From: Halocatena pleomorpha
GTDB taxonomy: Archaea > Halobacteriota > Halobacteria > Halobacteriales > Haloarculaceae
NCBI RefSeq assembly: GCF_003862495.1
Contig: NZ_RRCH01000002.1
Span: 62,001-126,000 of the forward strand
DNA length: 64,000 nt
Direction: 5' to 3'
The position numbers and the translations under genes are program-made. Shown in pieces: positions 1-64,000 of the stretch. The notes beneath the pieces are model-generated. The model saw nothing but the letters and a program-made list of their open reading frames with translations, was not told where the DNA came from and did no database searches. The stretch's first letter is position 1, and each line of letters begins with the position of its first letter.

Positions 1-1274
1 AGGACTGGCGTATAGTCCGTGATCTCGTGCGAGCCCGTCTCGACCGAGATATTTGCGCGTTCAACCGCGACGTCTTCACCATCCTGCCCATCCGGTCGAT
101 ACGTTCCAATTCAGGAGAACGCTCGATCTTCGGCAGGAGGTACCGAACGCCAAGATTATCCAACGTCTGGTAGACGTGCATTGATTCAAACCCACGGTCA
201 GCGAGGACGAGATCGATCGTCACGAATTCCTGCGCGTGCCGAACCAGCCGTCTAACGGTTCGATGATATCGGTGGGGTGGATTGTCGTCCCACTCGGAGC
301 TTTCAATGACCGGAGCATATGCCAAGACGATGGGCATACTCTTGCCAACCAGCGAGAGCGTGGCAAACTTGTACGCCATCTCGTCAGATCGTTTCGTTCC
401 ACTCACTTCGGATGGGAGATCGCTCTCGGCATGGTAGGGCCATGTCGTGATATCGATCGCGGCCGTGACTGGGGGCTGGAGGATCTGGAACTGGTTCACT
501 GCTCCAGGAGATTCTCGATCGACTGGTCGAAGCCAGCTTGAATCGTCGCTTCCGAGTACTGTTGGATCGCTCGGAGATGCGTATCACCGTGTGTGGGGTG
601 TATTCATTCCCGAAGAAGTTCGCCATTCGGGACTGGCCCTGAGGTGTTCCACATTCGAACAGCGACATCAGCGCTTGGAGTTCGTCAAACCGGCTGTCGG
701 GATAGATCACGTTCGCTGCTCGGCCAGAGTCGAACGCACCGAACATCGTGTCGCGGGCGAGGCGAATTGTCTGTCGGATCTGATCGTCTGAGAAGTCGCC
801 GACCTGCCGCTCCCGGAGATCCGAATCGTTCTCCTCGACGTGCCGCGGTTGTCGAAAATCAAGCGCATTGTCGTTTTCGTGAGCGATATCGACGAGTCGC
901 TCACTCACCGCGAGAATAGCTCGTTTCGCGTCATCCGAGAGTTCCGTCTCCCATGCAGCGGTGAGTATTTGGCGGATCGGTGCTGTGTTGTACGGGCAAA
1001 ACTTTGCGGGATCGAAGCCCAATCGGATGGCTCGTCCATCAGTTGAGAGATACTCATACAGACCATTCCAGGAGAGCCCAGCGAGTTCGCAGCAGAACAG
1101 CGCACGAACGATTGGAGCTGCGTCGTACGTGAGGACCGCGAAGCGCTCGTTGTCTGCATCGTGGAGAATCAGATTAATATTCATGTGCTGAACGAAGTCA
1201 ACAAGTGTTGGAGATGTGTTAATTCGTTCATATACGCCATCAAGCAACGGCACAAGAGGGGCCACATCGCTCAT
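1..1274 (-). pseudogene. DDE transposase pseudogene, copy 1, runs off the window edge
   Basis: The frame starting at 1274 encodes the N-terminal part of a haloarchaeal DDE transposase (motif PIVRALFCCELAGLSWNGLY, resembling DUF772-type transposase N-termini). Near position 500 the reading frame shifts. The catalytic part continues in another frame, with AAIDITTWPYHAE (first Asp) and LVLADRGFES (second Asp), until the window ends. The same protein is found in worse condition at 24853-25909 and as an N-terminal piece at 36484-36873. The exact IS family is not assigned. The element is not functional as read. Confidence 0.75.
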
Positions 1275-2229
1275 TGTGGAATTCGTTGATAATATAAAAC
1301 ATCCAATTCTGGACTAGGCAACACGGTATATGGATTAAAAAGTTATTATACTAATCGATCCATCATGATCATATTTATGATATCAAACCATTTGTTAGCG
1401 CTATTAAATGCGGCCAGATTGTAGAACGAGAAGTCTATCCATCCGTGTCAGCAATAGGATACACACTGTCACACAACTCTGTGCTGAAGCGTGTCCTAGG
1501 GGTGCTGTATGGGTGCGTTAGCGATTCAAGAGTGGAAGTGTCTATGAATGGCGTTCCAAGCCTGTCTTTCACTACGGCACTTTCGTAGCGTGTTCGTAGT
1601 GATAAGTTCGACATCGATTTATTTATATAGTATCTGATGGGTGTGCTGTGTCCCGCCCTTTGGTATGCTCCATGCCTTGATAGCTGGCGTTGGTCTTAAA
1701 CGTCGTAAACAGAGGAATACTTCGGTGTCCATCGTACACGAGGCACTGTGATGTTCCAGCACTACTACAATCATTGCCACTACCTAAATACAATTGGTTC
1801 TGTTCATAGTATCTCCATCTAGTCCCCTTGTCTTGTTCCTGAACAATCATGTTGATGGCGGTATGATCACTATACTTAGTAAAAGCGTGTGAATGTTCAT
1901 CGTCGCGCTTGTCGAATGTGAGATCTACTATCCTCATACTCATTCCTCCACCAGTTCGATGCTAATCGATTCGCATATCCTGAACAGCGTATCTCCTCAA
2001 TGTCGAACTGCTCGATATTGAGATTCCGTACGGAACCCTGACTGTTTTGTGGGATAGTTGTGTCCGGAACGATCATGATACTGGCAACTGAGCTAGAACG
2101 ATCACATGTTCTCGCTTCGTCTATATGTCTGAGGGCGCTTTTGAGATCAGTGGCTATTGTCTGACGCTCGTAGAATGGGCCAGTGCCCGCTCTATACAAC
2201 TTAGTACTAGCAACACTCCGTCATCAGTA
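1275..2229. other. Gene-poor stretch, no recognisable gene
   Basis: AT-rich DNA after the transposase relic. Two overlapping minus-strand open frames (1623-1943 and 1897-2199) could be pieces of one frameshifted protein, but neither resembles a family I know. No RNA gene or clear repeat was seen. Confidence 0.4.
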
Positions 2230-2888
2230 ATGAAGTATCTCTGTATGACCGTTCCGCACGACATCGTTGCTTTCGGTGGGGCAGTTACTGACGACCATCT
2301 CCTCAATGTACAACTACTACCCGACGGAACACTGCTGAGTTAGCGCTCGTACGCGCATCATCCGATGAGAGTTTGACCATAATGGAGACCAGCACAGACC
2401 AGTTCGCGTATGAACAGGGTGAGGCACAGGATGATCTGTATCATATCCATCAACATTATCGTCCGTCCAAACAGACACAGGAACTCCTTCAGCTCTTCAA
2501 CGACTATCGGTTGATGATCAGATTCCCTGTTATCGTCGATGAAATGAGTGGTATCACGATCGAGAGTATCGGTCGCGAATCGGGGCTCCAACACGGGTTC
2601 AACGCACTTCCTGAAGAGGTTCGTCGTCGGGCCTCGATAAAGCGAGTGGAGGAGTATTCGCCAGTGGCTCTAGGCATAGTTTCAACACTTACTGAGCGGC
2701 AGCGTGAAGTCCTCACCGCGGCAGTTGATGCAGGATACTACGACGTTCCTCGTTGAGGAACTGCAGACGATGTCTCTGACGCTGTTGGATGCGCAGCAAG
2801 CACAGCTTGCGAACACCTCCGAAAAATCGAGGCCCGAATTCTCTCTACCCTCGCTGAAGGTGACTTGAATCCTCACCATTGGAAGTGA
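2230..2888 (+). pseudogene. HTH_10 (bacterio-opsin activator type) regulator pseudogene
   Basis: Translation from ATG 2230 gives a haloarchaeal regulator N-terminus (MKYLCMTVPHDIVAFGGAVT). The frame shifts near 2335 and continues as ELALVRASSDESLT through 2756. The C-terminal HTH_10 region (LTERQREVLTAAVDAGYYDV) then meets an in-frame TGA right after DVPR, where family members usually carry another Arg. It reads on as GTADDVSDAVGCAASTACEH to a stop at 2886-2888. One frameshift plus one nonsense codon make this a dead copy. Intact relatives lie at 27759 and 62392. Confidence 0.7.
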
Positions 2889-2973
2889 CACCGAAGATTC
2901 CAAGGCACGCTGTTATTAACTGGCAGAGATACCTTGCGCCAGCGTTATCCACGTCACTTGGGTACGCTATCGT

Positions 2974-3589
2974 ATGACAACTAAATACACGACCAAGGAG
3001 ATCAAACGCAAGTACAACGACTTCGCCAGCACATACAACACGATGGAGCGTGTACAGGAGTTGTTAGGTCTCCGGAAACTCAGACAGCGGCTGCTGCAGC
3101 GAGCGTCGGGTGAGGTGCTGGAGGTTGCCTGTGGCACGGATGCGAATTTTCCCTATTATCTGCAGGGGTGTGCAGTTACTGCTGTTAACCTGAGCCCGGC
3201 GATGGTGGAGATCGCCGAACAACGCACTAAGACAGTGGCGTCGGATATTAATATTCAACTCATGGATGCGGAACTGCTTGCGTTTCCCGAGAAGAGTTTC
3301 GACAGTCGTTTCGACACTGACGCCCTGTACGTTCCCCGACCCTATCGCCGCGCTCGAAGAGATGAACCGAGTCTGTCGGAAAGATGGCCGAATACTCTTA
3401 TTAGAACACGGGCGGAGTAGCAATCGGTTGGTTGGTCGTTTCCAGGATATTCGGGAAGACGCGCATGCGAAACGACTCGGCTGTCATTGGAATCGAGAGC
3501 CACTCGAACTCGTCGAGCAGGCCGGGGTGCATCCGATCGTTACTTGACGAACACTTCTCGGAATCTTCCACGAGATCGAGGCGAACTGA
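2974..3589 (+). pseudogene. Class I SAM-dependent methyltransferase pseudogene
   Basis: The first frame has the family's N-terminus and motif I (EVLEVACGTDANFPYY, normally GTGxN), then AVNLSPAMVEIA and the DAELLAFPEKSFD acidic motif. Near 3300 the frame shifts to DPIAALEEMNRVCRKDGRI followed by LLLEHGRSS. A second shift near 3545 yields the ending RTLLGIFHEIEAN. UbiE/phospholipid-methyltransferase-like proteins of about 205 residues have this order of motifs. At least two frameshifts are present, so it is probably inactive. Confidence 0.7.
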
Positions 3590-3818
3590 TCTATAACACT
3601 CCTCCTGGTGCAACCGAATCGAGCTCCAATTAGTTCTCAGCCTCAAGCATATCTTGAATCGACAGTAACGTCTGCACGAACCTCTCGCTGTTTACTAAGC
3701 CTTAGTCGTAGAGGAGAGTGACGAGAGCGTGTGGTCGATTGATCCGACCGATCAGCCGATTCAATACAACCATCACAATGTCCGTCCATGCGTAGATCAA
3801 TCCAACAGTACCGTATCA

Positions 3819-4346
3819 TCAAACTCGGATAAATATTTTTGATTTGCCACTATCAATGAAGGAAACTACTGTAAACTTCTCCTGCTTTGTTCCACCCATC
3901 CCTACCGAGCCTGCTGGCATTCCAGGAAGTGCGATCCCTTTGATGTCTGGCTGTTCCGTCGCAAGCTTGTTGAGTGCTTCGAATGGTACATGCCCCTCGA
4001 TCACATATTGTTCTGTGAGGATTGTGTGGCACGAGTGGAGCTTCTGTGGAATTCCTTTCTGCTTTTTAATCTGTAACAAATCTCTGACTGATTTGATGTT
4101 GAGAGTTATATCACGTTGAGTCAGAGCATCTGCGTAGTATTGGCAGCAGGTACACGATGGAGTCTTCATCAACGTACTCGTTTCGAGTAGTGGTTTCGCC
4201 TCCGTTAAGGAGGGAGACCCTGAATTAGATGCACAGCCAGCAAGGGCTCCAATTGCAGAAATCGATGCGAGTTGGCAAAATCGACGACGAGGCATTGTTG
4301 TGCCACGGGATGAGTTAGTCTCAGCTTTCCTTACGGAGTTGTCCAT
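3819..4346 (-). CDS. DUF411 family Tat lipoprotein, probable copper/metal handling
   Basis: This 175-residue protein opens with a Tat motif (RRRFCQLASISAIGALAGC). The sequence ends in a lipobox Cys, so it should be exported folded and anchored to the membrane as a lipoprotein. The mature part is a DUF411 domain with KTPSCTCCQYYADAL, LHSCHTILTEQYVIEGHVP and GIALPGMPAGSVGMGG. DUF411 proteins are metal-binding and usually sit beside copper resistance genes, as here. The start at 4346 is preceded by a GGAGGGG-like site. An internal Met at 4295 (MPRRRFCQ) is an alternative start directly before the twin Arg. Confidence 0.85.
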   Translation of the reverse strand: MDNSVRKAETNSSRGTTMPRRRFCQLASISAIGALAGCASNSGSPSLTEAKPLLETSTLMKTPSCTCCQYYADALTQRDITLNIKSVRDLLQIKKQKGIPQKLHSCHTILTEQYVIEGHVPFEALNKLATEQPDIKGIALPGMPAGSVGMGGTKQEKFTVVSFIDSGKSKIFIRV

Positions 4347-4437
4347 AGCTTGCCGAACGTGCCCCTCCGTTATTGGCGTTTTTATAACTAATATTTCATA
4401 TGTATGTCATAATGGTATTGAGTCGTATATCTTGATG

Positions 4438-4710
4438 TTAGTTGATGTGACATTCACGGGAATCACTGGACAACCCGAGGAAGATGAGAAACATTCCAAG
4501 CCCGGCGAGTTGGAGCACAGTCCTCTGAAACGGAACTAAGGAATGATGCTTGTTATTCGAAGAGAACGAAGAGACCGGATTCACAACTCTCCCAAGACAA
4601 ATTCGAACAACGGCAAGAAGAACTCCGCCAATCAGAGTAAAGTCTACCACCCTATGGTAGCACGTTTCGCCACGAGTACTTCGTGGGAGACCAGCTACAA
4701 AGATGGCCAT
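4438..4710 (-). CDS. Small two-helix membrane protein, uncertain
   Basis: A 90-residue frame with two hydrophobic stretches (around FTLIGGVLLAVVRICLG and LQLAGLGMFLIFLGL) separated by a polar loop. I do not recognise a family. The position next to the DUF411 gene and the paired hydrophobic segments are the only support. It may be a degraded or spurious frame. Confidence 0.25.
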   Translation of the reverse strand: MAIFVAGLPRSTRGETCYHRVVDFTLIGGVLLAVVRICLGRVVNPVSSFSSNNKHHSLVPFQRTVLQLAGLGMFLIFLGLSSDSRECHIN

Positions 4711-5537
4711 TGCACGTCTCCACTATGGTCGCGTGGCAGTGAATCCAGATCATCATGAGGAATAGGGTTTTTATAAGTCCTACTTTCGAAACGAAAACTC
4801 TGATATCATCAGTATCAGCAGTTCTTCTGCTGGAATTGGACGCTTTTCTGAGCCTCTATCACTATTCGTAATACGATAGTAAGCAAATTTCATTTGGATC
4901 GTGCTCTTTCAAGGGATTACAGCCATACATCTGTAACGACCAAAGCCAGCGACAGATATACGGCTGATATTGCAGAGAGCGTAGCTGCCTACAGTAGGGT
5001 TCTACGCAGAATACAATAGACTTCCTCCCATTTATTAATCCAGTAACCCTCACAACACCGATGGATAATTCACCTGATATCCTTCACTGATATGGATCTG
5101 TGACCAGTTGAGTCATATTTTGGCTAGCAAATCATCTTCTCAGTGGCGTGAGATCGGGATCGTCTCACTGTCCACAGTAACTGTAAGTCTAAGATCAACA
5201 ACCTGGCTGTCACTCCCGCTAAGACTAGAGCCCACAAGTTCAATTTTTGGTGGACTCTGCATCAAGAACCAGCTCGTTGAGTTGGTTCATGTGAGTGAGA
5301 AGGAACACATGTTAGAGCCAGCGTTTCATCACCACGGCCTCCAAGTGAAACATGATAATCATAGTTTCATTTTACCGTTGAACGTGGTACGGAACTGTAG
5401 CACTAAGCAGGGTCCTCCGTATGTCACATCAAATTACTGATAGAGAATTATCTAACCATGGATTCTAAGTATCCGTCGTCTGTTGGAACCAGTTGCTCTG
5501 AGCACTGCTAGCGACTTTCAGGTCGTAGTCGTTTGTT
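4711..5537. other. Gene-poor stretch
   Basis: AT-rich DNA between the DUF411 region and the next membrane-protein gene. A plus-strand open frame at 5108-5440 has no recognisable domain. No RNA gene or repeat was seen. Confidence 0.35.
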
Positions 5538-6197
5538 TTACCGTTGTATACGTCGATAAGCATCATAAAGCGCCGGAATGCCAAGCGGAAATGCCAAGAT
5601 ACCCCATATGGCCAATCCGCACGTCGTCCACGGCGAGTCTCGGTAGGCAAGAGCGACCGCTCCAATACCGACGATCACAACAGCGTATGCCAGATCATTC
5701 CAAAATGGGATATATGACGAACAGTACGCCCAGCACACTAGCGTATACGAGGGTGCGTTCCAGGTTGCAGGGTAGAGCTTCGGCCAGAAAAACCGGCAGT
5801 ATGTCGTGAACACCATCATGGTTGCTACCGGAACTCCCGTAAGCCACCAACTCGCCGCACATCGAGAGACAGGCCCGTATCGCTGATATGCATATAACAG
5901 CAGGAGTGGGAGGGTAAAGACAATCATCCACAATCCGACTGAGTATGTAACTGGCCAGTGTTCGATCCGCGGTTGTGTGTACGACACTCGAAACGATGCT
6001 GGCAACGTTGCCCATGGAAACGATGGATCCGGAATAGGGTTAGTCAGGAATGCAATTCCCATCAACACACATCCTGTGAACAGTGCATAAAGACCGTATT
6101 CAGAGACACGAGCGATCGGCTGTGGAAGCGGACTGCTGCTGGAATCGAATCGTGCAAAAGAGTGTCGCACGAGTGAAGAGACACTGCTCTTGGGCAT
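5538..6197 (-). CDS. Multi-pass membrane protein of unknown function
   Basis: The 219-residue protein has about six hydrophobic segments, for example GLYALFTGCVLMGIAFL, GLWMIVFTLPLLLLYAY and DLAYAVVIVGIGAVALAYR. Trp, Tyr and Pro are common in the loops. No catalytic or metal motif is visible and I do not recognise the family. It stands alone on the minus strand, divergent from the permease at 6452, and the metal genes around it suggest but do not prove a related role. The start at 6197 is the first Met of the frame. Confidence 0.6.
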   Translation of the reverse strand: MPKSSVSSLVRHSFARFDSSSSPLPQPIARVSEYGLYALFTGCVLMGIAFLTNPIPDPSFPWATLPASFRVSYTQPRIEHWPVTYSVGLWMIVFTLPLLLLYAYQRYGPVSRCAASWWLTGVPVATMMVFTTYCRFFWPKLYPATWNAPSYTLVCWAYCSSYIPFWNDLAYAVVIVGIGAVALAYRDSPWTTCGLAIWGILAFPLGIPALYDAYRRIQR

Positions 6198-6451
6198 ACC
6201 GTTAGTACAGTGTTTTCACCTATTGCGCTTTTTCTTTGAGAACCAAAATAGGAGCGAGAACGCACTCCCGAACTGAATTTCCCTCGAAGCGCTGTTTCTG
6301 AACAGTAAGAGACGGTATCTTCAGAGAAACATACGCAGAAGTGTGACGGACAGCACTTTCGATCACTAATCAACGCGGCGATCAAACGTCCGATCTCCTA
6401 GTCACAACCTCAATAAGGATTGGAGGCGTATGTTTCATCCACGGAGGGACT

Positions 6452-7777
6452 ATGGACCGGAAAGAATACGCATTCTTGGTGGTCGTCGCTCTTACAACAA
6501 TTGGCATCGGCGCAGTGACGACATCGAAACCTCTGGCGCAATTCTTTGTCGAGAGTACCGTTTCAGCCGCCCAGACGACGGTCACGATGGCGTGGATCAC
6601 GTGGTGGGCGCTTGTCGTCGGCTTCGCTATCGCTGGTGGCGTCGAAGCGTGGACATCAAGCGAAGCGATTTCGGAGTTCTTTGAGGGACACGGCCCGCGT
6701 GACATTGGTTATGCGTCCCTGTTTGGATTCGTTTCATCCTCGTGTTCCTATAGCGCTATCGCCACAGCGAAAAACCTCTTCAAGAAAGGTGGCTCCGCAG
6801 CGGCAACGCTCGGAGCGTTCATGTTCGCGTCGACAAATCTCGTTATCGAAATCGGTGCAGTCATCTGGATCCTGCTCGGCTGGCAATTCCTCCTCGCCGA
6901 CTTTGTCGGTGGGTTCATCCTCATTGTGTTGATGGCGCTTGGCTTTGCGTACGTCGTGCCAACTGATCTCATCGAGACGGCCCGACAGAACGTCAACGAC
7001 GAGAATGAAGGGACCGTTCAGGATCCCGTCTGTGGAATGGACATCGATCCCGAGGAGACGGAGCACTCACTCGAATACAGCGGGCAGACGTATCACTTCT
7101 GCTCGCAGAGTTGTCTGGAGAGCTTCGATCCGGAGGAAGCGAACACGAGTATCTATGAGCAAGCCACCTCACTGTCCGGTTGGCAAGCACTCGCTGACAA
7201 GCAATGGAAGGAGTGGGGAATGCTCTGGGACGAAATCACCATCGGATTCATCTTCGCCGGTCTCATTGCCGGTTTTATCCCCGAACAGGTGTGGACCTCG
7301 GTATTCTCGGGTCCAACGTTTGGTCTGCCCGTGTACGTCATTTGGACGGCTGCTCTCGGTGCAGTCATTGGCGTGATCACATTCGTGTGTTCGGTCGGGA
7401 ACGTCCCGTTTGCAGCTATCCTGTGGGCGAACGGCCTTCCATTCGGAAGTGTTCTCGCGTACATCTACGCCGACCTCATCGTTCCGCCGATCGTGCAGGG
7501 CTACCGCGAGTACTATGGTGATACGTTCGCTGCTGTCCTCTCGGGGATGATTTTCATTGTGGCTGTCCTCACGGGGGTTATCATCCACTTCCTGTTCTTT
7601 GGTATCGGCTTGATTCCGCCACGATCATCCGCCATAATCACGGAAATGTCCATCGAACTCGACTACAAGGCCGTGTTGAACATCCTCGCAACGATTGTGT
7701 TCGGTGTGCTCTACTATCTCCACCGAACCGAACCAGTGATGGAGGGACACGGTAAAGACGTAGAACCGGCAGACTAA
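6452..7777 (+). CDS. ArsP/DUF318-like permease with a central YHS/TRASH metal domain
   Basis: A 441-residue permease of the UPF0718/ArsP type. The two halves carry the family signatures SSSCSYSAIATAKNLFKKG (residues 95-113) and VCSVGNVPFA (312-321). Between them, in a cytoplasmic linker, sits a YHS/TRASH domain (DPVCGM at 191-196, then YHFCSQSC at 214-221), which binds a soft metal through its Cys residues. Each half has about four membrane segments. A GGAGGG site lies just before ATG 6452. Next to CopZ, the TRASH regulator and CopA, a role in exporting or sequestering copper or another thiophilic metal is the likely inference. Known ArsP proteins export organoarsenicals. Confidence 0.85.
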   Translation: MDRKEYAFLVVVALTTIGIGAVTTSKPLAQFFVESTVSAAQTTVTMAWITWWALVVGFAIAGGVEAWTSSEAISEFFEGHGPRDIGYASLFGFVSSSCSYSAIATAKNLFKKGGSAAATLGAFMFASTNLVIEIGAVIWILLGWQFLLADFVGGFILIVLMALGFAYVVPTDLIETARQNVNDENEGTVQDPVCGMDIDPEETEHSLEYSGQTYHFCSQSCLESFDPEEANTSIYEQATSLSGWQALADKQWKEWGMLWDEITIGFIFAGLIAGFIPEQVWTSVFSGPTFGLPVYVIWTAALGAVIGVITFVCSVGNVPFAAILWANGLPFGSVLAYIYADLIVPPIVQGYREYYGDTFAAVLSGMIFIVAVLTGVIIHFLFFGIGLIPPRSSAIITEMSIELDYKAVLNILATIVFGVLYYLHRTEPVMEGHGKDVEPAD

Positions 7778-7971
7778 ATTCCTGCCTTGAGGCTTCGAGA
7801 TCCACACTCTATACTTCGCAAACCGTACTTGGCTGACGGTTTCTCTCGTTTTCGTTCGATGTAAGCATTGGTAGAGAAGGTCAACTAACGGTGGAGAAAT
7901 TCTCTAATGTTCTCTCAATAGCATTTTCTCAATCGATCTCGAGGATCTCTGTCCGTAATAGCTGATCAGGA

Positions 7972-8169
7972 CTATGTGCGGGCGGTATAGCCCGCGTCTT
8001 CAACCGCTTGAACGAGGACAGCAATATCGGGTTCTCCCTCAACTGTGGCGGTTTCCGTCTCCCGGTCTGCGTGAGCGTCCGAGACTTCGGCGACGCCACG
8101 GAGGGCATCTTCGACGGTTTGTTCGCAGTGGCCACAGCTCATTCCGTTGACGGTAATGGTCATCGTCAT
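7972..8169 (-). CDS. copZ: CopZ-like heavy-metal chaperone (HMA domain)
   Basis: A 65-residue single HMA domain with the metal site GMSCGHCEQTV near residue 9 and the typical ending QAVEDAGY. Such proteins carry Cu(I) in the cytoplasm and hand it to CopA or to a regulator. It is transcribed away from the TRASH regulator at 8298. A TATA-like element (ACATAAAAC on the minus strand, near 8195) lies 26 bases before the start codon, consistent with a leaderless transcript. A Met two codons in is a possible alternative start. Confidence 0.92.
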   Translation of the reverse strand: MTMTITVNGMSCGHCEQTVEDALRGVAEVSDAHADRETETATVEGEPDIAVLVQAVEDAGYTART

Positions 8170-8297
8170 ACAAGTGATACTACACCTGCCTGTTTTATGT
8201 TGGTTTTCACTTCGGTTCTACGGGTGAATAACCGTCAATATGATTCCAAAGCAAATATCCGCAAACACATTTATTCGCCACCCACATTGGACTCTGT
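8170..8297. promoter_or_regulatory. Divergent promoter region of copZ and the TRASH regulator
   Basis: Two TATA-like elements face outward. TTTTATG near 8192-8198 serves copZ, and TTTATT at 8270-8275 serves the regulator at 8298. Each is about 26 bases from its start codon, so both transcripts are probably leaderless. A copper-responsive operator is expected here by analogy, but I could not define one. Confidence 0.55.
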
Positions 8298-8894
8298 ATG
8301 CGCGATCTCGACGAAACTGACCTCGAAATCCTTGAATTGCTAATGAGCGATGCACGTCGTCCATGGCGTGAGATCGCCGAGATAGTTGATCTCTCCGCAC
8401 CAGCTGTTTCGGATCGGGTTTCCCGACTTCAGGAAGTGGGTATCATCCAACGGTTTACGCTCGATGTCGATCGATCACAGCTCCATGAGGGTGTTCCCGT
8501 TCTCCTGACACTCGAACTAGAATCGGACGAGCGAGGTGATGTTCGTGAGACGCTCCTTGCAGCTGATGCAGTTGAGTATATCTTTACGACCGCAGCAAAC
8601 GACCTCCTCTGTTATGCACGTGTTGTCGACGGCGATGTCCCGACGTGGCTTTCAGGAACACTCGATATGACAAGCGTGGCCAACTATGATGTGACGCTCC
8701 TGACGGGGGTTGAGTGGACGCCCAGCATCGATGGAACTGAGTTCGCGCTAATGTGTGCAGAGTGCGGAAACACGGTGACGAGCGAGGGGATTGCTACTCG
8801 AATCGGCGATAACCTCTATCAGTTCTGTTGTCCATCGTGTGAAGCTCGCTTCGAAGCACAATACGAACGGCTGAATGAGGGTGCAACGAGTTAA
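8298..8894 (+). CDS. Lrp/AsnC-type regulator with C-terminal TRASH domain, copper-responsive
   Basis: Residues 1-50 form an Lrp/AsnC winged helix-turn-helix (LDETDLEILELLMSDAR, then APAVSDRVSRLQEVGIIQR). The middle is the ligand/oligomer domain. The end is a TRASH domain with Cys 153 and 156 (LMCAECGN) and Cys 177, 178 and 181 (FCCPSCEARFEAQY). The same architecture is known from Halobacterium VNG1179C, which controls a copper efflux ATPase. Here the gene lies 100 bases upstream of copA and divergent from copZ, so it very probably senses Cu(I) and regulates both. Confidence 0.9.
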   Translation: MRDLDETDLEILELLMSDARRPWREIAEIVDLSAPAVSDRVSRLQEVGIIQRFTLDVDRSQLHEGVPVLLTLELESDERGDVRETLLAADAVEYIFTTAANDLLCYARVVDGDVPTWLSGTLDMTSVANYDVTLLTGVEWTPSIDGTEFALMCAECGNTVTSEGIATRIGDNLYQFCCPSCEARFEAQYERLNEGATS

Positions 8895-8996
8895 ACGGAT
8901 TGTCTGGTTTGACTTTTGAATCATAAGTTCATCCGTCCCATAGCCGAGATATCGTAAGGAAAAAGCCATTGAAGAAGGATCCCGTAGATACGAGTG

Positions 8997-11627
8997 ATGC
9001 AACCACGAACGGCACAGCTCGATATTCAGGGCATGAGTTGTGCGAACTGTTCCCAGACGATAACGCAGACCGTCGAATCTCTCGATGGGGTGAATGAAGC
9101 GAACATTAATTTTGCAACCGATGAAGGGAGGATCGAATACGATCCTGAAGAAACATCGCTCGCAGAGATCTACACAGCGATCGGGGACGCTGGATACAAC
9201 GCGTTGCGTGCCACGGTGTCGATCGGAATTACCGATATGACGTGTTCGAACTGCGCGGAGACGAACGAAACAGCACTCACGGACGTTTCGGGGGTTATCT
9301 CGGCGGAGGTCAACTACGCGATAGACGAGGCAACCGTTGAGTACAACCCTGCGGAGGTTACACGCGAGCAGTTGTACAATGCGATTGAGACCGCTGGCTA
9401 TTCGCCTGTGCGCGATGAAGGCGGTGATGACTCCGAACAGGACCGTCGTGACGCTGCACGGACTGAGGAGATTCGCCGGCAGCTGCGACTCACCGTGTTC
9501 GGTGCGGCACTCTCGCTTCCACTGCTCGCGTTCCTCGTCGAAAAATTCCTGCTCGGTGGCGGGGCGCTTCCGGAGACCATCTTTGGGATGGAGTTTGGCT
9601 GGGTTGAATTCCTGCTCGCAACCCCCGTGCAGGTGGTGCTCGGTTGGCCGTTCTACAAAAATTCCTACAAAGCGCTGGTCAAAAACCGGACGGCGAATAT
9701 GGACGTGTTGATTGCGCTCGGCTCGTCCACCGCCTACCTCTACTCGGTCGCGGTTCTGTTGGGGTTGATCGCAGGCGGGATGTACTTCGACACCGCTGCG
9801 TTGATCCTCGTGTTCATCACGCTCGGGAACTATCTCGAAGCCCGTTCGAAAGGACAGGCCAGTGAGGCGCTTCAACAACTCCTCGAAATGGAGGCCGATA
9901 CGGCGACCATTGTCGACGAAGACGGCACCGAACAGGAAATTCCACTCGACGAGGTTACAGTCGGTGACCGGATGAAAATTCGTCCGGGAGAGAAGATTCC
10001 TACGGATGGTGTAGTGGTTGACGGACAGAGTGCGGTCGACGAGTCAATGGTTACGGGGGAATCAGTCCCGGTCGAGAAGAGCGAGGGCGATGAGGTCGTC
10101 GGCGCGACAGTTAACCAGAACGGGGTGTTGATCGCTGAAGCGACGAAGGTTGGCGAGGACACCGCCCTCCAGCAGATCGTCCAGACGGTGAAAGAAGCAC
10201 AGAGCCGCCAACCCGAGATTCAAAACCTCGCCGACCGTATCTCGGCGTACTTCGTCCCGCTAGTGATCGTGAACGCGCTATTGTGGGGACTCGTCTGGTA
10301 TCTATTCCCCGAAGCACTCGCCGGATTCGTCGGCGCACTCCCGCTGTGGGGACTCGTCGAAGGTGGACCAGCAGTCGCTGGCGGCACTGTCTCAGTCTTC
10401 GAATTCGCAGTCGTCGTCTTCGCAAGCGCGGTACTGATCGCCTGTCCGTGTGCGTTGGGACTCGCAACGCCGGCGGCGACGATGGTTGGCACCTCAATCG
10501 GGGCAAAAAATGGCGTCCTCTTCAAGGGTGGCGATATCCTCGAACGGGCGAAGGATGTCGATACGGTCGTGTTCGACAAGACCGGCACGCTCACTGAAGG
10601 CGAAATGGAACTAACCGATGTCGTTCCCCTCAACGGAACTCGCACCGCTACTGACGGCGGTGGCTCGAAGACGGCGACCGACGGCGGCGCACAGGCGCTC
10701 AAAGAGCAGTCCGGAGGAGATAAGGAGCGGGAATTCGACGAGAAGACCGTCCTCCGGATCGCGGCGAGTGCCGAATCTGGGAGCGAGCATCCACTCGCGC
10801 AGGCGATCGTTGATGGTGCCACCGAGCGTGGGATTGATGTGACCGATCCCACTCACTTCGAGAACGTCCCAGGACACGGAGTCCGCGCAACGGTCGACGA
10901 CGGCGAAGTATTCGTCGGTAACCGCAAACTCATGCGCGACAACGACATTGATCCCGCGTCCGCCGAAGATGAGCTGGAACGACTAGAGAACGAGGGAAAG
11001 ACCGCGATGCTCGTCGCGTTCGAAGGGGAACTGATCGGTCTCGTGGCCGACGCTGACACGGTAAAAGAGAGCGCTAAAGAAGCCGTGGCGGCGCTGCACG
11101 GGCGTGGCGTCGAGGTTCATATGATCACCGGCGACAACGAGCGCACGGCGCGCGCAGTTGCCGAGCAAGTCGGGATCGATCCCGAGAATGTCCGTGCAGA
11201 AGTCCTCCCCGAGGACAAGGCCGATGGTGTTGACGATATACAGTCAGAAGGCAGGAGAGCGATGATGGTTGGTGACGGCGTCAATGACGCGCCCGCACTC
11301 GCGACGGCGTATGTGGGCACAGCGATCGGTTCGGGGACCGACGTCGCGATCGAAGCCGCAGACGTCACCCTGATGCGTGACGATCCACTCGATGTCGTGA
11401 AAGCCATTCGTATCTCTGATGGCACGCTCCAGAAGATCACACAGAACCTCTTCTGGGCACTTGGATACAATACAGCGATGATTCCCCTAGCGTCGTTGGG
11501 ATTGCTCCAGCCAGTGCTCGCGGCAGCGGCAATGGCATTTTCGAGCGTATCGGTGCTCACCAACAGTCTCCTCTTCCGTCGGTACACACCCGATCACGAC
11601 TACGAACTGCTTGGATTCCTCCGATAA
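8997..11627 (+). CDS. copA: CopA, P1B-type copper-exporting ATPase
   Basis: A Cu(I) export ATPase of about 876 residues. Two N-terminal HMA domains carry GMSCANC (near residue 13) and DMTCSNC (near 81). These are followed by the membrane segments, TGES of the actuator domain, the CPC ion site (ACPCALG), the phosphorylation site [15 protein letters not shown] of the ATP-binding domain and [12 protein letters not shown] at 8994 immediately precedes ATG 8997, and the ATG is preferred. Just after the phosphorylation site is a short low-complexity insert in which TATDGG appears twice. Neighbouring copZ and the TRASH regulator support copper as substrate. Confidence 0.95.
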
Positions 11628-11888
11628 CAGCAGTGAGATATTTTCGATCATAACTGCACTCACACAGCAACTAGTTCAGACGTACGTGGATGGATGAGCG
11701 AACAGCAAGCCGACTCTCTCAAAACGTCTGAAATCGAAGACGAGATTGGAAGAATCCCTATATCGGTCAGCTCTGAACTTCGATAGTCTCAGGATGTACT
11801 GACCGAGATTTCGCTCGAATAATGGCTCGATTGAGACGGGCACGTTCATGCAATATGCGAGTTTTGTTAGAAGAGCTGTAGCCCGCCT

Positions 11889-12644
11889 TCAACCCATCTC
11901 CTTCGGATTCATCATCCCCTCTTTCACTCCAAGGGTGATCAGCCCGGCGTTGACCGGATAGGCGACAATGAACCCAATAGACAGCGAAAACGCCAGCGCC
12001 ATCCAGAACAGTATACTTCCCATCCCGACAGTCGCTGCCAGCAGCAGGTCCGTACCGATCGCCGCGATCTCCATGATCGTGATGCTCGGTGTCTCGCTGA
12101 GGAGCGCGTCTTTGGCGGCCTCTCGGAAGCTTTCGCCTTCTTGCATGAGCGGGCCGATGTTGAGCGCATAGCCAAAGAGGTACGCAAAGCCGAAGGTGAT
12201 CAGCACTACCCAGAGCGTACTGAGCGCAAGGATTCCCTGTGCGAGCGTGATACCGACGATCTCGCCCGCACCACACCCTGAGTAACAGTGCGAATCCGAA
12301 CGGAACCCGCGTCGCCAGAACGAATCACGGCTGATCTGTGTCCGGCCTGAATACCAGTAGATTGCGAGTCCGAACGGTCCGGAGTACAGTACGGTGAGCG
12401 TCCAGACGAACTTCATCATCGAGGGGAGTACTTGATTACGCTTTCTGATGTCCCACCAGAGGACGCTCACCGACAAAAGCACCAACAGTATCCAGAGTCC
12501 AAAAACGATCGGATTCGACAGAATCGGTCTGAGGACTGCCCTGACCGGCGCGAAAGCGTGTTCGAGTTGCAACCCGATGTCAATCAGCCATCTCGGCACG
12601 ACTGGACTTTGGAACACGTTTATGAGCAGGTATTGGAGTAGCAT
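11889..12644 (-). CDS. DUF4396 family membrane protein
   Basis: This 251-residue protein has several membrane segments. Its middle holds the DUF4396 signature (HCYSGCGAGEIVGITLAQGI) with closely spaced His and Cys. The C-terminal half continues with helices around TIMEIAAIGTDLLLAATVG and ends NPKEMG. DUF4396 genes frequently accompany copper efflux genes, and the His/Cys motif would suit metal binding, but no function is established to my knowledge. It converges on copA from the other strand. Confidence 0.8.
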   Translation of the reverse strand: MLLQYLLINVFQSPVVPRWLIDIGLQLEHAFAPVRAVLRPILSNPIVFGLWILLVLLSVSVLWWDIRKRNQVLPSMMKFVWTLTVLYSGPFGLAIYWYSGRTQISRDSFWRRGFRSDSHCYSGCGAGEIVGITLAQGILALSTLWVVLITFGFAYLFGYALNIGPLMQEGESFREAAKDALLSETPSITIMEIAAIGTDLLLAATVGMGSILFWMALAFSLSIGFIVAYPVNAGLITLGVKEGMMNPKEMG

Positions 12645-12668
12645 TGGTCTGAATCGAGTATTCGTCTG

Positions 12669-12986
12669 TTATGTACTGGAGTAGTGATGATGGTGCGCCA
12701 CCGGAATGAGGTCCAGCGGGTAGCTGAGTCCACATCTGAAATGTACGGTTGTCAGCACCGACGTCACCAACGTTCCCGTTGTAGCTAGGAAGGCGGAGGT
12801 AATGGCATCGACGAGTACGTCGTTCCGGAGCAAGATACTGCTGCTCCCGACAACGAACAAGAGTGCTACCAGCCAGAGACCGAGCCAGCCGTTGATGCTC
12901 ACGAAGTCCGTGATGAGCGTACCCTCCGTTCTTCCTCCTCCTTCAGGGACGCTCTCTGTGCTGAGTGAACCCATCAGTGTTTTCAC
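12669..12986 (-). CDS. Small two-helix membrane protein with His-rich tail
   Basis: A 105-residue protein with two hydrophobic helices (WLGLWLVALLFVVGSSSIL and AITSAFLATTGTLVTSVLTT) and the C-terminal tail VAHHHHYSST, which could bind metal. No family is recognised. It lies just upstream of the DUF4396 gene on the same strand, 24 bases away, so the two may be co-transcribed. Confidence 0.5.
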   Translation of the reverse strand: MKTLMGSLSTESVPEGGGRTEGTLITDFVSINGWLGLWLVALLFVVGSSSILLRNDVLVDAITSAFLATTGTLVTSVLTTVHFRCGLSYPLDLIPVAHHHHYSST

Positions 12987-13068
12987 TAGACCTGACCGAT
13001 TGTTGTGTGTCTCCCTTGCGAGTTCAAGCGCAATAATATTGCAAAACCCGAATGATTTTGAAGGTGTA

Positions 13069-13422
13069 ATGGCGCTTGAAGAGATCGATCATCTGACCAG
13101 TGAGATGGACCGATGTATAGACAGCTGTCTTGAAGCTGCCCAAGCCTGTGAATAGTGTGCCGATCAGTGCGCCGGGGAAGGCGAGGAGATGACCCGCTGT
13201 CTCCGACTCTGTCGGGATGTCGTCGATCTTGCGACGCAGTGTGCACGCTTCTGTTCGCGTGAATCGGCGTTTCACACGCGGACCGCTGAACTGTGTGCTG
13301 ATGCGTCCGAAGAGTGCGCCGACGAGTGCGCCCAGCACGACATGAATCACTGTCAGGTCTGCGAGGAGTACCTCCGAGAATGTGCTAACGCCTGTCGAGA
13401 TATGGTCTCGGCTATGGGTTGA
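13069..13422 (+). pseudogene. Cys-rich four-helix copper-storage-type protein interrupted by TAG
   Basis: The continuous frame from ATG 13069 encodes a small all-helical protein lined with Cys (MDRCIDSCLEAAQACE, CADQCAGEGEEMTRCLRLCR, CAQHDMNHCQVCEEYLRECA). This is typical of the DUF326/Csp family, which binds many Cu(I) ions inside a four-helix bundle. A TAG at 13153-13155 interrupts it between ACE and CADQC, where I recall relatives having Trp (TGG). A single base change would explain it. Without readthrough only 28 residues are made; a downstream Met at 13189 could start a truncated product. Confidence 0.75.
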
Positions 13423-13803
13423 ACCTCGATAGCTTCCCCAGATGCGACCCAGACAATATCTCTCGATCGCTGTTTGTGTGTGAGTTTGATGGCCGATCGA
13501 GACGGAATCGATTACATAGCCGAACCAATCATATATTTTCGTGGGTAGTTTTTAAGTCATATAGTCCCGGCAGGGAAGAAAGATAACAACTACGTCTTCG
13601 TTCGATAACGCATAAGTACCAACCCCTGTTATCGTCTCGCCGACTGTGGGATATGAGGAACAGAACGGCCGCATCAGTGTACCACGTAATTATTGCTAGT
13701 ATCCACTATCAAAGAGACGACGACACACTAAATACACTATGGAGCAGGTATTAATGAGTGAGGTTGCACGTACGGCCATATGCCGGAGAATTTATAGGAA
13801 ATC
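13423..13803. other. Intergenic region without recognisable gene
   Basis: About 380 bases between the copper-storage gene and the winged-helix regulator. An AT-rich patch (ATATATTTTCGTGGGTAG near 13530) could be promoter debris. Nothing coding was recognised. Confidence 0.35.
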
Positions 13804-14163
13804 GTGAGTGGAGATGGGTCCTCGAACGGAGCGTTGCTCACTCTCCTTGGTGATACGCACGTACAAACCATTTTGTGTACCACAAACCGCCAACCAATGT
13901 CTGCCAGTATGCTAACCGAAACATGCGATGCGTCTCGGGCGACGATTTATCGCCGTGTCGACGACCTGCTTGATCATGATCTGCTCACCGAACAACTCAA
14001 GATCGATGAGAATGGTAATCATTACACAGTGTACGAGGCAAACCTCGATCACATTGATATTACCCTTGATGGTGGTGACTTTGAGGTCCATGTGACGCGG
14101 CATGAGGACGCTGCTGATCGGATCACACGCATCTGGGGCGAAATGCGGGGAGAGGATCGGTAA
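13804..14163 (+). CDS. Winged-helix (ArsR-like) transcriptional regulator
   Basis: A 119-residue protein with a winged helix: LLGDTHVQTILCTTNRQPMS, then SRATIYRRVDDLLDHDLLTE, then a beta-hairpin (YTVYEANLDHIDITLD). This build is common among small haloarchaeal ArsR-like regulators encoded just before a DUF7521-type membrane protein, and that pair is present here. The start is a GTG at 13804. The stop overlaps the ATG of the next gene (TAATG), so the two are translationally coupled. The signal it senses is unknown. Confidence 0.8.
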   Translation: MSGDGSSNGALLTLLGDTHVQTILCTTNRQPMSASMLTETCDASRATIYRRVDDLLDHDLLTEQLKIDENGNHYTVYEANLDHIDITLDGGDFEVHVTRHEDAADRITRIWGEMRGEDR

Positions 14164-14432
14164 TGCACGTGGGACTCATCATCGCGAAGGTCGTCGTCAT
14201 CATCCTCGGCGGACTTATCGCCGCGCAGGGGTATCGGGGCTACAGACGCAATAACCGAGCTGAATTGCTCTACGTAGCGTGTGGTTTTACACTCATCAGT
14301 ATTGGATCGATTCTAGAGGGCGTATTGTACGACATCATGAACTGGCCGCTTTTTACAGCCGGAATGATTCAATCGATCATCGTCGCATTTGGACTGCTCG
14401 TCATCCTTTATTCGCTCTTCGCACAGTTTTAA
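14163..14432 (+). CDS. DUF7521-like three-helix membrane protein
   Basis: An 89-residue membrane protein with hydrophobic stretches at its start (LIIAKVVVIILGGLIAAQGY), middle (LLYVACGFTLISIGSILEGV) and end (IIVAFGLLVILYSLF). The RGYRRNNRAELLY loop is typical of this haloarchaeal family. It overlaps the winged-helix gene by one base and presumably acts with it, perhaps as the regulated or sensing partner. The function is not established. Confidence 0.75.
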   Translation: MHVGLIIAKVVVIILGGLIAAQGYRGYRRNNRAELLYVACGFTLISIGSILEGVLYDIMNWPLFTAGMIQSIIVAFGLLVILYSLFAQF

Positions 14433-14492
14433 GGGTGGTTCAAGTTGTTGACAACGCTCACCATCTGCGACCGGTCACATATCTCACGTGGA

Positions 14493-14846
14493 TCAAGAGC
14501 GATCCGTGATGAGGAGATAGCCACAGAGCAGGATGAATAGGATTTGCACAAATTTGTCCACAAGCCCGAACCGTATGAACGGTTGACCCATCTCAACCCA
14601 GAGGAGCAGTTGTATAATCGTGTACGGGATAGCCAACCCATAGAGCCAGCGCCGCTTGACACCAGCTAGAAAGAGTCCACTGCCTGCGAGAAACCCAACA
14701 CCAGCGAGAATGAGCTTTGGTCCGCCAAACCCAAGCCCGAGATAGAGATGAATGAACCCGGTGATCACAGCAAGCACGATAGCGAACGTGTGACCAAGAT
14801 TGAGTGTGTCGATGGAAGGAACTGAGCGATCAATAACCTGTGACAT
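14493..14846 (-). CDS. Four-helix membrane protein, probable cupredoxin partner
   Basis: A 117-residue protein with four hydrophobic helices (for example TFAIVLAVITGFIHLYLGLG and VQILFILLCGYLLITD). I do not recognise a named function. It starts three bases after the stop codon of the cupredoxin gene on the same strand, so both are almost certainly one operon. A role in anchoring, copper delivery or electron transfer with that protein is only inference. Confidence 0.7.
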   Translation of the reverse strand: MSQVIDRSVPSIDTLNLGHTFAIVLAVITGFIHLYLGLGFGGPKLILAGVGFLAGSGLFLAGVKRRWLYGLAIPYTIIQLLLWVEMGQPFIRFGLVDKFVQILFILLCGYLLITDRS

Positions 14847-14848
14847 CG

Positions 14849-15760
14849 TTACTCGCCCCCGTGACCGTGCCCGCCTTCTTCCGTCCCATGGCCCTGTTCA
14901 CTACTATTTTCTGTTTTAGTAGTTGTTTTCGTTTCATGTCCATGGTTGCTGCTAGTATCTGTTTCCGTTCTATTGCCATGTTCGGCACCTCCATCTGTTC
15001 CAGATCCATGACCATGTTCGTCATCATTACCATCCGTCCCAGACGTGAGTGCCGTTCTCGTTCGTTTGTTGAGTTCCTCGAGTTTTGCGCTTGCTTTCGA
15101 TGTCGGCAGGTTCACTGGTGGTGTGAGTCCCGGTTGATCCCTGATGGAGGGATTCCCGACGACGATACTTCCGATCATCCCCAACCCCTCATGCGGAGGG
15201 CAGTAGTAATCATAAACCCCTTCGATGTCGAATGTGTGTGAGAAGGACTCGTCGCCCGTAAGTGGGCCACTGCTCCAGGAGGATGCCTCGTTGGGAATGC
15301 GGCGTTGCCGATCGTTGCGTGGATGGTAGGCCGCAACGCCATGTCGACCGGATTTGTTTACCCATGTGACGGTCCCACCAACGGCGATGTGGACGATATG
15401 CGGCTCGAAGTGGTTTCGATTCTCCATCACAAATGAGACGGGATCTGCCTGCCCAGTAAACGCCTCTGTTATTCCTCCTGTTGTCAGCATCTGGACGGTC
15501 GCGTTTTTCGTTGCACGACTAATACCGCCGCCGTGACCGTGACCATCACCATTCTTCTCGGAGTGCTGAGCCCCGGTCGTGTCGTGATCGTTCGAGGATA
15601 TGTTACCGCCACTTGATGCCGATTCATGGTGCGAATCTCCAGAATTGTGTGTGTTTGACCCTGTGTCTAGCGAGGACAGACAGCCCGCCATGGCAACTGT
15701 CGTGCCGGAAGTGGCGAGTGAGATGACCTGTCGGCGTGTGAATCGTCGCGATTCGTTCAT
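14849..15760 (-). CDS. His-rich cupredoxin (halocyanin-like) Tat lipoprotein
   Basis: The 303-residue precursor begins with a Tat/lipobox signal (RRQVISLATSGTTVAMAGC, Cys 27), so it is an exported lipid-anchored protein. Residues about 108-205 form a plastocyanin-type domain. The likely copper ligands are His 140 (SGRHGV), Cys 187, His 190 and Met 195 (YYCPPHEGLGMIG). Both flanks are Ser/Thr/His-rich, and the tail is full of HGHG and GHGHGG runs that could bind extra metal. The His-rich extensions are unusual for a simple electron carrier and fit periplasmic-side copper capture in this copper island. Confidence 0.85.
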   Translation of the reverse strand: MNESRRFTRRQVISLATSGTTVAMAGCLSSLDTGSNTHNSGDSHHESASSGGNISSNDHDTTGAQHSEKNGDGHGHGGGISRATKNATVQMLTTGGITEAFTGQADPVSFVMENRNHFEPHIVHIAVGGTVTWVNKSGRHGVAAYHPRNDRQRRIPNEASSWSSGPLTGDESFSHTFDIEGVYDYYCPPHEGLGMIGSIVVGNPSIRDQPGLTPPVNLPTSKASAKLEELNKRTRTALTSGTDGNDDEHGHGSGTDGGAEHGNRTETDTSSNHGHETKTTTKTENSSEQGHGTEEGGHGHGGE

Positions 15761-15928
15761 TGATGTGTGTCGATCAACCAGCGACCGATAGTAATAACTG
15801 AGGGCGTGTTCTCAGGCAGTGAGACCGCCCTGTATAGGCCAAGTTACACCGGAGAATACAGAGAAGCAGATTACCTGTTCTGGAGTATGTCTAATACCCA
15901 CAAAATAATGAGTATGTGACGTGGTTCT

Positions 15929-16063
15929 TTAGGCAGTGACACCGAGTTTCTCGAGTTCGTCAGCGGAATACTCAGAACGGAGTTCTTCGATGCTGTGCTC
16001 CTCGCGGATCTCCATTCGCTCTTCAGTGGTCAGGTCACCGATGGAGCGGAAGTGATGACACAT
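15929..16063 (-). CDS. 44-residue conserved-looking small protein
   Basis: ATG at 16063-16061 opens a 44-codon frame ending at 15929. It starts MCHHFRSIGDLTTEERMEI, continues through EEHSIEELRSEYSADELEKLGVTA and is strongly acidic and helical. Haloarchaea have small proteins of this composition, and the end resembles SHOCT-like helices. The N-terminal Cys-His-His could bind metal. It sits alone between the cupredoxin and a broken membrane gene. Codon choice and composition look coding, but the function is unknown. Confidence 0.6.
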   Translation of the reverse strand: MCHHFRSIGDLTTEERMEIREEHSIEELRSEYSADELEKLGVTA

Positions 16064-16151
16064 AGCATCTCGTTACAGAGTAGCAGTACACAAAAGTGCT
16101 GTTAGTACAGAGCTCCAAATGGCGTATTACTCCAAAGGTTGTAGTCTCACG

Positions 16152-16785
16152 TTAGTGCTCGTTCTCAGGCGCTCGTGTCGTGTGGATGTAGACCCACATG
16201 ATATCTCCCTCCTGAAGCTCGTACAACTGCGGATTGACGTTGTTCCACCGTTGTCTCGTAAGGATGGTCGTCGCGTCACTCGTCTCTCGGAATGTCCCAC
16301 CATACGCGTTGTTCGCCGTGTGCGTGATCACCGAGGTACCCCCACGTCCACGATACGTAATCCCTGGAAGCGTATTGAGTGCTTCAACGAGCGTCACCGG
16401 CTCTCCGCTGCTATACCACGTATATGGGGGGCTATCAGTGCGAATATTAAAGCGATTCGTTCCAATGCGGCTATCTCCGTTTGAAGCGAACGTGAGCCGT
16501 TGGTTGTTGATTGCGACGATGAGTTTGCCGGATCGGCAGCTATCGACGACTCGACGCCACCGACCAGCCCGCGATAGAGGAGATAGCCGATACCGACGAG
16601 CACGACGAGCATCATTCCACTTCTCCAAATTGGGGAGAAACCACCTGCCATCCCATTGCCCCCCACCAACCCATCATTCCCATCATCGGAGCGATGAATA
16701 TCATCAGTATCGGAATCAGAACGATCGCACCGATGACGATCAACAAAACCCTCAAAAAGCCATCAGAGACGCGCTCGGTGGCCAT
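16152..16785 (-). pseudogene. Frameshifted SHOCT-like membrane protein with an unknown C-terminal domain
   Basis: From ATG 16785 the frame gives FLRVLLIVIGAIVLIPILM and then MMGMMGWW. At a run of six G near 16658 it shifts to GGNGMAGGFSPIWRSGMM and LVVLVGIGYLLYRGLVGG, the typical membrane part of haloarchaeal SHOCT proteins. A second shift near 16560 leads into a soluble domain (LIVAINNQRLTFASNGD up to LYELQEGDIMWVYIHT) that I cannot name. Restoring both frames gives one protein of about 210 residues. Decay and sequencing slips in the G run are both possible. Confidence 0.5.
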
Positions 16786-17027
16786 GCTAACTCAATATTC
16801 CTATTGGACGATGAGAGTGACAAAACCCGTTGCGGAAGTACTTATGGTTCGAAATTCGAATTTGAACCAGTTAGGTTCGAGAAATATCCAATCGACTGTC
16901 TTATGACTAATACTCGACGCGTTGCTTCGAGCAGAGTGATACTGTATAACGGTCACTCACAGCACTGTCGTCCGCGCCGTACTGTGCATAGTGGAGCGTA
17001 CCACAACCACACCGTCGATGACTTTTC

Positions 17028-18431
17028 TCATTGGTGATCGTGGTTCTGGGTGGTGTCTGTCTCGGTGATTCGGGTGGGGACATGGGCGAACTCGGATGGG
17101 TCGTTCTCGAACGTCTGCTTGCAGGTCCTCGAACAGAAGTAATACGTTTCGCCGTCGTGGGTGACGCTCGGATCGTCGTCGTCCGTTCGCATTCCACACA
17201 CAGGATCACGGAACTGACCCGGCGCGCCGAGTCCACGACGATACACAAAATAGAGAAATCCCGAGAGGGCAAACGCGATCACGTTGAGGTAGAACGTGTA
17301 GTTGAGTTCGAAATACGTCTGCTCGGTCGCCGTCTGACCCCCTGCAAGGTTTGGAACGATACCAAGCGCAGCAAACAGTTGCTCCATGAGCAATCCCGTG
17401 AAGGCCATCGTCACGAAGAACACACTGAGGATGTAGAGCATCACTTTCCAGCCGTAGTACTTGCGATAAACGTTCAAAACAGGAATCGTGATGAGATCAC
17501 CGTAGACGAATGCAATGACGCCCGCGAATCCGATACCGCCGTTCCAGAGTGCGACGGCGAATGGGACGTTCCCGATACTGCCGACGAAGCTGATGACCGC
17601 AATCGTCACGCCCATGATCGCGTTCTCGGCGCTCACGAACAACCCCTCCCCTTGGAGAAACAGCGCGTTCCAGACCCGCTGTGGCACGAACACGATGACG
17701 AACCCAGAGATCAGGAATCCCGCGACGATGTCGCTCCAGATCATCGTCCATTCTTTGCGATACTGATTCCCGAGTTTGTACCAGCCACCCCACGACATCA
17801 GTTCCTCTCTCCAGGTACCAGTACTGGCTACCGCTTGCTGATAGGTTTCCATACATCCAGCAGAACAGAACTTCAGCGTCTCACCGCCGTCAGTCACGAG
17901 CGAATACTCGTCGGATCCCTCCATGCCACAGGTCGGATCTTCGGTGACACCCTGCTCCTGATCCTCCTGATTGAGCTCGTTTCGAACCTGCTCGAAGAGA
18001 TTCTCTGGAAGCGTCAGGTGAACGATCAACGCCATCACCGCGATGAGGATGAGTCCACCGAGGAGTTCGGCAACGAGAAACTCCCAGCCCAAGAGGATCA
18101 GAATCATCAGCCCGAGTTCGACGATGAGATTCGTCGAGGCAAACATGAACGCAAGGACGTTCACCGTGTGTGCCCCTTTCTTGAACAGGCCTTTGCCGAT
18201 TGCTACAGCACCGAAGCTACAGCCACTACTCGCGGCACCGAACAGTGTTGCCTTCGTGAGTCCACTCGGATCCGCATCCCCCAGAACCCGTGCCATCCGC
18301 TCTTTCGAGACGTAGACCTGGACGAAGCTTGTGATGATGAGTCCTGCAATAATCGCCCACGCAGCTGTCCACAGGAACCCGATGCCGATCCGCAACGACT
18401 CGAGAACCCCGTTGACGAGGGCAGATTGCAT
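17028..18431 (-). CDS. ArsP/DUF318-like permease with two YHS/TRASH domains
   Basis: A 467-residue relative of the permease at 6452. Family signatures are ASSGCSFGAVAIGKGLFKKG (67-86) in the first half and VGSIGNVPFAVALW in the second. One YHS/TRASH domain lies in the central linker (DPTCGM with Cys 168, then KFCSAGC with Cys 189 and 193). A second is appended at the C-terminus (DPVCGM, YYFCSRTCKQTF), followed by a tail ending NHDHQ. Two Cys-rich metal domains on the cytoplasmic side suggest capture and feeding of soft-metal ions to the pore. The substrate is unproven; copper fits the context best. Confidence 0.85.
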   Translation of the reverse strand: MQSALVNGVLESLRIGIGFLWTAAWAIIAGLIITSFVQVYVSKERMARVLGDADPSGLTKATLFGAASSGCSFGAVAIGKGLFKKGAHTVNVLAFMFASTNLIVELGLMILILLGWEFLVAELLGGLILIAVMALIVHLTLPENLFEQVRNELNQEDQEQGVTEDPTCGMEGSDEYSLVTDGGETLKFCSAGCMETYQQAVASTGTWREELMSWGGWYKLGNQYRKEWTMIWSDIVAGFLISGFVIVFVPQRVWNALFLQGEGLFVSAENAIMGVTIAVISFVGSIGNVPFAVALWNGGIGFAGVIAFVYGDLITIPVLNVYRKYYGWKVMLYILSVFFVTMAFTGLLMEQLFAALGIVPNLAGGQTATEQTYFELNYTFYLNVIAFALSGFLYFVYRRGLGAPGQFRDPVCGMRTDDDDPSVTHDGETYYFCSRTCKQTFENDPSEFAHVPTRITETDTTQNHDHQ

Positions 18432-18538
18432 AGAGAACCTATGACGGCCGTCGGTTTACCAGTTTTTCTTACAAACCAGGGATAGTGGCTAGGCTTGAAA
18501 GTCACTCTGGTATGCCCCAGAGTACTTTTCAGACCTGA

Positions 18539-19662
18539 TTACCGGTTTTGTATCCGGAATGGGGATTCGATTAGCCGCCGCTCGGAGTAAAGTATCTCTA
18601 GAATGATCGGTGCAAGGAAGATTCCGCCAACGTAATAGAGCATCGACGGCTGGGTTAGGAGGTAGTACCAAAGGATTAATAGGACGGCTAAGACGGTGCC
18701 ACCGAGACCGATCCCGGGTATCCACGGCGAACGGTCGGTGTCAGGGTCGCGGAGGCAAATGTAGTTTACCGCCCCGAAGATGAGGGCGAATGCGATCGAC
18801 GCGAACAACGTGATTACCTTGAGTGTTCCAAGTGCGGTAAAGACACCCGTAAGACTAGCGATGACCACCAAGCTCCACGTGGGGATCCCTTTCTTGTTCC
18901 GAAACGAAAACAACTGTGGCAGCGCGCCATCGCTCGCTACCTTGTGTGCGAGTCGGGCCGTGCCGAACAGCGTCGCGTTGATCGCTGAAGTGGTCGAAAA
19001 CAGCGCAGCAAGAGAGACGAGAACAAACGCTCCCTGCTGTATCCGTGGGTCGGCAAAGAGCATCCTCGCCGCGACGGCGAGGACGGTCTCCTTGGACTGA
19101 AGTATCTGTTCGGGTGATAATACCGTCGTCGTCACGAACGCGACGAGGACGTAGATCACCGTCGAGATGGCGATCGAGAGGTAGATACCCGTCTCCATGG
19201 TGGCGATACCCCCTCCCCCCCTCAATGTCGGTGTACTCGTAAGGGAGCAGTTGGAACCCCTCGAAGGAGACGAAGATGGTCCCGATGCTCACGATCGGTG
19301 TGAGCAGTCCCGTAGAGAAGACGCCCCCGACGAACGGACGGGCACTGTCGCCGACGAAGATAGCCCAGAGGCCGACAAGCCCGAACGCAAAGAGGATGGC
19401 CACTTTGATGTATACGAGGATGTCCTGAGACTCGCCGCTCTCGCGTACACCCATGAGATTAATTCCTGTAAAGACGACGATGCCGATCGATAGTGCTCCT
19501 CGCAGCCACGTGTCGGTCGTACCCACGAGGAGTTCCGCTGCGAACGACCAATGCGAAGACGTACATCGCCATGGTGCCGACGTAGCCCACAATCAAGATC
19601 CACCCGATGAGTCCCCCGACCCCCATGGCGATCACCTCTCGGAGAGCGAGTTGTTCTGACAT
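18539..19662 (-). pseudogene. APC-type amino-acid permease pseudogene with internal deletion
   Basis: The start MSEQLALREVIAMGVGGLIG is the first helix of an APC permease. It is joined in frame straight to GWILIVGYVGTMAMYVFA, which in the family lies several helices later, so roughly 80 residues are missing. The frame then shifts near 19560 into LLVGTTDTWLRGALSIGIVV. It shifts again at a C-rich run (19208-19222) into the long C-terminal part (METGIYLSIAISTVIYVLV onward, ending ESPFRIQNR). It cannot make a working transporter. Confidence 0.75.
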
Positions 19663-20085
19663 AGTGGATGAGGATGGTCCCGATTCGCTCTTACGTAACC
19701 GTCAGTTCACTCCGCCAGCGTATGGCGAATATATCTAAAACCCAATCAATATTTGGCGGAATACTTCGAAACCTAATCGACCGCGGTATCTTAGAGCTTC
19801 GGACTCGACTCAGGAATCCGCGTGCTCTCACGTTCGGTCGCCGCTAAGCGTCGATAACGCCAGTGAGCTGGGAGTTGAGACCAGCTCCTGCCATTGCCTC
19901 GTAGACCGTCGTGTTATCGATCCTGTCCTGTCTATTGTGAGATAACGCTTGACACCGTTGCGCTCGCTCATTGTCCGGGATTCGATGTGGAGCGTCTCAG
20001 TGATACCAGAGGACGAAACAGTGCTGCATCAGGATCGATTGTGAGACTGCATACCCTGCCCGACCTCAAACGCGAGTGTAGTGGA
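19663..20085. other. Intergenic region
   Basis: Upstream region of the broken permease. An AT-rich patch near 19735-19755 (TATCTAAAACCCAATC) may be its old promoter. No gene was recognised. Confidence 0.35.
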
Positions 20086-20228
20086 TTACTCTGTATATAC
20101 TGTCGGCTGTTTCTCAAACCGCTGTCGACACTCTTCACTACAGAAATAGTATATTTTACTACGTGCTGGACAGTGGTGACTGCGTCACCATGTGAAAGTT
20201 CCATTCCACAGTCCGGATCAGTCGGCAT
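20086..20228 (-). pseudogene. YHS-domain mini-protein, frameshifted
   Basis: From ATG 20228 the frame reads MPTDPDCGMELSHGDAVTT. After a one-base shift near 20155 it continues YYFCSEECRQRFEKQPTVYT to a TAA at 20086. Together this is a complete stand-alone YHS domain of about 47 residues with the DPxCGM and FCSxxC metal motifs, matching the domains in the two permeases. As read it is broken. Confidence 0.65.
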
Positions 20229-20325
20229 CCAAGCGATTTGTTCGATCCCCAGCCGAATGGTCATTTCGGAGTGGTGTAAATATGTGTCTTTTAGGAAACG
20301 ATGAGTGAATTCAATGATGACCTAG

Positions 20326-20783
20326 ATGGTTCGCTTTTCTTTTCGTCTCTTCCGGATCCTTGGCAACCTCGTCCAGAAAGGCATCCAGCAATGGGCGTAC
20401 CCAATGTTCGTCGAACTCGTGGCGTACAAGGTCGAATCCACGGAACTGTCCGTGAACACGGTGAACTCTGCATATACGAGCCAGCGGTGTAGTCACTGCG
20501 GGTTTACCCACGAGAATAACCGGGATGAGAAGGTGTTCGAGTGCGTGGTGGGGACGAGGCGAACACGGACTACACTGCGGTCGCCGGACAACATCCGGCG
20601 AGCAACCGGAACTCACTGAGCTCCGGTGACAGCGAAGAATATCGCCAACCGATACTGCAGGTATATCCATCGCGGGCAGACGTCTCGCGGGGGATGGGCC
20701 ACCAGTCAACTGACAAGTCTCAGGGGTCGACCCCGAGGCGGTTGACACGCAACAATAGGAATCACGCTCAATTGGCTATGTGA
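20326..20783 (+). pseudogene. TnpB (IS200/IS605) C-terminal remnant
   Basis: The frame from 20326 contains LVAYKVESTELSVNTVNSAY and TSQRCSHCGFTHENNRDEKV, the C-terminal zinc-ribbon part of TnpB. A shift near 20550 leads to NTDYTAVAGQHPAS and a tail resembling haloarchaeal TnpB ends. The catalytic N-terminal and RuvC portions are missing. A dead fragment of a TnpB-type element. Confidence 0.7.
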
Positions 20784-21005
20784 TTCTGGCAACGGATGCT
20801 CTTATTGGAAGTACACTGGTGGTTTTCGTCGACGTCACTTACACACTGGTTGGATTAGGCGCGTTCTCGTTTTCTTCGTCCTATTAATCCGTTCATCGGA
20901 CGACAATATTCGATGAGAAGCTGGCAATCGCCAAGCCACTCTTTAGCAGACTCTTCACCGACCTAGCCAACCACACGACCTAGTCGAAGACGATCATGTG
21001 CACAG

Positions 21006-21980
21006 TCATCCAGTTGAATCGCGGTAGATGGTTCGTCCTCCCCGGTAGACGACGAGCGCAGCCACGACGATCGCGGTTCCGAAGAGAAGCGTGATACTGA
21101 GGTCGTGGAGAACCCGAATCCCGTAGATATGGCTGATCGTCTTGCTTGCTACTGCGATGCTGTCAAGGAGTAGTACCATCGCGAAGTAACCCATCAGTGC
21201 GCGCTCGTCGACAACGTCAGTGAGGCGCGAGCCAACGTAGGATCCGAGGACGCTTCCACCGAGCAGCGGGAACACGACCGTGAAATGGACGGCCCCTTGT
21301 TGGAAATAGCGAACGGATCCGAACGCGCTCGACCCAGCGATCTGGAAGATATCGGTGCCGACCGCGATTGATTTCGAGATACCGATACCGTAGATGAGGC
21401 TCGGAACCATCAGAAATCCACCACCCACCCCGAGGAAGCCGGAGAGCGTTCCGATACCGACACCGACGACAAGGACAAGCCAGACGGAGACGCGCATGTC
21501 CGAACGTAGACTGATTCGAGGGGGCAATCGACCGAGAGCGTAGCGTTTGAACACGGGAGGAGCGCGTCGTTCGATGGAATCGGTGAATCTGTCCCTATGA
21601 ACTCGGCGGAGGATGAGTACGCCACCTGCTGCCAGCAGTACGACGTAGGCGATGCTGATGACAACATCCGCGAGCCCTTTCCCAGCGAGCCAGAAGAGAA
21701 CCCGCCTACCGGCCTCAATACCAACTGCCATACTGACAATAAGGAGAATTCCGAGGGCGTAATCGATGTGTCCGGCAGACTGGTGGGTGATCGCCGCGGC
21801 GATGGATGTTCCGAAGACGAACACGAGACCAGAGCCCACAGCAGCTTCGGCAGGATGACCGAGCACGAGGAGCGCAGGGGTGACAAAAAAGCTCCCACCC
21901 AACCCGAAGAAGCCAAAGAGAATGCCCACCAAGAACCCGAACCCAACAAAGAACAGTGCCGCTGATTCTACGAGCATCAT
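21006..21980 (-). CDS. TauE/SafE family anion exporter
   Basis: A 324-residue membrane protein with the internal repeat of the TSUP family. GILFGFFGLGGSFFVTPALL lies near the N-terminus and GTLSGFLGVGGGFLMVPSLI in the second half, each starting a group of about four helices. Such proteins export or import small sulfur- or carbon-containing anions (sulfite, thiosulfate, sulfoacetate). No neighbouring gene fixes the substrate here. The start at 21980 gives MMLVESAALFFVGFGF; a second Met follows directly. Confidence 0.88.
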   Translation of the reverse strand: MMLVESAALFFVGFGFLVGILFGFFGLGGSFFVTPALLVLGHPAEAAVGSGLVFVFGTSIAAAITHQSAGHIDYALGILLIVSMAVGIEAGRRVLFWLAGKGLADVVISIAYVVLLAAGGVLILRRVHRDRFTDSIERRAPPVFKRYALGRLPPRISLRSDMRVSVWLVLVVGVGIGTLSGFLGVGGGFLMVPSLIYGIGISKSIAVGTDIFQIAGSSAFGSVRYFQQGAVHFTVVFPLLGGSVLGSYVGSRLTDVVDERALMGYFAMVLLLDSIAVASKTISHIYGIRVLHDLSITLLFGTAIVVAALVVYRGGRTIYRDSTG

Positions 21981-22429
21981 CTTTCTTGAACTATTTCTCG
22001 TTCGATTCGACAGAGGATTCCCAACCAGGTTTCGTATGCACGTGGAAGATTACGACAGAACGATAAAGAGCATCCCACCATCGTTGCTCAGAGTACGATG
22101 TGCATGTGCAAAAGTCTGCGGCGTTCTCGATTCTCCGGCGATAGATACGCTCTAGATTGTCTGGCGAATGAGGACGTTCTATCGACGTACGAAACGAGAG
22201 AGGAGTGACGTTTTCTCGTGTCCTTTGAGCGTCCCACGGACGATCGAGACACCCCGAAGTGGCAGTTTTCAAATTTCTATCATGTATGCATTATTGATGA
22301 ACTGCCGTCTTGCGATTCGTATCGATTGAACTGGCTCCATATGCGATACTGTGAGCAGCTACAACAGTCGATCAACGCCGATCGGCTCTCACAGATTCCT
22401 GCATCAACGATCTCCGCCAGAAGAGCGTC
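21981..22429. other. Intergenic stretch
   Basis: Between the TauE/SafE gene and a decayed methyltransferase. Short open frames on both strands show no family motif. Confidence 0.3.
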
Positions 22430-22930
22430 AAATTTCATGTGGCAGATACGTTCAAATCGGTCGTCCATGCAGAACCCTTCGTCTATTTCGCGATTCAGAT
22501 GACATCCACCAGCTAAGGTGTGTCGTGCCAGCGCGAGTACGTCGTATGCGACATCAACTATTCCGTCTCCCTAGACGTGTTCGAAGAAGCGGAATTCGTC
22601 CATAGTTTCGCCACCTGAGCCACTTCGGAAAGTACAGTTTCAACATCAGGAGTTGTACGGAGTACGAGAGACACGATCACCACATCGAACGAATTGTCCG
22701 CAAACGGAAGACTTCTGCGCTGGCATCCTCAACCTCTATTTCGATCAGGAGAGAGCATACACAGTCAACGTAACACATCGGGAGTCAAAGCAAAGTCGCG
22801 TCGTCGCTGGCACGTCAAGCATCCGGTGGAAAAGGTGTCGTATTCGAGTCCGTGGTGTTCCCCGGATACGACACTATCCAGTAGACAAGGGTCGGTCACG
22901 TACTCCCAGATTTCCTCGGATGTAGTATCG
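22430..22930 (-). pseudogene. Methyltransferase pseudogene
   Basis: Reading the minus strand gives typical SAM-methyltransferase pieces in several frames. RSLPFADNSFDVVIVSLVLR is at about 22715-22660, FFEHV followed by a stop and GDGIVDVAYDVLALARH is near 22580, and TLAGGCHLNREIDEGF is near 22490. Stops and frameshifts separate them. It is the remains of a UbiE-like enzyme, a different relic from the one at 2974. Confidence 0.5.
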
Positions 22931-23428
22931 ATGGCGATCTTGGCTTTGCCAGTTACGTCACCCGTTCAGCCGAACATCCCCCACCTACGAACAGGCTGAG
23001 GCGAGACAGAGGCATGTCAAACAGCTCATTCTAGCTCGTGATTCGATTGCATGAACACTCGTTCTATTTGCAGAATTCCACCCTCTGAAATAGGGATTCC
23101 CCCTGACTTCGCAGTATAAACGTACATAGTTTGTCTACGACATTTATTCCATTGTGATTTTTGAAATTAATGCTTCCAGCTGCACATTGCATTCTCTGTC
23201 TCTTTCCCAAAATCACGCAGTAGACGACCAGATACCATACTCAATCGTGTTAGTGTTTCGGTGCTCATACCGTCTATCAAGTGTCCTCTCCATAATTGGA
23301 AAACTACGCCCTTACGTCCTCAGCTACTTCACCACATAACTACGGCTGTAGAACAGCAAAGAAGACTCTATCTCATCCGTTTTAAAAAAGCACAACTTTA
23401 TACGCTGGCAACCTTAGTAATAATACTC
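22931..23428. other. Intergenic stretch
   Basis: No gene recognised. A TATA-like TTTATACGC at about 23397-23405 belongs to the small gene at 23429. Confidence 0.35.
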
Positions 23429-23593
23429 ATGCACTCTGAGACTGCGCCTGTAAAGTCGGAGGATCGCGATAGCGTCGCAGCAAAGGACGCCTCTGACCTT
23501 CGTAAACTAATTCAAGAGCAGTGGTCTATAACGCTCTGTGATGAGGTTGCAGTCCGCGAGTTCAGTCGTTCTCTTTCGACTCTTCCGGACTAA
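23429..23593 (+). CDS. 54-residue hypothetical protein
   Basis: ATG 23429 opens a frame starting MHSETAPVKSEDRDSVAAKD and ending REFSRSLSTLPD. A TATA-like TTTATACGC lies about 28 bases before the ATG, as expected for a haloarchaeal leaderless gene; this is the main support. The protein is charged and probably helical, with no known domain. It converges on the Fic/Doc-like gene, so if that gene is a toxin this small protein is one place to look for an antitoxin, although toxin-antitoxin pairs are usually co-oriented. Confidence 0.45.
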   Translation: MHSETAPVKSEDRDSVAAKDASDLRKLIQEQWSITLCDEVAVREFSRSLSTLPD

Positions 23594-23629
23594 GTCCCTG
23601 TATTGTTCGCTATCGTTCCTTATGATATA

Positions 23630-24595
23630 TTATTTCTCATTAATAGCAGGCGTTTCACTAGCTTCATCAAAAGAATAATCTGTTGCGATACGATCTAGAA
23701 ACGCTCGTTTCCCGTCATCAGTTATGTTTCGAAGGTGAGTCGCGTCACTTCGCTCAAGAAGATGATCAACGAACGGCTGAGTCGCGTTTCGATGTTGCTG
23801 GGTGTAATACTGAAAAGCATCCGGACGCTGAAGGTTTTCTAGTTCACTATTAAGATTAATAATGATTCCTTCTTTCCGTTGAACTGCATCGACTCCCAGC
23901 GAATGAGCATATCTGAGAAGCCCAGCCTTGCGGCGAAGTGTCAAATGACGTTTTGATGAGAGAATATAGTCTTCAGCCCAGTCATGCCATTCATCATCTA
24001 CACCTGTCTTCGGAAGCTCGATATCCTCATCGAAGGTCCGGAGATACCTTCCGAGGATGCTAATTCCCGATCGATGGTTAGTGTTCGGCATGGGATGCTG
24101 ACAAATAAACTCCGAAAGGAGTTGTGTGGCTACCTCTGGCACAGGCTGACGCCATTGCACGTTTCGAACAACCTCCGCGAGAGATTCTAAATCGAATTTC
24201 TTGTACAACCTCATCGATTCATCTGGAATGTCGTCGGTGATGCTCAGGAAAATTGTATCCACAAGTAAGACAAAATTTATTTCTCGGTCTTCGAAAATAC
24301 CATTAAGATACTCATTAATTTCCTCATCAGAATTTGACCATTCATCAGGAGTTCCTGATTGTGAACTTGTATATATTGTGTGTACCTTTTGTCCGTCTAC
24401 TTGGAACTGCCACTGACTACAATTCTTGATATCATTTTGTTCTCTGAATTCTTCTGTCTTAGACAGAAATCGCTCGTAATCGTCAGTGATGAACCTGAGA
24501 GACCGATGAAATGCTTTCGGTTCATGATACGGAATGAGCACTAAGTCGTCCTCTGTCTGGTCACCCCAATCAGTTTGATCTGTCCACTCCGACAT
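23630..24595 (-). CDS. Divergent Fic/Doc-like protein (candidate AMP/phosphotransferase)
   Basis: A 321-residue acidic protein with no obvious full-length match that I recall. Residues 155-186 read VATQLLSEFICQHPMPNTNH followed by RSGISILGRYLR, a helix, loop and helix closely resembling the Fic/Doc active site HxFx(D/N)(G/A)N(K/G)R. Here the loop is HPMPNTNHR (His 167 to Arg 175), with Thr in place of the small residue. Fic/Doc enzymes transfer AMP or phosphate to proteins and often act as toxins or signalling enzymes. The assignment rests on this motif and its helical context, so confidence is moderate. The gene has low GC compared with the redox cluster. Confidence 0.5.
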   Translation of the reverse strand: MSEWTDQTDWGDQTEDDLVLIPYHEPKAFHRSLRFITDDYERFLSKTEEFREQNDIKNCSQWQFQVDGQKVHTIYTSSQSGTPDEWSNSDEEINEYLNGIFEDREINFVLLVDTIFLSITDDIPDESMRLYKKFDLESLAEVVRNVQWRQPVPEVATQLLSEFICQHPMPNTNHRSGISILGRYLRTFDEDIELPKTGVDDEWHDWAEDYILSSKRHLTLRRKAGLLRYAHSLGVDAVQRKEGIIINLNSELENLQRPDAFQYYTQQHRNATQPFVDHLLERSDATHLRNITDDGKRAFLDRIATDYSFDEASETPAINEK

Positions 24596-24852
24596 ACCGT
24601 ATTGTAGATCATAAAATGATATAAATAGTGTGTCTGAATCTCAAGAAAAAGATCTAGAGTGGAATGTATATATGAAGAAGATAAAGCTCTTTATCATCTC
24701 TGTGCATGTTCAGGGTCGTCGATCAGTTTGTTCCTGATGAGCGACTGTATATCACCGGTTTGACCGGGAACGAACAGTACCCGACAGTCGTGGTGTCCAC
24801 CTCTGGCTCTAACTATTATCCGTTCGACAGCCACATATTGTCTTCCTATTCC

Positions 24853-25909
24853 ATCCGCTCGATGTACGCTGTTTCGGGCTCTCGATCGATCTTGGGAAGG
24901 AGATAGGTGACGCCCAGGTTGTCCAGCGTTTGGTAGACCTGCAACGATTCGAACCCACGGTCTGCGAGGACGAGATCGATCGATGCGAATTCTTAGGTTC
25001 AGCGCACGAGCCGTCGGACCGTTCGATGATACTCGTGGGGGAAATTCTCATTCCACGCTGAGCTCTCAATCACCGGCTCAACGGCGAGGACGATCGGCAT
25101 GCTCTTCCCAACGAGCGATAACATAGCGAATTTGTAGGCTATTTCTCGCGATTTATCGGTCCCACTGACCTCACTCGGCGGAGCATCCTCAGCATGGTAG
25201 GGTCAGGTCGTGATATCGATCGCCACAGTCACCGGCGGTTAGAGGATCTGGAGATGATTCACTGCCGCCAGGAGATTCTCGATCGACTGCTCAAACCCCG
25301 CGTGAATCTGCTCTTGGGAATATTACTTGACTGTCCGGGTACTTCCCGTTGCCCGCACGTCTTGAGTTGAACGATCCGAACACCGTATTCCCAGCAAGCC
25401 GGACGTGCTTCCGAATCTGGTCATTTGAGAACTTGCCGACGTGCCGTTCGAGGAGGTCGGAGTCGTTATCCTCGACGTAACGCGGTTGGCGGAGATCGAG
25501 TGCGTCGTCGTTCTCAGAGCGGCCTCAACGAGGCGCTCGCTTACTGGGAGAATACGTCGTTTCGTGGCGTCGGAGAGGTTTCGTCCCACACCGCTGTGAG
25601 CGTCTGCCGCGTTGGGGCCGTGTTGTACTTTTCGAACTTCGTCGCGTCGAAACCGAGTCGGCTCGCGCGTGTCTCGGTCGAGAGGTGCTCGTAGAGCTAT
25701 TTCCAAGAGAGTCTGCCGAGTTCGCGGCAGAGTAGTGCTCGAGCTATCGGCTCAGGATCGTACTCTCGGCCCTCGAAGTACTCATAGTCCTTATTCTGAA
25801 GGATTCGAGTGAGCTCTGGGATGTGTACGAGAGTAACGAGTGTCGGCGCTGTCTCCAGCTGTTCGTCTGCCTTGTTGAGGAGTGATTCTGAGACTGTCGT
25901 CTCCCTCAT
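24853..25909 (-). pseudogene. DDE transposase pseudogene, copy 2
   Basis: The start (MRETTVSESLLNKADEQLET, then EPIARALLCRELGRLSWK) and later pieces (LYEHLSTETRASRLGFDATK and the reverse of the catalytic segments at 24900-25260) match copy 1 at 1-1274. Numerous in-frame stops and shifts are present, so it is an older, more decayed copy. Confidence 0.7.
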
Positions 25910-25987
25910 TGTAACGACTCTCGCAGCATTGAATCATCCAGATTTATGCGGACAAGCACAAGTAGACGGGTAAGATACTGACTGATT

Positions 25988-27178
25988 TCACCGGAGAGGA
26001 AGACTCATTGCTGTCTGTGATTCAAACGGATCTACCAGTGCCCGTATCAGGAGAACAGTGAAGGTCGCGAACATCCCGAGAACGGCCAGTGCTGTCATCG
26101 GTGTGGTTACCTCCGCGAGGGCTCCTCCAGTCGATCGTGCCAAGACAAAAATGAGTGCCTGTATCATCGAAACACCGCTCAAGGCTGTTGCTCGCCCCTG
26201 AGAGTCGAGTCGGTTATTCAGATACGTACTGCCGAGGGTATCGCTGACAGTGTTGGCGCTCCGGGAGACGAAGAATACGAGTACTGCAACGACGGGAAGC
26301 GTACTCGCAAGCAGGAGAACACCTGCGAGTCCCGCCGCTCCAAGCGTAAACCAGGCTCCGATACCGAGTCGCTCCGCAATTGGAGCTGCGAGTGCCGATC
26401 CCACGGCAGCGGCGATCATCAGTCCCGCATACAACGGCCCGAGAAGCGTCGGCGTGAATCCGACTGAGAGTGCGACTGGTTGTACGAAGACCTCAATCGT
26501 CTCTGGCACAGCCAAGACGACCGCCGAGATGACGACGAATATCCGTAGTTGACTTGTCGTGAGTACTGTCGTGAGCGCATCGACAGCTTCTGATGGCGAG
26601 AACCCCTCTGCCGAGGTATGAGCGTCTGGTTCGGGAAGCGTCAGAACGACCAAGCCGCCCAGCGTGGTCATGGCGGCCGCAGCAGCGAACGGCAAGACCG
26701 CCCAGGACTCGTACAGGAGACCGCCACACAGGGCAGTAACGGCAGCCGCTACGTAGAATACTGACGTACTCTGGCCTCGAACGTTCGTGTACCTCGATGT
26801 GGCCTCAGCATCGACGAGCGTGTCGTAGAGCCACGCATCGGTACTACCGGAGCGGAAAGTTGCGGCTACGCCCCAAAACGACCAGCATAAAATGAATCCA
26901 GCGAGGGAATCGGCGAGAGCAAACCCGACGTGTGTCACCGAGACAAGTGCTGCGCCAAGGGCCAGTCCGTTCCGTCTACCGAGACGGTCACCGATGTACC
27001 CTGTCGGAATTTCACCGACCAGCGTGCCGAGAAAGAACGTCCCCGCTGCGAGGCCAACACCCGCGAGGTCCAGCCCTTGCGCGAGTGCGTGGACTGTAAG
27101 AATCGGATACACGAATCCCTCGGAGGTCAGTAGTCGATAGATATAGAATCGATAAAGGAATGATCTGAGAGATGTCAC
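25988..27178 (-). CDS. MFS transporter
   Basis: A 396-residue protein with about twelve membrane helices. The loop between helices 2 and 3 carries the major-facilitator signature (GEIPTGYIGDRLGRRNGLAL), and a second MFS-like loop appears mid-protein. The class resembles drug/solute efflux members. Neighbours on both sides are a broken transposase and a regulator remnant, so the substrate cannot be inferred. The start at 27178 gives MTSLRSFLYRFYIYRLLTSE, a short cytoplasmic lead into helix 1. Confidence 0.88.
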   Translation of the reverse strand: MTSLRSFLYRFYIYRLLTSEGFVYPILTVHALAQGLDLAGVGLAAGTFFLGTLVGEIPTGYIGDRLGRRNGLALGAALVSVTHVGFALADSLAGFILCWSFWGVAATFRSGSTDAWLYDTLVDAEATSRYTNVRGQSTSVFYVAAAVTALCGGLLYESWAVLPFAAAAAMTTLGGLVVLTLPEPDAHTSAEGFSPSEAVDALTTVLTTSQLRIFVVISAVVLAVPETIEVFVQPVALSVGFTPTLLGPLYAGLMIAAAVGSALAAPIAERLGIGAWFTLGAAGLAGVLLLASTLPVVAVLVFFVSRSANTVSDTLGSTYLNNRLDSQGRATALSGVSMIQALIFVLARSTGGALAEVTTPMTALAVLGMFATFTVLLIRALVDPFESQTAMSLPLR

Positions 27179-27323
27179 TCAACTACGCCTCATACTCGTT
27201 ATTCGATACGCTACTCTCTTCGTTATCGGCCGTTCGAGGTCGCCTACGGTCATTCAAAGACAGACGGCACTACTCATGGACCGTAGTTAATAGTTCGTAG
27301 AAAATTGTTCCAATTGGGTAATT

Positions 27324-27760
27324 AACACGACCGAGCGGGCCATTTCGATACACTTTGTCGGGCGTGTGACGGGCCGCTGCGACTGATCTACAAAAATCAA
27401 GTGTTCGTCGCACGGTGTCCGTCGTGCGAGGAGTCAGTGCTGAGTTCACCGTTCTTGCCTGCCGGGATGGTTGATCGGTCGAACGATGAACTCTTGTCTG
27501 CCTTCGATACATGGTCACGGAAACTGGTTGACCTGCTTCAGAGCGGTGTTTGCCCGTGGTGTAGGAGTACCGTTTCTCATGAGTTTGAGCTACGCGATGC
27601 GTCCGAGGAAGTTCGTATCACCCATCGGTGTGACCGCTGTCGGGGATTATCACACCACCGAGGGAGGACCCCCGGAACTATCCCGAACCCCCTCATTACG
27701 ACCACGATCCCTTATCGAATCCAGACCGTTAATTGTACACAGATCCAACGTCTGACCTGT
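27324..27760 (+). pseudogene. Truncated zinc-ribbon/winged-helix (DUF7351-like) regulator remnant
   Basis: The open frame reads DTLCRACDGPLRLIYKNQVF, VARCPSCEESVLSSPFLPAG, then CPWCRSTVSHEFEL and THRCDRCRGLS, four CxxC knuckles of the C-terminal part of a haloarchaeal DUF7351-type regulator. The N-terminal winged helix is absent because a stop lies upstream, and the frame shifts after GLSH. A C-terminal remnant. Confidence 0.55.
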
Positions 27761-28436
27761 GACGGTCACCACAGAGTTCCTCATCAGTTCACTATCGCTT
27801 CCACTCGTGAGTCTCGCGAAGTCGCTCGAGTCGAATCAATTCGAGTGCGTACACGGACTCTGTCTCGAACACGATTCTCGCGTGTTCGTCATCTATCTTG
27901 AGCCGATGGAGGATCGCTCTGAAGACGATCTCTTGGCGTTCGACGAAGTGGTTGAGGCGACAGCACTCGGACGATCGAGTGGGAAAGACGTGTTTCAGAT
28001 CACTATCGAACTGGAGGATATCGTCTCGGAAGCGTTCGCACCGGAACGGTTCACTGCGACCCAGATGGAACCGACAGTCGTCACACCAGAGGGCTGGTAC
28101 GAGAAGAAACTCTTCCAGAACTACAATGCGTTCAATGGGATGCGAACTCGATGTGAGGAGTATGGCATCGAGGTTGAACTGGTTTCCATCTCTCAGAATC
28201 AATCTGGAGACGATGAGTCATCTCAATATGGGCTGACTGACCGGCAACATGAGGCGCTCACCCTGGCGATCGGTCGAGGATACTACGAAAGCCCGCGTCA
28301 GGTCAGTACCGAAGAACTGGCCGAAGAAATGGGTATCTCGCAACCGTCTATGTCGAGTCTCCTCCGCCGCGGTGAGCGTCAACTCCTTACCTCGGCACTG
28401 GGCTCACAGCCCCAGATCGACAGCCTCTCTCGATAG
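27759..28436 (+). CDS. HTH_10 (bacterio-opsin activator type) transcriptional regulator
   Basis: A 225-residue regulator. The N-terminal sensor half starts MTVTTEFLISSLSLPLVS. The C-terminal HTH_10 reads LTDRQHEALTLAIGRGYYES followed by TEELAEEMGISQPSMSSLLR. This is the family of Halobacterium Bat and many haloarchaeal regulators of unknown signal. It lies directly upstream of, and on the same strand as, the redox cluster at 28534, so it could control those genes, but the palindromic sites there have not been tied to it. Codons and length look intact. Confidence 0.88.
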   Translation: MTVTTEFLISSLSLPLVSLAKSLESNQFECVHGLCLEHDSRVFVIYLEPMEDRSEDDLLAFDEVVEATALGRSSGKDVFQITIELEDIVSEAFAPERFTATQMEPTVVTPEGWYEKKLFQNYNAFNGMRTRCEEYGIEVELVSISQNQSGDDESSQYGLTDRQHEALTLAIGRGYYESPRQVSTEELAEEMGISQPSMSSLLRRGERQLLTSALGSQPQIDSLSR

Positions 28437-28472
28437 TCTCGAATTGTTTCGTACTCCGTACGAACTGCCCAG

Positions 28473-28499
28473 TTTATAAGCGTGCTTTCAGTATAGCAC
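28473..28499 (+). promoter_or_regulatory. TATA box with adjacent palindromic operator O1
   Basis: TTTATAAG (28473-28480) is followed after one base by GTGCTTTCAGTATAGCAC (28482-28499), an inverted repeat with GTGCT/AGCAC arms. It lies 35 bases before the SDR start at 28534 and matches sites O2-O6. Confidence 0.7.
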
Positions 28500-28533
28500 A
28501 ACGGCGAAGGGCACAACGGTTTTACCAAAACCG

Positions 28534-29298
28534 ATGTCAACAGATTTCGGTTCGGAACTGGACGGACAGGTCGCGATCGTCACCGGCGCTTCGTCCGGGA
28601 TCGGCAGTGCGACCGCTGAATCACTCGCTTCGCGAGGGGCGAGCGTCGTGATCGCCGCACGGCGGGAAGACGAACTCGAAGCACTCGAAGCCAGCATCGA
28701 GAACACCGACGGGGAGGCGCTCGTCGTGCCGACGGACATCACGAACGACGACGACATCGACGACCTCGTCGACGCGACGCTGGACGAGTACGGCCGCATC
28801 GACATCCTCGTGAACAACGCCGGCGTCATGCCGCTCGCCCACATCGCGCAGGCGGACCGCGAAACGCTCCAGACGACCGTCGACGTGAATCTCACTGGGC
28901 TCATCACGCTCACGCACGCTATCGTTCCAACGATGATAGAACAGGGAAGCGGCCACATCGTCAACCTCTCCTCGGTCGTCGGTCGATTCCTCCAGGCGAA
29001 CAGCTCGCATTACAACGCGGCGAAAGCTGGTGTCAAGATGTTCGGTGACTCGCTCCGCCTCGACATCGCCGAGGAGGGCATCCACGTCGCCACGATTGAG
29101 CCGGGCGCGGTCGACACCGAACTCCTCGATCACATCCCCGACGACGAGATTCAGGAAGGCGTTAAGGAGTACGTCGGATCGATGGATGCGCTCGCACCCG
29201 AAGACATCGCGCGAACGATCACGTTCGTCGTCACGCAACCGGAGCGCGTCGATATCAACGAGGTCCTGATTCGCCCGCTCGACCAGGTCCAGCCGTAG
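28534..29298 (+). CDS. Short-chain dehydrogenase/reductase (SDR)
   Basis: A 254-residue classical SDR. The NAD(P)-binding motif is TGASSGIG near residue 18, NNAG is in DILVNNAGVMPLAH, and the catalytic Ser and YxxxK are in HIVNLSSVVG and SSHYNAAKAGVK. It reduces a carbonyl or oxidises an alcohol using NAD(P)H; the substrate is not predictable. GC is higher than in the flanking DNA, as in the next gene. Its promoter carries operator O1. The start ATG 28534 (MSTDFGSEL) fits the TATA box at 28473 with a leader of about 30 bases. Confidence 0.92.
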   Translation: MSTDFGSELDGQVAIVTGASSGIGSATAESLASRGASVVIAARREDELEALEASIENTDGEALVVPTDITNDDDIDDLVDATLDEYGRIDILVNNAGVMPLAHIAQADRETLQTTVDVNLTGLITLTHAIVPTMIEQGSGHIVNLSSVVGRFLQANSSHYNAAKAGVKMFGDSLRLDIAEEGIHVATIEPGAVDTELLDHIPDDEIQEGVKEYVGSMDALAPEDIARTITFVVTQPERVDINEVLIRPLDQVQP

Positions 29299-29359
29299 CC
29301 CGGCTTTCGACGACGCGTTCGCTGTCCCGGCTCCTCGTACAGCGCTCACCACGCTCTCA

Positions 29360-29384
29360 TTTAAACATGCTATCGAGTTAGCAC
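29360..29384 (+). promoter_or_regulatory. TATA box with adjacent palindromic operator O2
   Basis: TTTAAA (29360-29365), one base, then ATGCTATCGAGTTAGCAC (29367-29384), with near-perfect TGCTA/TAGCA arms. It lies 41 bases before the quinone reductase start. Confidence 0.7.
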
Positions 29385-29424
29385 TATTTCTTTAGTCTCT
29401 CGCCTCCGACGTAATCTATAGTCT

Positions 29425-30375
29425 ATGAAAGCAGTACGCATTCACGAGTACGGGGGTCCAGAAGTCCTTCGGTACGAAGACGTAGAGAGGCCCGAACCGG
29501 CGGCCGGTGAGGTGCGCTTAGACGTTCGCGCGGCCGGTGTGAATCCGGTCGATTGGATGACCCGGAAAGGGATGATGGAGCAACGAGAACTCCCGTGGAC
29601 GGTCGGGTGGGACGTCGCTGGCGTCGTCGAAGAGTCCGCCCCCGATGTGAGCGAGTTGGAGGTCGGCGATGCGGTGTACGGCCTCGTCGGATTTCCCGAC
29701 GGTGGCGGTGCGTACGCGGAGACCATGGTGGCCCGCGAAGAGGAACTCATGCGGACGCCGGCATCGCTCTCCTTCGAGGAGGCGGCCGGCGTCCCGATGA
29801 CGGCGCTCACCGCGTGGCAAGCGTTGGACGCTCTCGAGTTGGAAGAGGACGACCGTGTTCTCGTGCACGCTGCAGCCGGCGGTGTCGGTCACTTCGCCGT
29901 TCAGTTTGCAAAGCAGCGCGGTCTCCACGTCATCGGCACCGCCTCGGGTTCCAACGAGAAGTTCCTGCGAGAACTCGGTGTCGACGAGTTCGTCAACTAC
30001 CGCGAGGAGCGTTTCGAGGAAGTTCTCGACCCGGTTGACGGGGTTATCGACGGTGTCGGCGGCGAGACGTTCGACCGGTCGCTCGAAATCATCACGGACG
30101 GCGGAATCATCGATAAGCTCCCGAGTCCACCCACTCCTAGGCAGGAAGAGCTAGCGGAACAGCACGACGTGCGGGCGATAATGACGGACGTTCGCTGGGA
30201 CCGAGAGTGGTTCGCGAACATCACCGACCTGCTTGAAGACGACGCCGTCTCGGTGACGCTCGACACGGTCTTGCCGCTCTCCGAAGCGCGAGAGGCCCAT
30301 CGGCTGAGCGAAGAAAAACACGCTCGCGGGAAGCTAATCCTCTCGACGACGGCCGAATCGGACTCGTCGAACTGA
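29425..30375 (+). CDS. NADPH:quinone reductase-like zinc-independent MDR oxidoreductase
   Basis: A 316-residue medium-chain dehydrogenase/reductase of the quinone oxidoreductase branch. The N-terminal GroES-like domain includes RAAGVNPVDWMTRKG and GWDVAGVVEE. The Rossmann motif is HAAAGGVGHFAVQFAKQRG near residue 151. Structural zinc Cys residues are absent, as usual for this branch. It likely reduces quinones or enones with NADPH, protecting against redox stress. It shares the TATA-adjacent operator with the SDR before it and the SDR relic after it, so these genes probably respond to one regulator. Confidence 0.92.
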   Translation: MKAVRIHEYGGPEVLRYEDVERPEPAAGEVRLDVRAAGVNPVDWMTRKGMMEQRELPWTVGWDVAGVVEESAPDVSELEVGDAVYGLVGFPDGGGAYAETMVAREEELMRTPASLSFEEAAGVPMTALTAWQALDALELEEDDRVLVHAAAGGVGHFAVQFAKQRGLHVIGTASGSNEKFLRELGVDEFVNYREERFEEVLDPVDGVIDGVGGETFDRSLEIITDGGIIDKLPSPPTPRQEELAEQHDVRAIMTDVRWDREWFANITDLLEDDAVSVTLDTVLPLSEAREAHRLSEEKHARGKLILSTTAESDSSN

Positions 30376-30520
30376 GTCGGCCGACGGCGTGGGATGTCTC
30401 TTCGACTCGACCTCTCGATTCTCACTCTGCCTCGCCGCGCGACGTGATTCGTGGGCTGAGTGACCTGGCCTTGACGAGGGAGTGTCTCGATGTCGGGAAC
30501 TCGGCACCGAACTCAGTGTG

Positions 30521-30545
30521 TTTAAACACACTTTCCGGATAGCAC
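30521..30545 (+). promoter_or_regulatory. TATA box with adjacent palindromic operator O3
   Basis: TTTAAA (30521-30526), one base, then ACACTTTCCGGATAGCAC (30528-30545). It lies 37 bases before the broken SDR at 30582. Only the right arm is strong. Confidence 0.6.
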
Positions 30546-30581
30546 CGTTCCCAAGCCTGCACCCGCCCTACGTTCAGTCGA

Positions 30582-31320
30582 TGTCAATAGACACCGAATC
30601 CGGCCTGCTGGACGGAAAGACGGCCATCGTCACGGGCGCAAGCAGGGAATCGGCAAAGCCATCAGTGAGCTCTTCGCCGAGGAAGGTGCCTCCGTAGTCC
30701 TCACCGCTCGCGGCGAAGGAGCGCTGAACGAAACGGTGGACGGAATCACGCGCGATCGGGGTCGTCAGAGCGGGTCTTCGACAGGGCGATTGAAGAGTTC
30801 GGCCACGTCGATATCCTCGTCAACAACGCTGGCTACGGCGAGATGGTACCGATAGAGGACACTACTGACGAGCATTTCGAGGGAACCATGTCCCTCAACC
30901 TCTTCGCCGCCTTCCGTCACTTCCGCGAGGCCGTGCAGCACTTTTAGGAACGAGGTGAGGGAGCGATCGTGAACGTATCGTCAGTGAACGCCGCCAAGCC
31001 CGTCATGGGCGTCTCTTGCACCACGAGCAAGGGTGCCCTCAACACGATGACGAGGAACATCGCCATGCGATTCGCCGGGACTGGAATCCGCTGCAACGCG
31101 ATCGCGCCGGGAGTGACTGAAACCCTCCACCGAGGACTGACGGAGCGGAGATATGGAGGGCGGCAACGAGATAATGGACATCGCCGAGAAGTACGTCAAT
31201 CTGGACGTCCCGGACACGAAGCCGCTCGATCAGGCGTACGCCGCGCTGTACCTGACGAGCGATATGTTTTCGGCGGTCACGGGGCAGATCCTCCAAATCG
31301 ATAACGGCGGATGGCTCTGA
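30582..31320 (+). pseudogene. Second SDR, multiply frameshifted
   Basis: The start (MSIDTESGLLDGKTAIVTGA) is a good SDR N-terminus. A shift within the glycine-rich motif near 30640, a second near 30760 and a TAG near 30946 break the frame. The remaining pieces (DILVNNAGYGEMVPIED, then VNVSSVNAAKPVMGVSCTTS and RCNAIAPGVTET) are recognisable. The active-site Tyr position now reads SCTTSKG, so Tyr is lost. It keeps its operator-bearing promoter. Confidence 0.8.
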
Positions 31321-31362
31321 CGACGACCGGTGCGAACAGCCAATAGCGAAGCCACGGAAGTA

Positions 31363-31548
31363 TGGCCACTATGGCGCTTCGATTGACCATCGGGGACACA
31401 GTCCTCACGGGCAGCCTCGTAGATAATGCCACGAGCCATGATTTCCGCGCTCTGCTGCCGCTTACCGTGACGCTCCGCGATTACGAGGAGACCGAGAAGG
31501 TCTGCGACCTCCCACGTCGATTGTCCACGGACGACGCCTCCGCCGGTC
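31363..31548 (+). pseudogene. N-terminal half of a cyclophilin-like fold protein
   Basis: The frame begins MATMALRLTIGDTVLTGSLV and continues DNATSHDFRALLPLTVTL, a good match to the start of small cyclophilin-like-fold proteins. After LSTDDAS the sequence changes to an alcohol dehydrogenase tail in the same open frame, so the C-terminal half has been lost at a junction. Confidence 0.55.
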
Positions 31549-31690
31549 CTGCCCCCGTCCGGAACTACGCCGAGGAGCTGATGGATGACGTGCTCCAGAG
31601 AACGCTTGACCCCTCGCCGATTTTCACGAAGACCGCCAACCTCAACGGCGTCCCCGAGGGCTACGAGGCGATTGACTCGTCGGGCGCAGC
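31549..31690 (+). pseudogene. C-terminal tail of a zinc alcohol dehydrogenase
   Basis: In the same frame as the cyclophilin-like start, the segment YAEELMDDVLQRTLDPSPIF and then TKTANLNGVPEGYEAIDSS matches the usual C-terminal end of zinc-dependent alcohol dehydrogenases. All catalytic parts are missing. It is a fusion of two gene fragments created by deletion. Confidence 0.6.
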
Positions 31691-31900
31691 CAACTTCTCG
31701 AAATCACTGACGGTGAAAGCATCTTCCGCAAGGTCCATGACGTCGTCGACGAGTCTTGCAAGGAGAGCCAGATGTCCTCCAGCGGACACTCCCCTAGTCG
31801 CTATCCAGATCGCATCGTAGCCGTACTCCTCGGCATGCGCCTGAAGACAGCGGATCGACGCCTTTACATCGACGAAATGGGCGGGAAAGTATCCACGCGG
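31661..31900 (-). pseudogene. Alpha/beta hydrolase (esterase) fragment
   Basis: The minus-strand frame reads VDVKASIRCLQAHAEEYGYD and then IWIATRGVSAGGHLALLA. This is the nucleophile elbow (GxSxGG) and preceding helix of an acetyl-esterase/lipase type alpha/beta hydrolase. The rest of the enzyme is absent. It abuts an SDR N-terminal piece on one side and the alcohol dehydrogenase tail on the other. Confidence 0.6.
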
Positions 31901-32138
31901 TATCGGAGTCGGCGAGGTCGAGATTGTGCACCGTCGGCGACGCCCCTGAGAATTCTGTTTCTGTCTCTTTTTTGTGTTCTCGCCACGCCATGATGGTGTG
32001 TGCACCCTCTTTGGCGAGGGCCTTCGTTACCTCGAAGCCGAGCCCGCTGTTCGCGCCCGTTACTACGACCGTCCCAATACCGTGGGACGTATTAGGTACG
32101 TTGTCGACTGAATTGGTCGGACCTCTTTGTTCAGACAT
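31880..32138 (-). pseudogene. N-terminal fragment of an SDR
   Basis: From ATG 32138 the frame gives GIGTVVVTGANSGLGFEVTK and VHNLDLADSDTAWI, the dinucleotide-binding start of an SDR of the retinol-dehydrogenase type. It is cut after about 86 residues and runs into esterase sequence. A TATA box and a degenerate copy of the shared operator (O6) lie upstream. Confidence 0.65.
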
Positions 32139-32173
32139 TGTCTATGTATACGCGTAGAGATGACGTACAACCT

Positions 32174-32199
32174 ATGCTGACCCATTAGCCCATTTATAT
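32174..32199 (-). promoter_or_regulatory. TATA box with degenerate operator O6
   Basis: On the minus strand ATATAAAT (32199-32192) is followed by GGGCTAATGGGTCAGCAT (32191-32174), which agrees with operator O2 at 11 of 18 positions. It serves the SDR fragment at 32138. Confidence 0.4.
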
Positions 32200-32525
32200 G
32201 GTGTGACGTTGGTAATTTCAGTATCGACCCGTCTTAACCACACATACGATACGCGATTCTGGCACGGTGTCGAATCCCAGTTACCGATCATCCCACACGT
32301 TTTAGAGCCGAAAACGCGACAGTAACAGTCCCTCGTTCAATATTTCGATAGTTGTCTTTGCAATACCTATACCATCCGCTCTGTGTGTCCTTGACCGTGT
32401 GACGGGTGACGCCGTCGCTCCACTCGTTGCACTGGGTGTCGTCACGGTCTTCGGGGACTGGTCTCTTCTACCGGGGCACCTCACCAGTCCGCGAGTGGTC
32501 AGACCTGACTCCGAGACAACCTGTA

Positions 32526-32550
32526 CTTAAAGATGCTTATCAGATAGCAC
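32526..32550 (+). promoter_or_regulatory. TATA-like box with adjacent palindromic operator O4
   Basis: CTTAAA (32526-32531), one base, then ATGCTTATCAGATAGCAC (32533-32550), with TGCT/AGCA arms around a TATC-A-GATA core. It lies 46 bases before the cupin start. Confidence 0.65.
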
Positions 32551-32595
32551 CAACTCCAAGGCGAAGAGCGCCGTACCTAAGATTGGGTATCATAT

Positions 32596-32997
32596 ATGGA
32601 GATCACGACTGATCACTCGCGACCGTCCGCCGAAGGGCCCGACGAGTACTTTACCGGTGACGTTCGCATTGACCCGCTGTTCAACCCAGAAGGCGATGCG
32701 CGCGCTGCTGCGGCGAGCGTGACGTTCGAGCCCGGCGCGCGCACCGCGTGGCACACTCACCCGCTCGGCCAGCGACTGGTCGTGACGAGCGGCTGTGGGT
32801 TCGTCCAACGTGAGGACGGCCCGATCGAAGAGGTCCGCGCGGGCGACGTTGTCTGGTTCCCGCCGAGCGAGAAACACTGGCACGGCGCGATGCCGGATAA
32901 AGCCATGTCCCACATTGCCATCCAAGAAGAACTCGACGGAGAGGCTGTCACGTGGCTGGAGCAGGTTTCCGACGACGAGTATCCCGAAAACGAGTAA
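32596..32997 (+). CDS. Cupin-domain protein
   Basis: A 133-residue single cupin. The metal-binding motifs are [19 protein letters not shown] (two His and a Gln/Glu region) and [12 protein letters not shown] (second His). Small cupins of this kind are often annotated as quercetinase-like or carboxymuconolactone-associated enzymes, but no reaction can be assigned. The frame is intact, and the promoter carries operator O4. A broken, inverted relative lies at 37497-37890, about 4.5 kb away, so the gene was duplicated or rearranged. Confidence 0.88.
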
Positions 32998-33088
32998 CTG
33001 GACGGTAATAGAAGCGACGAAATCACCACCCAACTACTTAGCCCCTCGATGCACTCGTCCTCGAAGAGACCTATAAAAACGAATCATA

Positions 33089-33370
33089 ATGAGATCGTGG
33101 GCAAGAGACGAACTTCAGAAGATCGCTGCAGCTGATGACCTGCACATCGCAGTCTTCGGGGCGGCGGGGCGAACTGGATGGTGAGTGGTCCGGCATGCAC
33201 TCAACAACGGCTATCGCGTGACGGCGGTCGTACGGACATCTTCAAAACTGGACACAAATCACGACCGCCTTACTGTCGAGCAAGGCGACGACGAACTACG
33301 ATTCTTTTGCTGATGTACTGCAGGGAGCAGAAGTAGTTATCTCCGTGATGGTACTCGTTACGGAACTCTA
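33089..33370 (+). pseudogene. NmrA/NAD(P)-binding reductase remnant
   Basis: The start at 33089 gives LHIAVFGAAGRTGW followed by an in-frame TGA where relatives have Arg, then VVRHALNNGYRVTAVVRTSS and HDRLTVEQGD. A shift near 33300 leads to DVLQGAEVVISVM. These are the NAD(P)-binding N-terminal pieces of an NmrA-like reductase; the remainder has gone. Confidence 0.65.
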
Positions 33371-33656
33371 CTTCTTCCGAAGAATCTGGAAAGACGACGT
33401 TGTCAATAATGCTTCTGATGGCACTCAACATGATGCTACGACTAGCGAGGAACGTCAAGCTGTCGCGAATGGCGGCGTCGAGGATCGATGACTGCTCCTC
33501 CTGTCTTCGCTCGGTGGTCGTCTTCCGTATAGTTCGGGTTTCCTTCGCTGGTAAAGGGAACACACTGGTTCAGAATCATATTCATCAGTCTACTTGATTT
33601 CATTTCAGCAAGGATTCAAGTTGGTTTGCCACTTGGAAAGCAACGGGACGAAACCA

Positions 33657-34021
33657 ATGTCCGACCACGAACAACCACCGTTGCCGTACGACTACGACGC
33701 ACTCGAACTACATATCGGTGAACGGGTCCTGACATGGTATCGCGATACCAATCATCAGGGTTACGTCAACGGCTGGCATAGTGCTGAAGAGACGCTCGCG
33801 GAGAGTCACGAGGAGGGAGACTACTCCTCGACGAGGTCGATAAGCATGATCAGGGAGCCCTCTGTGGGAGCCACCTCGTCCTTGCACTCGACATGTGGGA
33901 ACACTCCTATTACCGCAACTACGGTCCAGATCGCGGCGACTTCATCGATGCCTTCTTGGAGGTCGTCGACTGGGTGGAGCCCTCTGATCGCTACGGACAA
34001 GCTGTCAAACTGTTCGAATAG
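33657..34021 (+). pseudogene. Fe/Mn superoxide dismutase pseudogene
   Basis: From ATG 33657: LPYDYDALELHIGERVLTWY and HHQGYVNG-like TNHQGYVNGWHSAEETLAE, the SOD N-terminus. The centre is deleted and shifted near 33840. A second frame gives HLVLALDMWEHSYYRNYGPD and FIDAFLEVVDWVEPS, the conserved C-terminal WEHxYY region, to a stop at 34019-34021. About 80 residues are missing. The metal ligands are split between frames, so the product is inactive. Confidence 0.75.
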
Positions 34022-34178
34022 TGAGTCTACTAACCATCTCAGTTATGTATCGCTCGTACATTATCCATTCGAAGGAGAGAATTTCACTTTCTCGGCCTTG
34101 CTCTCCTCAATGCAACCGCAGATTCGACGGGGTCGAGCAAAGTAAATCAGACCCTGTAACTGAAACTACTCCAATCAT

Positions 34179-35270
34179 ATGACAACCCGAATTTACGCCG
34201 CATTGGACTACGCATTGCTCGTCATCGATGACCGAGATGGGAGCTGGGACGTCAACCAATATTTCGATGGCAACGAACGGCCGTACGCTGTTGCCGTTGA
34301 TCCATTCGCTCCCGAGCGCGCGTACCTTGGGACATTCAACGATGGACTGTGGCGAACAGTAGATGGTGGTGATTCTTGGTCACAGATCGGCTCCGATTTC
34401 TCGTCGTCGCGCGTTACGGCGGTCGCCGTCGCTGCAGAAGATCGACCACAGGAGTACGGAACGGTCTATGCAGGAACAGAACCAAGTGCGGTATACCGGT
34501 CAGATGACGGTGGCGACACATGGAGTACGTGTCACGGTCTCACAGATCTTGATTCAGCGACCGAATGGTCGTTCCCTGGCCGTCCCGACACCCACCACGT
34601 CCGCTGGATCGAACCGGATCCAAGCGATCCTGAGCGGCTCTACGTGAGTATCGAAGCTGGAGCAGTTGTAACGACCAGCGACCGTGGTGAGACCTGGACC
34701 GATCGCGTCCCTGACTCGCCGTCCGACGCTCATACCCTCGCAACTCACCCAGATGCACCGAATCGGGTATATGCCGCTGCGGGAGATGGTTTGGTAGAGG
34801 AGTGGGCGTGCCATGAATACGCGGAGAGTACCGATGGAAATGAATCATGGAGCTCCCTCTCTGAAGGCCTCGACCATCACTACGGGTGGGCCGTTGCAGT
34901 CGATCCTGGCGACCCGGAAACACGGGTACTAACAACCTCGACGAGTGCGGGTCGAGCGCACGACATCGAAGACGAAGCGGTTCGTACCCATGATGAACCC
35001 AACGACCCATACTCAGTCGTCTACCGACGACAGAGCGACGAACCCTGGCAGCAATGCACGGAGGGACTCCCAGAACCGAGTGGAACCTTCGTGCCGGTTC
35101 TCGCAACGATCAATAACGAACCAGGACGATTCTACGTATTGACGAACCGTGGTCTCTACCAGTCGATAGACGCTGGTGAAACGTGGAAGGAGATGAATCT
35201 AGCATGGGACGAAGAGTACCATGATCAACAACCTCGATCGATCGCCGGTATAGATGTTAAAGATGACTAA
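34179..35270 (+). CDS. BNR/Asp-box beta-propeller protein 1
   Basis: A 363-residue soluble protein built from Asp-box repeats (SxDxGxTW): LWRTVDGGDSWSQIGSD, VYRSDDGGDTWSTCHG, VTTSDRGETWTDRV, LYQSIDAGETWKEMN. Such repeats mark the blades of sialidase/VPS10-type propellers. The sialidase catalytic residues are not evident, so a binding or scaffold role is as likely as an enzymatic one. There is no signal peptide, so it should be cytoplasmic. It is followed 75 bases later by a paralogue and the two form a probable operon. Confidence 0.85.
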   Translation: MTTRIYAALDYALLVIDDRDGSWDVNQYFDGNERPYAVAVDPFAPERAYLGTFNDGLWRTVDGGDSWSQIGSDFSSSRVTAVAVAAEDRPQEYGTVYAGTEPSAVYRSDDGGDTWSTCHGLTDLDSATEWSFPGRPDTHHVRWIEPDPSDPERLYVSIEAGAVVTTSDRGETWTDRVPDSPSDAHTLATHPDAPNRVYAAAGDGLVEEWACHEYAESTDGNESWSSLSEGLDHHYGWAVAVDPGDPETRVLTTSTSAGRAHDIEDEAVRTHDEPNDPYSVVYRRQSDEPWQQCTEGLPEPSGTFVPVLATINNEPGRFYVLTNRGLYQSIDAGETWKEMNLAWDEEYHDQQPRSIAGIDVKDD

Positions 35271-35344
35271 TCGAACAGAATCGCATCGTTCCGCTGACCA
35301 CCTTCACAGTGAACTACGTTATGTCCACCGAATGATATGATAGT

Positions 35345-36340
35345 ATGACCGTACTAATTGGTGCCTCTGACGGCGTATACCGAGCTAGTGATGTTCCGTT
35401 CGAGATCGTCGAGCAGGTTCTCGACACGGGCTTTGTCACAGGGATAGCGACGTTTGACGCCGTGGACGGAACATTCGCGGCGACGACAACGGGACTGTAT
35501 CACTCGACTGACACGGGCGACTCGTGGGACGATCTCAGTGTCCCAACTGAATCAGTGTGGTCAGTGCATGCAACAGAAGTAGGACTGTACGCAGGGACAG
35601 CGCCCGCTCACCTCTATCGATCTACCGACGGTGGGCGAACGTGGACCGACGTCAAGTCGCTGCAGGAACAGCCCTCACATTCGAAGTGGACTGCACCTGG
35701 TAGTATCCCACCTCGACTCCGAACCCTTGGAACACATCCAGAAGCTCCAGAACGGCTCGTTGTCGGCATCGAGGCCGGCAAACTTCACGTAACCGAAGAC
35801 GGTGGCAAGACGTGGATTGAGCGTGATGATCCGGTTCCAGACGATATCCACCACGTCAACGTCCGGGCTCCCAACGAGTTTATCGTCTCCACCGGCTATC
35901 TCGGCGTCGACGGAGAGCAACCCGGTGGCCTCTATCGGACGACAGATGCAGGTGAAACATGGGCGCGGCTCGATACGGGCGACCGCGCGTACTTCCGGGA
36001 AGCAATCGATCATGACGGGCGACTCTACGTCTCGGCTGCACGTGATGCACCGCCCTGGTGGGCTGGTGGAGCGGATGCGGTGCTGTACGAATCGAACGAC
36101 GATGAGACGCTAACAGCGGTGAGCTATCCTAGCGGTCCTGCGGAAGTGATCGATGCGTGGGCCGTGATCGATGGACACGTGATCGCAGGCACAGTGTTCA
36201 GATCGCAGGAGTCCACCAGACCAATCGATGTGAGTACGGCCGCTGGGTCTAGCGGTAGCGTCTTACAACGAACAAAGGACGGTGAGTGGCGGCAGGTCGG
36301 GAACGTCCCCGCCGGAATTCACTCAATCGCATCAATGTAG
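35345..36340 (+). CDS. BNR/Asp-box beta-propeller protein 2
   Basis: A 331-residue paralogue of the preceding gene, with Asp-boxes LYHSTDTGDSWDDLS, LYRSTDGGRTWTDVK, LHVTEDGGKTWIERD and LYRTTDAGETWARLD. No secretion signal or membrane segment is visible. Haloarchaea often carry these as isolated genes of unknown function. The pair lies inside the decaying redox cluster but has its own upstream regions without the shared operator. Confidence 0.85.
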   Translation: MTVLIGASDGVYRASDVPFEIVEQVLDTGFVTGIATFDAVDGTFAATTTGLYHSTDTGDSWDDLSVPTESVWSVHATEVGLYAGTAPAHLYRSTDGGRTWTDVKSLQEQPSHSKWTAPGSIPPRLRTLGTHPEAPERLVVGIEAGKLHVTEDGGKTWIERDDPVPDDIHHVNVRAPNEFIVSTGYLGVDGEQPGGLYRTTDAGETWARLDTGDRAYFREAIDHDGRLYVSAARDAPPWWAGGADAVLYESNDDETLTAVSYPSGPAEVIDAWAVIDGHVIAGTVFRSQESTRPIDVSTAAGSSGSVLQRTKDGEWRQVGNVPAGIHSIASM

Positions 36341-36483
36341 TGTTCAGGGTGGTCTAGATAGTGTTGGTTTGCTCGGCTGGCTACACAGCGGACGCAGGTA
36401 ACCGTGAAAGCGGCGGACGCCACTACACAGGAGATCGTGCCTGACGACAGATTGGCGACTCGCTACCCTAGGAATGCTTCGTA

Positions 36484-36873
36484 ATGAGCAACGTCGCTCC
36501 CTCAGCATCTCTGGCCGACGATTCACGCAAGCGTCTCGAAACAGCACCAACACTCGTTGACTTCGTTCGACAGATAAATGTTGATGTGGTGCTCTGAGGC
36601 ACAGACTACGAGCGCTTCGAAGGACTTGAGTACGATGCTGCGCGACAGTGCGCGCGCTGTTCTGTCGCGAACTCGCTGGGCTTTCGTGGAATGGTCTTTA
36701 TGAGTTTCTCTCGACCGAAGCACGAGCCATTCGATTGGGCTTCGATCCTTCGAATTCGGGAAATTCAATACAGCCCTGACGCGCCAAACGATCACAATCT
36801 CGTGGGATGCAGAACTCTCGGATAGTGCAAAACGAACCATTCTCGCAATAAGTGAGCGTCTCGTCACTGCTGC
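36484..36873 (+). pseudogene. DDE transposase N-terminal remnant, copy 3
   Basis: ATG 36484 opens LETAPTLVDFVRQINVDVVL, then a TGA and YERFEGLEYDAA, matching the N-terminus of copies 1 and 2. Frameshifts follow, and the piece ends at LAISERLVTAAYQN near 36890. The catalytic half is missing. It is on the opposite strand to the other copies and abuts the truncated metallo-beta-lactamase gene. Confidence 0.7.
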
Positions 36874-36876
36874 CTA

Positions 36877-37389
36877 TCAGAATGCGGCGGCTCTCGGGTC
36901 GTCCGAGTAGACGGCGGGCAGATGATGGAAGTAGCCGGTCGGCAGTCCACGGTGGTCAGCTCCGAAGACGGTGTCGCCCATAATCGCGACTCCGGCGTCT
37001 TCGTCAATCAGGGCGTGATTATGCTTAGTGTGACCGGGCACGTGTACCGCAGTGAACCGGCCGATCTGGTCGCCGTACAGGTGATCTGGGGTGTGGTCGG
37101 TCTCCAGTGAGGTCTTTTCCGGAACCCACGTCTCCGGATCGTAGCGCTCGACCACCGCGTCGAACCCGCCGACGTGGTCGCCGTGGTCGTGAGTGATGAT
37201 GACTCGCTCCGGTTCCACACCGACGTCGACGATCCCATCAAGCACTGCCTCCGTCGTGTCCTGCAATCCCGTGTCCACCAGCGTGGGCGTCGCCTTCGTC
37301 GAGAAGAAGACGCGATATCGTTTGTCTCTCGGTTCCTCTCTGGTCGTGATGTCGTAGACATCGTCGACGACCTCGGTCGGTGCCGGCAT
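36877..37389 (-). CDS. Metallo-beta-lactamase fold hydrolase, C-terminally truncated
   Basis: A 170-residue protein with the MBL metal motif THDHGDHVGGF and downstream ligands VPGHTKHN and GDTVFGAD. It probably hydrolyses a thioester or lactone-like bond using two metal ions. Family members run to about 210-220 residues. Here the frame stops at YSDDPRAAAF exactly where the transposase remnant begins, so the last helices were cut off by an insertion or deletion. Its promoter carries a related operator (O5). Activity is doubtful. Confidence 0.75.
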   Translation of the reverse strand: MPAPTEVVDDVYDITTREEPRDKRYRVFFSTKATPTLVDTGLQDTTEAVLDGIVDVGVEPERVIITHDHGDHVGGFDAVVERYDPETWVPEKTSLETDHTPDHLYGDQIGRFTAVHVPGHTKHNHALIDEDAGVAIMGDTVFGADHRGLPTGYFHHLPAVYSDDPRAAAF

Positions 37390-37425
37390 CTTGTCAGGTC
37401 TGGGTCAGGGATCAAATTGAACGTG

Positions 37426-37450
37426 ACCCTTTCAGGATAGCGTGTTCAAG
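37426..37450 (-). promoter_or_regulatory. TATA-like box with operator O5
   Basis: On the minus strand CTTGAA (37450-37445), one base, then ACGCTATCCTGAAAGGGT (37443-37426). The left arm matches O2 well; the right arm is degenerate. It serves the metallo-beta-lactamase gene at 37389. Confidence 0.5.
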
Positions 37451-37496
37451 TATCCCACCGGTCCGCCATTGAGGACCAGACTGTCTCACAACGGCT

Positions 37497-37890
37497 TCAC
37501 GTCTCGACGTCTCGGGGCGTGACCTCGACCGTCGTCGAGCGCGCCCGTTCACCGATCATCTGCTCTTGTTGGATGGCGATGTGGGTCATCGCGTTGTCTG
37601 GCGTCGCGCCGTGCCAGTGTTTCTCGTCCGGCGGGAACCAGACAACGTCGCCCGCCGAATCTGCTCTATCTTTCCGCCCTCACGTTGCGCGAGGCCACAA
37701 CCACTTGTCACGACCAGCAGCTGGCCGAGCGGGTGGGTGTGCCACACGGTGGGAGCACCCGGTTCGAACGTGACGCTCGCCGCCACACGTGCGTCGTCTT
37801 GCGGGTCGAACAGCGGGTCGATCCGGGCGTCACGGTGAAGTACTCGTTGGGTCTGTCGACGGCGGGTTGCGAACAGCCACTGGGGATCTC
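37497..37890 (-). pseudogene. Broken duplicate of the cupin gene
   Basis: The minus strand encodes [40 protein letters not shown] and, after a shift near 37660, [13 protein letters not shown] and [13 protein letters not shown], ending VTPRDVET at 37497. It is a close homologue of the cupin at 32596. At least two frameshifts interrupt it, one near the start and one between the two metal motifs. Confidence 0.75.
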
Positions 37891-38237
37891 CGTGGGTTGT
37901 ACCCACGCTTCAATCGAACCTTGGGTGTCTTGATTTCGATGCCATCCCGAAATGTTTTAATTAGATAATCGACACGATGGCCTTCGGACAGGTACCAGAC
38001 GACCTTGACCGGCGGTATGGGTCGGTGGCCGACGTATTTCTGGAGCGGGCCACAGACAGGGTTTATCAACTCGTCCAGCCTCCGGTCGGTGTGCCAGACT
38101 GATGTCTGAGAAGTGTCTCCTGACTGTCTACATCCGGACGTACGCCGGGAAGAGGCGCGTCACCGCACTGGAGTACGCTAGCCGGACCATGGGCGATGTC
38201 AGCACACTCAAGTGCTCAGTTTCTCTACCGGAGACAC
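37891..38237. other. Intergenic stretch
   Basis: Between the cupin relic and the GH2 gene. A minus-strand frame at 37830-38069 looks like a short basic protein fragment but matches nothing I recognise. No operator copy was found. Confidence 0.3.
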
Positions 38238-39914
38238 ATGCACCGAACATTCGAGCCGACGCCCTCCCGACGACGGCAGTATCTCGACGGCCGGTGGCAG
38301 TTCGTCACCGATCCGGAGGATGAGGGACGAGAAGAGGAATACTGGGAGTCCTTCCCGGCTACCGACGAGCGAATGACCGTGCCATGCGGGTGGAACGCCC
38401 GGCCGGACTACGTCGATTACGAGGGACCGGCGTGGTACCGGACGACGTTCGAACTCCTCAAGCGGCGCAACGTCCGCCTAACGTTCCTTGCGGTCGCCCA
38501 CGATGCGAGCGTCTATCTCGACGGCGAACACCTCGTCGGCCACTACGGAGGGCACACACAGTTCGAGGCAGTCTGTCAGGGTCTCGCCGCAGGCGAACAC
38601 GAACTAGTCGTCCGCGTCGACAACGAGCGTGACGAAATCAGCCTCCCACGGCCCGGCGCGGACTGGCTCTCCTACGGTGGCATTACCCGTGAGGTGTTCG
38701 TCGAGGAGCTCCCGGACGTATTCGTCGACGACCTGAACCTCTCCTACAAACTCGACGGCGACTGCGCGACGGTCGACGCCGAGGTCGCGCTCAGAAATCT
38801 CGGCGATGACGCCGAACGCGAAGTCACACTCACGATCGACGGCACCGAGACGACGGACGTGGTCGAACTCGTGGCCAGCGAGCCGATAGTCGATCGCTCG
38901 GTCGCTCTCTCGGTCGAATTCGGTGGCGTCGAACAGTGGTCTCGGGAGGAACCGCGGCTGTACACCGCGACCGTCACCGTCGGTGACGACGAGTACCGCG
39001 ACCGCATCGGGTTCCGAACGCTGTCGGTCGACGGTACCGACATCCTGCTGAACGGCTCGCCTGTCGAGTTGGCAGGGGTCAACAGACACGAAGACCACCC
39101 CGAGTGGGGACACGCCCAGCCGCTCCGTCTGATGACCCACGACCTTGACCTGATCCAGCGGGCGGGCTTCGACACCGTGCGGGCCAGCCACTACCCGAAC
39201 CACCCTCGCTTTCTCGACCTGTGCGACGAGGAGGGAATCTTCGTCATCGAGGAAATCCCCTACTGGCAGTTCGATGCCGAGCGGTTCGCACGCGACCCGG
39301 TTCTCGACCGCGGGCTCGACATGCTCGAAGAGATGGTCACCGAGCACCGCCATCACCCGTCGGTGTTTGCCTGGAGTATCCACAACGAGTGTGCGACCCA
39401 AGAAGAGGGATTGCGCGAACCGACCGAACGGCTCGTCGATCGGACGCGCGAACTTGACGACTCACGACTTGTCACCTACGCCTCCAACCGCGACTTCGAG
39501 GGCTACACCGACGAGTGCGTCGACCTCGTGGACTTCATCGGCATCAACGCCTACTGGGACTGGTACTTCGATGGGAAGACGTGGCCGGAGTTCCTCGAGG
39601 ACGTCCGAAACCAGTACGGCGAGACGCCAGCGATTGTCTCGGAATTCGGCGCGGGTGCGGTCCCCGGCGAACGGACGGTTGAAGCCCAGAAATGGAGCGA
39701 GCCGTTCCAGCGAGAGTACCTCCAGAACGCCGTCGAAACGTTCCGGGAGTCCGAATTCGTCTCCGGATTCACCGTCTGGCAGTACTGTGACATTCGCGTA
39801 CCACGACGGAAGGCGATGCACCGCCCGCGGACGCAGAATAACAAGGGGATTGTCGACGAGTACCGGCGACCGAAGGAGGCTTACTGGACGCTCCGAGACG
39901 TCCTTCCAGAGTAA
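38238..39914 (+). CDS. Glycoside hydrolase family 2 (beta-galactosidase/glucuronidase type)
   Basis: A 558-residue GH2 enzyme: an N-terminal sugar-binding jelly-roll (YLDGRWQFVTDPED, VYLDGEHLVGHYGGHTQFEA), a middle immunoglobulin-like domain, and a TIM barrel with LAGVNRHEDHP. The acid/base Glu is in SIHNECATQE and the nucleophile Glu in VSEFGAGAVPG. It releases beta-linked sugars from oligosaccharides, and with no signal peptide it acts inside the cell. ATG 38238 (MHRTFEPTPSRRR) is preferred over the in-frame ATG 38196, because the extra 14 residues look non-native. High GC and intact. Confidence 0.9.
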   Translation: MHRTFEPTPSRRRQYLDGRWQFVTDPEDEGREEEYWESFPATDERMTVPCGWNARPDYVDYEGPAWYRTTFELLKRRNVRLTFLAVAHDASVYLDGEHLVGHYGGHTQFEAVCQGLAAGEHELVVRVDNERDEISLPRPGADWLSYGGITREVFVEELPDVFVDDLNLSYKLDGDCATVDAEVALRNLGDDAEREVTLTIDGTETTDVVELVASEPIVDRSVALSVEFGGVEQWSREEPRLYTATVTVGDDEYRDRIGFRTLSVDGTDILLNGSPVELAGVNRHEDHPEWGHAQPLRLMTHDLDLIQRAGFDTVRASHYPNHPRFLDLCDEEGIFVIEEIPYWQFDAERFARDPVLDRGLDMLEEMVTEHRHHPSVFAWSIHNECATQEEGLREPTERLVDRTRELDDSRLVTYASNRDFEGYTDECVDLVDFIGINAYWDWYFDGKTWPEFLEDVRNQYGETPAIVSEFGAGAVPGERTVEAQKWSEPFQREYLQNAVETFRESEFVSGFTVWQYCDIRVPRRKAMHRPRTQNNKGIVDEYRRPKEAYWTLRDVLPE

Positions 39915-40012
39915 AATACATGAGTGTCGAAGGGGACTCGCCGAACTCGGGATCGCGACGACGTTTCGCCGAGTGAACGCCCCCCGAGACCTTCGTTGTA
40001 CGTCACATTCTC

Positions 40013-40583
40013 CTAGGAACTCGGCGTGAAAATAGGGCCCCGATGATGCCCACTGGTCAAAAAACCGCGATTTCGTTCGTCAGTGTGTCGCCAGAGATTG
40101 TACAGCAGGGCTGCAAACACAAATCTGAACGACCGAACACAGTAGTTTTTCGAGGACGCCTTGGGGAGAAACGCTGTCACCGATTTGTACCGATGTCCGA
40201 TGTCCCAGCGGCGACTGTAGCTGGTAGTAACGTGCGTGATCTCGCCGGAAGCGACGTGATTATGGTTGGTCACGAATACGGCGAAGTTGCCCTCAGCGTT
40301 CTTGTCAGTCGCTGACACGTATAGGAACTCACCGGTGTGGTGGCGTTCGCCAGCAATGGCGAACGGAACGTTATGGTTGACTGCGGCGTCAACGCTGTCT
40401 ATACTCTGAGTCGTCTGCATCCTCGTCGGCTTCGTCTTCATTCAGGTCGAGGGGAACCAGTGCGTTAGGGACAACGTCGTGGTCGTGGTCCTTGAGAGCG
40501 ATGCTCTTTGCAGCGGCGTCAAGCGTGCTCTTGGTCTGTTCACTGAACTGCTCCCGGACGTAGGAGATGTTTCTCGATCGCAT
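40013..40583 (-). pseudogene. IS transposase C-terminal remnant
   Basis: The minus strand gives HHTGEFLYVSATDKNAEGNF, SYSRRWDIGHRYKSVTAFLP and FVFAALLYNLWRHTD, the C-terminal region (YSRRWDIE..YK..K motif) of haloarchaeal ISH-type DDE transposases. An upstream piece (STLDAAAKSIALKDHDHDVV) may belong to the same relic in another frame. The rest is missing. Confidence 0.65.
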
Positions 40584-41201
40584 TATTGTTCCTGTCGGCT
40601 AGCCGGCTACCTGCGTTGTGGGTGCCCAGGGAGCAGCAACATCAGCCTCTTCTCTAGAAAATTTTAGTGTAATAGAATAGAAATAATATATCATATTACT
40701 GATGACAGGGTCGCTGTGTGCTTCATTTCTTCCAAAAGAAGATGTTGTTATGATAATATCTATCCACGCACAAACCTCAGCAAAATCCGATCTTCAGGTG
40801 CAGGATTTGCTATAGTGTCATACGATTTATGTCCATCATGCATAATTGATAGTATGAACCGTTGGTTATCCAGACTACAGCTGTCTGGAAATACACAATA
40901 CATGTATGCAAGGTGTCTGTATCCCGCTCCCAACCGAATATGACCGACTCAGATTACCCCCAACCACAGCACACCGGCTTCTTCTGAGAGAAACCAGAGA
41001 GACAGGATCATGAGTAACGAGACTAATATCATATCACACAGGTTTTCTGACTACAATGGTGATCCCCCTAGTGTCCATGTGATTGTTTCTAGATATTTGA
41101 TCACAACGTGAGCTGAGGCGCTTGAACACGAGCTAGGGGCATCACGATCTCGTATCACACCGACCATCCTTTAGAACACTCATAGATTCGACAGGCGGCC
41201 A
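40584..41201. other. AT-rich intergenic stretch
   Basis: No gene recognised. It contains AT-rich patches typical of haloarchaeal insertion sites. Confidence 0.35.
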
Positions 41202-41408
41202 TCATCGCGCATCTCCGGGCAGGGGCTGGATCCATCCACAGCTGAGTCCCAGCACACTCGCAATGAGTCCGAACCCACCGAGCACAAGCACATCGAACGC
41301 TGGCGAGTCATGCCCCTGAGTCGCCAGCGCGAGCGCACCGAACCCCAGACCGAGCAGCAACTCACGGGCTGCTGCCTGCGTAGTCGGGTAGAGATCGACA
41401 TTGTGCAT
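41202..41408 (-). CDS. Small two-helix membrane protein (mobile-element type)
   Basis: Starting at ATG 41408 (MHNVDLYPTTQAAARELLLG) the 68-residue product has two hydrophobic helices (LGFGALALATQ and FDVLVLGGFGLIASVLGLS). It overlaps the end of the zinc-ribbon ORF before it. Tightly overlapping small genes of this kind are common in haloarchaeal viruses and plasmids. No function is assigned. Confidence 0.4.
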   Translation of the reverse strand: MHNVDLYPTTQAAARELLLGLGFGALALATQGHDSPAFDVLVLGGFGLIASVLGLSCGWIQPLPGDAR

Positions 41409-41586
41409 CCGTATCCACCTCCCTAGCCGCTGGATTGCTATCCTCAAGCACATTGAGACAGCCTGGACAGACCGCTCCAAGGCCATCGGGTTCGAGGGCC
41501 ACCTCGAACGAGTGCTGGCACCGCGGGCACGTCCCTCGGCGACACGTACTCACAACGCTGGAGGTGGTGATCGGCTCAGCGCCCAT
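41362..41586 (-). CDS. Small zinc-ribbon protein
   Basis: A 74-residue protein with two CxxC knuckles (GTCPRCQHSFEVALEPDGLG, then AVCPGCLNVLED) forming one zinc ribbon, with an acidic tail. The ATG overlaps the end of the preceding frame, suggesting coupled expression with neighbouring small genes. It may belong to a provirus or plasmid remnant. No exact function. Confidence 0.45.
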   Translation of the reverse strand: MGAEPITTSSVVSTCRRGTCPRCQHSFEVALEPDGLGAVCPGCLNVLEDSNPAAREVDTDAQCRSLPDYAGSSP

Positions 41587-41589
41587 CGA

Positions 41590-41738
41590 CGCTCACCTCT
41601 GCTTGCTTGAGAGCGCCGATAAGCCGTTCCACCGTCGCGCCCAACGTCTGGGAACCGATTGGCGTAGACTTTCACTTCGCGGGCGATGCGTTGGCGTTGT
41701 CGTGCGGGAACGTCGGAGACTGACGCCTCACCGGCCAC
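41590..41738 (-). pseudogene. Frameshifted small helical protein
   Basis: One frame reads VSDVPARQRQRIAREVKVYA and, after a shift near 41640, another ends ATVERLIGALKQAEVSVDGR with a stop overlapping the zinc-ribbon ATG. Joined, they form a plausible small helical protein upstream in the same mini-operon. Its family is unknown. Confidence 0.35.
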
Positions 41739-41837
41739 GATGCGTCGCGTCTACGGGGACAGTGACGAGGGAGCCACACCATCCCGGGGCGACTCCCGCT
41801 CTCTCACAGTTCGATCAATAGCGGCCTGAGCCACACC

Positions 41838-41856
41838 ATATATATATATATATATA
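41838..41856. repeat. TA dinucleotide run
   Basis: About nine consecutive AT/TA dinucleotides lie upstream of the mini-operon. The run is self-complementary and easily melted; it may be a promoter or only a replication-slippage tract. Confidence 0.8.
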
Positions 41857-42474
41857 GGTTACACAATCATTCAGCTTAGGGTTGCGATAACTACCATTAA
41901 AGCTATCGGTCCAGGATATCGGAAAGAGCACCACTGTGACCGACCCCTCCGAACGCTTGGAGAGAGTCGGACTGGGTTACATCCCAAGTATATTTTCAAG
42001 AGGTTCTAGAAAAAAGAAATGGGTGTGTTTGTCCCATCGACAGTTCGAGACGAGTCGTTACAGACGGACCCTTGTCGGGTTAAAGCCTCGGTGCCACCGC
42101 TGGCCGTGATGATTCGTCCTTTTCACCGGCTTCGTCACCCTTGATTGTATGTTTCTGTACATTCACGCAATTCCGGCAGTTATCAGGCGGATAGGGATTT
42201 GGTCAATGGTATGTATGATCCCTCAATCCCAGCTTGACCCCACAAGGGACCGTCTATACCCATCCGATCTCGGGTGTGAGGCCGTTATTTGATAGTATCT
42301 GATGTGAGTGTACTGTCGACCTGCAATTCTGGGTGCCTCGGAACACTCCTCCTGACCGGAGAACCATCCATATTGGCTCTAAAACGCCGCTAGTTTTATT
42401 TCTCATATCTATTCTATCATTTTATAACAAAAAATTAAAGTATTTTATAATTCTATCCAACTTATTTATTCATA
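41857..42474. other. Intergenic stretch
   Basis: No gene recognised. Near its end TTTTATAATTC (about 42441-42451) is a TATA box about 27 bases before the start of the small Tat protein. Confidence 0.4.
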
Positions 42475-42741
42475 GTGGGAAGTGATGGACTCCCAAGTCG
42501 TCGAAGTGTACTTAAGAAAATCGGCTTTGCTGGGACAGTCTCGGTGATTGGGACCGTTCATGTCTGTATGCGGACCCAGCGGACACCACTGAGTCACACC
42601 GAACAAGCCGCGCTTGAGCGACTGTACGAAGACGACGAGCCGGTTGTAGACAGCTTTTCACGAGCTGGTGGCCGTCATCCGCCTGCACGTCTGGACGGTC
42701 GTCCTCGGAATGTAGATCCGTGTACCGTCTGTCATTGTTGA
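42475..42741 (+). CDS. Small Tat-exported protein of unknown function
   Basis: An 88-residue precursor starting with GTG 42475. SRRSVLKKIGFAGTVSVIGT is a Tat signal (twin Arg plus hydrophobic stretch), followed by about 55 acidic residues and the ending DPCTVCHC, a Cys-rich tail that could bind metal. The TATA box lies about 27 bases upstream, consistent with a leaderless transcript. No family is recognised. Confidence 0.55.
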   Translation: MGSDGLPSRRSVLKKIGFAGTVSVIGTVHVCMRTQRTPLSHTEQAALERLYEDDEPVVDSFSRAGGRHPPARLDGRPRNVDPCTVCHC

Positions 42742-43292
42742 GAACTATGGTTGCAGATACGATATTTGGTCCAGTTCGGACGTGCTATCTCTCGAAGTTT
42801 GCAGGACCCGCCACAATTCTATTGCTTTTATGTGCGTGGGAAAACCTCTGTGCTGGCCGGTCGGTGATTCGTTTCCAGAACGTTCCTGCCGGCGTCCAAA
42901 TCAGACCCCCACGCCGGGCAACGGTCTTTGGGCCCGTGTGTAACTGATAATCTCGAGTTCTTCGTGGGGCACCTCAGACAGGGGGATCTCGTACGGCATC
43001 TCGGTTGCGATTTCTGCTTTCACATCGTCGAGGTGTCGCTCTATCGTGTTCACAAATCGGACGCTGAGCAGGTTTTCGGAACGTTCGTCGTAGCAACCGA
43101 CACACAGAGTGGTGATCGAAGACCAACGCTCGCAGAGTCCACCGGAACTGTGAAAGCACGACCATCTGCAGCTACTCAGGAAAAAGCCCGCGTCGAACAA
43201 TGTTGTCGACCAGTAGATATAAAAACCGACGTTCCTCATAGAACGGTTGTCACACCAGCGACTCCGACTGCCGGGCGCAGTGCTGGTCGATC
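42742..43292. other. Stretch without a recognised gene
   Basis: A minus-strand frame at 42901-43296 (part reading RFVNTIERHLDDVKAEIATE) overlaps the stop of the GH3 gene and could be a downstream ORF, but most of it has poor coding character. It is not annotated as a gene. Confidence 0.3.
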
Positions 43293-45704
43293 TCAATCTT
43301 CGTGGCTGCCTCTGTCTCGAGGTTTAGTGACGCTCCCTGTGTTTTCGATTGTGAGAGTCGTTGTTATCGAGTCACCGACCGAGAGTTCGTATGCACCTGC
43401 TTCGACGACCTTCTGTTTTGTTCCGGGCACATCTCCTGGGACGACTTCGATCGCCGCGAGATTCGCCTCGATTTCGACGGTCGTTGATGTGCCAGCGTCG
43501 AGAGACACCCGCTTGAACCCTATCAGTCGCCGCTTTGGTTGAAGCACGGAGCCATACGACTGGGTGTTGTACACCTCGACGATGTGGTCTCCCGCCATCT
43601 CGCCGGTGTTTGCGACATCGACGCTGACAGTGACCGTCGGCGTGTCCGTGGGATTCAAAACCGACTTCGGCGAGACCGATGCGTTCGAGTACTCGAACGT
43701 AGTGTACGACAGCCCGTGGCCGAACTCGTACAGCGGACCTTGATCGTCGAGTGGCGGGTACTGGTTGTAATGATTCGGGACTTTTCCGACACTAGCGGGC
43801 CAGTTGAACGCGAGCTTCCCCGATGGGTTGTATTTCCCGAGTAGCGTATCAGTGACGGCACGCCCAGTGTCGCTTCCGGGTTGACCGGCGAACAGCACCG
43901 CATCCAGCATGTCGAACGTTTGTGCAGTTCCCTGAGGGCTGCCAGCGAGGATGACACCGACGACCGGGGTGTCCGGTGCTTGCTTGGTGACTGCCTCGAC
44001 GAGAGACCGCTGTGGCGGGGCGAGTTCGAACGTGTCGCGGTCCCCAAAGCCCTCGTTGTGTGGTCCCTCCCCGAGTACGACGACGACAGCATCAGCACGA
44101 GCCGCCTCGCTTTTGACCTTCGACTCTTGTTGGTCTGTAAATCCGAAGTTACCGTTTGGAGAGACGTCGTCGGTGTGTGGCTCGGCGTTTTGAAACGGCG
44201 CGGTCACGAAGCTCGTCGGAACGTGCGCAACCGAACCAAACGCCTCGTTCATCGTTTCGAGGATGGTGTTCTGACGCGGGCGCGGACCACCTTCGGTTGG
44301 ATATCCACCCTGAACGCCCTGCCATCCCAGCGTCCAGCCACCGTGTTGCATCATGAACCGATTGCGCAACCCCGTGTTCGGATTGATTCCTGGTCCCGTC
44401 AACAGCACGCGGTTGCTGCCCGACAGCGGGAGCGCATCGTTCTCGTTTTTCAGCAGCACCATCGACTCTTTGGCGAGCTGTTCGGACTGCTCTTTGGCTC
44501 CCCCAAGCACGTCCGAGATCCGTGATTCCTCGACAGTTGGTGTCTGGAACAGACCAAGCTCTGCTTTGAGCTCGAGAATCCTCCTGACGGCCTCGTCGAT
44601 GCGCTCTGTGGAAATTTCACCCTTCTCCACGAGGTCGGCAACAGTCTCGATGAACGTCACTGGCCCGTTCGAGGCGTCGCCGTTCCCGATCATGTACATA
44701 TCTACCCCGGCGTTGATCCCTTCCTTGATCCCCTGGCGCAAACTGTCGGTGTAGTCGTGATTGACGATCAGTCGGTTGAAATCATTGTAATCCGAGATCA
44801 CGACCCCTTCAAAGTCGTACTGCTCGCGCAGCACCTCCGTAAGCAACCACGAGGAGACGTGTGCGGGCTTGCCGTTTATCGCACCACTGTTGACCATCAC
44901 CGTTTTTGGCTCTTCTTCGAGCGCCATTCGATGTGGCGGCAGCAAATTCGTTCGGAGGTCTCGCATCGACGTTTGGGCGTGCCCTCGATCATTGCCGCTT
45001 TCGGGGATGGAGTAGCCAGCAAAATGCTTATCCGTCGAACACAACCGGTCGTTGCTCTCGAGTCCGCGGACTCGTGCCCTCGTAATCGCTCCCAACAACA
45101 TCGGGTCCTCTGTGATGCCCTCGAAAAAGCGCCCCCATCGTGGGTCGCGCTGGAGTTCGTTCGTCGGTGCGAACGTCCAGTGTGCACCCATTGCTGCTGT
45201 CGAATCCGCTGTGTGCCGTGCTGCATCTTCGAGCAAGTCGACATCCCGCGTCGAACCCATGTTAATGCGTTGTGGAAACACGGTTGCGTCTGCAAGCAGC
45301 CCGTTTCCGTGAACAGCATCCACCCCCCATAGGAACGGGATGGAACTACTCGAGTGGTTGAGATTGTACTCTTGTAGTGCGTTGATTCCCTGAACGACCT
45401 CTTTGGCGTCGAAGCTCGGTGGCTTTGACCCGCCCGAGAGGATCGAACCAAGCTCGAGCTTAGAAAAATACTCTCCAAGCGTCTCAACCCCGAACCGTTC
45501 CGGAACGCTGGCCTGTGGATCGAATGAACTGATCGCCACTTGGGTCATCTGAGCGGCTTTTTGTCGAACTGTGAGCTCTTCCAACTTCGATTCGATATCA
45601 ACTCCGTCGTACGCCGTGGCGCCGGAGGAACCGCTTCCCAGTGCAGCGGCAGTCGCCGCCACGCCCGTTGTTTTCATGAATGTCCGTCTGGATACGTTCT
45701 GCAT
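43293..45704 (-). CDS. Glycoside hydrolase family 3 beta-glucosidase, Tat-exported
   Basis: A secreted GH3 enzyme of about 800 residues. The N-terminus MQNVSRRTFMKTTGVAATAA is a Tat signal. The GH3 N-domain follows (SSIPFLWGVDAVHGN, TDKHFAGYSIPESGNDRGHA) with the nucleophile Asp in GVVISDYNDFN. The C-domain (KESMVLLKNENDALPLSGSN) and a C-terminal fibronectin-III-like domain (YEFGHGLSYTTFEYSN) complete the BglX architecture. It hydrolyses beta-glucosides outside the cell. Upstream in-frame Met codons at 45740 and 45770 are possible starts, but the one at 45704 places the twin Arg near the N-terminus. Confidence 0.9.
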   Translation of the reverse strand: MQNVSRRTFMKTTGVAATAAALGSGSSGATAYDGVDIESKLEELTVRQKAAQMTQVAISSFDPQASVPERFGVETLGEYFSKLELGSILSGGSKPPSFDAKEVVQGINALQEYNLNHSSSSIPFLWGVDAVHGNGLLADATVFPQRINMGSTRDVDLLEDAARHTADSTAAMGAHWTFAPTNELQRDPRWGRFFEGITEDPMLLGAITRARVRGLESNDRLCSTDKHFAGYSIPESGNDRGHAQTSMRDLRTNLLPPHRMALEEEPKTVMVNSGAINGKPAHVSSWLLTEVLREQYDFEGVVISDYNDFNRLIVNHDYTDSLRQGIKEGINAGVDMYMIGNGDASNGPVTFIETVADLVEKGEISTERIDEAVRRILELKAELGLFQTPTVEESRISDVLGGAKEQSEQLAKESMVLLKNENDALPLSGSNRVLLTGPGINPNTGLRNRFMMQHGGWTLGWQGVQGGYPTEGGPRPRQNTILETMNEAFGSVAHVPTSFVTAPFQNAEPHTDDVSPNGNFGFTDQQESKVKSEAARADAVVVVLGEGPHNEGFGDRDTFELAPPQRSLVEAVTKQAPDTPVVGVILAGSPQGTAQTFDMLDAVLFAGQPGSDTGRAVTDTLLGKYNPSGKLAFNWPASVGKVPNHYNQYPPLDDQGPLYEFGHGLSYTTFEYSNASVSPKSVLNPTDTPTVTVSVDVANTGEMAGDHIVEVYNTQSYGSVLQPKRRLIGFKRVSLDAGTSTTVEIEANLAAIEVVPGDVPGTKQKVVEAGAYELSVGDSITTTLTIENTGSVTKPRDRGSHED

Positions 45705-45770
45705 CCACGTCTCAATAACGTCCTCTGGATTCCTCACCATCGCATACCAGTCAATACAATATGTATTCAT

Positions 45771-46827
45771 AAGAGTTTCTATTAGATATAAATCTGTGGA
45801 CGAATAGTGGTATTTTGTATGTTTTTTAGATATATCCTTATACGTATACGAAGACGAGGATGGTTGCTATTCGTGTATGGAGAGAATGATCGACTTCGCT
45901 TCGTCGTGTGCTCTCCGAGGCGTCTTCCCGACCCATCAAAGGAAACAACCATTCCACTGCCAACAAACGGTGTGTCTTTGAGCTCGGACTCTGTACTGTG
46001 CGATTCGGGCGTCGGCTGCCGAACGGCGGTTACGTTACCCTTCAGTGGCTCGTACTCTCTGTCGGTTGCTCTGATTCGATTTCCAAACGACCGTCTTGAC
46101 GAGCATCTCGGTGTCGTTCTCGTGAATCCATCAAAAACCGGATCATCGCTAGCTTCGGCTTTAAAGGCGAACGCGTGCAGCTTGAGTGATTGAATCGTAC
46201 TCTCGTTTCAGGCGATCCGCCGGTAGTTTGCGGTCTATCGCCGTCCGTTTTTTGGGACCGCCAAACAGACTCATCACTGCTACTCAACGGGCGAGCTGTC
46301 TGTATCTCTCTCCCGGTGGAGTTGCGGGTCCTTCGTGGAGCGGCGTCTCGGGAACGTTGCAGCATGCGCTCGGAGTCTTCGAAGTCTGGTGCCCCCGGTA
46401 GTTTGTCCTGACGTGTTTGGATACGTATGCTTGATAGCGGGCGTGCTGAAATTGGTCGTCGAATGCGTCAGGTCAGTGAGTGCACCGATCGACACGGGTG
46501 TATCCTGATCGCACCGTTCCCCGTGATCCACTGGCGAGCAACACCCTGTCTAACACGTGCTTATGTAGTGAACGAACAGCGCAAGCTACTGGCGAACGCT
46601 CAGTCCACTTCCCACCCATGAATATGGAAGCGGTCGATGTGCATTGTGAAGGTGTGAAACCATTTCCCGATCAGGTTTTGGTCCGTATAATTAACCGACC
46701 GCTCAGTCTTCATCGAGTAATGGCGGTCTGGGTGCCCAATTTAACTGTGTTTCTCTTCAAACAGCGGAATGCAGACCATTGAGTCCGAGAAACGAGCGTG
46801 ACACGTTTGACACAAGATAAAATTTAT
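45771..46827. other. Kilobase without a recognised gene
   Basis: Short open frames occur on both strands (for example 46042-46365 and 46280-46531 on the minus strand), but none shows a domain, membrane segment or signal peptide. It is probably the remains of decayed genes. No RNA gene was recognised. Confidence 0.35.
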
Positions 46828-47685
46828 CTAATCGGATAAGTGCGCCCCAGCAAGGAGTTCATACTCTTCATACTCTTGTCGTATCTTCGTTCCACTTATT
46901 TCCGCTATCTTCTCAGGAACCGAGACAACCGAGTATCCTACCCTACGCCCAATAGCGACCGTATCGATGTCTGGAACGATCATCACTTTGACATTCTGAT
47001 AACTGCTGTATACGTTTTTAATAAGTTCCTTTCGTTCCTGAGCAGTGAACGGGTTTTTCTCGCTGAGCTCGGTGTCGCGGATAGCAATGACGACCCCCTT
47101 TCTGTTGTCGGCAACGGAATCGATGATAGTACGATGACCATCATGGAATGGCTGCCACCGACCGAGGAACACGTGACTCGGTTCGGGTTTACGATTTAAC
47201 TCCATATTAATTTCTTTGAGATTTTCCTTCTTTGAGTGCGTCGCAGTCTGTACTTCGAGCACATCTTCTTCTTGCTCGGGCACCTCGAAGGGCGCATCAA
47301 TACCGGTAAAGTTCTTTATCTTTCCTTTCCGAGCTTGTTCATACATGCCTTTCACATCGCGCTCCTCACACACATCAATCGGTGCCTTGACGTGGACGAA
47401 CGCAACATCGCTGACCTTCTCACGAATCATCTCTCGTTGCGATTCGTATGGTGTAATGAACGAGGCGACGACATCGAACCCTTGTTTGTTCAACACTTCA
47501 GCCATCCCAGCAGCACGTCTGAGATTCTCGGTACGGTCCGCTTTTAAGAATCCGAGGTCGGTGTTGAGCGTATCACGGAGAAAATCCCCGTCCAAGTGAA
47601 TCGTCTTCGGACCAACTAATCCTTCAGCGAGGGTCGTCTTTCCGGAACATGGCAGCCCGAAGAGCCACGTGGTTTCTCCCACCAT
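46828..47685 (-). CDS. APS kinase fused to a NadM-like nucleotidyltransferase
   Basis: Residues 1-150 are adenylylsulfate kinase (CysC): P-loop GLPCSGKTT (10-18), HLDGDFLRDTLNTDLGF (30-46), RTENLRRAAGMAEVL, ASFITPYESQREMIRE and KGKIKNFTGIDAPFEVPE. It phosphorylates APS to PAPS, the donor for sulfotransferases. Residues 168-280 are a nucleotidyltransferase of the HxGH class: LGRWQPFHDGH (174-184) and ISGTKIRQ (263-270), most like NMN/cytidylyl-type adenylyltransferases rather than full ATP sulfurylase. The second domain could make APS or activate another substrate; this is unproven. It is translationally coupled to the preceding gene (TGATG) and close to a sulfotransferase. Confidence 0.85.
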   Translation of the reverse strand: MVGETTWLFGLPCSGKTTLAEGLVGPKTIHLDGDFLRDTLNTDLGFLKADRTENLRRAAGMAEVLNKQGFDVVASFITPYESQREMIREKVSDVAFVHVKAPIDVCEERDVKGMYEQARKGKIKNFTGIDAPFEVPEQEEDVLEVQTATHSKKENLKEINMELNRKPEPSHVFLGRWQPFHDGHRTIIDSVADNRKGVVIAIRDTELSEKNPFTAQERKELIKNVYSSYQNVKVMIVPDIDTVAIGRRVGYSVVSVPEKIAEISGTKIRQEYEEYELLAGAHLSD

Positions 47686-48225
47686 CAGCTTACCCTCCTT
47701 GTGAGCGAGGCGGGTCCATCCGCTCTCGCGCCGATTGCATCGACATTGGTCGTTTCGCTGTCGTACTGTCCAGCAAGTTTTGACTCTGCGTTCGTTGTAT
47801 CGTTTGGCATGAGAGTTGTCTCATCTGTTATAATTGTGAAATTTATAGCTTGTTTTCCGGCGTCGCACGCTTCTAGAGTCTTGGTGTTCTCGATGTGGGT
47901 GTGACGGACCGTCGCACGACCGTCTGGGGTTGTCAGCGTACTCGAAACACACATTCGCACTGTACGCCACGTTCGAGTGCTGCGATTCCCTGAGAACGGT
48001 CTTGACGCCATGGTTCTTACGGAGTTCACGATACGCACTACTTTCCTCGTTGAACGCTCGATGTCTGCGGTCGAGACATTGGTATTCGTCAGGAGCAACT
48101 CCGAGAGATTCAGAAATCGTACAGAGGGACACAGTTTCGAGCGCTCCATGAGAATTACTAGCTTTAGGAACCTCACGATGGGAGTGTGTTTTATCGCGGT
48201 GGACTGTCGCTTCGCTCAGATCCAT
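47685..48225 (-). pseudogene. Probable frameshifted gene between sulfotransferase and APS kinase
   Basis: The ATG at 48225 overlaps the sulfotransferase end by ten bases. The frame runs LGVAPDEYQCLDRRHRAFNE to VAYSANVCFEYAD near 47935. Shifting one base continues TPDGRATVRHTHIENTKTLE and ends RADGPASLTRRVS, whose TGA overlaps the APS kinase ATG. Both junctions look like operon coupling, so a single gene of about 179 codons with one frameshift is the best reading. I do not recognise the domain. Confidence 0.45.
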
Positions 48226-49439
48226 TCTGACTCCTCCGTGTATCCCAGTTCCGCAACGACTCCGTTATACGTCTCATCGGCTCGTTCAAGTGCACTTCTG
48301 ATGAGATCCTCTCTGTTTCGCCAGCGAGCAGGTTTCGGTTCCTTCGTCGTCATCACCTTATTGGGATTCTCAACGTTCTCGGAAAGCAGCACTGACTCGC
48401 CGAGACCGGCAAACTCGATGATCTCCTCGATCGTAGAGTCGGTCTCGGTGATGACATCCTCAAACCGAATTCTACGGACATCTTCGAACACGTCGCGGTC
48501 AGTAAGGATGTGGCGGTGAGCCTGGGTCCACTGTGCCAGACAGATATCAATGAGTTTTCCTTCGTTAAACCAGTTCGGCGGAAGGTCGTAGCTCCACAGT
48601 GAGCCATCGTAACCTTCGAGATTGAGGGCCCCCACGTCGTACGTCTGGAATCCTCTGTTTAGACGCCATCCATCATAGAGCCCATTAATCGACGCTGCTG
48701 GGTTCCGCGTGAGGTGAACGACTCTGATGTCTGTCTCAGGAAATAGCTGATTGCGGATCCACGAGAGTCGGTATGCGTCAACGCTCGCTTTCAGAACGAG
48801 CGTTCGCTCGAAGTCGTCAGCCGTGAGGCTGCGCTTGTGGTCGTGCGAGGAAACGAACGGTCTATCCTCGATTGTTTCGGTTTCGAACGGGCTGTCTGCG
48901 TCCCCTCTTGTATACTCATCGTACTGTAACGTCGAGATCCCGAATCCCGTGAGTATCTCGTCGAGTGAAGCACCCTCAAGTAGTTCCTCGTGCACCTGCT
49001 CGTACGGAATATCTCGATGTGGGAACTGCAATGGAAGCCGGACAAGCGCGTTGTCCACACGATGCGTTCGGTCACCGGATCGCTCAGTTGCGCCGACATC
49101 AGCTAGAATATCTGTTAGAAGCTGTTCCCGGTTGAACGCCTCGAAGTCAGCAGGAACGATATCGGACTCGAACGCTGGGTAACAGATCCCATTCAAGGTG
49201 TACCATTGGCCGTGTTCGCCATCGGGACTACACGTTTTTTCATGATGTCGAAGAATATCAAAAAGGAGGCTACTGCCCCCTCTCGGAGCCGATGCGATAA
49301 GTAACACGCTATCGAAGTCATCAGCTCGATATTTCGACAGTGTCGATAGTTTGTCATCTGATATAATATTTTCTTTTATGTGTTCGTACTTTCGTCGAGC
49401 GGCATTTTGCAGGCCGGTTATCGCGGGTTCGCTGTTCAT
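48216..49439 (-). CDS. Sulfotransferase family protein
   Basis: A 407-residue protein with the 5'-phosphosulfate-binding loop LIASAPRGGSSLLFDIL near residue 48 and the 3'-phosphate site VVHLTRNPAASINGLYDGW near 240, the two signatures of PAPS-dependent sulfotransferases. The long insertion between them (YTLNGICYPAFESD and following) is typical of large carbohydrate or glycolipid sulfotransferases. It should transfer sulfate from PAPS to a sugar hydroxyl. With the APS kinase fusion in the same operon, sulfation of surface glycans or glycolipids, known in haloarchaea, is the likely pathway. No signal or membrane anchor is visible. Confidence 0.85.
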   Translation of the reverse strand: MNSEPAITGLQNAARRKYEHIKENIISDDKLSTLSKYRADDFDSVLLIASAPRGGSSLLFDILRHHEKTCSPDGEHGQWYTLNGICYPAFESDIVPADFEAFNREQLLTDILADVGATERSGDRTHRVDNALVRLPLQFPHRDIPYEQVHEELLEGASLDEILTGFGISTLQYDEYTRGDADSPFETETIEDRPFVSSHDHKRSLTADDFERTLVLKASVDAYRLSWIRNQLFPETDIRVVHLTRNPAASINGLYDGWRLNRGFQTYDVGALNLEGYDGSLWSYDLPPNWFNEGKLIDICLAQWTQAHRHILTDRDVFEDVRRIRFEDVITETDSTIEEIIEFAGLGESVLLSENVENPNKVMTTKEPKPARWRNREDLIRSALERADETYNGVVAELGYTEESEWI

Positions 49440-49667
49440 GTAACCCCCTACCTTGATGTTTATCGAGGGTGAGGAGCATAAGCGCAGGACTTTCTTACGC
49501 TGGCCGCTCTAACTACTACCCCCTCACAACGAATAGGTCCGTTACCATCGATGGAAGTGTAATCAAAGATAAATTTCCACGAATAAAAATTGCGTTCCTC
49601 GCTGAAAGCGAGACAGCAAGCGCATGCAGGCGAAATGCACTCTTAATCACTTCCCGTTAGTTATATA
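49440..49667. other. Short intergenic region between divergent genes
   Basis: It holds the divergent promoters of the sulfotransferase operon and the YqcI/YcgG gene. No operator was defined. Confidence 0.35.
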
Positions 49668-50423
49668 ATGGGAACGCTCGATACAGACGAACTCTGGACG
49701 AAAAGCGAACTCGAAGACGCGATCGAGCGTGATGCATTGGCTGACTGGAAGGCACTACGGTATGAGACCTTCCACGACACGATGACCGATGAGAATACTC
49801 CCTATCCATGTTATTTCGCAGTCGAAGCTGAACGGAACGGATACTTCCGGTATACTTTTCTCGGCAGCCCAGATGACCCTAATGCCCGCTCACGACTCAC
49901 GGATGCGCTCGTGGCCTATCTCGGTAATTACAGAACGATTGGCGATATTACTTCACTGGTTATTTTGTTTGAACCACCGGCAAGAGAACAATCTACAGAG
50001 ACCTACAAGCGCCAGTTTTGGGAGTTGCTTGAAGACCTCTGGAATCGGGATCCTGAGCCGTGGCCTGAGACGGTTCCCACGGATCCCGACCATCCGATGT
50101 GGCGCTACTGTTTCGCTGGCGAACCCATGTTCTTGGTTGCTCGTGCGCCCTTCTATGAGGCGCGACACAGCCGATATACACCTCATGGTCTCGAAATCAC
50201 GATTCAGCCTGCAGGCGTCTTTGAGGGGCTCTCTGGAATGTCCGATAAGGGCCAGCGCGCACGAAGTACTATCCGCGACCGGCTTGCTAACTATGATGAG
50301 ATTCAAAGACATCCCGATGTGGGTGATTACTCTGACCCGCGACGGCATGAGTGGAAGCAATATCTTCTTCCAGAGACAAACGAAGAAAGCGTTGCTCGCT
50401 GTCCACTCCCAGAACGGTCATAG
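49668..50423 (+). CDS. YqcI/YcgG family protein
   Basis: A 251-residue protein matching YqcI/YcgG throughout: DENTPYPCYFAVEAERNGYF, then RQFWELLEDLWNRDPEPWPE, MWRYCFAGEPMFLVARAPFY and LEITIQPAGVFEGLSG. Some bacterial members are heme-dependent N-hydroxylating enzymes in natural-product pathways; I do not know a characterised archaeal member. The conserved Cys and His here (PCYF, RYCFAGE, EARHSR) could bind a cofactor. It is followed by an unrelated membrane protein. Confidence 0.8.
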   Translation: MGTLDTDELWTKSELEDAIERDALADWKALRYETFHDTMTDENTPYPCYFAVEAERNGYFRYTFLGSPDDPNARSRLTDALVAYLGNYRTIGDITSLVILFEPPAREQSTETYKRQFWELLEDLWNRDPEPWPETVPTDPDHPMWRYCFAGEPMFLVARAPFYEARHSRYTPHGLEITIQPAGVFEGLSGMSDKGQRARSTIRDRLANYDEIQRHPDVGDYSDPRRHEWKQYLLPETNEESVARCPLPERS

Positions 50424-50590
50424 AAAGACTATGGAATGAGATCGATGCTGCACCTTTATTTAACAAGGCAGATTGTACAGTAGAAAACTCGCAGCCATCT
50501 TCAGTTATGATGGGTGTGGATCGGTTACTTCGACGCTGTTTCCTCTATTTACCGAAACAGGTTACTGTGATGAAAATAATATATGATATC

Positions 50591-51184
50591 ATGGCGACGA
50601 AGCATCAGGAAGTACCCATTTGGGAACAGTACAAATTCATCATCAGTTCGGCTGGCTCTCGGTATGCAACCGTCGCGGCTGGGCTTATCTTAGGGGTGCC
50701 AGCCATCGCGTACCTCTCTGGTAGTGTCGCCGCCATGTTCTACGTTCATATCGGACTGGCCGCCTTCTGGTTTGGGATGGATTTTTTCTTCAGGTACGTC
50801 CTGGCTCCAGCGGTCGCTGCGTCTGGCCCCGACACGGCGGCAGCACTCATTCCCAACCTCTCGCCGCGGATTATGGTCGTCGGAGAGTCATTAACTGTCG
50901 GGACGATTGGGTCGGGACTTGGACTCGCCCATCGATTCGGCTACCTGGTCACCCCACCAGTGTGGGTCTGGGGAGCGCTCGGCATCGCTGCTGTGATGCT
51001 CGGTATCGCCTTTGGACCGCTTCATCACTATCAGTTGGAAATGCTCCGTGAGCTAGATTCCTCGGCCCCAAATGGCGAGCGAGTTGAGCGTCTCAATGAG
51101 ACGGCAATGCGCTGGTTGATGGGGATGACGGGGTTGTTTCTCCTCATTACCCTCATGATGGTTGGATTACGGGGACTGATCTGA
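50591..51184 (+). CDS. CopD-like membrane protein
   Basis: A 197-residue protein with four or five membrane segments (ATVAAGLILGVPAIAYLSGS, GLFLLITLMMVGLRGLI). Family-like features include FYVHIGLAAFWFGMDFFFRY and HHYQLEMLRELDS, where conserved His residues lie at helix ends, as in CopD/DUF420-type proteins. It may move copper or bind heme; this is inference. An in-frame ATG at 50570 would add seven residues, but 50591 gives a cleaner start (MATKHQEVPIWEQYK). Confidence 0.6.
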   Translation: MATKHQEVPIWEQYKFIISSAGSRYATVAAGLILGVPAIAYLSGSVAAMFYVHIGLAAFWFGMDFFFRYVLAPAVAASGPDTAAALIPNLSPRIMVVGESLTVGTIGSGLGLAHRFGYLVTPPVWVWGALGIAAVMLGIAFGPLHHYQLEMLRELDSSAPNGERVERLNETAMRWLMGMTGLFLLITLMMVGLRGLI

Positions 51185-51239
51185 TACCTAAGGTCGGTTC
51201 AGCGATTGGTGTTCCATGACGTCGCTCCGTCTGCGTTCT

Positions 51240-51700
51240 GTCGAACGATCGGCCAAGTCGGTCGAGTTCATGCGCGATCACCACGTCGTAGTCTTCGATG
51301 TGTTCGCGGAGCCGCTGCTACTTTTCCCGGTCGGCCTGCACGGTCTCCCAGAGCTGATCGTGTGCCTCCGGTGCTGGTGCAAGCGTTTGCCGGAAATCCT
51401 CAATGGTTTCGGCGTCTGCGATCATCGGCGCGGCGTCAACCGCCCACTTCGGCGTCTGTTTGGGAAGCTCCGGAGGCAACACATTCACATCCTCTGGATC
51501 GACCTCGTGCTCCCGACAGTAGTGTTTCATCGCGGCCAGTGAATTCCACCGCCTTATGGCGATTCAACACAGCCCTTTGCTCAGAGTCTGCAGTGTCTGA
51601 TACCGTCTGGATCTCAGGATGGTAAACGTGCATCGCATAGACAGCGGGTTGGCTGTTCTTATCGAGCCAGAGAGTCGCGTGATCTGAGTGTGGTGGCTCA
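51240..51700 (-). pseudogene. Recombinase/mobile-element ORF remnant
   Basis: The minus strand reads HATLWLDKNSQPAVYAMHVY and AVLNRHKAVEFTGRD. It then shifts to MKHYCREHEVDPEDVNVLPP, ending near 51250 with REHIEDYDVVIAHELDRLGR, which closely resembles the catalytic-domain segment of a serine resolvase (DxxVxxxxDRLGRS). At least one frameshift is present and the resolvase portion is a fragment. Confidence 0.5.
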
Positions 51701-51730
51701 TCCCCTTACTCGACGGTTTCGAGCTCTCGA

Positions 51731-52051
51731 TCAACCCAATAACCGTGACACGAACACTTTTCCTTTCCCGTTGGTCGTTCGTGTCACTAACTTCTGATCG
51801 GTTGCTGCTGGCGTCGTGTTATCGATGATGTCTTGTCTATCTTGAGGGTACGTATTATAGTATTTATAACATGATGGTACTACATACGCTGCTCCAGCGA
51901 TTATACAGCCAACACAAGCAACTTTACCCTTAATTCCTGTTAATTTACTTATTCTACAGACCCATCCGCAAACCCCCGCGCCGCCACCGGTGTTAACAAG
52001 ACAATTCGTACACGCCCACGCACTACACTGAATAATGATAGATTGAGCCAT
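51731..52051 (-). CDS. Cys-rich small protein, halocin C8-like candidate
   Basis: The 106-residue frame starts MAQSIIIQCSAWACTNCLVN and continues GGGAGVCGWVCRISK, KVACVGCIIAGAAYVVPSCY. Eight Cys lie within about 52 residues, with Gly/Ala-rich spacers and hydrophobic helices, the pattern of halocin C8-type peptides. No Tat signal or long precursor region precedes it as in halC8, and the C-terminal 35 residues look non-coding, so the gene may be truncated or frameshifted. It sits among mobile-element debris. The match is to pattern, not to a sequence I could align. Confidence 0.4.
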   Translation of the reverse strand: MAQSIIIQCSAWACTNCLVNTGGGAGVCGWVCRISKLTGIKGKVACVGCIIAGAAYVVPSCYKYYNTYPQDRQDIIDNTTPAATDQKLVTRTTNGKGKVFVSRLLG

Positions 52052-52254
52052 CTAGTTCAAGCGCTTCGGTCGGCGTCTGATTCTCCAGCGCTTAATGGCT
52101 TCGGTGGTGGTTATAGTAGCACGACTTCTGGGGTTTAGCCTGGATTCGAGGCAATTTTCGGCGACGCTCTTCTGTAGGAGATTGTTGATGATGTTTAGCG
52201 GGGGCTGTTGAATCGAAGAGGGCAAGGGCACCGCGTGAGCGGTGGCCGACACGA

Positions 52255-52575
52255 GTGATTCCGCTCGATGTGTTTGGCTCGGAATCGATCGCAGCAGATC
52301 TGCTGGAACAGGCCCGCTGGCGTGACGGCGTTGAATGCTCCCGCTGCCGTTCTGACCGGACGGTCAAGAACGGCAGCTATGGGCCGTTTCAACGCTATCT
52401 CTGTAAGAATTGTGACCAAACGTTCAATGATAAGACCGGCACGATATTTGCTCACTCGAAGATCGCGCCCCGCAAGTGGTTGTTCTCGATCGAGAGGGAC
52501 ACCATCACCTTCGGTGTGTCTAGCCACCCTGCGTTTCCGCTGTATCAACGTGCGCTAACGTTTATGAACGCGTGA
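52255..52575 (+). pseudogene. IS1595-family transposase N-terminal fragment
   Basis: LLEQARWRDGVECSRCRSDR, TVKNGSYGPFQRYLCKNCDQ and TFNDKTGTIFAHSKIAPRKW form the zinc-ribbon N-terminus of haloarchaeal IS1595 (ISH4-like) transposases. After FSIERDTITFGVSS the frame departs from the family and soon stops. The DDE catalytic domain is absent. Confidence 0.75.
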
Positions 52576-52663
52576 TTGGCGAGTGCAAGGAGTGAAGAGA
52601 CAGAGACTGGAATACTCACCCCGAACTGGCGGGTACAGTATCCTGATTTTAGCTGGATGCAGG

Positions 52664-52735
52664 CGCTAAGCCCCCGTCCTCAAGGAGCACCGCAGTCCGC
52701 GAAGCGGACAAGGAGCGCAGTAGGGCGGGGATACA
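52664..52735 (+). ncRNA. Relic right end (omega-RNA-like hairpin) of another TnpB element
   Basis: CCCCCGTCCT (52671-52680) pairs imperfectly with AGGGCGGGG (52722-52730), enclosing a perfect inner hairpin GTCCGC-GAA-GCGGAC (52695-52709). The flanks (AAGCCC, CAAGGAGC, GCGCAGTAGGGCGGGG) match the layout of the right end of the TnpB element at 54320-54371. It is probably the tail of a second, otherwise lost, TnpB element; omega-RNA activity is inferred. Confidence 0.5.
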
Positions 52736-52822
52736 GCGCCGTCATCATCTGTTCATACACGATACTACTGCTGGCCCACAGGCCCACGCAATCGAAACGC
52801 TTTTGTGCATAGAGTATATACT

Positions 52823-52951
52823 ATGCATACGGTGAAACGGACCACAATCACGCTCCGAGAGGACCAACACGAGTGGATACAGGAACACCACCTGACTCTC
52901 TCATCGTTCATCCGCGAGCGACTTGACGAGTATATCGAGGAACACGAGTAG
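52823..52951 (+). CDS. 42-residue RHH-like small protein upstream of TnpB
   Basis: The frame MHTVKRTTITLREDQHEWIQ continues to LTLSSFIRERLDEYIEEHE. A beta strand (TTITLREDQ) followed by two helices ending RERLDEYIEE is the shape of a ribbon-helix-helix protein (CopG type). The stop is three bases before the tnpB ATG, so the pair is coupled. It may repress tnpB or act with it at the element ends. Confidence 0.6.
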   Translation: MHTVKRTTITLREDQHEWIQEHHLTLSSFIRERLDEYIEEHE

Positions 52952-53310
52952 CGAATGTACTACGCCTACAAATACCGTCTCAAGCCGTCCGACGCCCACC
53001 GCGAGGAGTTGGACCGCCACCGCGATATTTGTCGGCAACTGTACAACCACACGCGCTACCGCCTCAACGAATACCGCGATGAACACGGCGAACTACCGTC
53101 CATGACCACCCTACGGTCGGAACTCCCCGACCTCAAGAAGTGGTGGGACGGCCTCTCGGACGTGTACTCGAAAGTTCTCCAAACCGTCGTGGAACGCCTA
53201 TTCGACAATCTGAGTAGCCTTTCCGCACTCAAAGAAAACGGCTACAGCGTCGGACAACTCAAGTGGAAACCGCCACGCGAGTTTCGCAGTTTCACCTACA
53301 GTCAGTCTGG

Positions 53311-53368
53311 TCACCAGAAGCCGAAGGCTTCTGGTTGGCAGCCAGAAATCTGTGATTTCTGGCGACGG
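53311..53368 (+). repeat. Twin-hairpin element THE-1 inside tnpB
   Basis: A 58-base insert starting TCACCAG and ending GCGACGG. Stem 1 is CCAGAAGCC-GAA-GGCTTCTGG. A TTGGCA spacer leads to stem 2, GCCAGAAATC-TGT-GATTTCTGGC. It interrupts tnpB between SQSG and FKLD and shifts the frame. Confidence 0.75.
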
Positions 53369-54146
53369 CTTCAAGCTCGACAAGAAGGGCGGTCAGACCG
53401 TGCTGTCACTCTCGAAACTCGCGGACATCCCGATTCGGCTCCACCGCGCCATCCCCGACGACGCGAAACTGAAGCAGGTCACGGTCAAGAAGGAACCAAC
53501 GGGTGAGTGGTTCGCTACTTTTGGCGTGGAGGTTGACCGCGACCTCCCAGAGAAACCCGACGAGTTGACCGAGACGGTTGGCATCGACGTGGGCATCCTG
53601 AAGTACGCCCACGATACCGACGGCCACGCAGTCGAGTCTCTCGACCTTTCTGACGAACGAGAGCGATTGGAACGCGAGCAACGCAAGCTCTCACGGAAGC
53701 AACACGGGTCGAACAACTACGAGACGCAACGGCGACGAGTCGCAGAGTGTCACGCCGACCTCCGACGGAAGCGCCGCGACTTCTTACACAAGTTGTCGAC
53801 CTACTACGCCCGAGAGTACGACCTTGTGGCCGTCGAAGACTTGAACGTCTCGGGGATGATGGAGTCACCATCGAACAGCCGCAACACCGCCTCCGCCGCG
53901 TGGCGAACGTTCCTCTCGTTGCTCGAATACAAGTGTGAACGAGCAGGAACGCACTTCGTGGCGGTAGCCCCGGCAGGAACGACCAAAGAGTGCGCTGCGT
54001 GTGGTGTCTCGACGGATAAGCCGCTATGGGTCCGTGAACATTCCTGTCCGTCGTGCGGGTTCACCGCCGACCGAGACTGGAATGCGGCGTGGAATATTCT
54101 TTCTCGCGGTATCAAGCAGTTAGGAGCGGGACGCTCCGAATCAACG

Positions 54147-54203
54147 TCACCAGAAATCTCAGATTTCTGGTTGGCAAACGAGACGTATCGCGTCTCGTCA
54201 ACG
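54147..54203 (+). repeat. Twin-hairpin element THE-2 inside tnpB
   Basis: A 57-base insert starting TCACCAG and ending TCAACG. Stem 1 is CCAGAAATC-TCA-GATTTCTGG, then spacer TTGGCA, then stem 2 ACGAGACG-TATCG-CGTCTCGT. The hexamer TCAACG stands both just before it and at its end. It is in frame (19 codons). Confidence 0.75.
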
Positions 54204-54256
54204 CCTGTGGAGACTGCGCTCCCTACGGGAACTACTACGGTTCCTGCAAAGCGCGT

Positions 54257-54305
54257 TCGCCAGAACTTATGGTTCTGGCTGGCTGCCAGACATAGTCTGG
54301 CAACG
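54257..54305 (+). repeat. Twin-hairpin element THE-3 inside tnpB
   Basis: A 49-base insert starting TCGCCAG and ending GCAACG. Stem 1 is CCAGAAC-TTATG-GTTCTGG, then CTGGC, then stem 2 TGCCAGAC-ATA-GTCTGGCA. It separates AKRV from VEAGS in the TnpB C-terminus. Confidence 0.75.
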
Positions 54306-54309
54306 TCGT

Positions 54310-54371
54310 GGAAGCAGGAAGCCCCACCCGCAAGGAGCGAACGGCGTCAGCCGTGAGCGAGTAGGGTGGGG
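54310..54371 (+). ncRNA. Putative TnpB right-end hairpin (omega-RNA scaffold)
   Basis: CCCCACCC (54322-54329) pairs with GGGTGGGG (54364-54371) around an inner stem ACGGC-GTCA-GCCGT (54341-54354). It overlaps the 3' end of tnpB. TnpB elements are known to produce a guide RNA from this position, so this is the likely scaffold; the guide would read into the flank after 54371. Confidence 0.5.
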
Positions 54372-54400
54372 TAGTTCACGATGTTTGAGATCAATAAGAC

Positions 54401-54793
54401 TTAAAGCAGCGGTCCATCCGACCGCCGGTTTCGGGTCTCGATGACTTGCTGTTTGATATCGTCCGCTGTGAGCTGCTCAGCAGCTGCACAGAGAAATGCC
54501 TCGTATAACTCGCGCTTCTGAGGATCCGAATACCCCTCTCGACGCAATTCGATTTCCGCCTCAAAAAGTATCCCCTCATCCCCGTCTATTTTTTCCCACG
54601 TTTCAGGAAGACAATAAACAGAATGCTGGGTTTTCTCTTGGTTGGTCGCAAACGCTGGATCCGACCGAGGATCATACGTAGGAGATTGATCTGAGGTTGG
54701 TTCATTTGATTCTTCTGAACTATCGTGCAATGTCCCAGCCAGTTCGTCAAGTGCTTCATCACCTGGATCGTCACCGAGATCGTCGAAGGCCAT
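54401..54793 (-). CDS. Acidic partner protein of ParA
   Basis: A 130-residue acidic protein, disordered at first (LGDDPGDEALDELAGTLHDS) with a structured C-terminal half (HSVYCLPETWEKIDGDEGIL, LYEAFLCAAAEQLTADDIKQ). No DNA-binding motif is obvious, but its ATG overlaps the parA stop by one base and its place after parA is that of the ParB-like adaptor in haloarchaeal plasmids. It most likely binds the repeats upstream of parA and ParA itself. Confidence 0.65.
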   Translation of the reverse strand: MAFDDLGDDPGDEALDELAGTLHDSSEESNEPTSDQSPTYDPRSDPAFATNQEKTQHSVYCLPETWEKIDGDEGILFEAEIELRREGYSDPQKRELYEAFLCAAAEQLTADDIKQQVIETRNRRSDGPLL

Positions 54794-55653
54794 TAGCGCA
54801 CCACCCCACCTTGCTCAACGATTGCTGCAAGCTCGTCAAAACACCGAAGTTGATCACAGTCAGGGTCGAAATCTCTGAGTGGTTGCTGAGCACGATGTGC
54901 CTTGTCAATGGACCCCCGGTGACGGATCCCCGGAAGATTGTCATCGAACGTGCGATTGTCGATATCGTCCCAATCTGCCTGTGTAAGGCGTGCGAAGTTG
55001 GGGACAAATCCAGCGAGCTCGTCACGTTTGTTGATCGCTTCAAGGAGGTTTCGATCACGGGTGTCTTGATCCAACCGTTCGCTTAGATCTGTCGGGACGA
55101 GGGCGAGCAGATCCAAGTCGAAATATTGGCGTGCTTCCTGAATAAGTCGCTTATTCGTCTGTGTGATACCGGATTCCCAGCCAGATTCAGGCCGGAGAGG
55201 GACAATCAAGTTCTGTGTCGCGTACAGAGCGTTATCGTTTAACTTTCCTCTATTAGCTGGCGTGTCGACGACGATATGCTCATAGACATTGTCAAGAAGT
55301 GGATTTACGACATTACGATCCAACCGCTGGCTGCTAGCCATAGCGGACTGAAGATCCGTCTCAACTCCCTCCAAATCCTCATGAGAGGGCAGCAGATCAA
55401 GCCCTCCTCCGATGCTGACGATTGCCTTCCGTGGATCCCGTCCATCGATCAAGATCTCCTCAACGTGGTTGTCGCCTTCAAACCGACCACGGTATCCTAG
55501 ATTAAACGTTGCGTGTCCATTGTCGTCAAGATCAACCAGTAACGCGCGACCGTTGCGCTCGGCGAGTTCGCGCGCTAAGTTGATCGAAATCGTGCTCTTA
55601 CCAAACCCACCTTTCAACACATTTACTGCTACTGCCCGTGGTTCGCTTTCCAT
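54793..55653 (-). CDS. ParA-type partition ATPase
   Basis: A 286-residue ParA/MinD-like ATPase with deviant Walker A VLKGGFGKSTISINLA (residues 12-27), the Walker A' LLVDLDDNGHATFNLG and Walker B HIVVDTPANRGKLND. It uses ATP to position plasmid or replicon copies. A TATA-like TTTTATAAT on the minus strand, about 25 bases before ATG 55653, suggests a leaderless transcript. It is downstream of a tandem repeat region rich in palindromes and is followed by its coupled partner gene. Confidence 0.92.
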   Translation of the reverse strand: MESEPRAVAVNVLKGGFGKSTISINLARELAERNGRALLVDLDDNGHATFNLGYRGRFEGDNHVEEILIDGRDPRKAIVSIGGGLDLLPSHEDLEGVETDLQSAMASSQRLDRNVVNPLLDNVYEHIVVDTPANRGKLNDNALYATQNLIVPLRPESGWESGITQTNKRLIQEARQYFDLDLLALVPTDLSERLDQDTRDRNLLEAINKRDELAGFVPNFARLTQADWDDIDNRTFDDNLPGIRHRGSIDKAHRAQQPLRDFDPDCDQLRCFDELAAIVEQGGVVR

Positions 55654-55729
55654 GTCTATTCATCTATCTTCCCACATTATAAAACATGAGGACATGACTC
55701 AGTGTCTACAATGTGAATAATGTTATAAT

Positions 55730-56227
55730 ATTTACTAATGTTAGCAGGTTGGCCACATTTAGTAATGTGAGAATAGACAAAGTAGCACACCATACAGAAA
55801 CACATGATTACGATAGTTCATGTGGTCAATGTCGTCAATGTGATCACGCTGAATTCATTGACCACATCCACTAATGTGAATCCTCTATGGCTATCGCTTT
55901 TGTTGCGTCAGCATACCCAAGCTGATCATCGGGATCATACCGCACCAAGGTGGTCAGAGAGCCAAGTCCGTCGACGAGAGAACATTTACTAATGTTAGCA
56001 GGTTGGCCACATTTAGTAATGTGAGAATAGACAAAGTAGCACACTATACAGGAACATATGATTGCGATAGTTCATGTAGTCAATGTCGTCAATGTGATCA
56101 CGCTGAATTCATTGACCACATCCACTAATGTGAATCCTCTATGGCTATCGCTTTTGTTACGATCTGCACATCCAGGCTGAATCATACCCACCAAGGTGAT
56201 TAGGGAGTCAAGTCCGTCGACGAGATA
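55730..56227. repeat. Tandem 250-bp repeat with CACATT/AATGTG palindromes upstream of parA
   Basis: Two highly similar copies, 55730-55983 and 55984-56227, share landmarks such as ATTTACTAATGTTAGCAGG, CACATTTAGTAATGTG and CAAGTCCGTCGACGAGA. Each contains inverted repeats built on CACATT-N4-AATGTG or AACATT-N4-AATGTT and further AATGTG half-sites. The position upstream of parA suggests a centromere/partition site and parA operator, perhaps an origin. Confidence 0.8.
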
Positions 56228-56447
56228 CGTTGTTGATGAGAAACCATGCTGATGACTCAATTGGATGTCTCGACAGATCCGTTCACTCTACGGGTGTTCG
56301 TCCGCTCAAGACATTGGTGGAAACAGTTTCGAGAACTCGCGATTACCTGCCTCGTTCACAACCTCGACTGATCCTCTAACTGGTAGATACAGGTTCCAAA
56401 TATAATGGCAACGAAGAACTTTTATCGCCACCAATTGACTTCGTCGT

Positions 56448-56843
56448 ATGAATGCTAAGGCCGTCGATTTCGCCTACTATACCGTGAGTGATATCGAGAC
56501 ATCGGTATCGTTCTACCAGGAAACGCTAGGGTTGGAGCTTGAAATCCTCGACGAGGAGTCGGGATGGGCTGAATTTGCGTCCCCTCCGACGACACTTGCA
56601 CTCGGAGAAGCGAATCCTCATATGCCGATTTCACCGGGGGAGGGTGGTGTCGGCCTTGCCCTTGCCGTGGATGATGTCAAGGCTGCTGTCGATGAACTTC
56701 GTGAGGAAGAGGTGACTGTCCTGATGGACACGGTCGATTCAGGCGTCTGCGACATGGCGATGGTCGGCGATCCCGATGGGAACCCGATCATGCTTCACCG
56801 GCGTCACGACGGCACCCACGGTCGAAAGAACCCGTTTCCGTAA
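56448..56843 (+). CDS. VOC family protein (glyoxalase/dioxygenase fold)
   Basis: A 131-residue VOC domain with both beta-alpha-beta-beta-beta modules: VDFAYYTVSDIETSVSFYQE, then ESGWAEFASPPTTLALGEAN and VGLALAVDDVKAAVDELREE, GDPDGNPIMLH. Metal ligands are expected at the first-strand His position (here Tyr), at the Glu/His of the second module and near the final His; not all are canonical. The reaction cannot be predicted (isomerase, dioxygenase or binding protein). Start ATG 56448. Confidence 0.85.
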   Translation: MNAKAVDFAYYTVSDIETSVSFYQETLGLELEILDEESGWAEFASPPTTLALGEANPHMPISPGEGGVGLALAVDDVKAAVDELREEEVTVLMDTVDSGVCDMAMVGDPDGNPIMLHRRHDGTHGRKNPFP

Positions 56844-57026
56844 CTGTTCGCTCGTCTGAATTCTGAGGTGGGTTCGCAACCGTGGTCAGCAAACTGCTCT
56901 GGTAGTGAGGCCCGGTTGACTGGAAAAGTTGACGTTAGTAATACGCACAACCATCTAACGGCTGTTTCAGTAGAAAAAGCGTCGAAACAATAGGATTTCA
57001 GCAGAGCCAAAGAGATTCAAATCGAA

Positions 57027-57302
57027 ATGACTCTGGAAATCGGACTCGTTAGCTGCGTCAAAACCAAACAGGATAGTCCGGCGATCCCCCGTGATCTCTA
57101 TGCGTCCTCCTCCTACCAGAAAATGCGGTTGTACGCCGAAAAAGAACACGACGAATGGTGGATTCTATCGGCAAAGCATGGTCTTCTCGACCCCAATGGA
57201 CCACCAATCGACCGTACGATGAGACGGGGGCAAGAGTTACAAAAAAGCGTGACTGGGCAGAGATGGTGTACCAAGAAGAGGTAACCGAAAATGTGGTGTG
57301 CT
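57027..57302 (+). pseudogene. DUF6884 family protein, frameshifted
   Basis: The start MTLEIGLVSCVKTKQDSPAI and ILSAKHGLLDPNGPPI are typical of DUF6884. Near 57210 the frame shifts; the other frame continues PYDETGARVTKKRDWAEMVY, the expected family sequence, and stops at 57302 after VTENVVC. It is shorter than full-length relatives and probably inactive. Confidence 0.6.
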
Positions 57303-57416
57303 GAACTCACGCTACTCTCTTAAGCACCGTCCGAAAAGCGTGATCGTTCAAACAACAGAAAGAGTCTGATGAGGGTAAATGTATGTCTTGCAAACACTAC
57401 CGTGAAGAGACGGGAA

Positions 57417-57686
57417 TTATTTTGAGCCGAATTCGTTCGACAGTGGTTCGGCATTTTTCGATATTTCAGTCGATAGCCGCTCATCAATCGCGTCTTTATC
57501 GACGCTGGATATATGCCTGCAGACGATGTTTCGAAGCCCAACACGACCGCCCGCCGTTCGTGGATCCGCGCTAGTTTCGTACTGTGCGACCTGTTCTCCA
57601 TCGTGCATAATGGTATACTTGCATGGCTTTGAATCCCCTGTCGTCATTTCAACGAAAATGGATTCCTCCAACTCGATGATAATCAT
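57417..57686 (-). CDS. Small hypothetical protein coupled to the MOSC gene
   Basis: ATG 57686 lies two bases after the MOSC stop codon, so the pair is co-transcribed. The 89-residue acidic product (IIIELEESIFVEMTTGDSKP, then HDGEQVAQYETSADPRT and VDKDAIDERLSTEISKNA) has a beta-rich start and helical end but no recognised domain. A GTG at 57695 would overlap the MOSC gene. Confidence 0.5.
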   Translation of the reverse strand: MIIIELEESIFVEMTTGDSKPCKYTIMHDGEQVAQYETSADPRTAGGRVGLRNIVCRHISSVDKDAIDERLSTEISKNAEPLSNEFGSK

Positions 57687-57688
57687 GG

Positions 57689-58174
57689 TTACCACCGAAC
57701 CTCGTCATCGATGGCGATCGGACCAGACTCAACGACAATCGCATCAAGCCCACCACGGTGGACAAGCGCTTTCGAGAGTCCCTCCTCTCCGACGAGCGAC
57801 TGCATATACCCACACGGTTCACATAGCTGAATTCCCTCACAGATGGCGTCACCGACCGTGAATGTCTGGCCCACGAGGTGATTGAGTGGGACATGTTGTG
57901 TCGTCACGTTTCGACGGTGTGCGCCCGTCAAGAGCTCAATTCCGGCATCCTGCTCGACTGCTGCCAGCGCTTCGGCTTCGATGAAGGTGATATCGCTCGC
58001 TTCCTGTACCTCTCGGTTCGGATCTTCGTCGAGAAAGTTCCATAAACCATGCCCCTCGAAATACCGGTCGCCACGGAGTCCGCGTTCGGCGACTGCGTCG
58101 ACGGTTTCTCGTGCTTGCATCGGTTCACCACTATCGGGAGCAATATGGAGCTGTGTAACTCTACCAGTTCCCAT
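57689..58174 (-). CDS. MOSC-domain protein
   Basis: A 161-residue MOSC domain: VTQLHIAPDSGEPMQARETV, then RGLRGDRYFEGHGLWNFLDE, DAGIELLTGAHRRNVTTQHV and the conserved Cys region LCEPCGYMQSLVG. MOSC proteins carry sulfur or bind pterin-molybdenum cofactor; stand-alone members often detoxify N-hydroxylated or sulfur compounds. It heads a two-gene operon with a small hypothetical gene. Confidence 0.88.
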   Translation of the reverse strand: MGTGRVTQLHIAPDSGEPMQARETVDAVAERGLRGDRYFEGHGLWNFLDEDPNREVQEASDITFIEAEALAAVEQDAGIELLTGAHRRNVTTQHVPLNHLVGQTFTVGDAICEGIQLCEPCGYMQSLVGEEGLSKALVHRGGLDAIVVESGPIAIDDEVRW

Positions 58175-58699
58175 GAATTTACTTCGTGAACATAGATATT
58201 ATACATTTTGAAATGTGAAATAATTCTTCTGTGATTCGCGAAGCCAATTCAAACCACAGGTGGCTCCAGTGAGCAAGGGCTCATCTACCACGATCGTATG
58301 CATTGAGGTTCGCGGTCTCATCTATTGTCTCGTGGAGGCGGAGACACACGGATCGTGTAACCATGTGTTCACTGAGGGACCCATGCACAGCACAGGGGGA
58401 CGATTAAACACCAACAGTATCATTGCTACTCACTCCTACATGATTACCAGCAAATAGGTTATAAACCATGCGACGAAAAAATGGAGACAACACCTTCCGG
58501 TGTTCCACTCAGACCACTCCTGGCATGTTGCTGCAGTTGTTCTGGTTACAAGGCGGAATGACACTATTGGTAAGCGAATCTACTGCCGTCTCAACCACAC
58601 CATTACGGTTCCATCGCTGGTGCAAGAGGTTTATAGAACCGCTCAAAGAGACATATATTTGTCACGGCTGTGTATCGACACCACTTCACTAGCAGTGTG
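58175..58699. other. Stretch without a recognised gene
   Basis: Plus-strand frames at 58468-58763 suggest a decayed transposase-like reading, but no catalytic motif was seen, so nothing is called. Confidence 0.3.
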
Positions 58700-59483
58700 T
58701 ACGCGATTTCACAGAGCCTCCACAACCGTTTCGGGAAGCTTCGGGGACAGCGTATCGTCCTAAAAGGCAAGCAACGGGCGAAAGATCGTCCGTTGACGAG
58801 TCCCCGATCCCTCCCCAATCGAGCACCACGATGATCTCTCGCAATGAGAGGAATTGTTTTGTGTACTGTTGATGAGCGTTTGTCTGGCCGACACCGGATG
58901 GAACGACGCAGGAGAGACCAATCTCTGTCTCTAACTGCTGTTGCATATTCTTGACCAGATCTTCAAGTCCACCTAAGCTCAGACTACCCATTCCAGCTGG
59001 CTTGACCGGTGCGATGAGGGTTCGAACCGCAAAGACCGAGTTGTAAACAAAGATCGAGGTGTAAAGGATGCCTTCGGCGCGTGCGTTTGGATCGATAATG
59101 ATAGCGTCGTATTCCTCTTGGAGCGCGTGTTTGTTCCAGAGCAGATCATGGAGTAATTCGAGTCAAGGGTATTCATCCCGACTCATGTTTTTCATCCCTG
59201 TCTCATAGGCGATCTTCTGTTCCAGGTTGGAAGTAAAGTTTCCCAACATATAGATACTGGAATAATGTTGACTCCCTCTTCAGATGTTTCGATCAGGTCG
59301 TGGAAATCGCCGTCGAGCATGTCCAGAATATGCTTAACGAGGTTGTCGGATTCTGGATCACTTCCTTGTCCCCCGACATCGAATAAGCTAGTTAGGTTGC
59401 CCTCCTGAGGATCAAGGTCAATAGCGAGCGTGTCCAGCCCCATCCGTTCCACCTGATTCGGAGTAGACAACAGTTGCTATCAT
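58700..59483 (-). pseudogene. Second ParA-type ATPase, Walker A deleted and frameshifted
   Basis: ATG 59483 reads MIATVVYSESGGT, the usual ParA start before Walker A. It jumps straight to RMGLDTLAIDLDPQEGNLTS, so GKTT and the next helix are deleted and the frame changes. A further shift near 59240 and a stop near 59160 precede DAIIIDPNARAEGILYTSIF and TLIAPVKPAGMGSLSLGGLE, both typical ParA. It is non-functional. Confidence 0.75.
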
Positions 59484-59521
59484 ACACTTTCTGTTACTCA
59501 CTACTGTATCATAAATCTGTC

Positions 59522-59625
59522 ACAGATGTCAATAACATATATCCTGTACAGATATCCTGCATAGATAGCTGCCACAGGTATTTATTACAGATACCTACTA
59601 CAGATTACTGTTAGAGATATATGGT
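59522..59625. repeat. Eight 13-bp iterons upstream of the broken parA
   Basis: Units begin at 59522, 59535, 59548, 59561, 59574, 59587, 59600 and 59613, exactly 13 bases apart. Typical units are ACAGATATCCTGC, ACAGATACCTACT and ACAGGTATTTATT (consensus about ACAGATATCCTNT). Such arrays bind a Rep or partition protein at plasmid origins or centromeres. Confidence 0.8.
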
Positions 59626-59881
59626 ACGTGTCAGGGAGACTGGGGTCGAAAATCGCCTCTTTGCTGGCACGTCGAGTGTTCGTCCGATCACTCATCGATA
59701 CAGCGAATCTCTCACTGGCTCTCGTTACTCGTCTTCCTCCTTTTCAGCCGGTATCGCGCGAGTAGTCGATTTCCCACAGCCTTTATTAAATTATGTTTAA
59801 CAAATCTACATAATATTAAAGAAACTGTAAGTCGTGTAACGAACAGTGGTCGGTGTATACCGATGTCAAGTAACGCGTATC

Positions 59882-60736
59882 TCACACCTCAGCGGTGACC
59901 GTCCGATGTGTCCACAATCCTTTCTTCAGCGTTCGGTATTGGTAGTAACACGCTGCGAAATGACTAGCCTCGTCCCTCGACAATCGGCCCAGTAGGCGAA
60001 GGAGCTTGGCTTTGGGATAGTATGACAAACTGTTGCGGTAGGTGCCTTTAGCGAACGGCATCACGTTATCGTCGTCGTTTCTCACTCGGATGTTCTCGAA
60101 TCCCAAATCGCCAAGATGAGCGACAAAATCATTGATATGTGCTAGATTTGGTACCTTCCAACCGTGAAGCCACTTGTTCATGTGTCTTTGTTCGCGTCCA
60201 CTCAGGTTTCTCTTCGCCATGAATCCGTCAGCGACGACAAGCCGTCCACCATCAGTCAGCACTCGCTTTGCCTGTTCGAGAAACTCGCGCTTCTCATCGG
60301 CGTGACAGACGGCCTGAAGCGCCCAGACAACGTCTATTTCGTTGTTTCTAATCGTGTGCATCTCTGTGAAATCGTCGTATCGGAACTCACACTGCTCAGC
60401 CACACCACGTTCACGAGCGAGCTCTCGGGCACGATCAAGCTGGAGATCCGTGATATTGATTCCAATGACGTCGGAGCCACAATGTTTTGCAACCCAGGTT
60501 GGCGGTCCACCAACGCCGCATCCAGCGTGTAACACGGTGTCATCCGATCTAATGTCGGCCGCGTCTGCTAGGTGGCGGTTCATATTCTTCACCGCTGTAT
60601 CGCGGCTCGTGTGTTCGTTGTCGTAGTAGCCTGCGTGGATGGACTGGTGATCGAACTCGTCCATCGTCCAATCGTATATGTATTGGACCTTGGTGTAGTA
60701 ATCGGAAATACTATTACTTGAGACATCGTATGCCAT
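59882..60736 (-). CDS. SAM-dependent methyltransferase (sterol/tocopherol-MT-like)
   Basis: A 284-residue class I methyltransferase with motif I VLHAGCGVGGPPTWVAKHCG near residue 70, GINITDLQLDRARELA and the motif II/III region DVVWALQAVCHADEKREFLE, then VLTDGGRLVVADGF. The GCGVGG and NIT motifs match small-molecule methyltransferases acting on sterols, tocopherols or other isoprenoid rings, which fits the polyprenyl synthase nearby, though that link is inference. A stand-alone minus-strand gene. Confidence 0.85.
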   Translation of the reverse strand: MAYDVSSNSISDYYTKVQYIYDWTMDEFDHQSIHAGYYDNEHTSRDTAVKNMNRHLADAADIRSDDTVLHAGCGVGGPPTWVAKHCGSDVIGINITDLQLDRARELARERGVAEQCEFRYDDFTEMHTIRNNEIDVVWALQAVCHADEKREFLEQAKRVLTDGGRLVVADGFMAKRNLSGREQRHMNKWLHGWKVPNLAHINDFVAHLGDLGFENIRVRNDDDNVMPFAKGTYRNSLSYYPKAKLLRLLGRLSRDEASHFAACYYQYRTLKKGLWTHRTVTAEV

Positions 60737-61075
60737 ATTTGTAAATTGTGGGGAGAGGCCATTCTTCTTTATCCCGACATGGTTGGAGGATTTAAAGCTC
60801 AGGGAGAAATCGAGGATACTGTGTCGATAGCAGTCGTAAGTGCCACACTTTTAGGTGTTTACAGAACCGCAAGGAGAGAGTTTCGAGTCACTTCGCTACC
60901 ACCGGTCGTGTGGAGATCGTGTCTTGATCGCTTGTCTTCTGAATAGATCCGTTGAAACGCCATAAACCGCAGTATTGTGGCTTAATGTCCATAATTTCGA
61001 AGCATTGGAGCTACTATAATCTATTAAACCTAATAATTTATGTTATCTCATAACTTATTTATAATTGTGACATCA

Positions 61076-61762
61076 ATGAATAGTGCCCTCGAGTTGGACG
61101 CCGTGGCACAGTCCCAGCACAACGAACAACTGATCGTCGATTCACAACTTCCGGAGGAGATACAGACGCGACTCGCACGACTCTTCCCCGAGTACCAACC
61201 CACGAGCTTTCGAGACTGGATCAACGCGTGGAGTGAACATCTCAATCTCGGAGGAGGATCACTTTCGCCCGATGATTTGCGGGCTACTACCCCCAGTCCC
61301 ATCGAGTCAGAGATATATGTGACTGCAGCAGATGGATCAGTATTTGGAGAGATCTCGCCCGACTTTCACGGGGTGCTCGTTCCGATCGTTATTTCGATCG
61401 TCGCTGGGGACTCAGTAGGGATTGAAGCCGACTGTCCACACAATGGAGACGAAATCGCGCTGGAAACAACATCAGACGGGGTGATATCGACACCATCTGA
61501 TGTGGTCATCTCCTTCGGTGTCCCATCGGACCTGGCGGACGGTAGCTCGATCGAGGGTTCGGAGTTCCTCTACGACCAACTGTGCTCTTACGCCATCCCG
61601 TTCTCCTCGACAGATGCGTATGAGAACTGGGCGGACGAGACGACGACTGCCACAACCGTTGCTCTTTCTCTCGAAGACACATACGATGTGGCTCTCGAAG
61701 CGTATCGGGCCGCCGAGCGGCGTGCTCTCAGCTCCTCGGAGTTTCACTGCAACTGCTGTTGA
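61076..61762 (+). CDS. MerB-like (alkylmercury lyase fold) protein lacking the first catalytic Cys
   Basis: The C-terminal two thirds align by eye with MerB: GIEADCPHNGDEIALETTSD, STPSDVVISFGVP and QLCSYAIPFSSTDAYENW correspond to the Cys-containing strands, with the second catalytic Cys retained (residue 170 from ATG 61076). Where MerB has its first catalytic Cys and Asp (WCALDT), this protein reads SPDFHG, so normal C-Hg cleavage is unlikely. It ends HCNCC, a possible metal tail. A TATA-like element precedes ATG 61076, which is preferred to 61040. Confidence 0.5.
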   Translation: MNSALELDAVAQSQHNEQLIVDSQLPEEIQTRLARLFPEYQPTSFRDWINAWSEHLNLGGGSLSPDDLRATTPSPIESEIYVTAADGSVFGEISPDFHGVLVPIVISIVAGDSVGIEADCPHNGDEIALETTSDGVISTPSDVVISFGVPSDLADGSSIEGSEFLYDQLCSYAIPFSSTDAYENWADETTTATTVALSLEDTYDVALEAYRAAERRALSSSEFHCNCC

Positions 61763-62391
61763 TGGGGCTGATTAGTAGCGATATCGCGTAGCCGTCACGC
61801 TCTTTTCTGTGTTCGGAAGCTATAGAATCCTAGTCTTTTTCCGAGAGTAGCACCCGTTTTTCCGGTACTGTCGCTGATGGTCGTGTGCTGGATATGGATA
61901 ATCGTAATCGATGACACGAAGTCGTGTCGTATTATCACACCTTCTCGATCGTCTCCCCAGTTCTCGATCCAGTAACCCATATCCCATCACCTGGATTACC
62001 AAATAAACCAATCAACAACAATAGAATTTAATATATTTGGAGAGGATTAATGTATTTAAGAGCCGGATTGACACACGAACACCGGCGTAATAGTTAGATG
62101 AATAGTGCATTATGTTTCGGTATGCATCCGAGCATCGGCTACGTGACATCCACCCTATCCTACCGTCCGTCTGATGGTTCGTGGTTGAGGATGAGGATGT
62201 TACGCCTGAATTCAGGCAAACCACCACTGATTTGCAGCTCGCTTTCTCCGCGCTTACAGGCTATTCCGCGCCACCACTCAATTGAAACTCGAAGTAGACG
62301 CTAACACTGTTCTGAGAGGAACGTATGAGAATAACGAGGAATCGAGGGTTTCATCCGCGTTGTTTACTAGGTGCCCACCGAAGCGCAACTG
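61763..62391. other. Intergenic stretch
   Basis: Short frames at 61795-62011 and 62012-62227 on the minus strand have no recognised domain. No RNA gene was recognised. Confidence 0.3.
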
Positions 62392-63072
62392 TCATCTCGT
62401 TACTCCGCTCGCAATCCGCCGATCGTCTCTGGTTACATCGCTGTTGATGATTTCTGAGAGGAGGTTTTGTTCGGCCCGGCGAAGATGTTCCCATACAGTC
62501 GATTTATCCAGTTCGAGCATCGTTGCTAACTCCTTAATCGAGATCTGTTGGGGCACGTTGTAATGCCCTTGCTCGTATGCCAGTTGGATGACTTCCTTCT
62601 GGCGCTGTGTTAGTGCATCGAGACTGCCTTTCATTCCGGTGTATTTCCTGAGTCGAATGATCTGGAATCGAAATCGGCTATTCTCCATCGACTGGCTGAT
62701 TTCATTGATTGTTTCTTCTGAGGCGACGAGGGTGATACGAACGACATCGCCGGCGAAGCTGATTGACGTTTTACAAAGTGCTTTTTCGAAACAGTCTGTC
62801 ACAAGCAGACAATTGTCCGGATTGTCCACAATAGCGAGATACTCCCGTACCCCACGTCCCCGAAACAGTTCCTGTACACTCCTAACGCAGTCGGTCGTGG
62901 TCAAATCAGTGTCGTCGGTGTGATCTTCAGCTTCCAATACCCACTTCGATCGATCTCCTTGGCACGAACAGAGTCTCGCCCTCTGTATTTTTTTCTGACA
63001 GAGGAGGTGGAAAAATCCGCCCCAACATTCGTAAGGCGTTACGGGAGACCATTCAATAACTAGTTCGCGCAT
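62392..63072 (-). CDS. HTH_10 (bacterio-opsin activator type) transcriptional regulator
   Basis: A 226-residue regulator. The N-terminal sensor part (MRELVIEWSPVTPYECWGGF) has several Cys (CQKK, CSCQGD, NCLLVTDC) that could sense redox or metal. The C-terminal HTH_10 reads LTQRQKEVIQLAYEQGHYNV and ELATMLELDKSTVWEHLRRA. It lies divergent from the isoprenoid synthase gene, which it may regulate; this is only positional inference. Confidence 0.88.
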   Translation of the reverse strand: MRELVIEWSPVTPYECWGGFFHLLCQKKIQRARLCSCQGDRSKWVLEAEDHTDDTDLTTTDCVRSVQELFRGRGVREYLAIVDNPDNCLLVTDCFEKALCKTSISFAGDVVRITLVASEETINEISQSMENSRFRFQIIRLRKYTGMKGSLDALTQRQKEVIQLAYEQGHYNVPQQISIKELATMLELDKSTVWEHLRRAEQNLLSEIINSDVTRDDRRIASGVTR

Positions 63073-63707
63073 TTCATTAATTGTATTATGTTACTGTAGA
63101 GAAAAGCTTTTCTATTTTTCATGATTAATATTATAAATACAGTATTCATATAATATAGAGATATTAATATGATATTATCCCATAGCTATAGAGGAGTGAT
63201 TAGAGATCGAATAGAGACGATCACAGCATGGGAGTCTCAACCGAATAGTATCGTATCGTCGGCGGCGCTATGGCGCTCCGCTGTGGCAACGTTCTTGTCT
63301 ATAGAGAGAAACACCAATTCACCGAGGAGTCCATGAAGTATCATCACGAACGTCGCGTCTATCGATGCTCGACTTCACTCATGTGACTAAAGACCACCTT
63401 GCGTCTATGACGCAAGTCACGAACAAAGACCGGTGGTCGGTCGATCGAAACCCGTCCAGTCGTGATCCGACGATGGGGTTTCTAGCGTACAGTCGTCGAC
63501 AGACACAGTGAATCTCTGTTCATACCGGGGCAGTACCGTACACTCCGTCCCAGAGTAAGACGGCAGGAGACAAACTCGATGTCTCGATGAATTGTCAATT
63601 GATTTCTCACTACTACTAGCCACGGCCTTTCCAGAAAGAATGTCCGTATGAAACCTCCTCACATAGTGGGGATAAGACACACTACAAAATAGCAACATAT
63701 TGATCAT
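63073..63707. other. Promoter region of the regulator and the polyprenyl synthase
   Basis: AT-rich just upstream of the regulator start (ATTATAAATACAGTATTC near 63128-63145, TATA-like). A frame at 63417-63707 is not convincing. No other gene seen. Confidence 0.35.
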
Positions 63708-64000
63708 ATGAACGACATGGAGACGGATTCAGATCACGATAAGAATGAAGAAACATCGAATATTTCGAATTGGCTTCAGAGTTCGGTGCAGCCCCGCATC
63801 GATCGACGCCTCAAAGACAGTTTGGCTGACTCGCCGTTCGAGGAGGAGCTACGGTACCAGATCGAGGCTGGAGGAAAGCGTTTGCGACCAGGGCTTACGT
63901 TTTTGATCGGAAAACTCTGCGGTGTATCGCCGGACGAGCTCGTCGACACTGCAGCAGGGATAGAACTGCTTCATACCTTTTCTCTCGTTCACGACGATAT
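63708..64000 (+). CDS. Polyprenyl (geranylgeranyl/farnesyl-type) diphosphate synthase, 5' part
   Basis: From ATG 63708 the frame encodes YQIEAGGKRLRPGLTFLIGK (IPP-binding GGKRLRP) and LLHTFSLVHDDI, the beginning of the first Asp-rich motif, cut by the window end. These enzymes build the C20 or longer isoprenoid chains needed for archaeal lipids and carotenoids. A second Met at 63717 is an alternative start. The N-terminal 25 residues are acidic and probably disordered. Confidence 0.9.
   Translation, partial: MNDMETDSDHDKNEETSNISNWLQSSVQPRIDRRLKDSLADSPFEEELRYQIEAGGKRLRPGLTFLIGKLCGVSPDELVDTAAGIELLHTFSLVHDD

Follow-up and report, generated by a model that had tools for sequence, protein, structure and literature searches.

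Twin-hairpin inserts in a haloarchaeal tnpB gene as members of a dispersed pan-haloarchaeal family of putative non-autonomous mobile micro-elements

Two adjacent hairpins can form a mobile unit, as in the double-hairpin elements of fungal mitochondrial DNA, i.e., in organelle genomes. Here, we describe haloarchaeal twin-hairpin elements with the layout CR-TC-[hairpin, 8-10 bp]-Y(T/G)GGC-like linker-[hairpin]-RA-CR, the two hairpins of each standing head to head, starting from three inserts in one tnpB gene of Halocatena pleomorpha. Their closest described class is the CGTC-tagged REPs (Di Nocera et al. 2013, PMC3733652), which are known from bacteria only and include RPE-4 and RPE-6 of Rickettsia as well as dRS3 of Neisseria. 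Those repeats carry an unpaired CGTC (or TGTC or CCTC) at one end of each hairpin (PMC3733652). Common to both groups are head-to-head dimers with terminal CGTC at both outer ends, stems of 8-9 bp (eight modelled pairs per hairpin in our case), in-frame intragenic copies as in the Rickettsia RPEs and occasional residence within palindromes. A dedicated transposase is not known for the CGTC REPs, and none flanked by our elements was recognised in the loci read. In contrast, CGTC REPs start their stems with A-T in the first two positions and have a CCA-like tail, whereas ours start with CC, AC or TC (CCAGAA/ACGAGA-type), have TGGC-like linkers, occur almost never solo and show a duplicated CR dinucleotide. 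Because of these stem bases and tails we would not file the twin-hairpin elements as members of that class.

REPINs, built from GTAG REPs and moved by RAYT transposases, share the head-to-head doublet as a non-autonomous mobile unit. They differ in the tag (GTAG against CR-TC) and in their associated Y1 RAYT gene, while our elements persist in genomes without a detectable Y1-domain gene and no element-flanked gene was recognised in the loci inspected here. Among haloarchaea, SMR-A of Haloquadratum (Dyall-Smith et al. 2011, PMC3119063) is likewise free of a transposase and often found in IS605-type elements and in palindrome-associated transposable elements (PATEs); it is, however, about 110 bp long with inverted terminal repeats, commonly more than 95% identical within a type and without duplication, in contrast with about 57 bp, variable paired stems and a duplicated CR here. 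The PATEs of Haloquadratum are also short, palindrome-bearing and devoid of a transposase gene, but their palindromes are also those of IS605-type ends and their insertion leaves the target unduplicated, whereas the left ends of the IS flanking our elements look different from the elements by eye. The best reading is that the elements function in the same way as the REP doublets of bacteria, namely REPINs, CGTC REPs and the RPEs of Rickettsia, which would make them an archaeal and architecturally new counterpart. The RepRanger survey of 2025 did not include haloarchaea. A search of the open literature found no earlier haloarchaeal description; subscription journals lay outside this search, so one may exist.

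The window (the whole analysed stretch of 64,000 nucleotides) contains the features collected in Table 1. Compared with empty tnpB homologues, insert 1 (58 bases, 53311-53368) and insert 2 (57 bases, 54147-54203) are extra DNA with exactly the limits proposed in a first, sequence-only reading. The third insert had been called with 49 bases (54257-54305) but comprises 50 (54256-54305), as seen from the empty homologue, which has AAAGCG-CGTCGTGG at this place and GCGCG-TCGTGG around the junction. The tnpB frame that opens at 52955 (frame 2) is regained only when all three inserts (165 bases in sum) are taken out, in accordance with that reading. Insert 1 is a frameshift, and the first tnpB ORF stops at 53506; insert 2 is in frame and without stop. 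Clean empty alleles were found by alignment in H. turkmenica pHTUR01 (L042), Natrinema sp. DC36 (L043) and N. pellirubrum (L051).

Table 1. Twin-hairpin elements and their host element in the window
Feature	Position	Strand	Layout or sequence	Evidence
Element 1, in tnpB coding sequence (58-base insert)	53309..53368	+	GG/TC-[hp1 53313-53335]-TGGCA-[hp2 53341-53363]-GAC/GG	empty sites, hairpin scan, covariance model, folding
Element 2, in tnpB C-terminal tail (57-base insert)	54145..54203	+	CG/TC-[hp1 54149-54171]-linker-[hp2 54178-54198]-CAA/CG	empty sites, covariance model, folding
Element 3, in final tnpB codons (50-base insert)	54254..54305	+	CG/TTC-[hp1]-TGGC-[hp2]-A/CG	empty sites, covariance model, folding
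Element 4, in second tnpB fragment	20579..20631	+		covariance model 34.5 bits, folding z -4.9
Host tnpB, IS1341/IS605-type RNA-guided nuclease gene disrupted by elements 1-3	52955..54364	+		
Host IS left-end region	52660..52745	+	GGGGATACAG-CG-CCGTC = empty site	

The first copies at unrelated places of the own genome came from BLAST searches in which the tnpB region and insert 1 served as queries. A covariance model of 16 base pairs (eight per hairpin) was built from 22 copies of this genome and of plasmids; it scores elements 1, 2 and 3 with 71.6, 69.6 and 51.7 bits, respectively. Folded as single-stranded DNA the three inserts have z values of -5.9, -5.9 and -6.0 (0 of 200 shuffles as stable). 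Scanning the 64 kb for adjacent hairpins returned four pairs, two of them tnpB twin-hairpin elements, against 0-2 in each shuffled window. The fourth element separates the ADYTA codons from the AKNIA codons of a decayed tnpB fragment. No curated Rfam family matches the inserts.

In the model alignment 95.8% of the pairs are standard and 92 cells are changed on both sides (shuffled mean 25.7), while among 79 distinct copies 1157 of 1210 cells (95.6%) are Watson-Crick pairs, G-U takes 25 cells (2.1%; 112 expected if columns were independent) and A-C 6 cells, all these counts being taken on model-fitted alignments that lean to the model structure and on related copies whose cells are not independent events. 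Stems that differ and are still paired bear out the earlier view that structure and not sequence is kept. As selection at the RNA level normally leaves many G-U pairs, their scarcity points to a constraint to which both DNA strands are subject, or else to correction templated by the hairpins. Family hairpins are almost always partnered, no convincing solo half-element was seen among those examined, and the doublet is the unit. Over 109 distinct copies the insert length ranges from 42 to 75 bases with a mode of 57 and is a multiple of three in 77. The ends first described, TC(A/G)CCAG...C(G/A)ACG, fit the tnpB copies of the window but are too narrow for the family. Units can also form tandem arrays, as in C60 of the own genome with three units where G343 has one at the same place.

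The inserts belong to a dispersed pan-haloarchaeal family and are not special to tnpB. Model matches are present in 184 of 194 Halobacteria genomes, covering all 65 genera sampled, and in a phylum-wide sample they were found in 22 of 24 haloarchaea and in 1 of 124 others, there with a marginal E value (8e-5). The own genome has copies in at least about 40 distinct places, and one genome that was scanned more fully gave 74 model matches with both strands counted. Many copies at unrelated loci together with precise empty sites (tnpB sites 1-3, C17:42327, C36:11752 and C22:146644), the evidence asked for at the outset, support the initial suggestion of mobile micro-elements.

These empty sites also reveal the rule of insertion. 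The dinucleotide CR that flanks the element is duplicated (2 bp) or, equivalently, TC...RACR is inserted after a matching CR. The left end has most commonly the form CGTCN, and of the 109 distinct copies 76 have CG on the left and on the right, 14 have CA/CA and 3 are mixed CR; restricted to sites with unrelated flanks (n=55) the numbers are 44, 10 and 1 (p=3.8e-10). Only one CG is present in the empty sites at C17:42327 and C36:11752. The empty IS left end of the window obeys the same CR rule, and at this very CG a twin-hairpin element is present in relatives of the IS from other genomes (L142, L130). The empty site of C22:146644 follows the rule only if a small local change is allowed, and copies with a GG target (53309, 20579, C18:693) are offset by one base with the right boundary one further. 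The C17 and C36 insertion sites are near-perfect palindromes, and pre-insertion sites in general fold slightly better than control CG sites (-10.5 vs -8.8 kcal/mol, p=0.001), partly owing to arrays. A strong preference for palindromic targets was nevertheless rejected, since this gain is slight and the target CG is paired no more often than in controls.

Most aligned tnpB homologues are empty at the insert sites, so the inserts are not ancestral features retained at the same places in most of them, a possibility raised at the outset. In other genera sites 2 and 3 are either empty or hold twin hairpins with differing stems: site 2 is filled in this way in Natrinema gelatinilyticum, Halomicrobium, Halalkalicoccus, Halorussus, Natronococcus and H. 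turkmenica plasmids (6/6) and site 3 in four of the same six taxa. One of these six relatives has two additional hairpins nested within the twin-hairpin unit. Such differing stems at one site can be explained by repeated insertion at hot sites or by fast paired substitution within a resident copy. Related units that differ in their inner stem bases are present at C17 in two further genera, and some filled sites (C17 in the own genome, in G180 and in G159) may be old shared insertions with changed inner stems and not repeat insertions. A second tnpB tail of the own genome (L009, C20:12155-12445) corresponds to 54110-54380 of the window with about 88% identity over the whole stretch, whereas inserts 2 and 3 are letter-identical, for which gene conversion, constraint or a renewed insertion of these copies may account. 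In G014 C3 many pairs of model matches lie about 110 bp apart in constant order, as expected if an IS with both of its tnpB tail sites occupied had multiplied.

In known systems the 3' part of tnpB encodes omega RNA, the guide RNA of TnpB. The position of sites 2 and 3 in just this part, with twin hairpins there in homologues of several other genera, is what would be seen if the hairpins were structured parts of that RNA, owned by the IS, functional as RNA and themselves immobile. This is highly improbable, as many homologues lack them precisely, site 1 and the site at 20579 are located in the protein-coding part, and the identical architecture recurs in cytochrome P450, aldehyde dehydrogenase (ALDH) and other unrelated genes as well as in intergenic DNA; for the family as a whole this explanation is already contradicted.

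Of 29 best-scoring loci, each from a different genome, 15 are in tnpB or tnpA or within 700 bp of them, a much larger fraction than the 1-2% that we estimate such genes to make up of a genome. Other copies occupy intergenic DNA or are found in frame inside full-length genes, including those of ALDH, cytochrome P450, a GH3 glycosidase, a histidine kinase, an alpha/beta hydrolase and a GHMP kinase. In ALDH the insert corresponds to residues ~499-518 and falls between residues 361 and 363 of a solved homologue; in P450 it coincides with a gap in the structure alignment. The frame mostly used reads ...VDET...SANQNA-RSGD. Of 56 full-length copies 50 have it open, and its peptide is hydrophilic and slightly acidic, as expected if selection removes harmful frames. 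Conserved haloarchaeal enzymes with an in-frame element peptide of ~19 residues were noted at L192, L196, L085, L187, L198 and L209.

Strong folding together with the intergenic position of some copies is reminiscent of elements that act as structural RNA or in transcription, such as terminators or mRNA stabilisers, spread by recombination with mobility being secondary, and such roles were proposed for bacterial REPs (PMC3733652). We give this explanation very little weight, since copies that sit in frame within genes or reside in mobile elements, and do so in either orientation, are at odds with terminators and the compensatory changes avoid G-U. Archaeal bulge-helix-bulge introns, considered because removal restores the protein, are made unlikely by intergenic copies and by in-frame copies in full-length enzymes, which argue against splicing. 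H/ACA guide RNAs were rejected as well, the stems being without pockets on inspection.

Quite probably, judged from comparative evidence, the inserts are pan-haloarchaeal, non-autonomous and structure-defined mobile micro-elements that are moved in trans. An enzyme acting on them would recognise the folded hairpins (in single-stranded DNA or as cruciform) together with the CR-TC ends and would cut at CR/TC and RA/CR, and the released unit would enter another CR and leave the 2-bp duplication. The scarcity of G-U suggests that selection acts on the DNA fold, or that hairpins template correction, and not on RNA alone. Survivors would then be seen where harm is small, i.e., in other mobile elements, in intergenic DNA and, via the open hydrophilic frame, in surface loops of proteins.

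Concerning the mobilising enzyme, TnpA or TnpB had been suggested to spread the inserts, which is not supported: G086 has 20 model matches with neither a Y1 transposase nor a PF07282 TnpB detected. The number of Y1 genes and the number of copies among the matches listed are weakly correlated (Spearman 0.25). No Y1 match was obtained in 61 of the 194 genomes, with a median of at least 6 copies among the matches listed, and several genomes with 11-29 copies, counted likewise, have no detectable Y1 gene. This means that neither Y1 TnpA nor TnpB is clearly required, and past mobilisation by an enzyme lost since then is possible. The same data bear on the proposal that the elements are terminal-only (PATE-like) derivatives of IS200/IS605 that consist of left-end and right-end hairpins with the core deleted and are still moved by Y1 TnpA. 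Two hairpins within ~50-58 bp, the frequent placement in IS605-type elements and the weak correlation with Y1 genes would fit, and Haloquadratum is known to have PATEs as well as terminal-only forms of 52 bp (PMC3119063). This origin is unlikely, given the copy-rich genomes without detectable Y1, hairpins that by eye do not resemble the left-end and right-end hairpins of the enclosing IS, and the duplicated CR, whereas IS200/IS605 insert without target duplication; moreover, the published 52-bp forms keep a single palindrome (PMC3119063).

No element-flanked dedicated transposase was recognised in the loci inspected, nor was a transposase-like gene between facing copies at C35 (58814/61287) and C23 (340483/341294). 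A more far-reaching version of the trans-moved micro-element would be a class-wide element whose only conserved identity is the folded shape plus the CR-TC edge, moved by an enzyme that the host encodes, that reads hairpins and that has no relation to Y1 TnpA or TnpB, and serving time and again as a source of ready-made in-frame peptides for haloarchaeal proteins; we regard this as conceivable, with the balance somewhat against it. If the mobile-element reading is true, nearly every haloarchaeal genome has an unannotated mobile family that disrupts or extends genes, leads to frameshift annotations in IS and puts peptides into conserved enzymes, and REP-like doublets are placed in a class of archaea. 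It would also sharpen the old question of what moves CGTC-type palindromes, as fewer candidates are left by genomes that are rich in copies but have no detectable Y1 transposase. This reading is open to direct tests, given the duplicated CR, the well-defined ends and the ease of working with Haloferax and Haloarcula.

Some further observations concern the surroundings of these elements. A repeated gene of the own genome (..AELYYVMDVG..QIEEILATAG..; L013, L015, L016, L114 and L115 on C23, C61, C34 and C33) has a twin-hairpin element at the same spot in every listed copy and is probably an unrecognised mobile element. At 52255-52575, just upstream of the tnpB element of the window, a short ORF with a CxxC zinc-ribbon-like stretch resembles a truncated transposase. 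The only Rfam match, DUF3800-X RNA at 54306-54381, is sub-threshold (23.2 bits against a cut-off of 38.2) and lies outside the inserts at the 3' end of the tnpB element. Finally, the native DNA between sites 2 and 3 (54204-54256) forms a small hairpin with paired substitutions among tnpB copies (also L044-L049), its variants including GGAAC...GTTCC, GATAC...GTATC and GACACC...GGTGTC.
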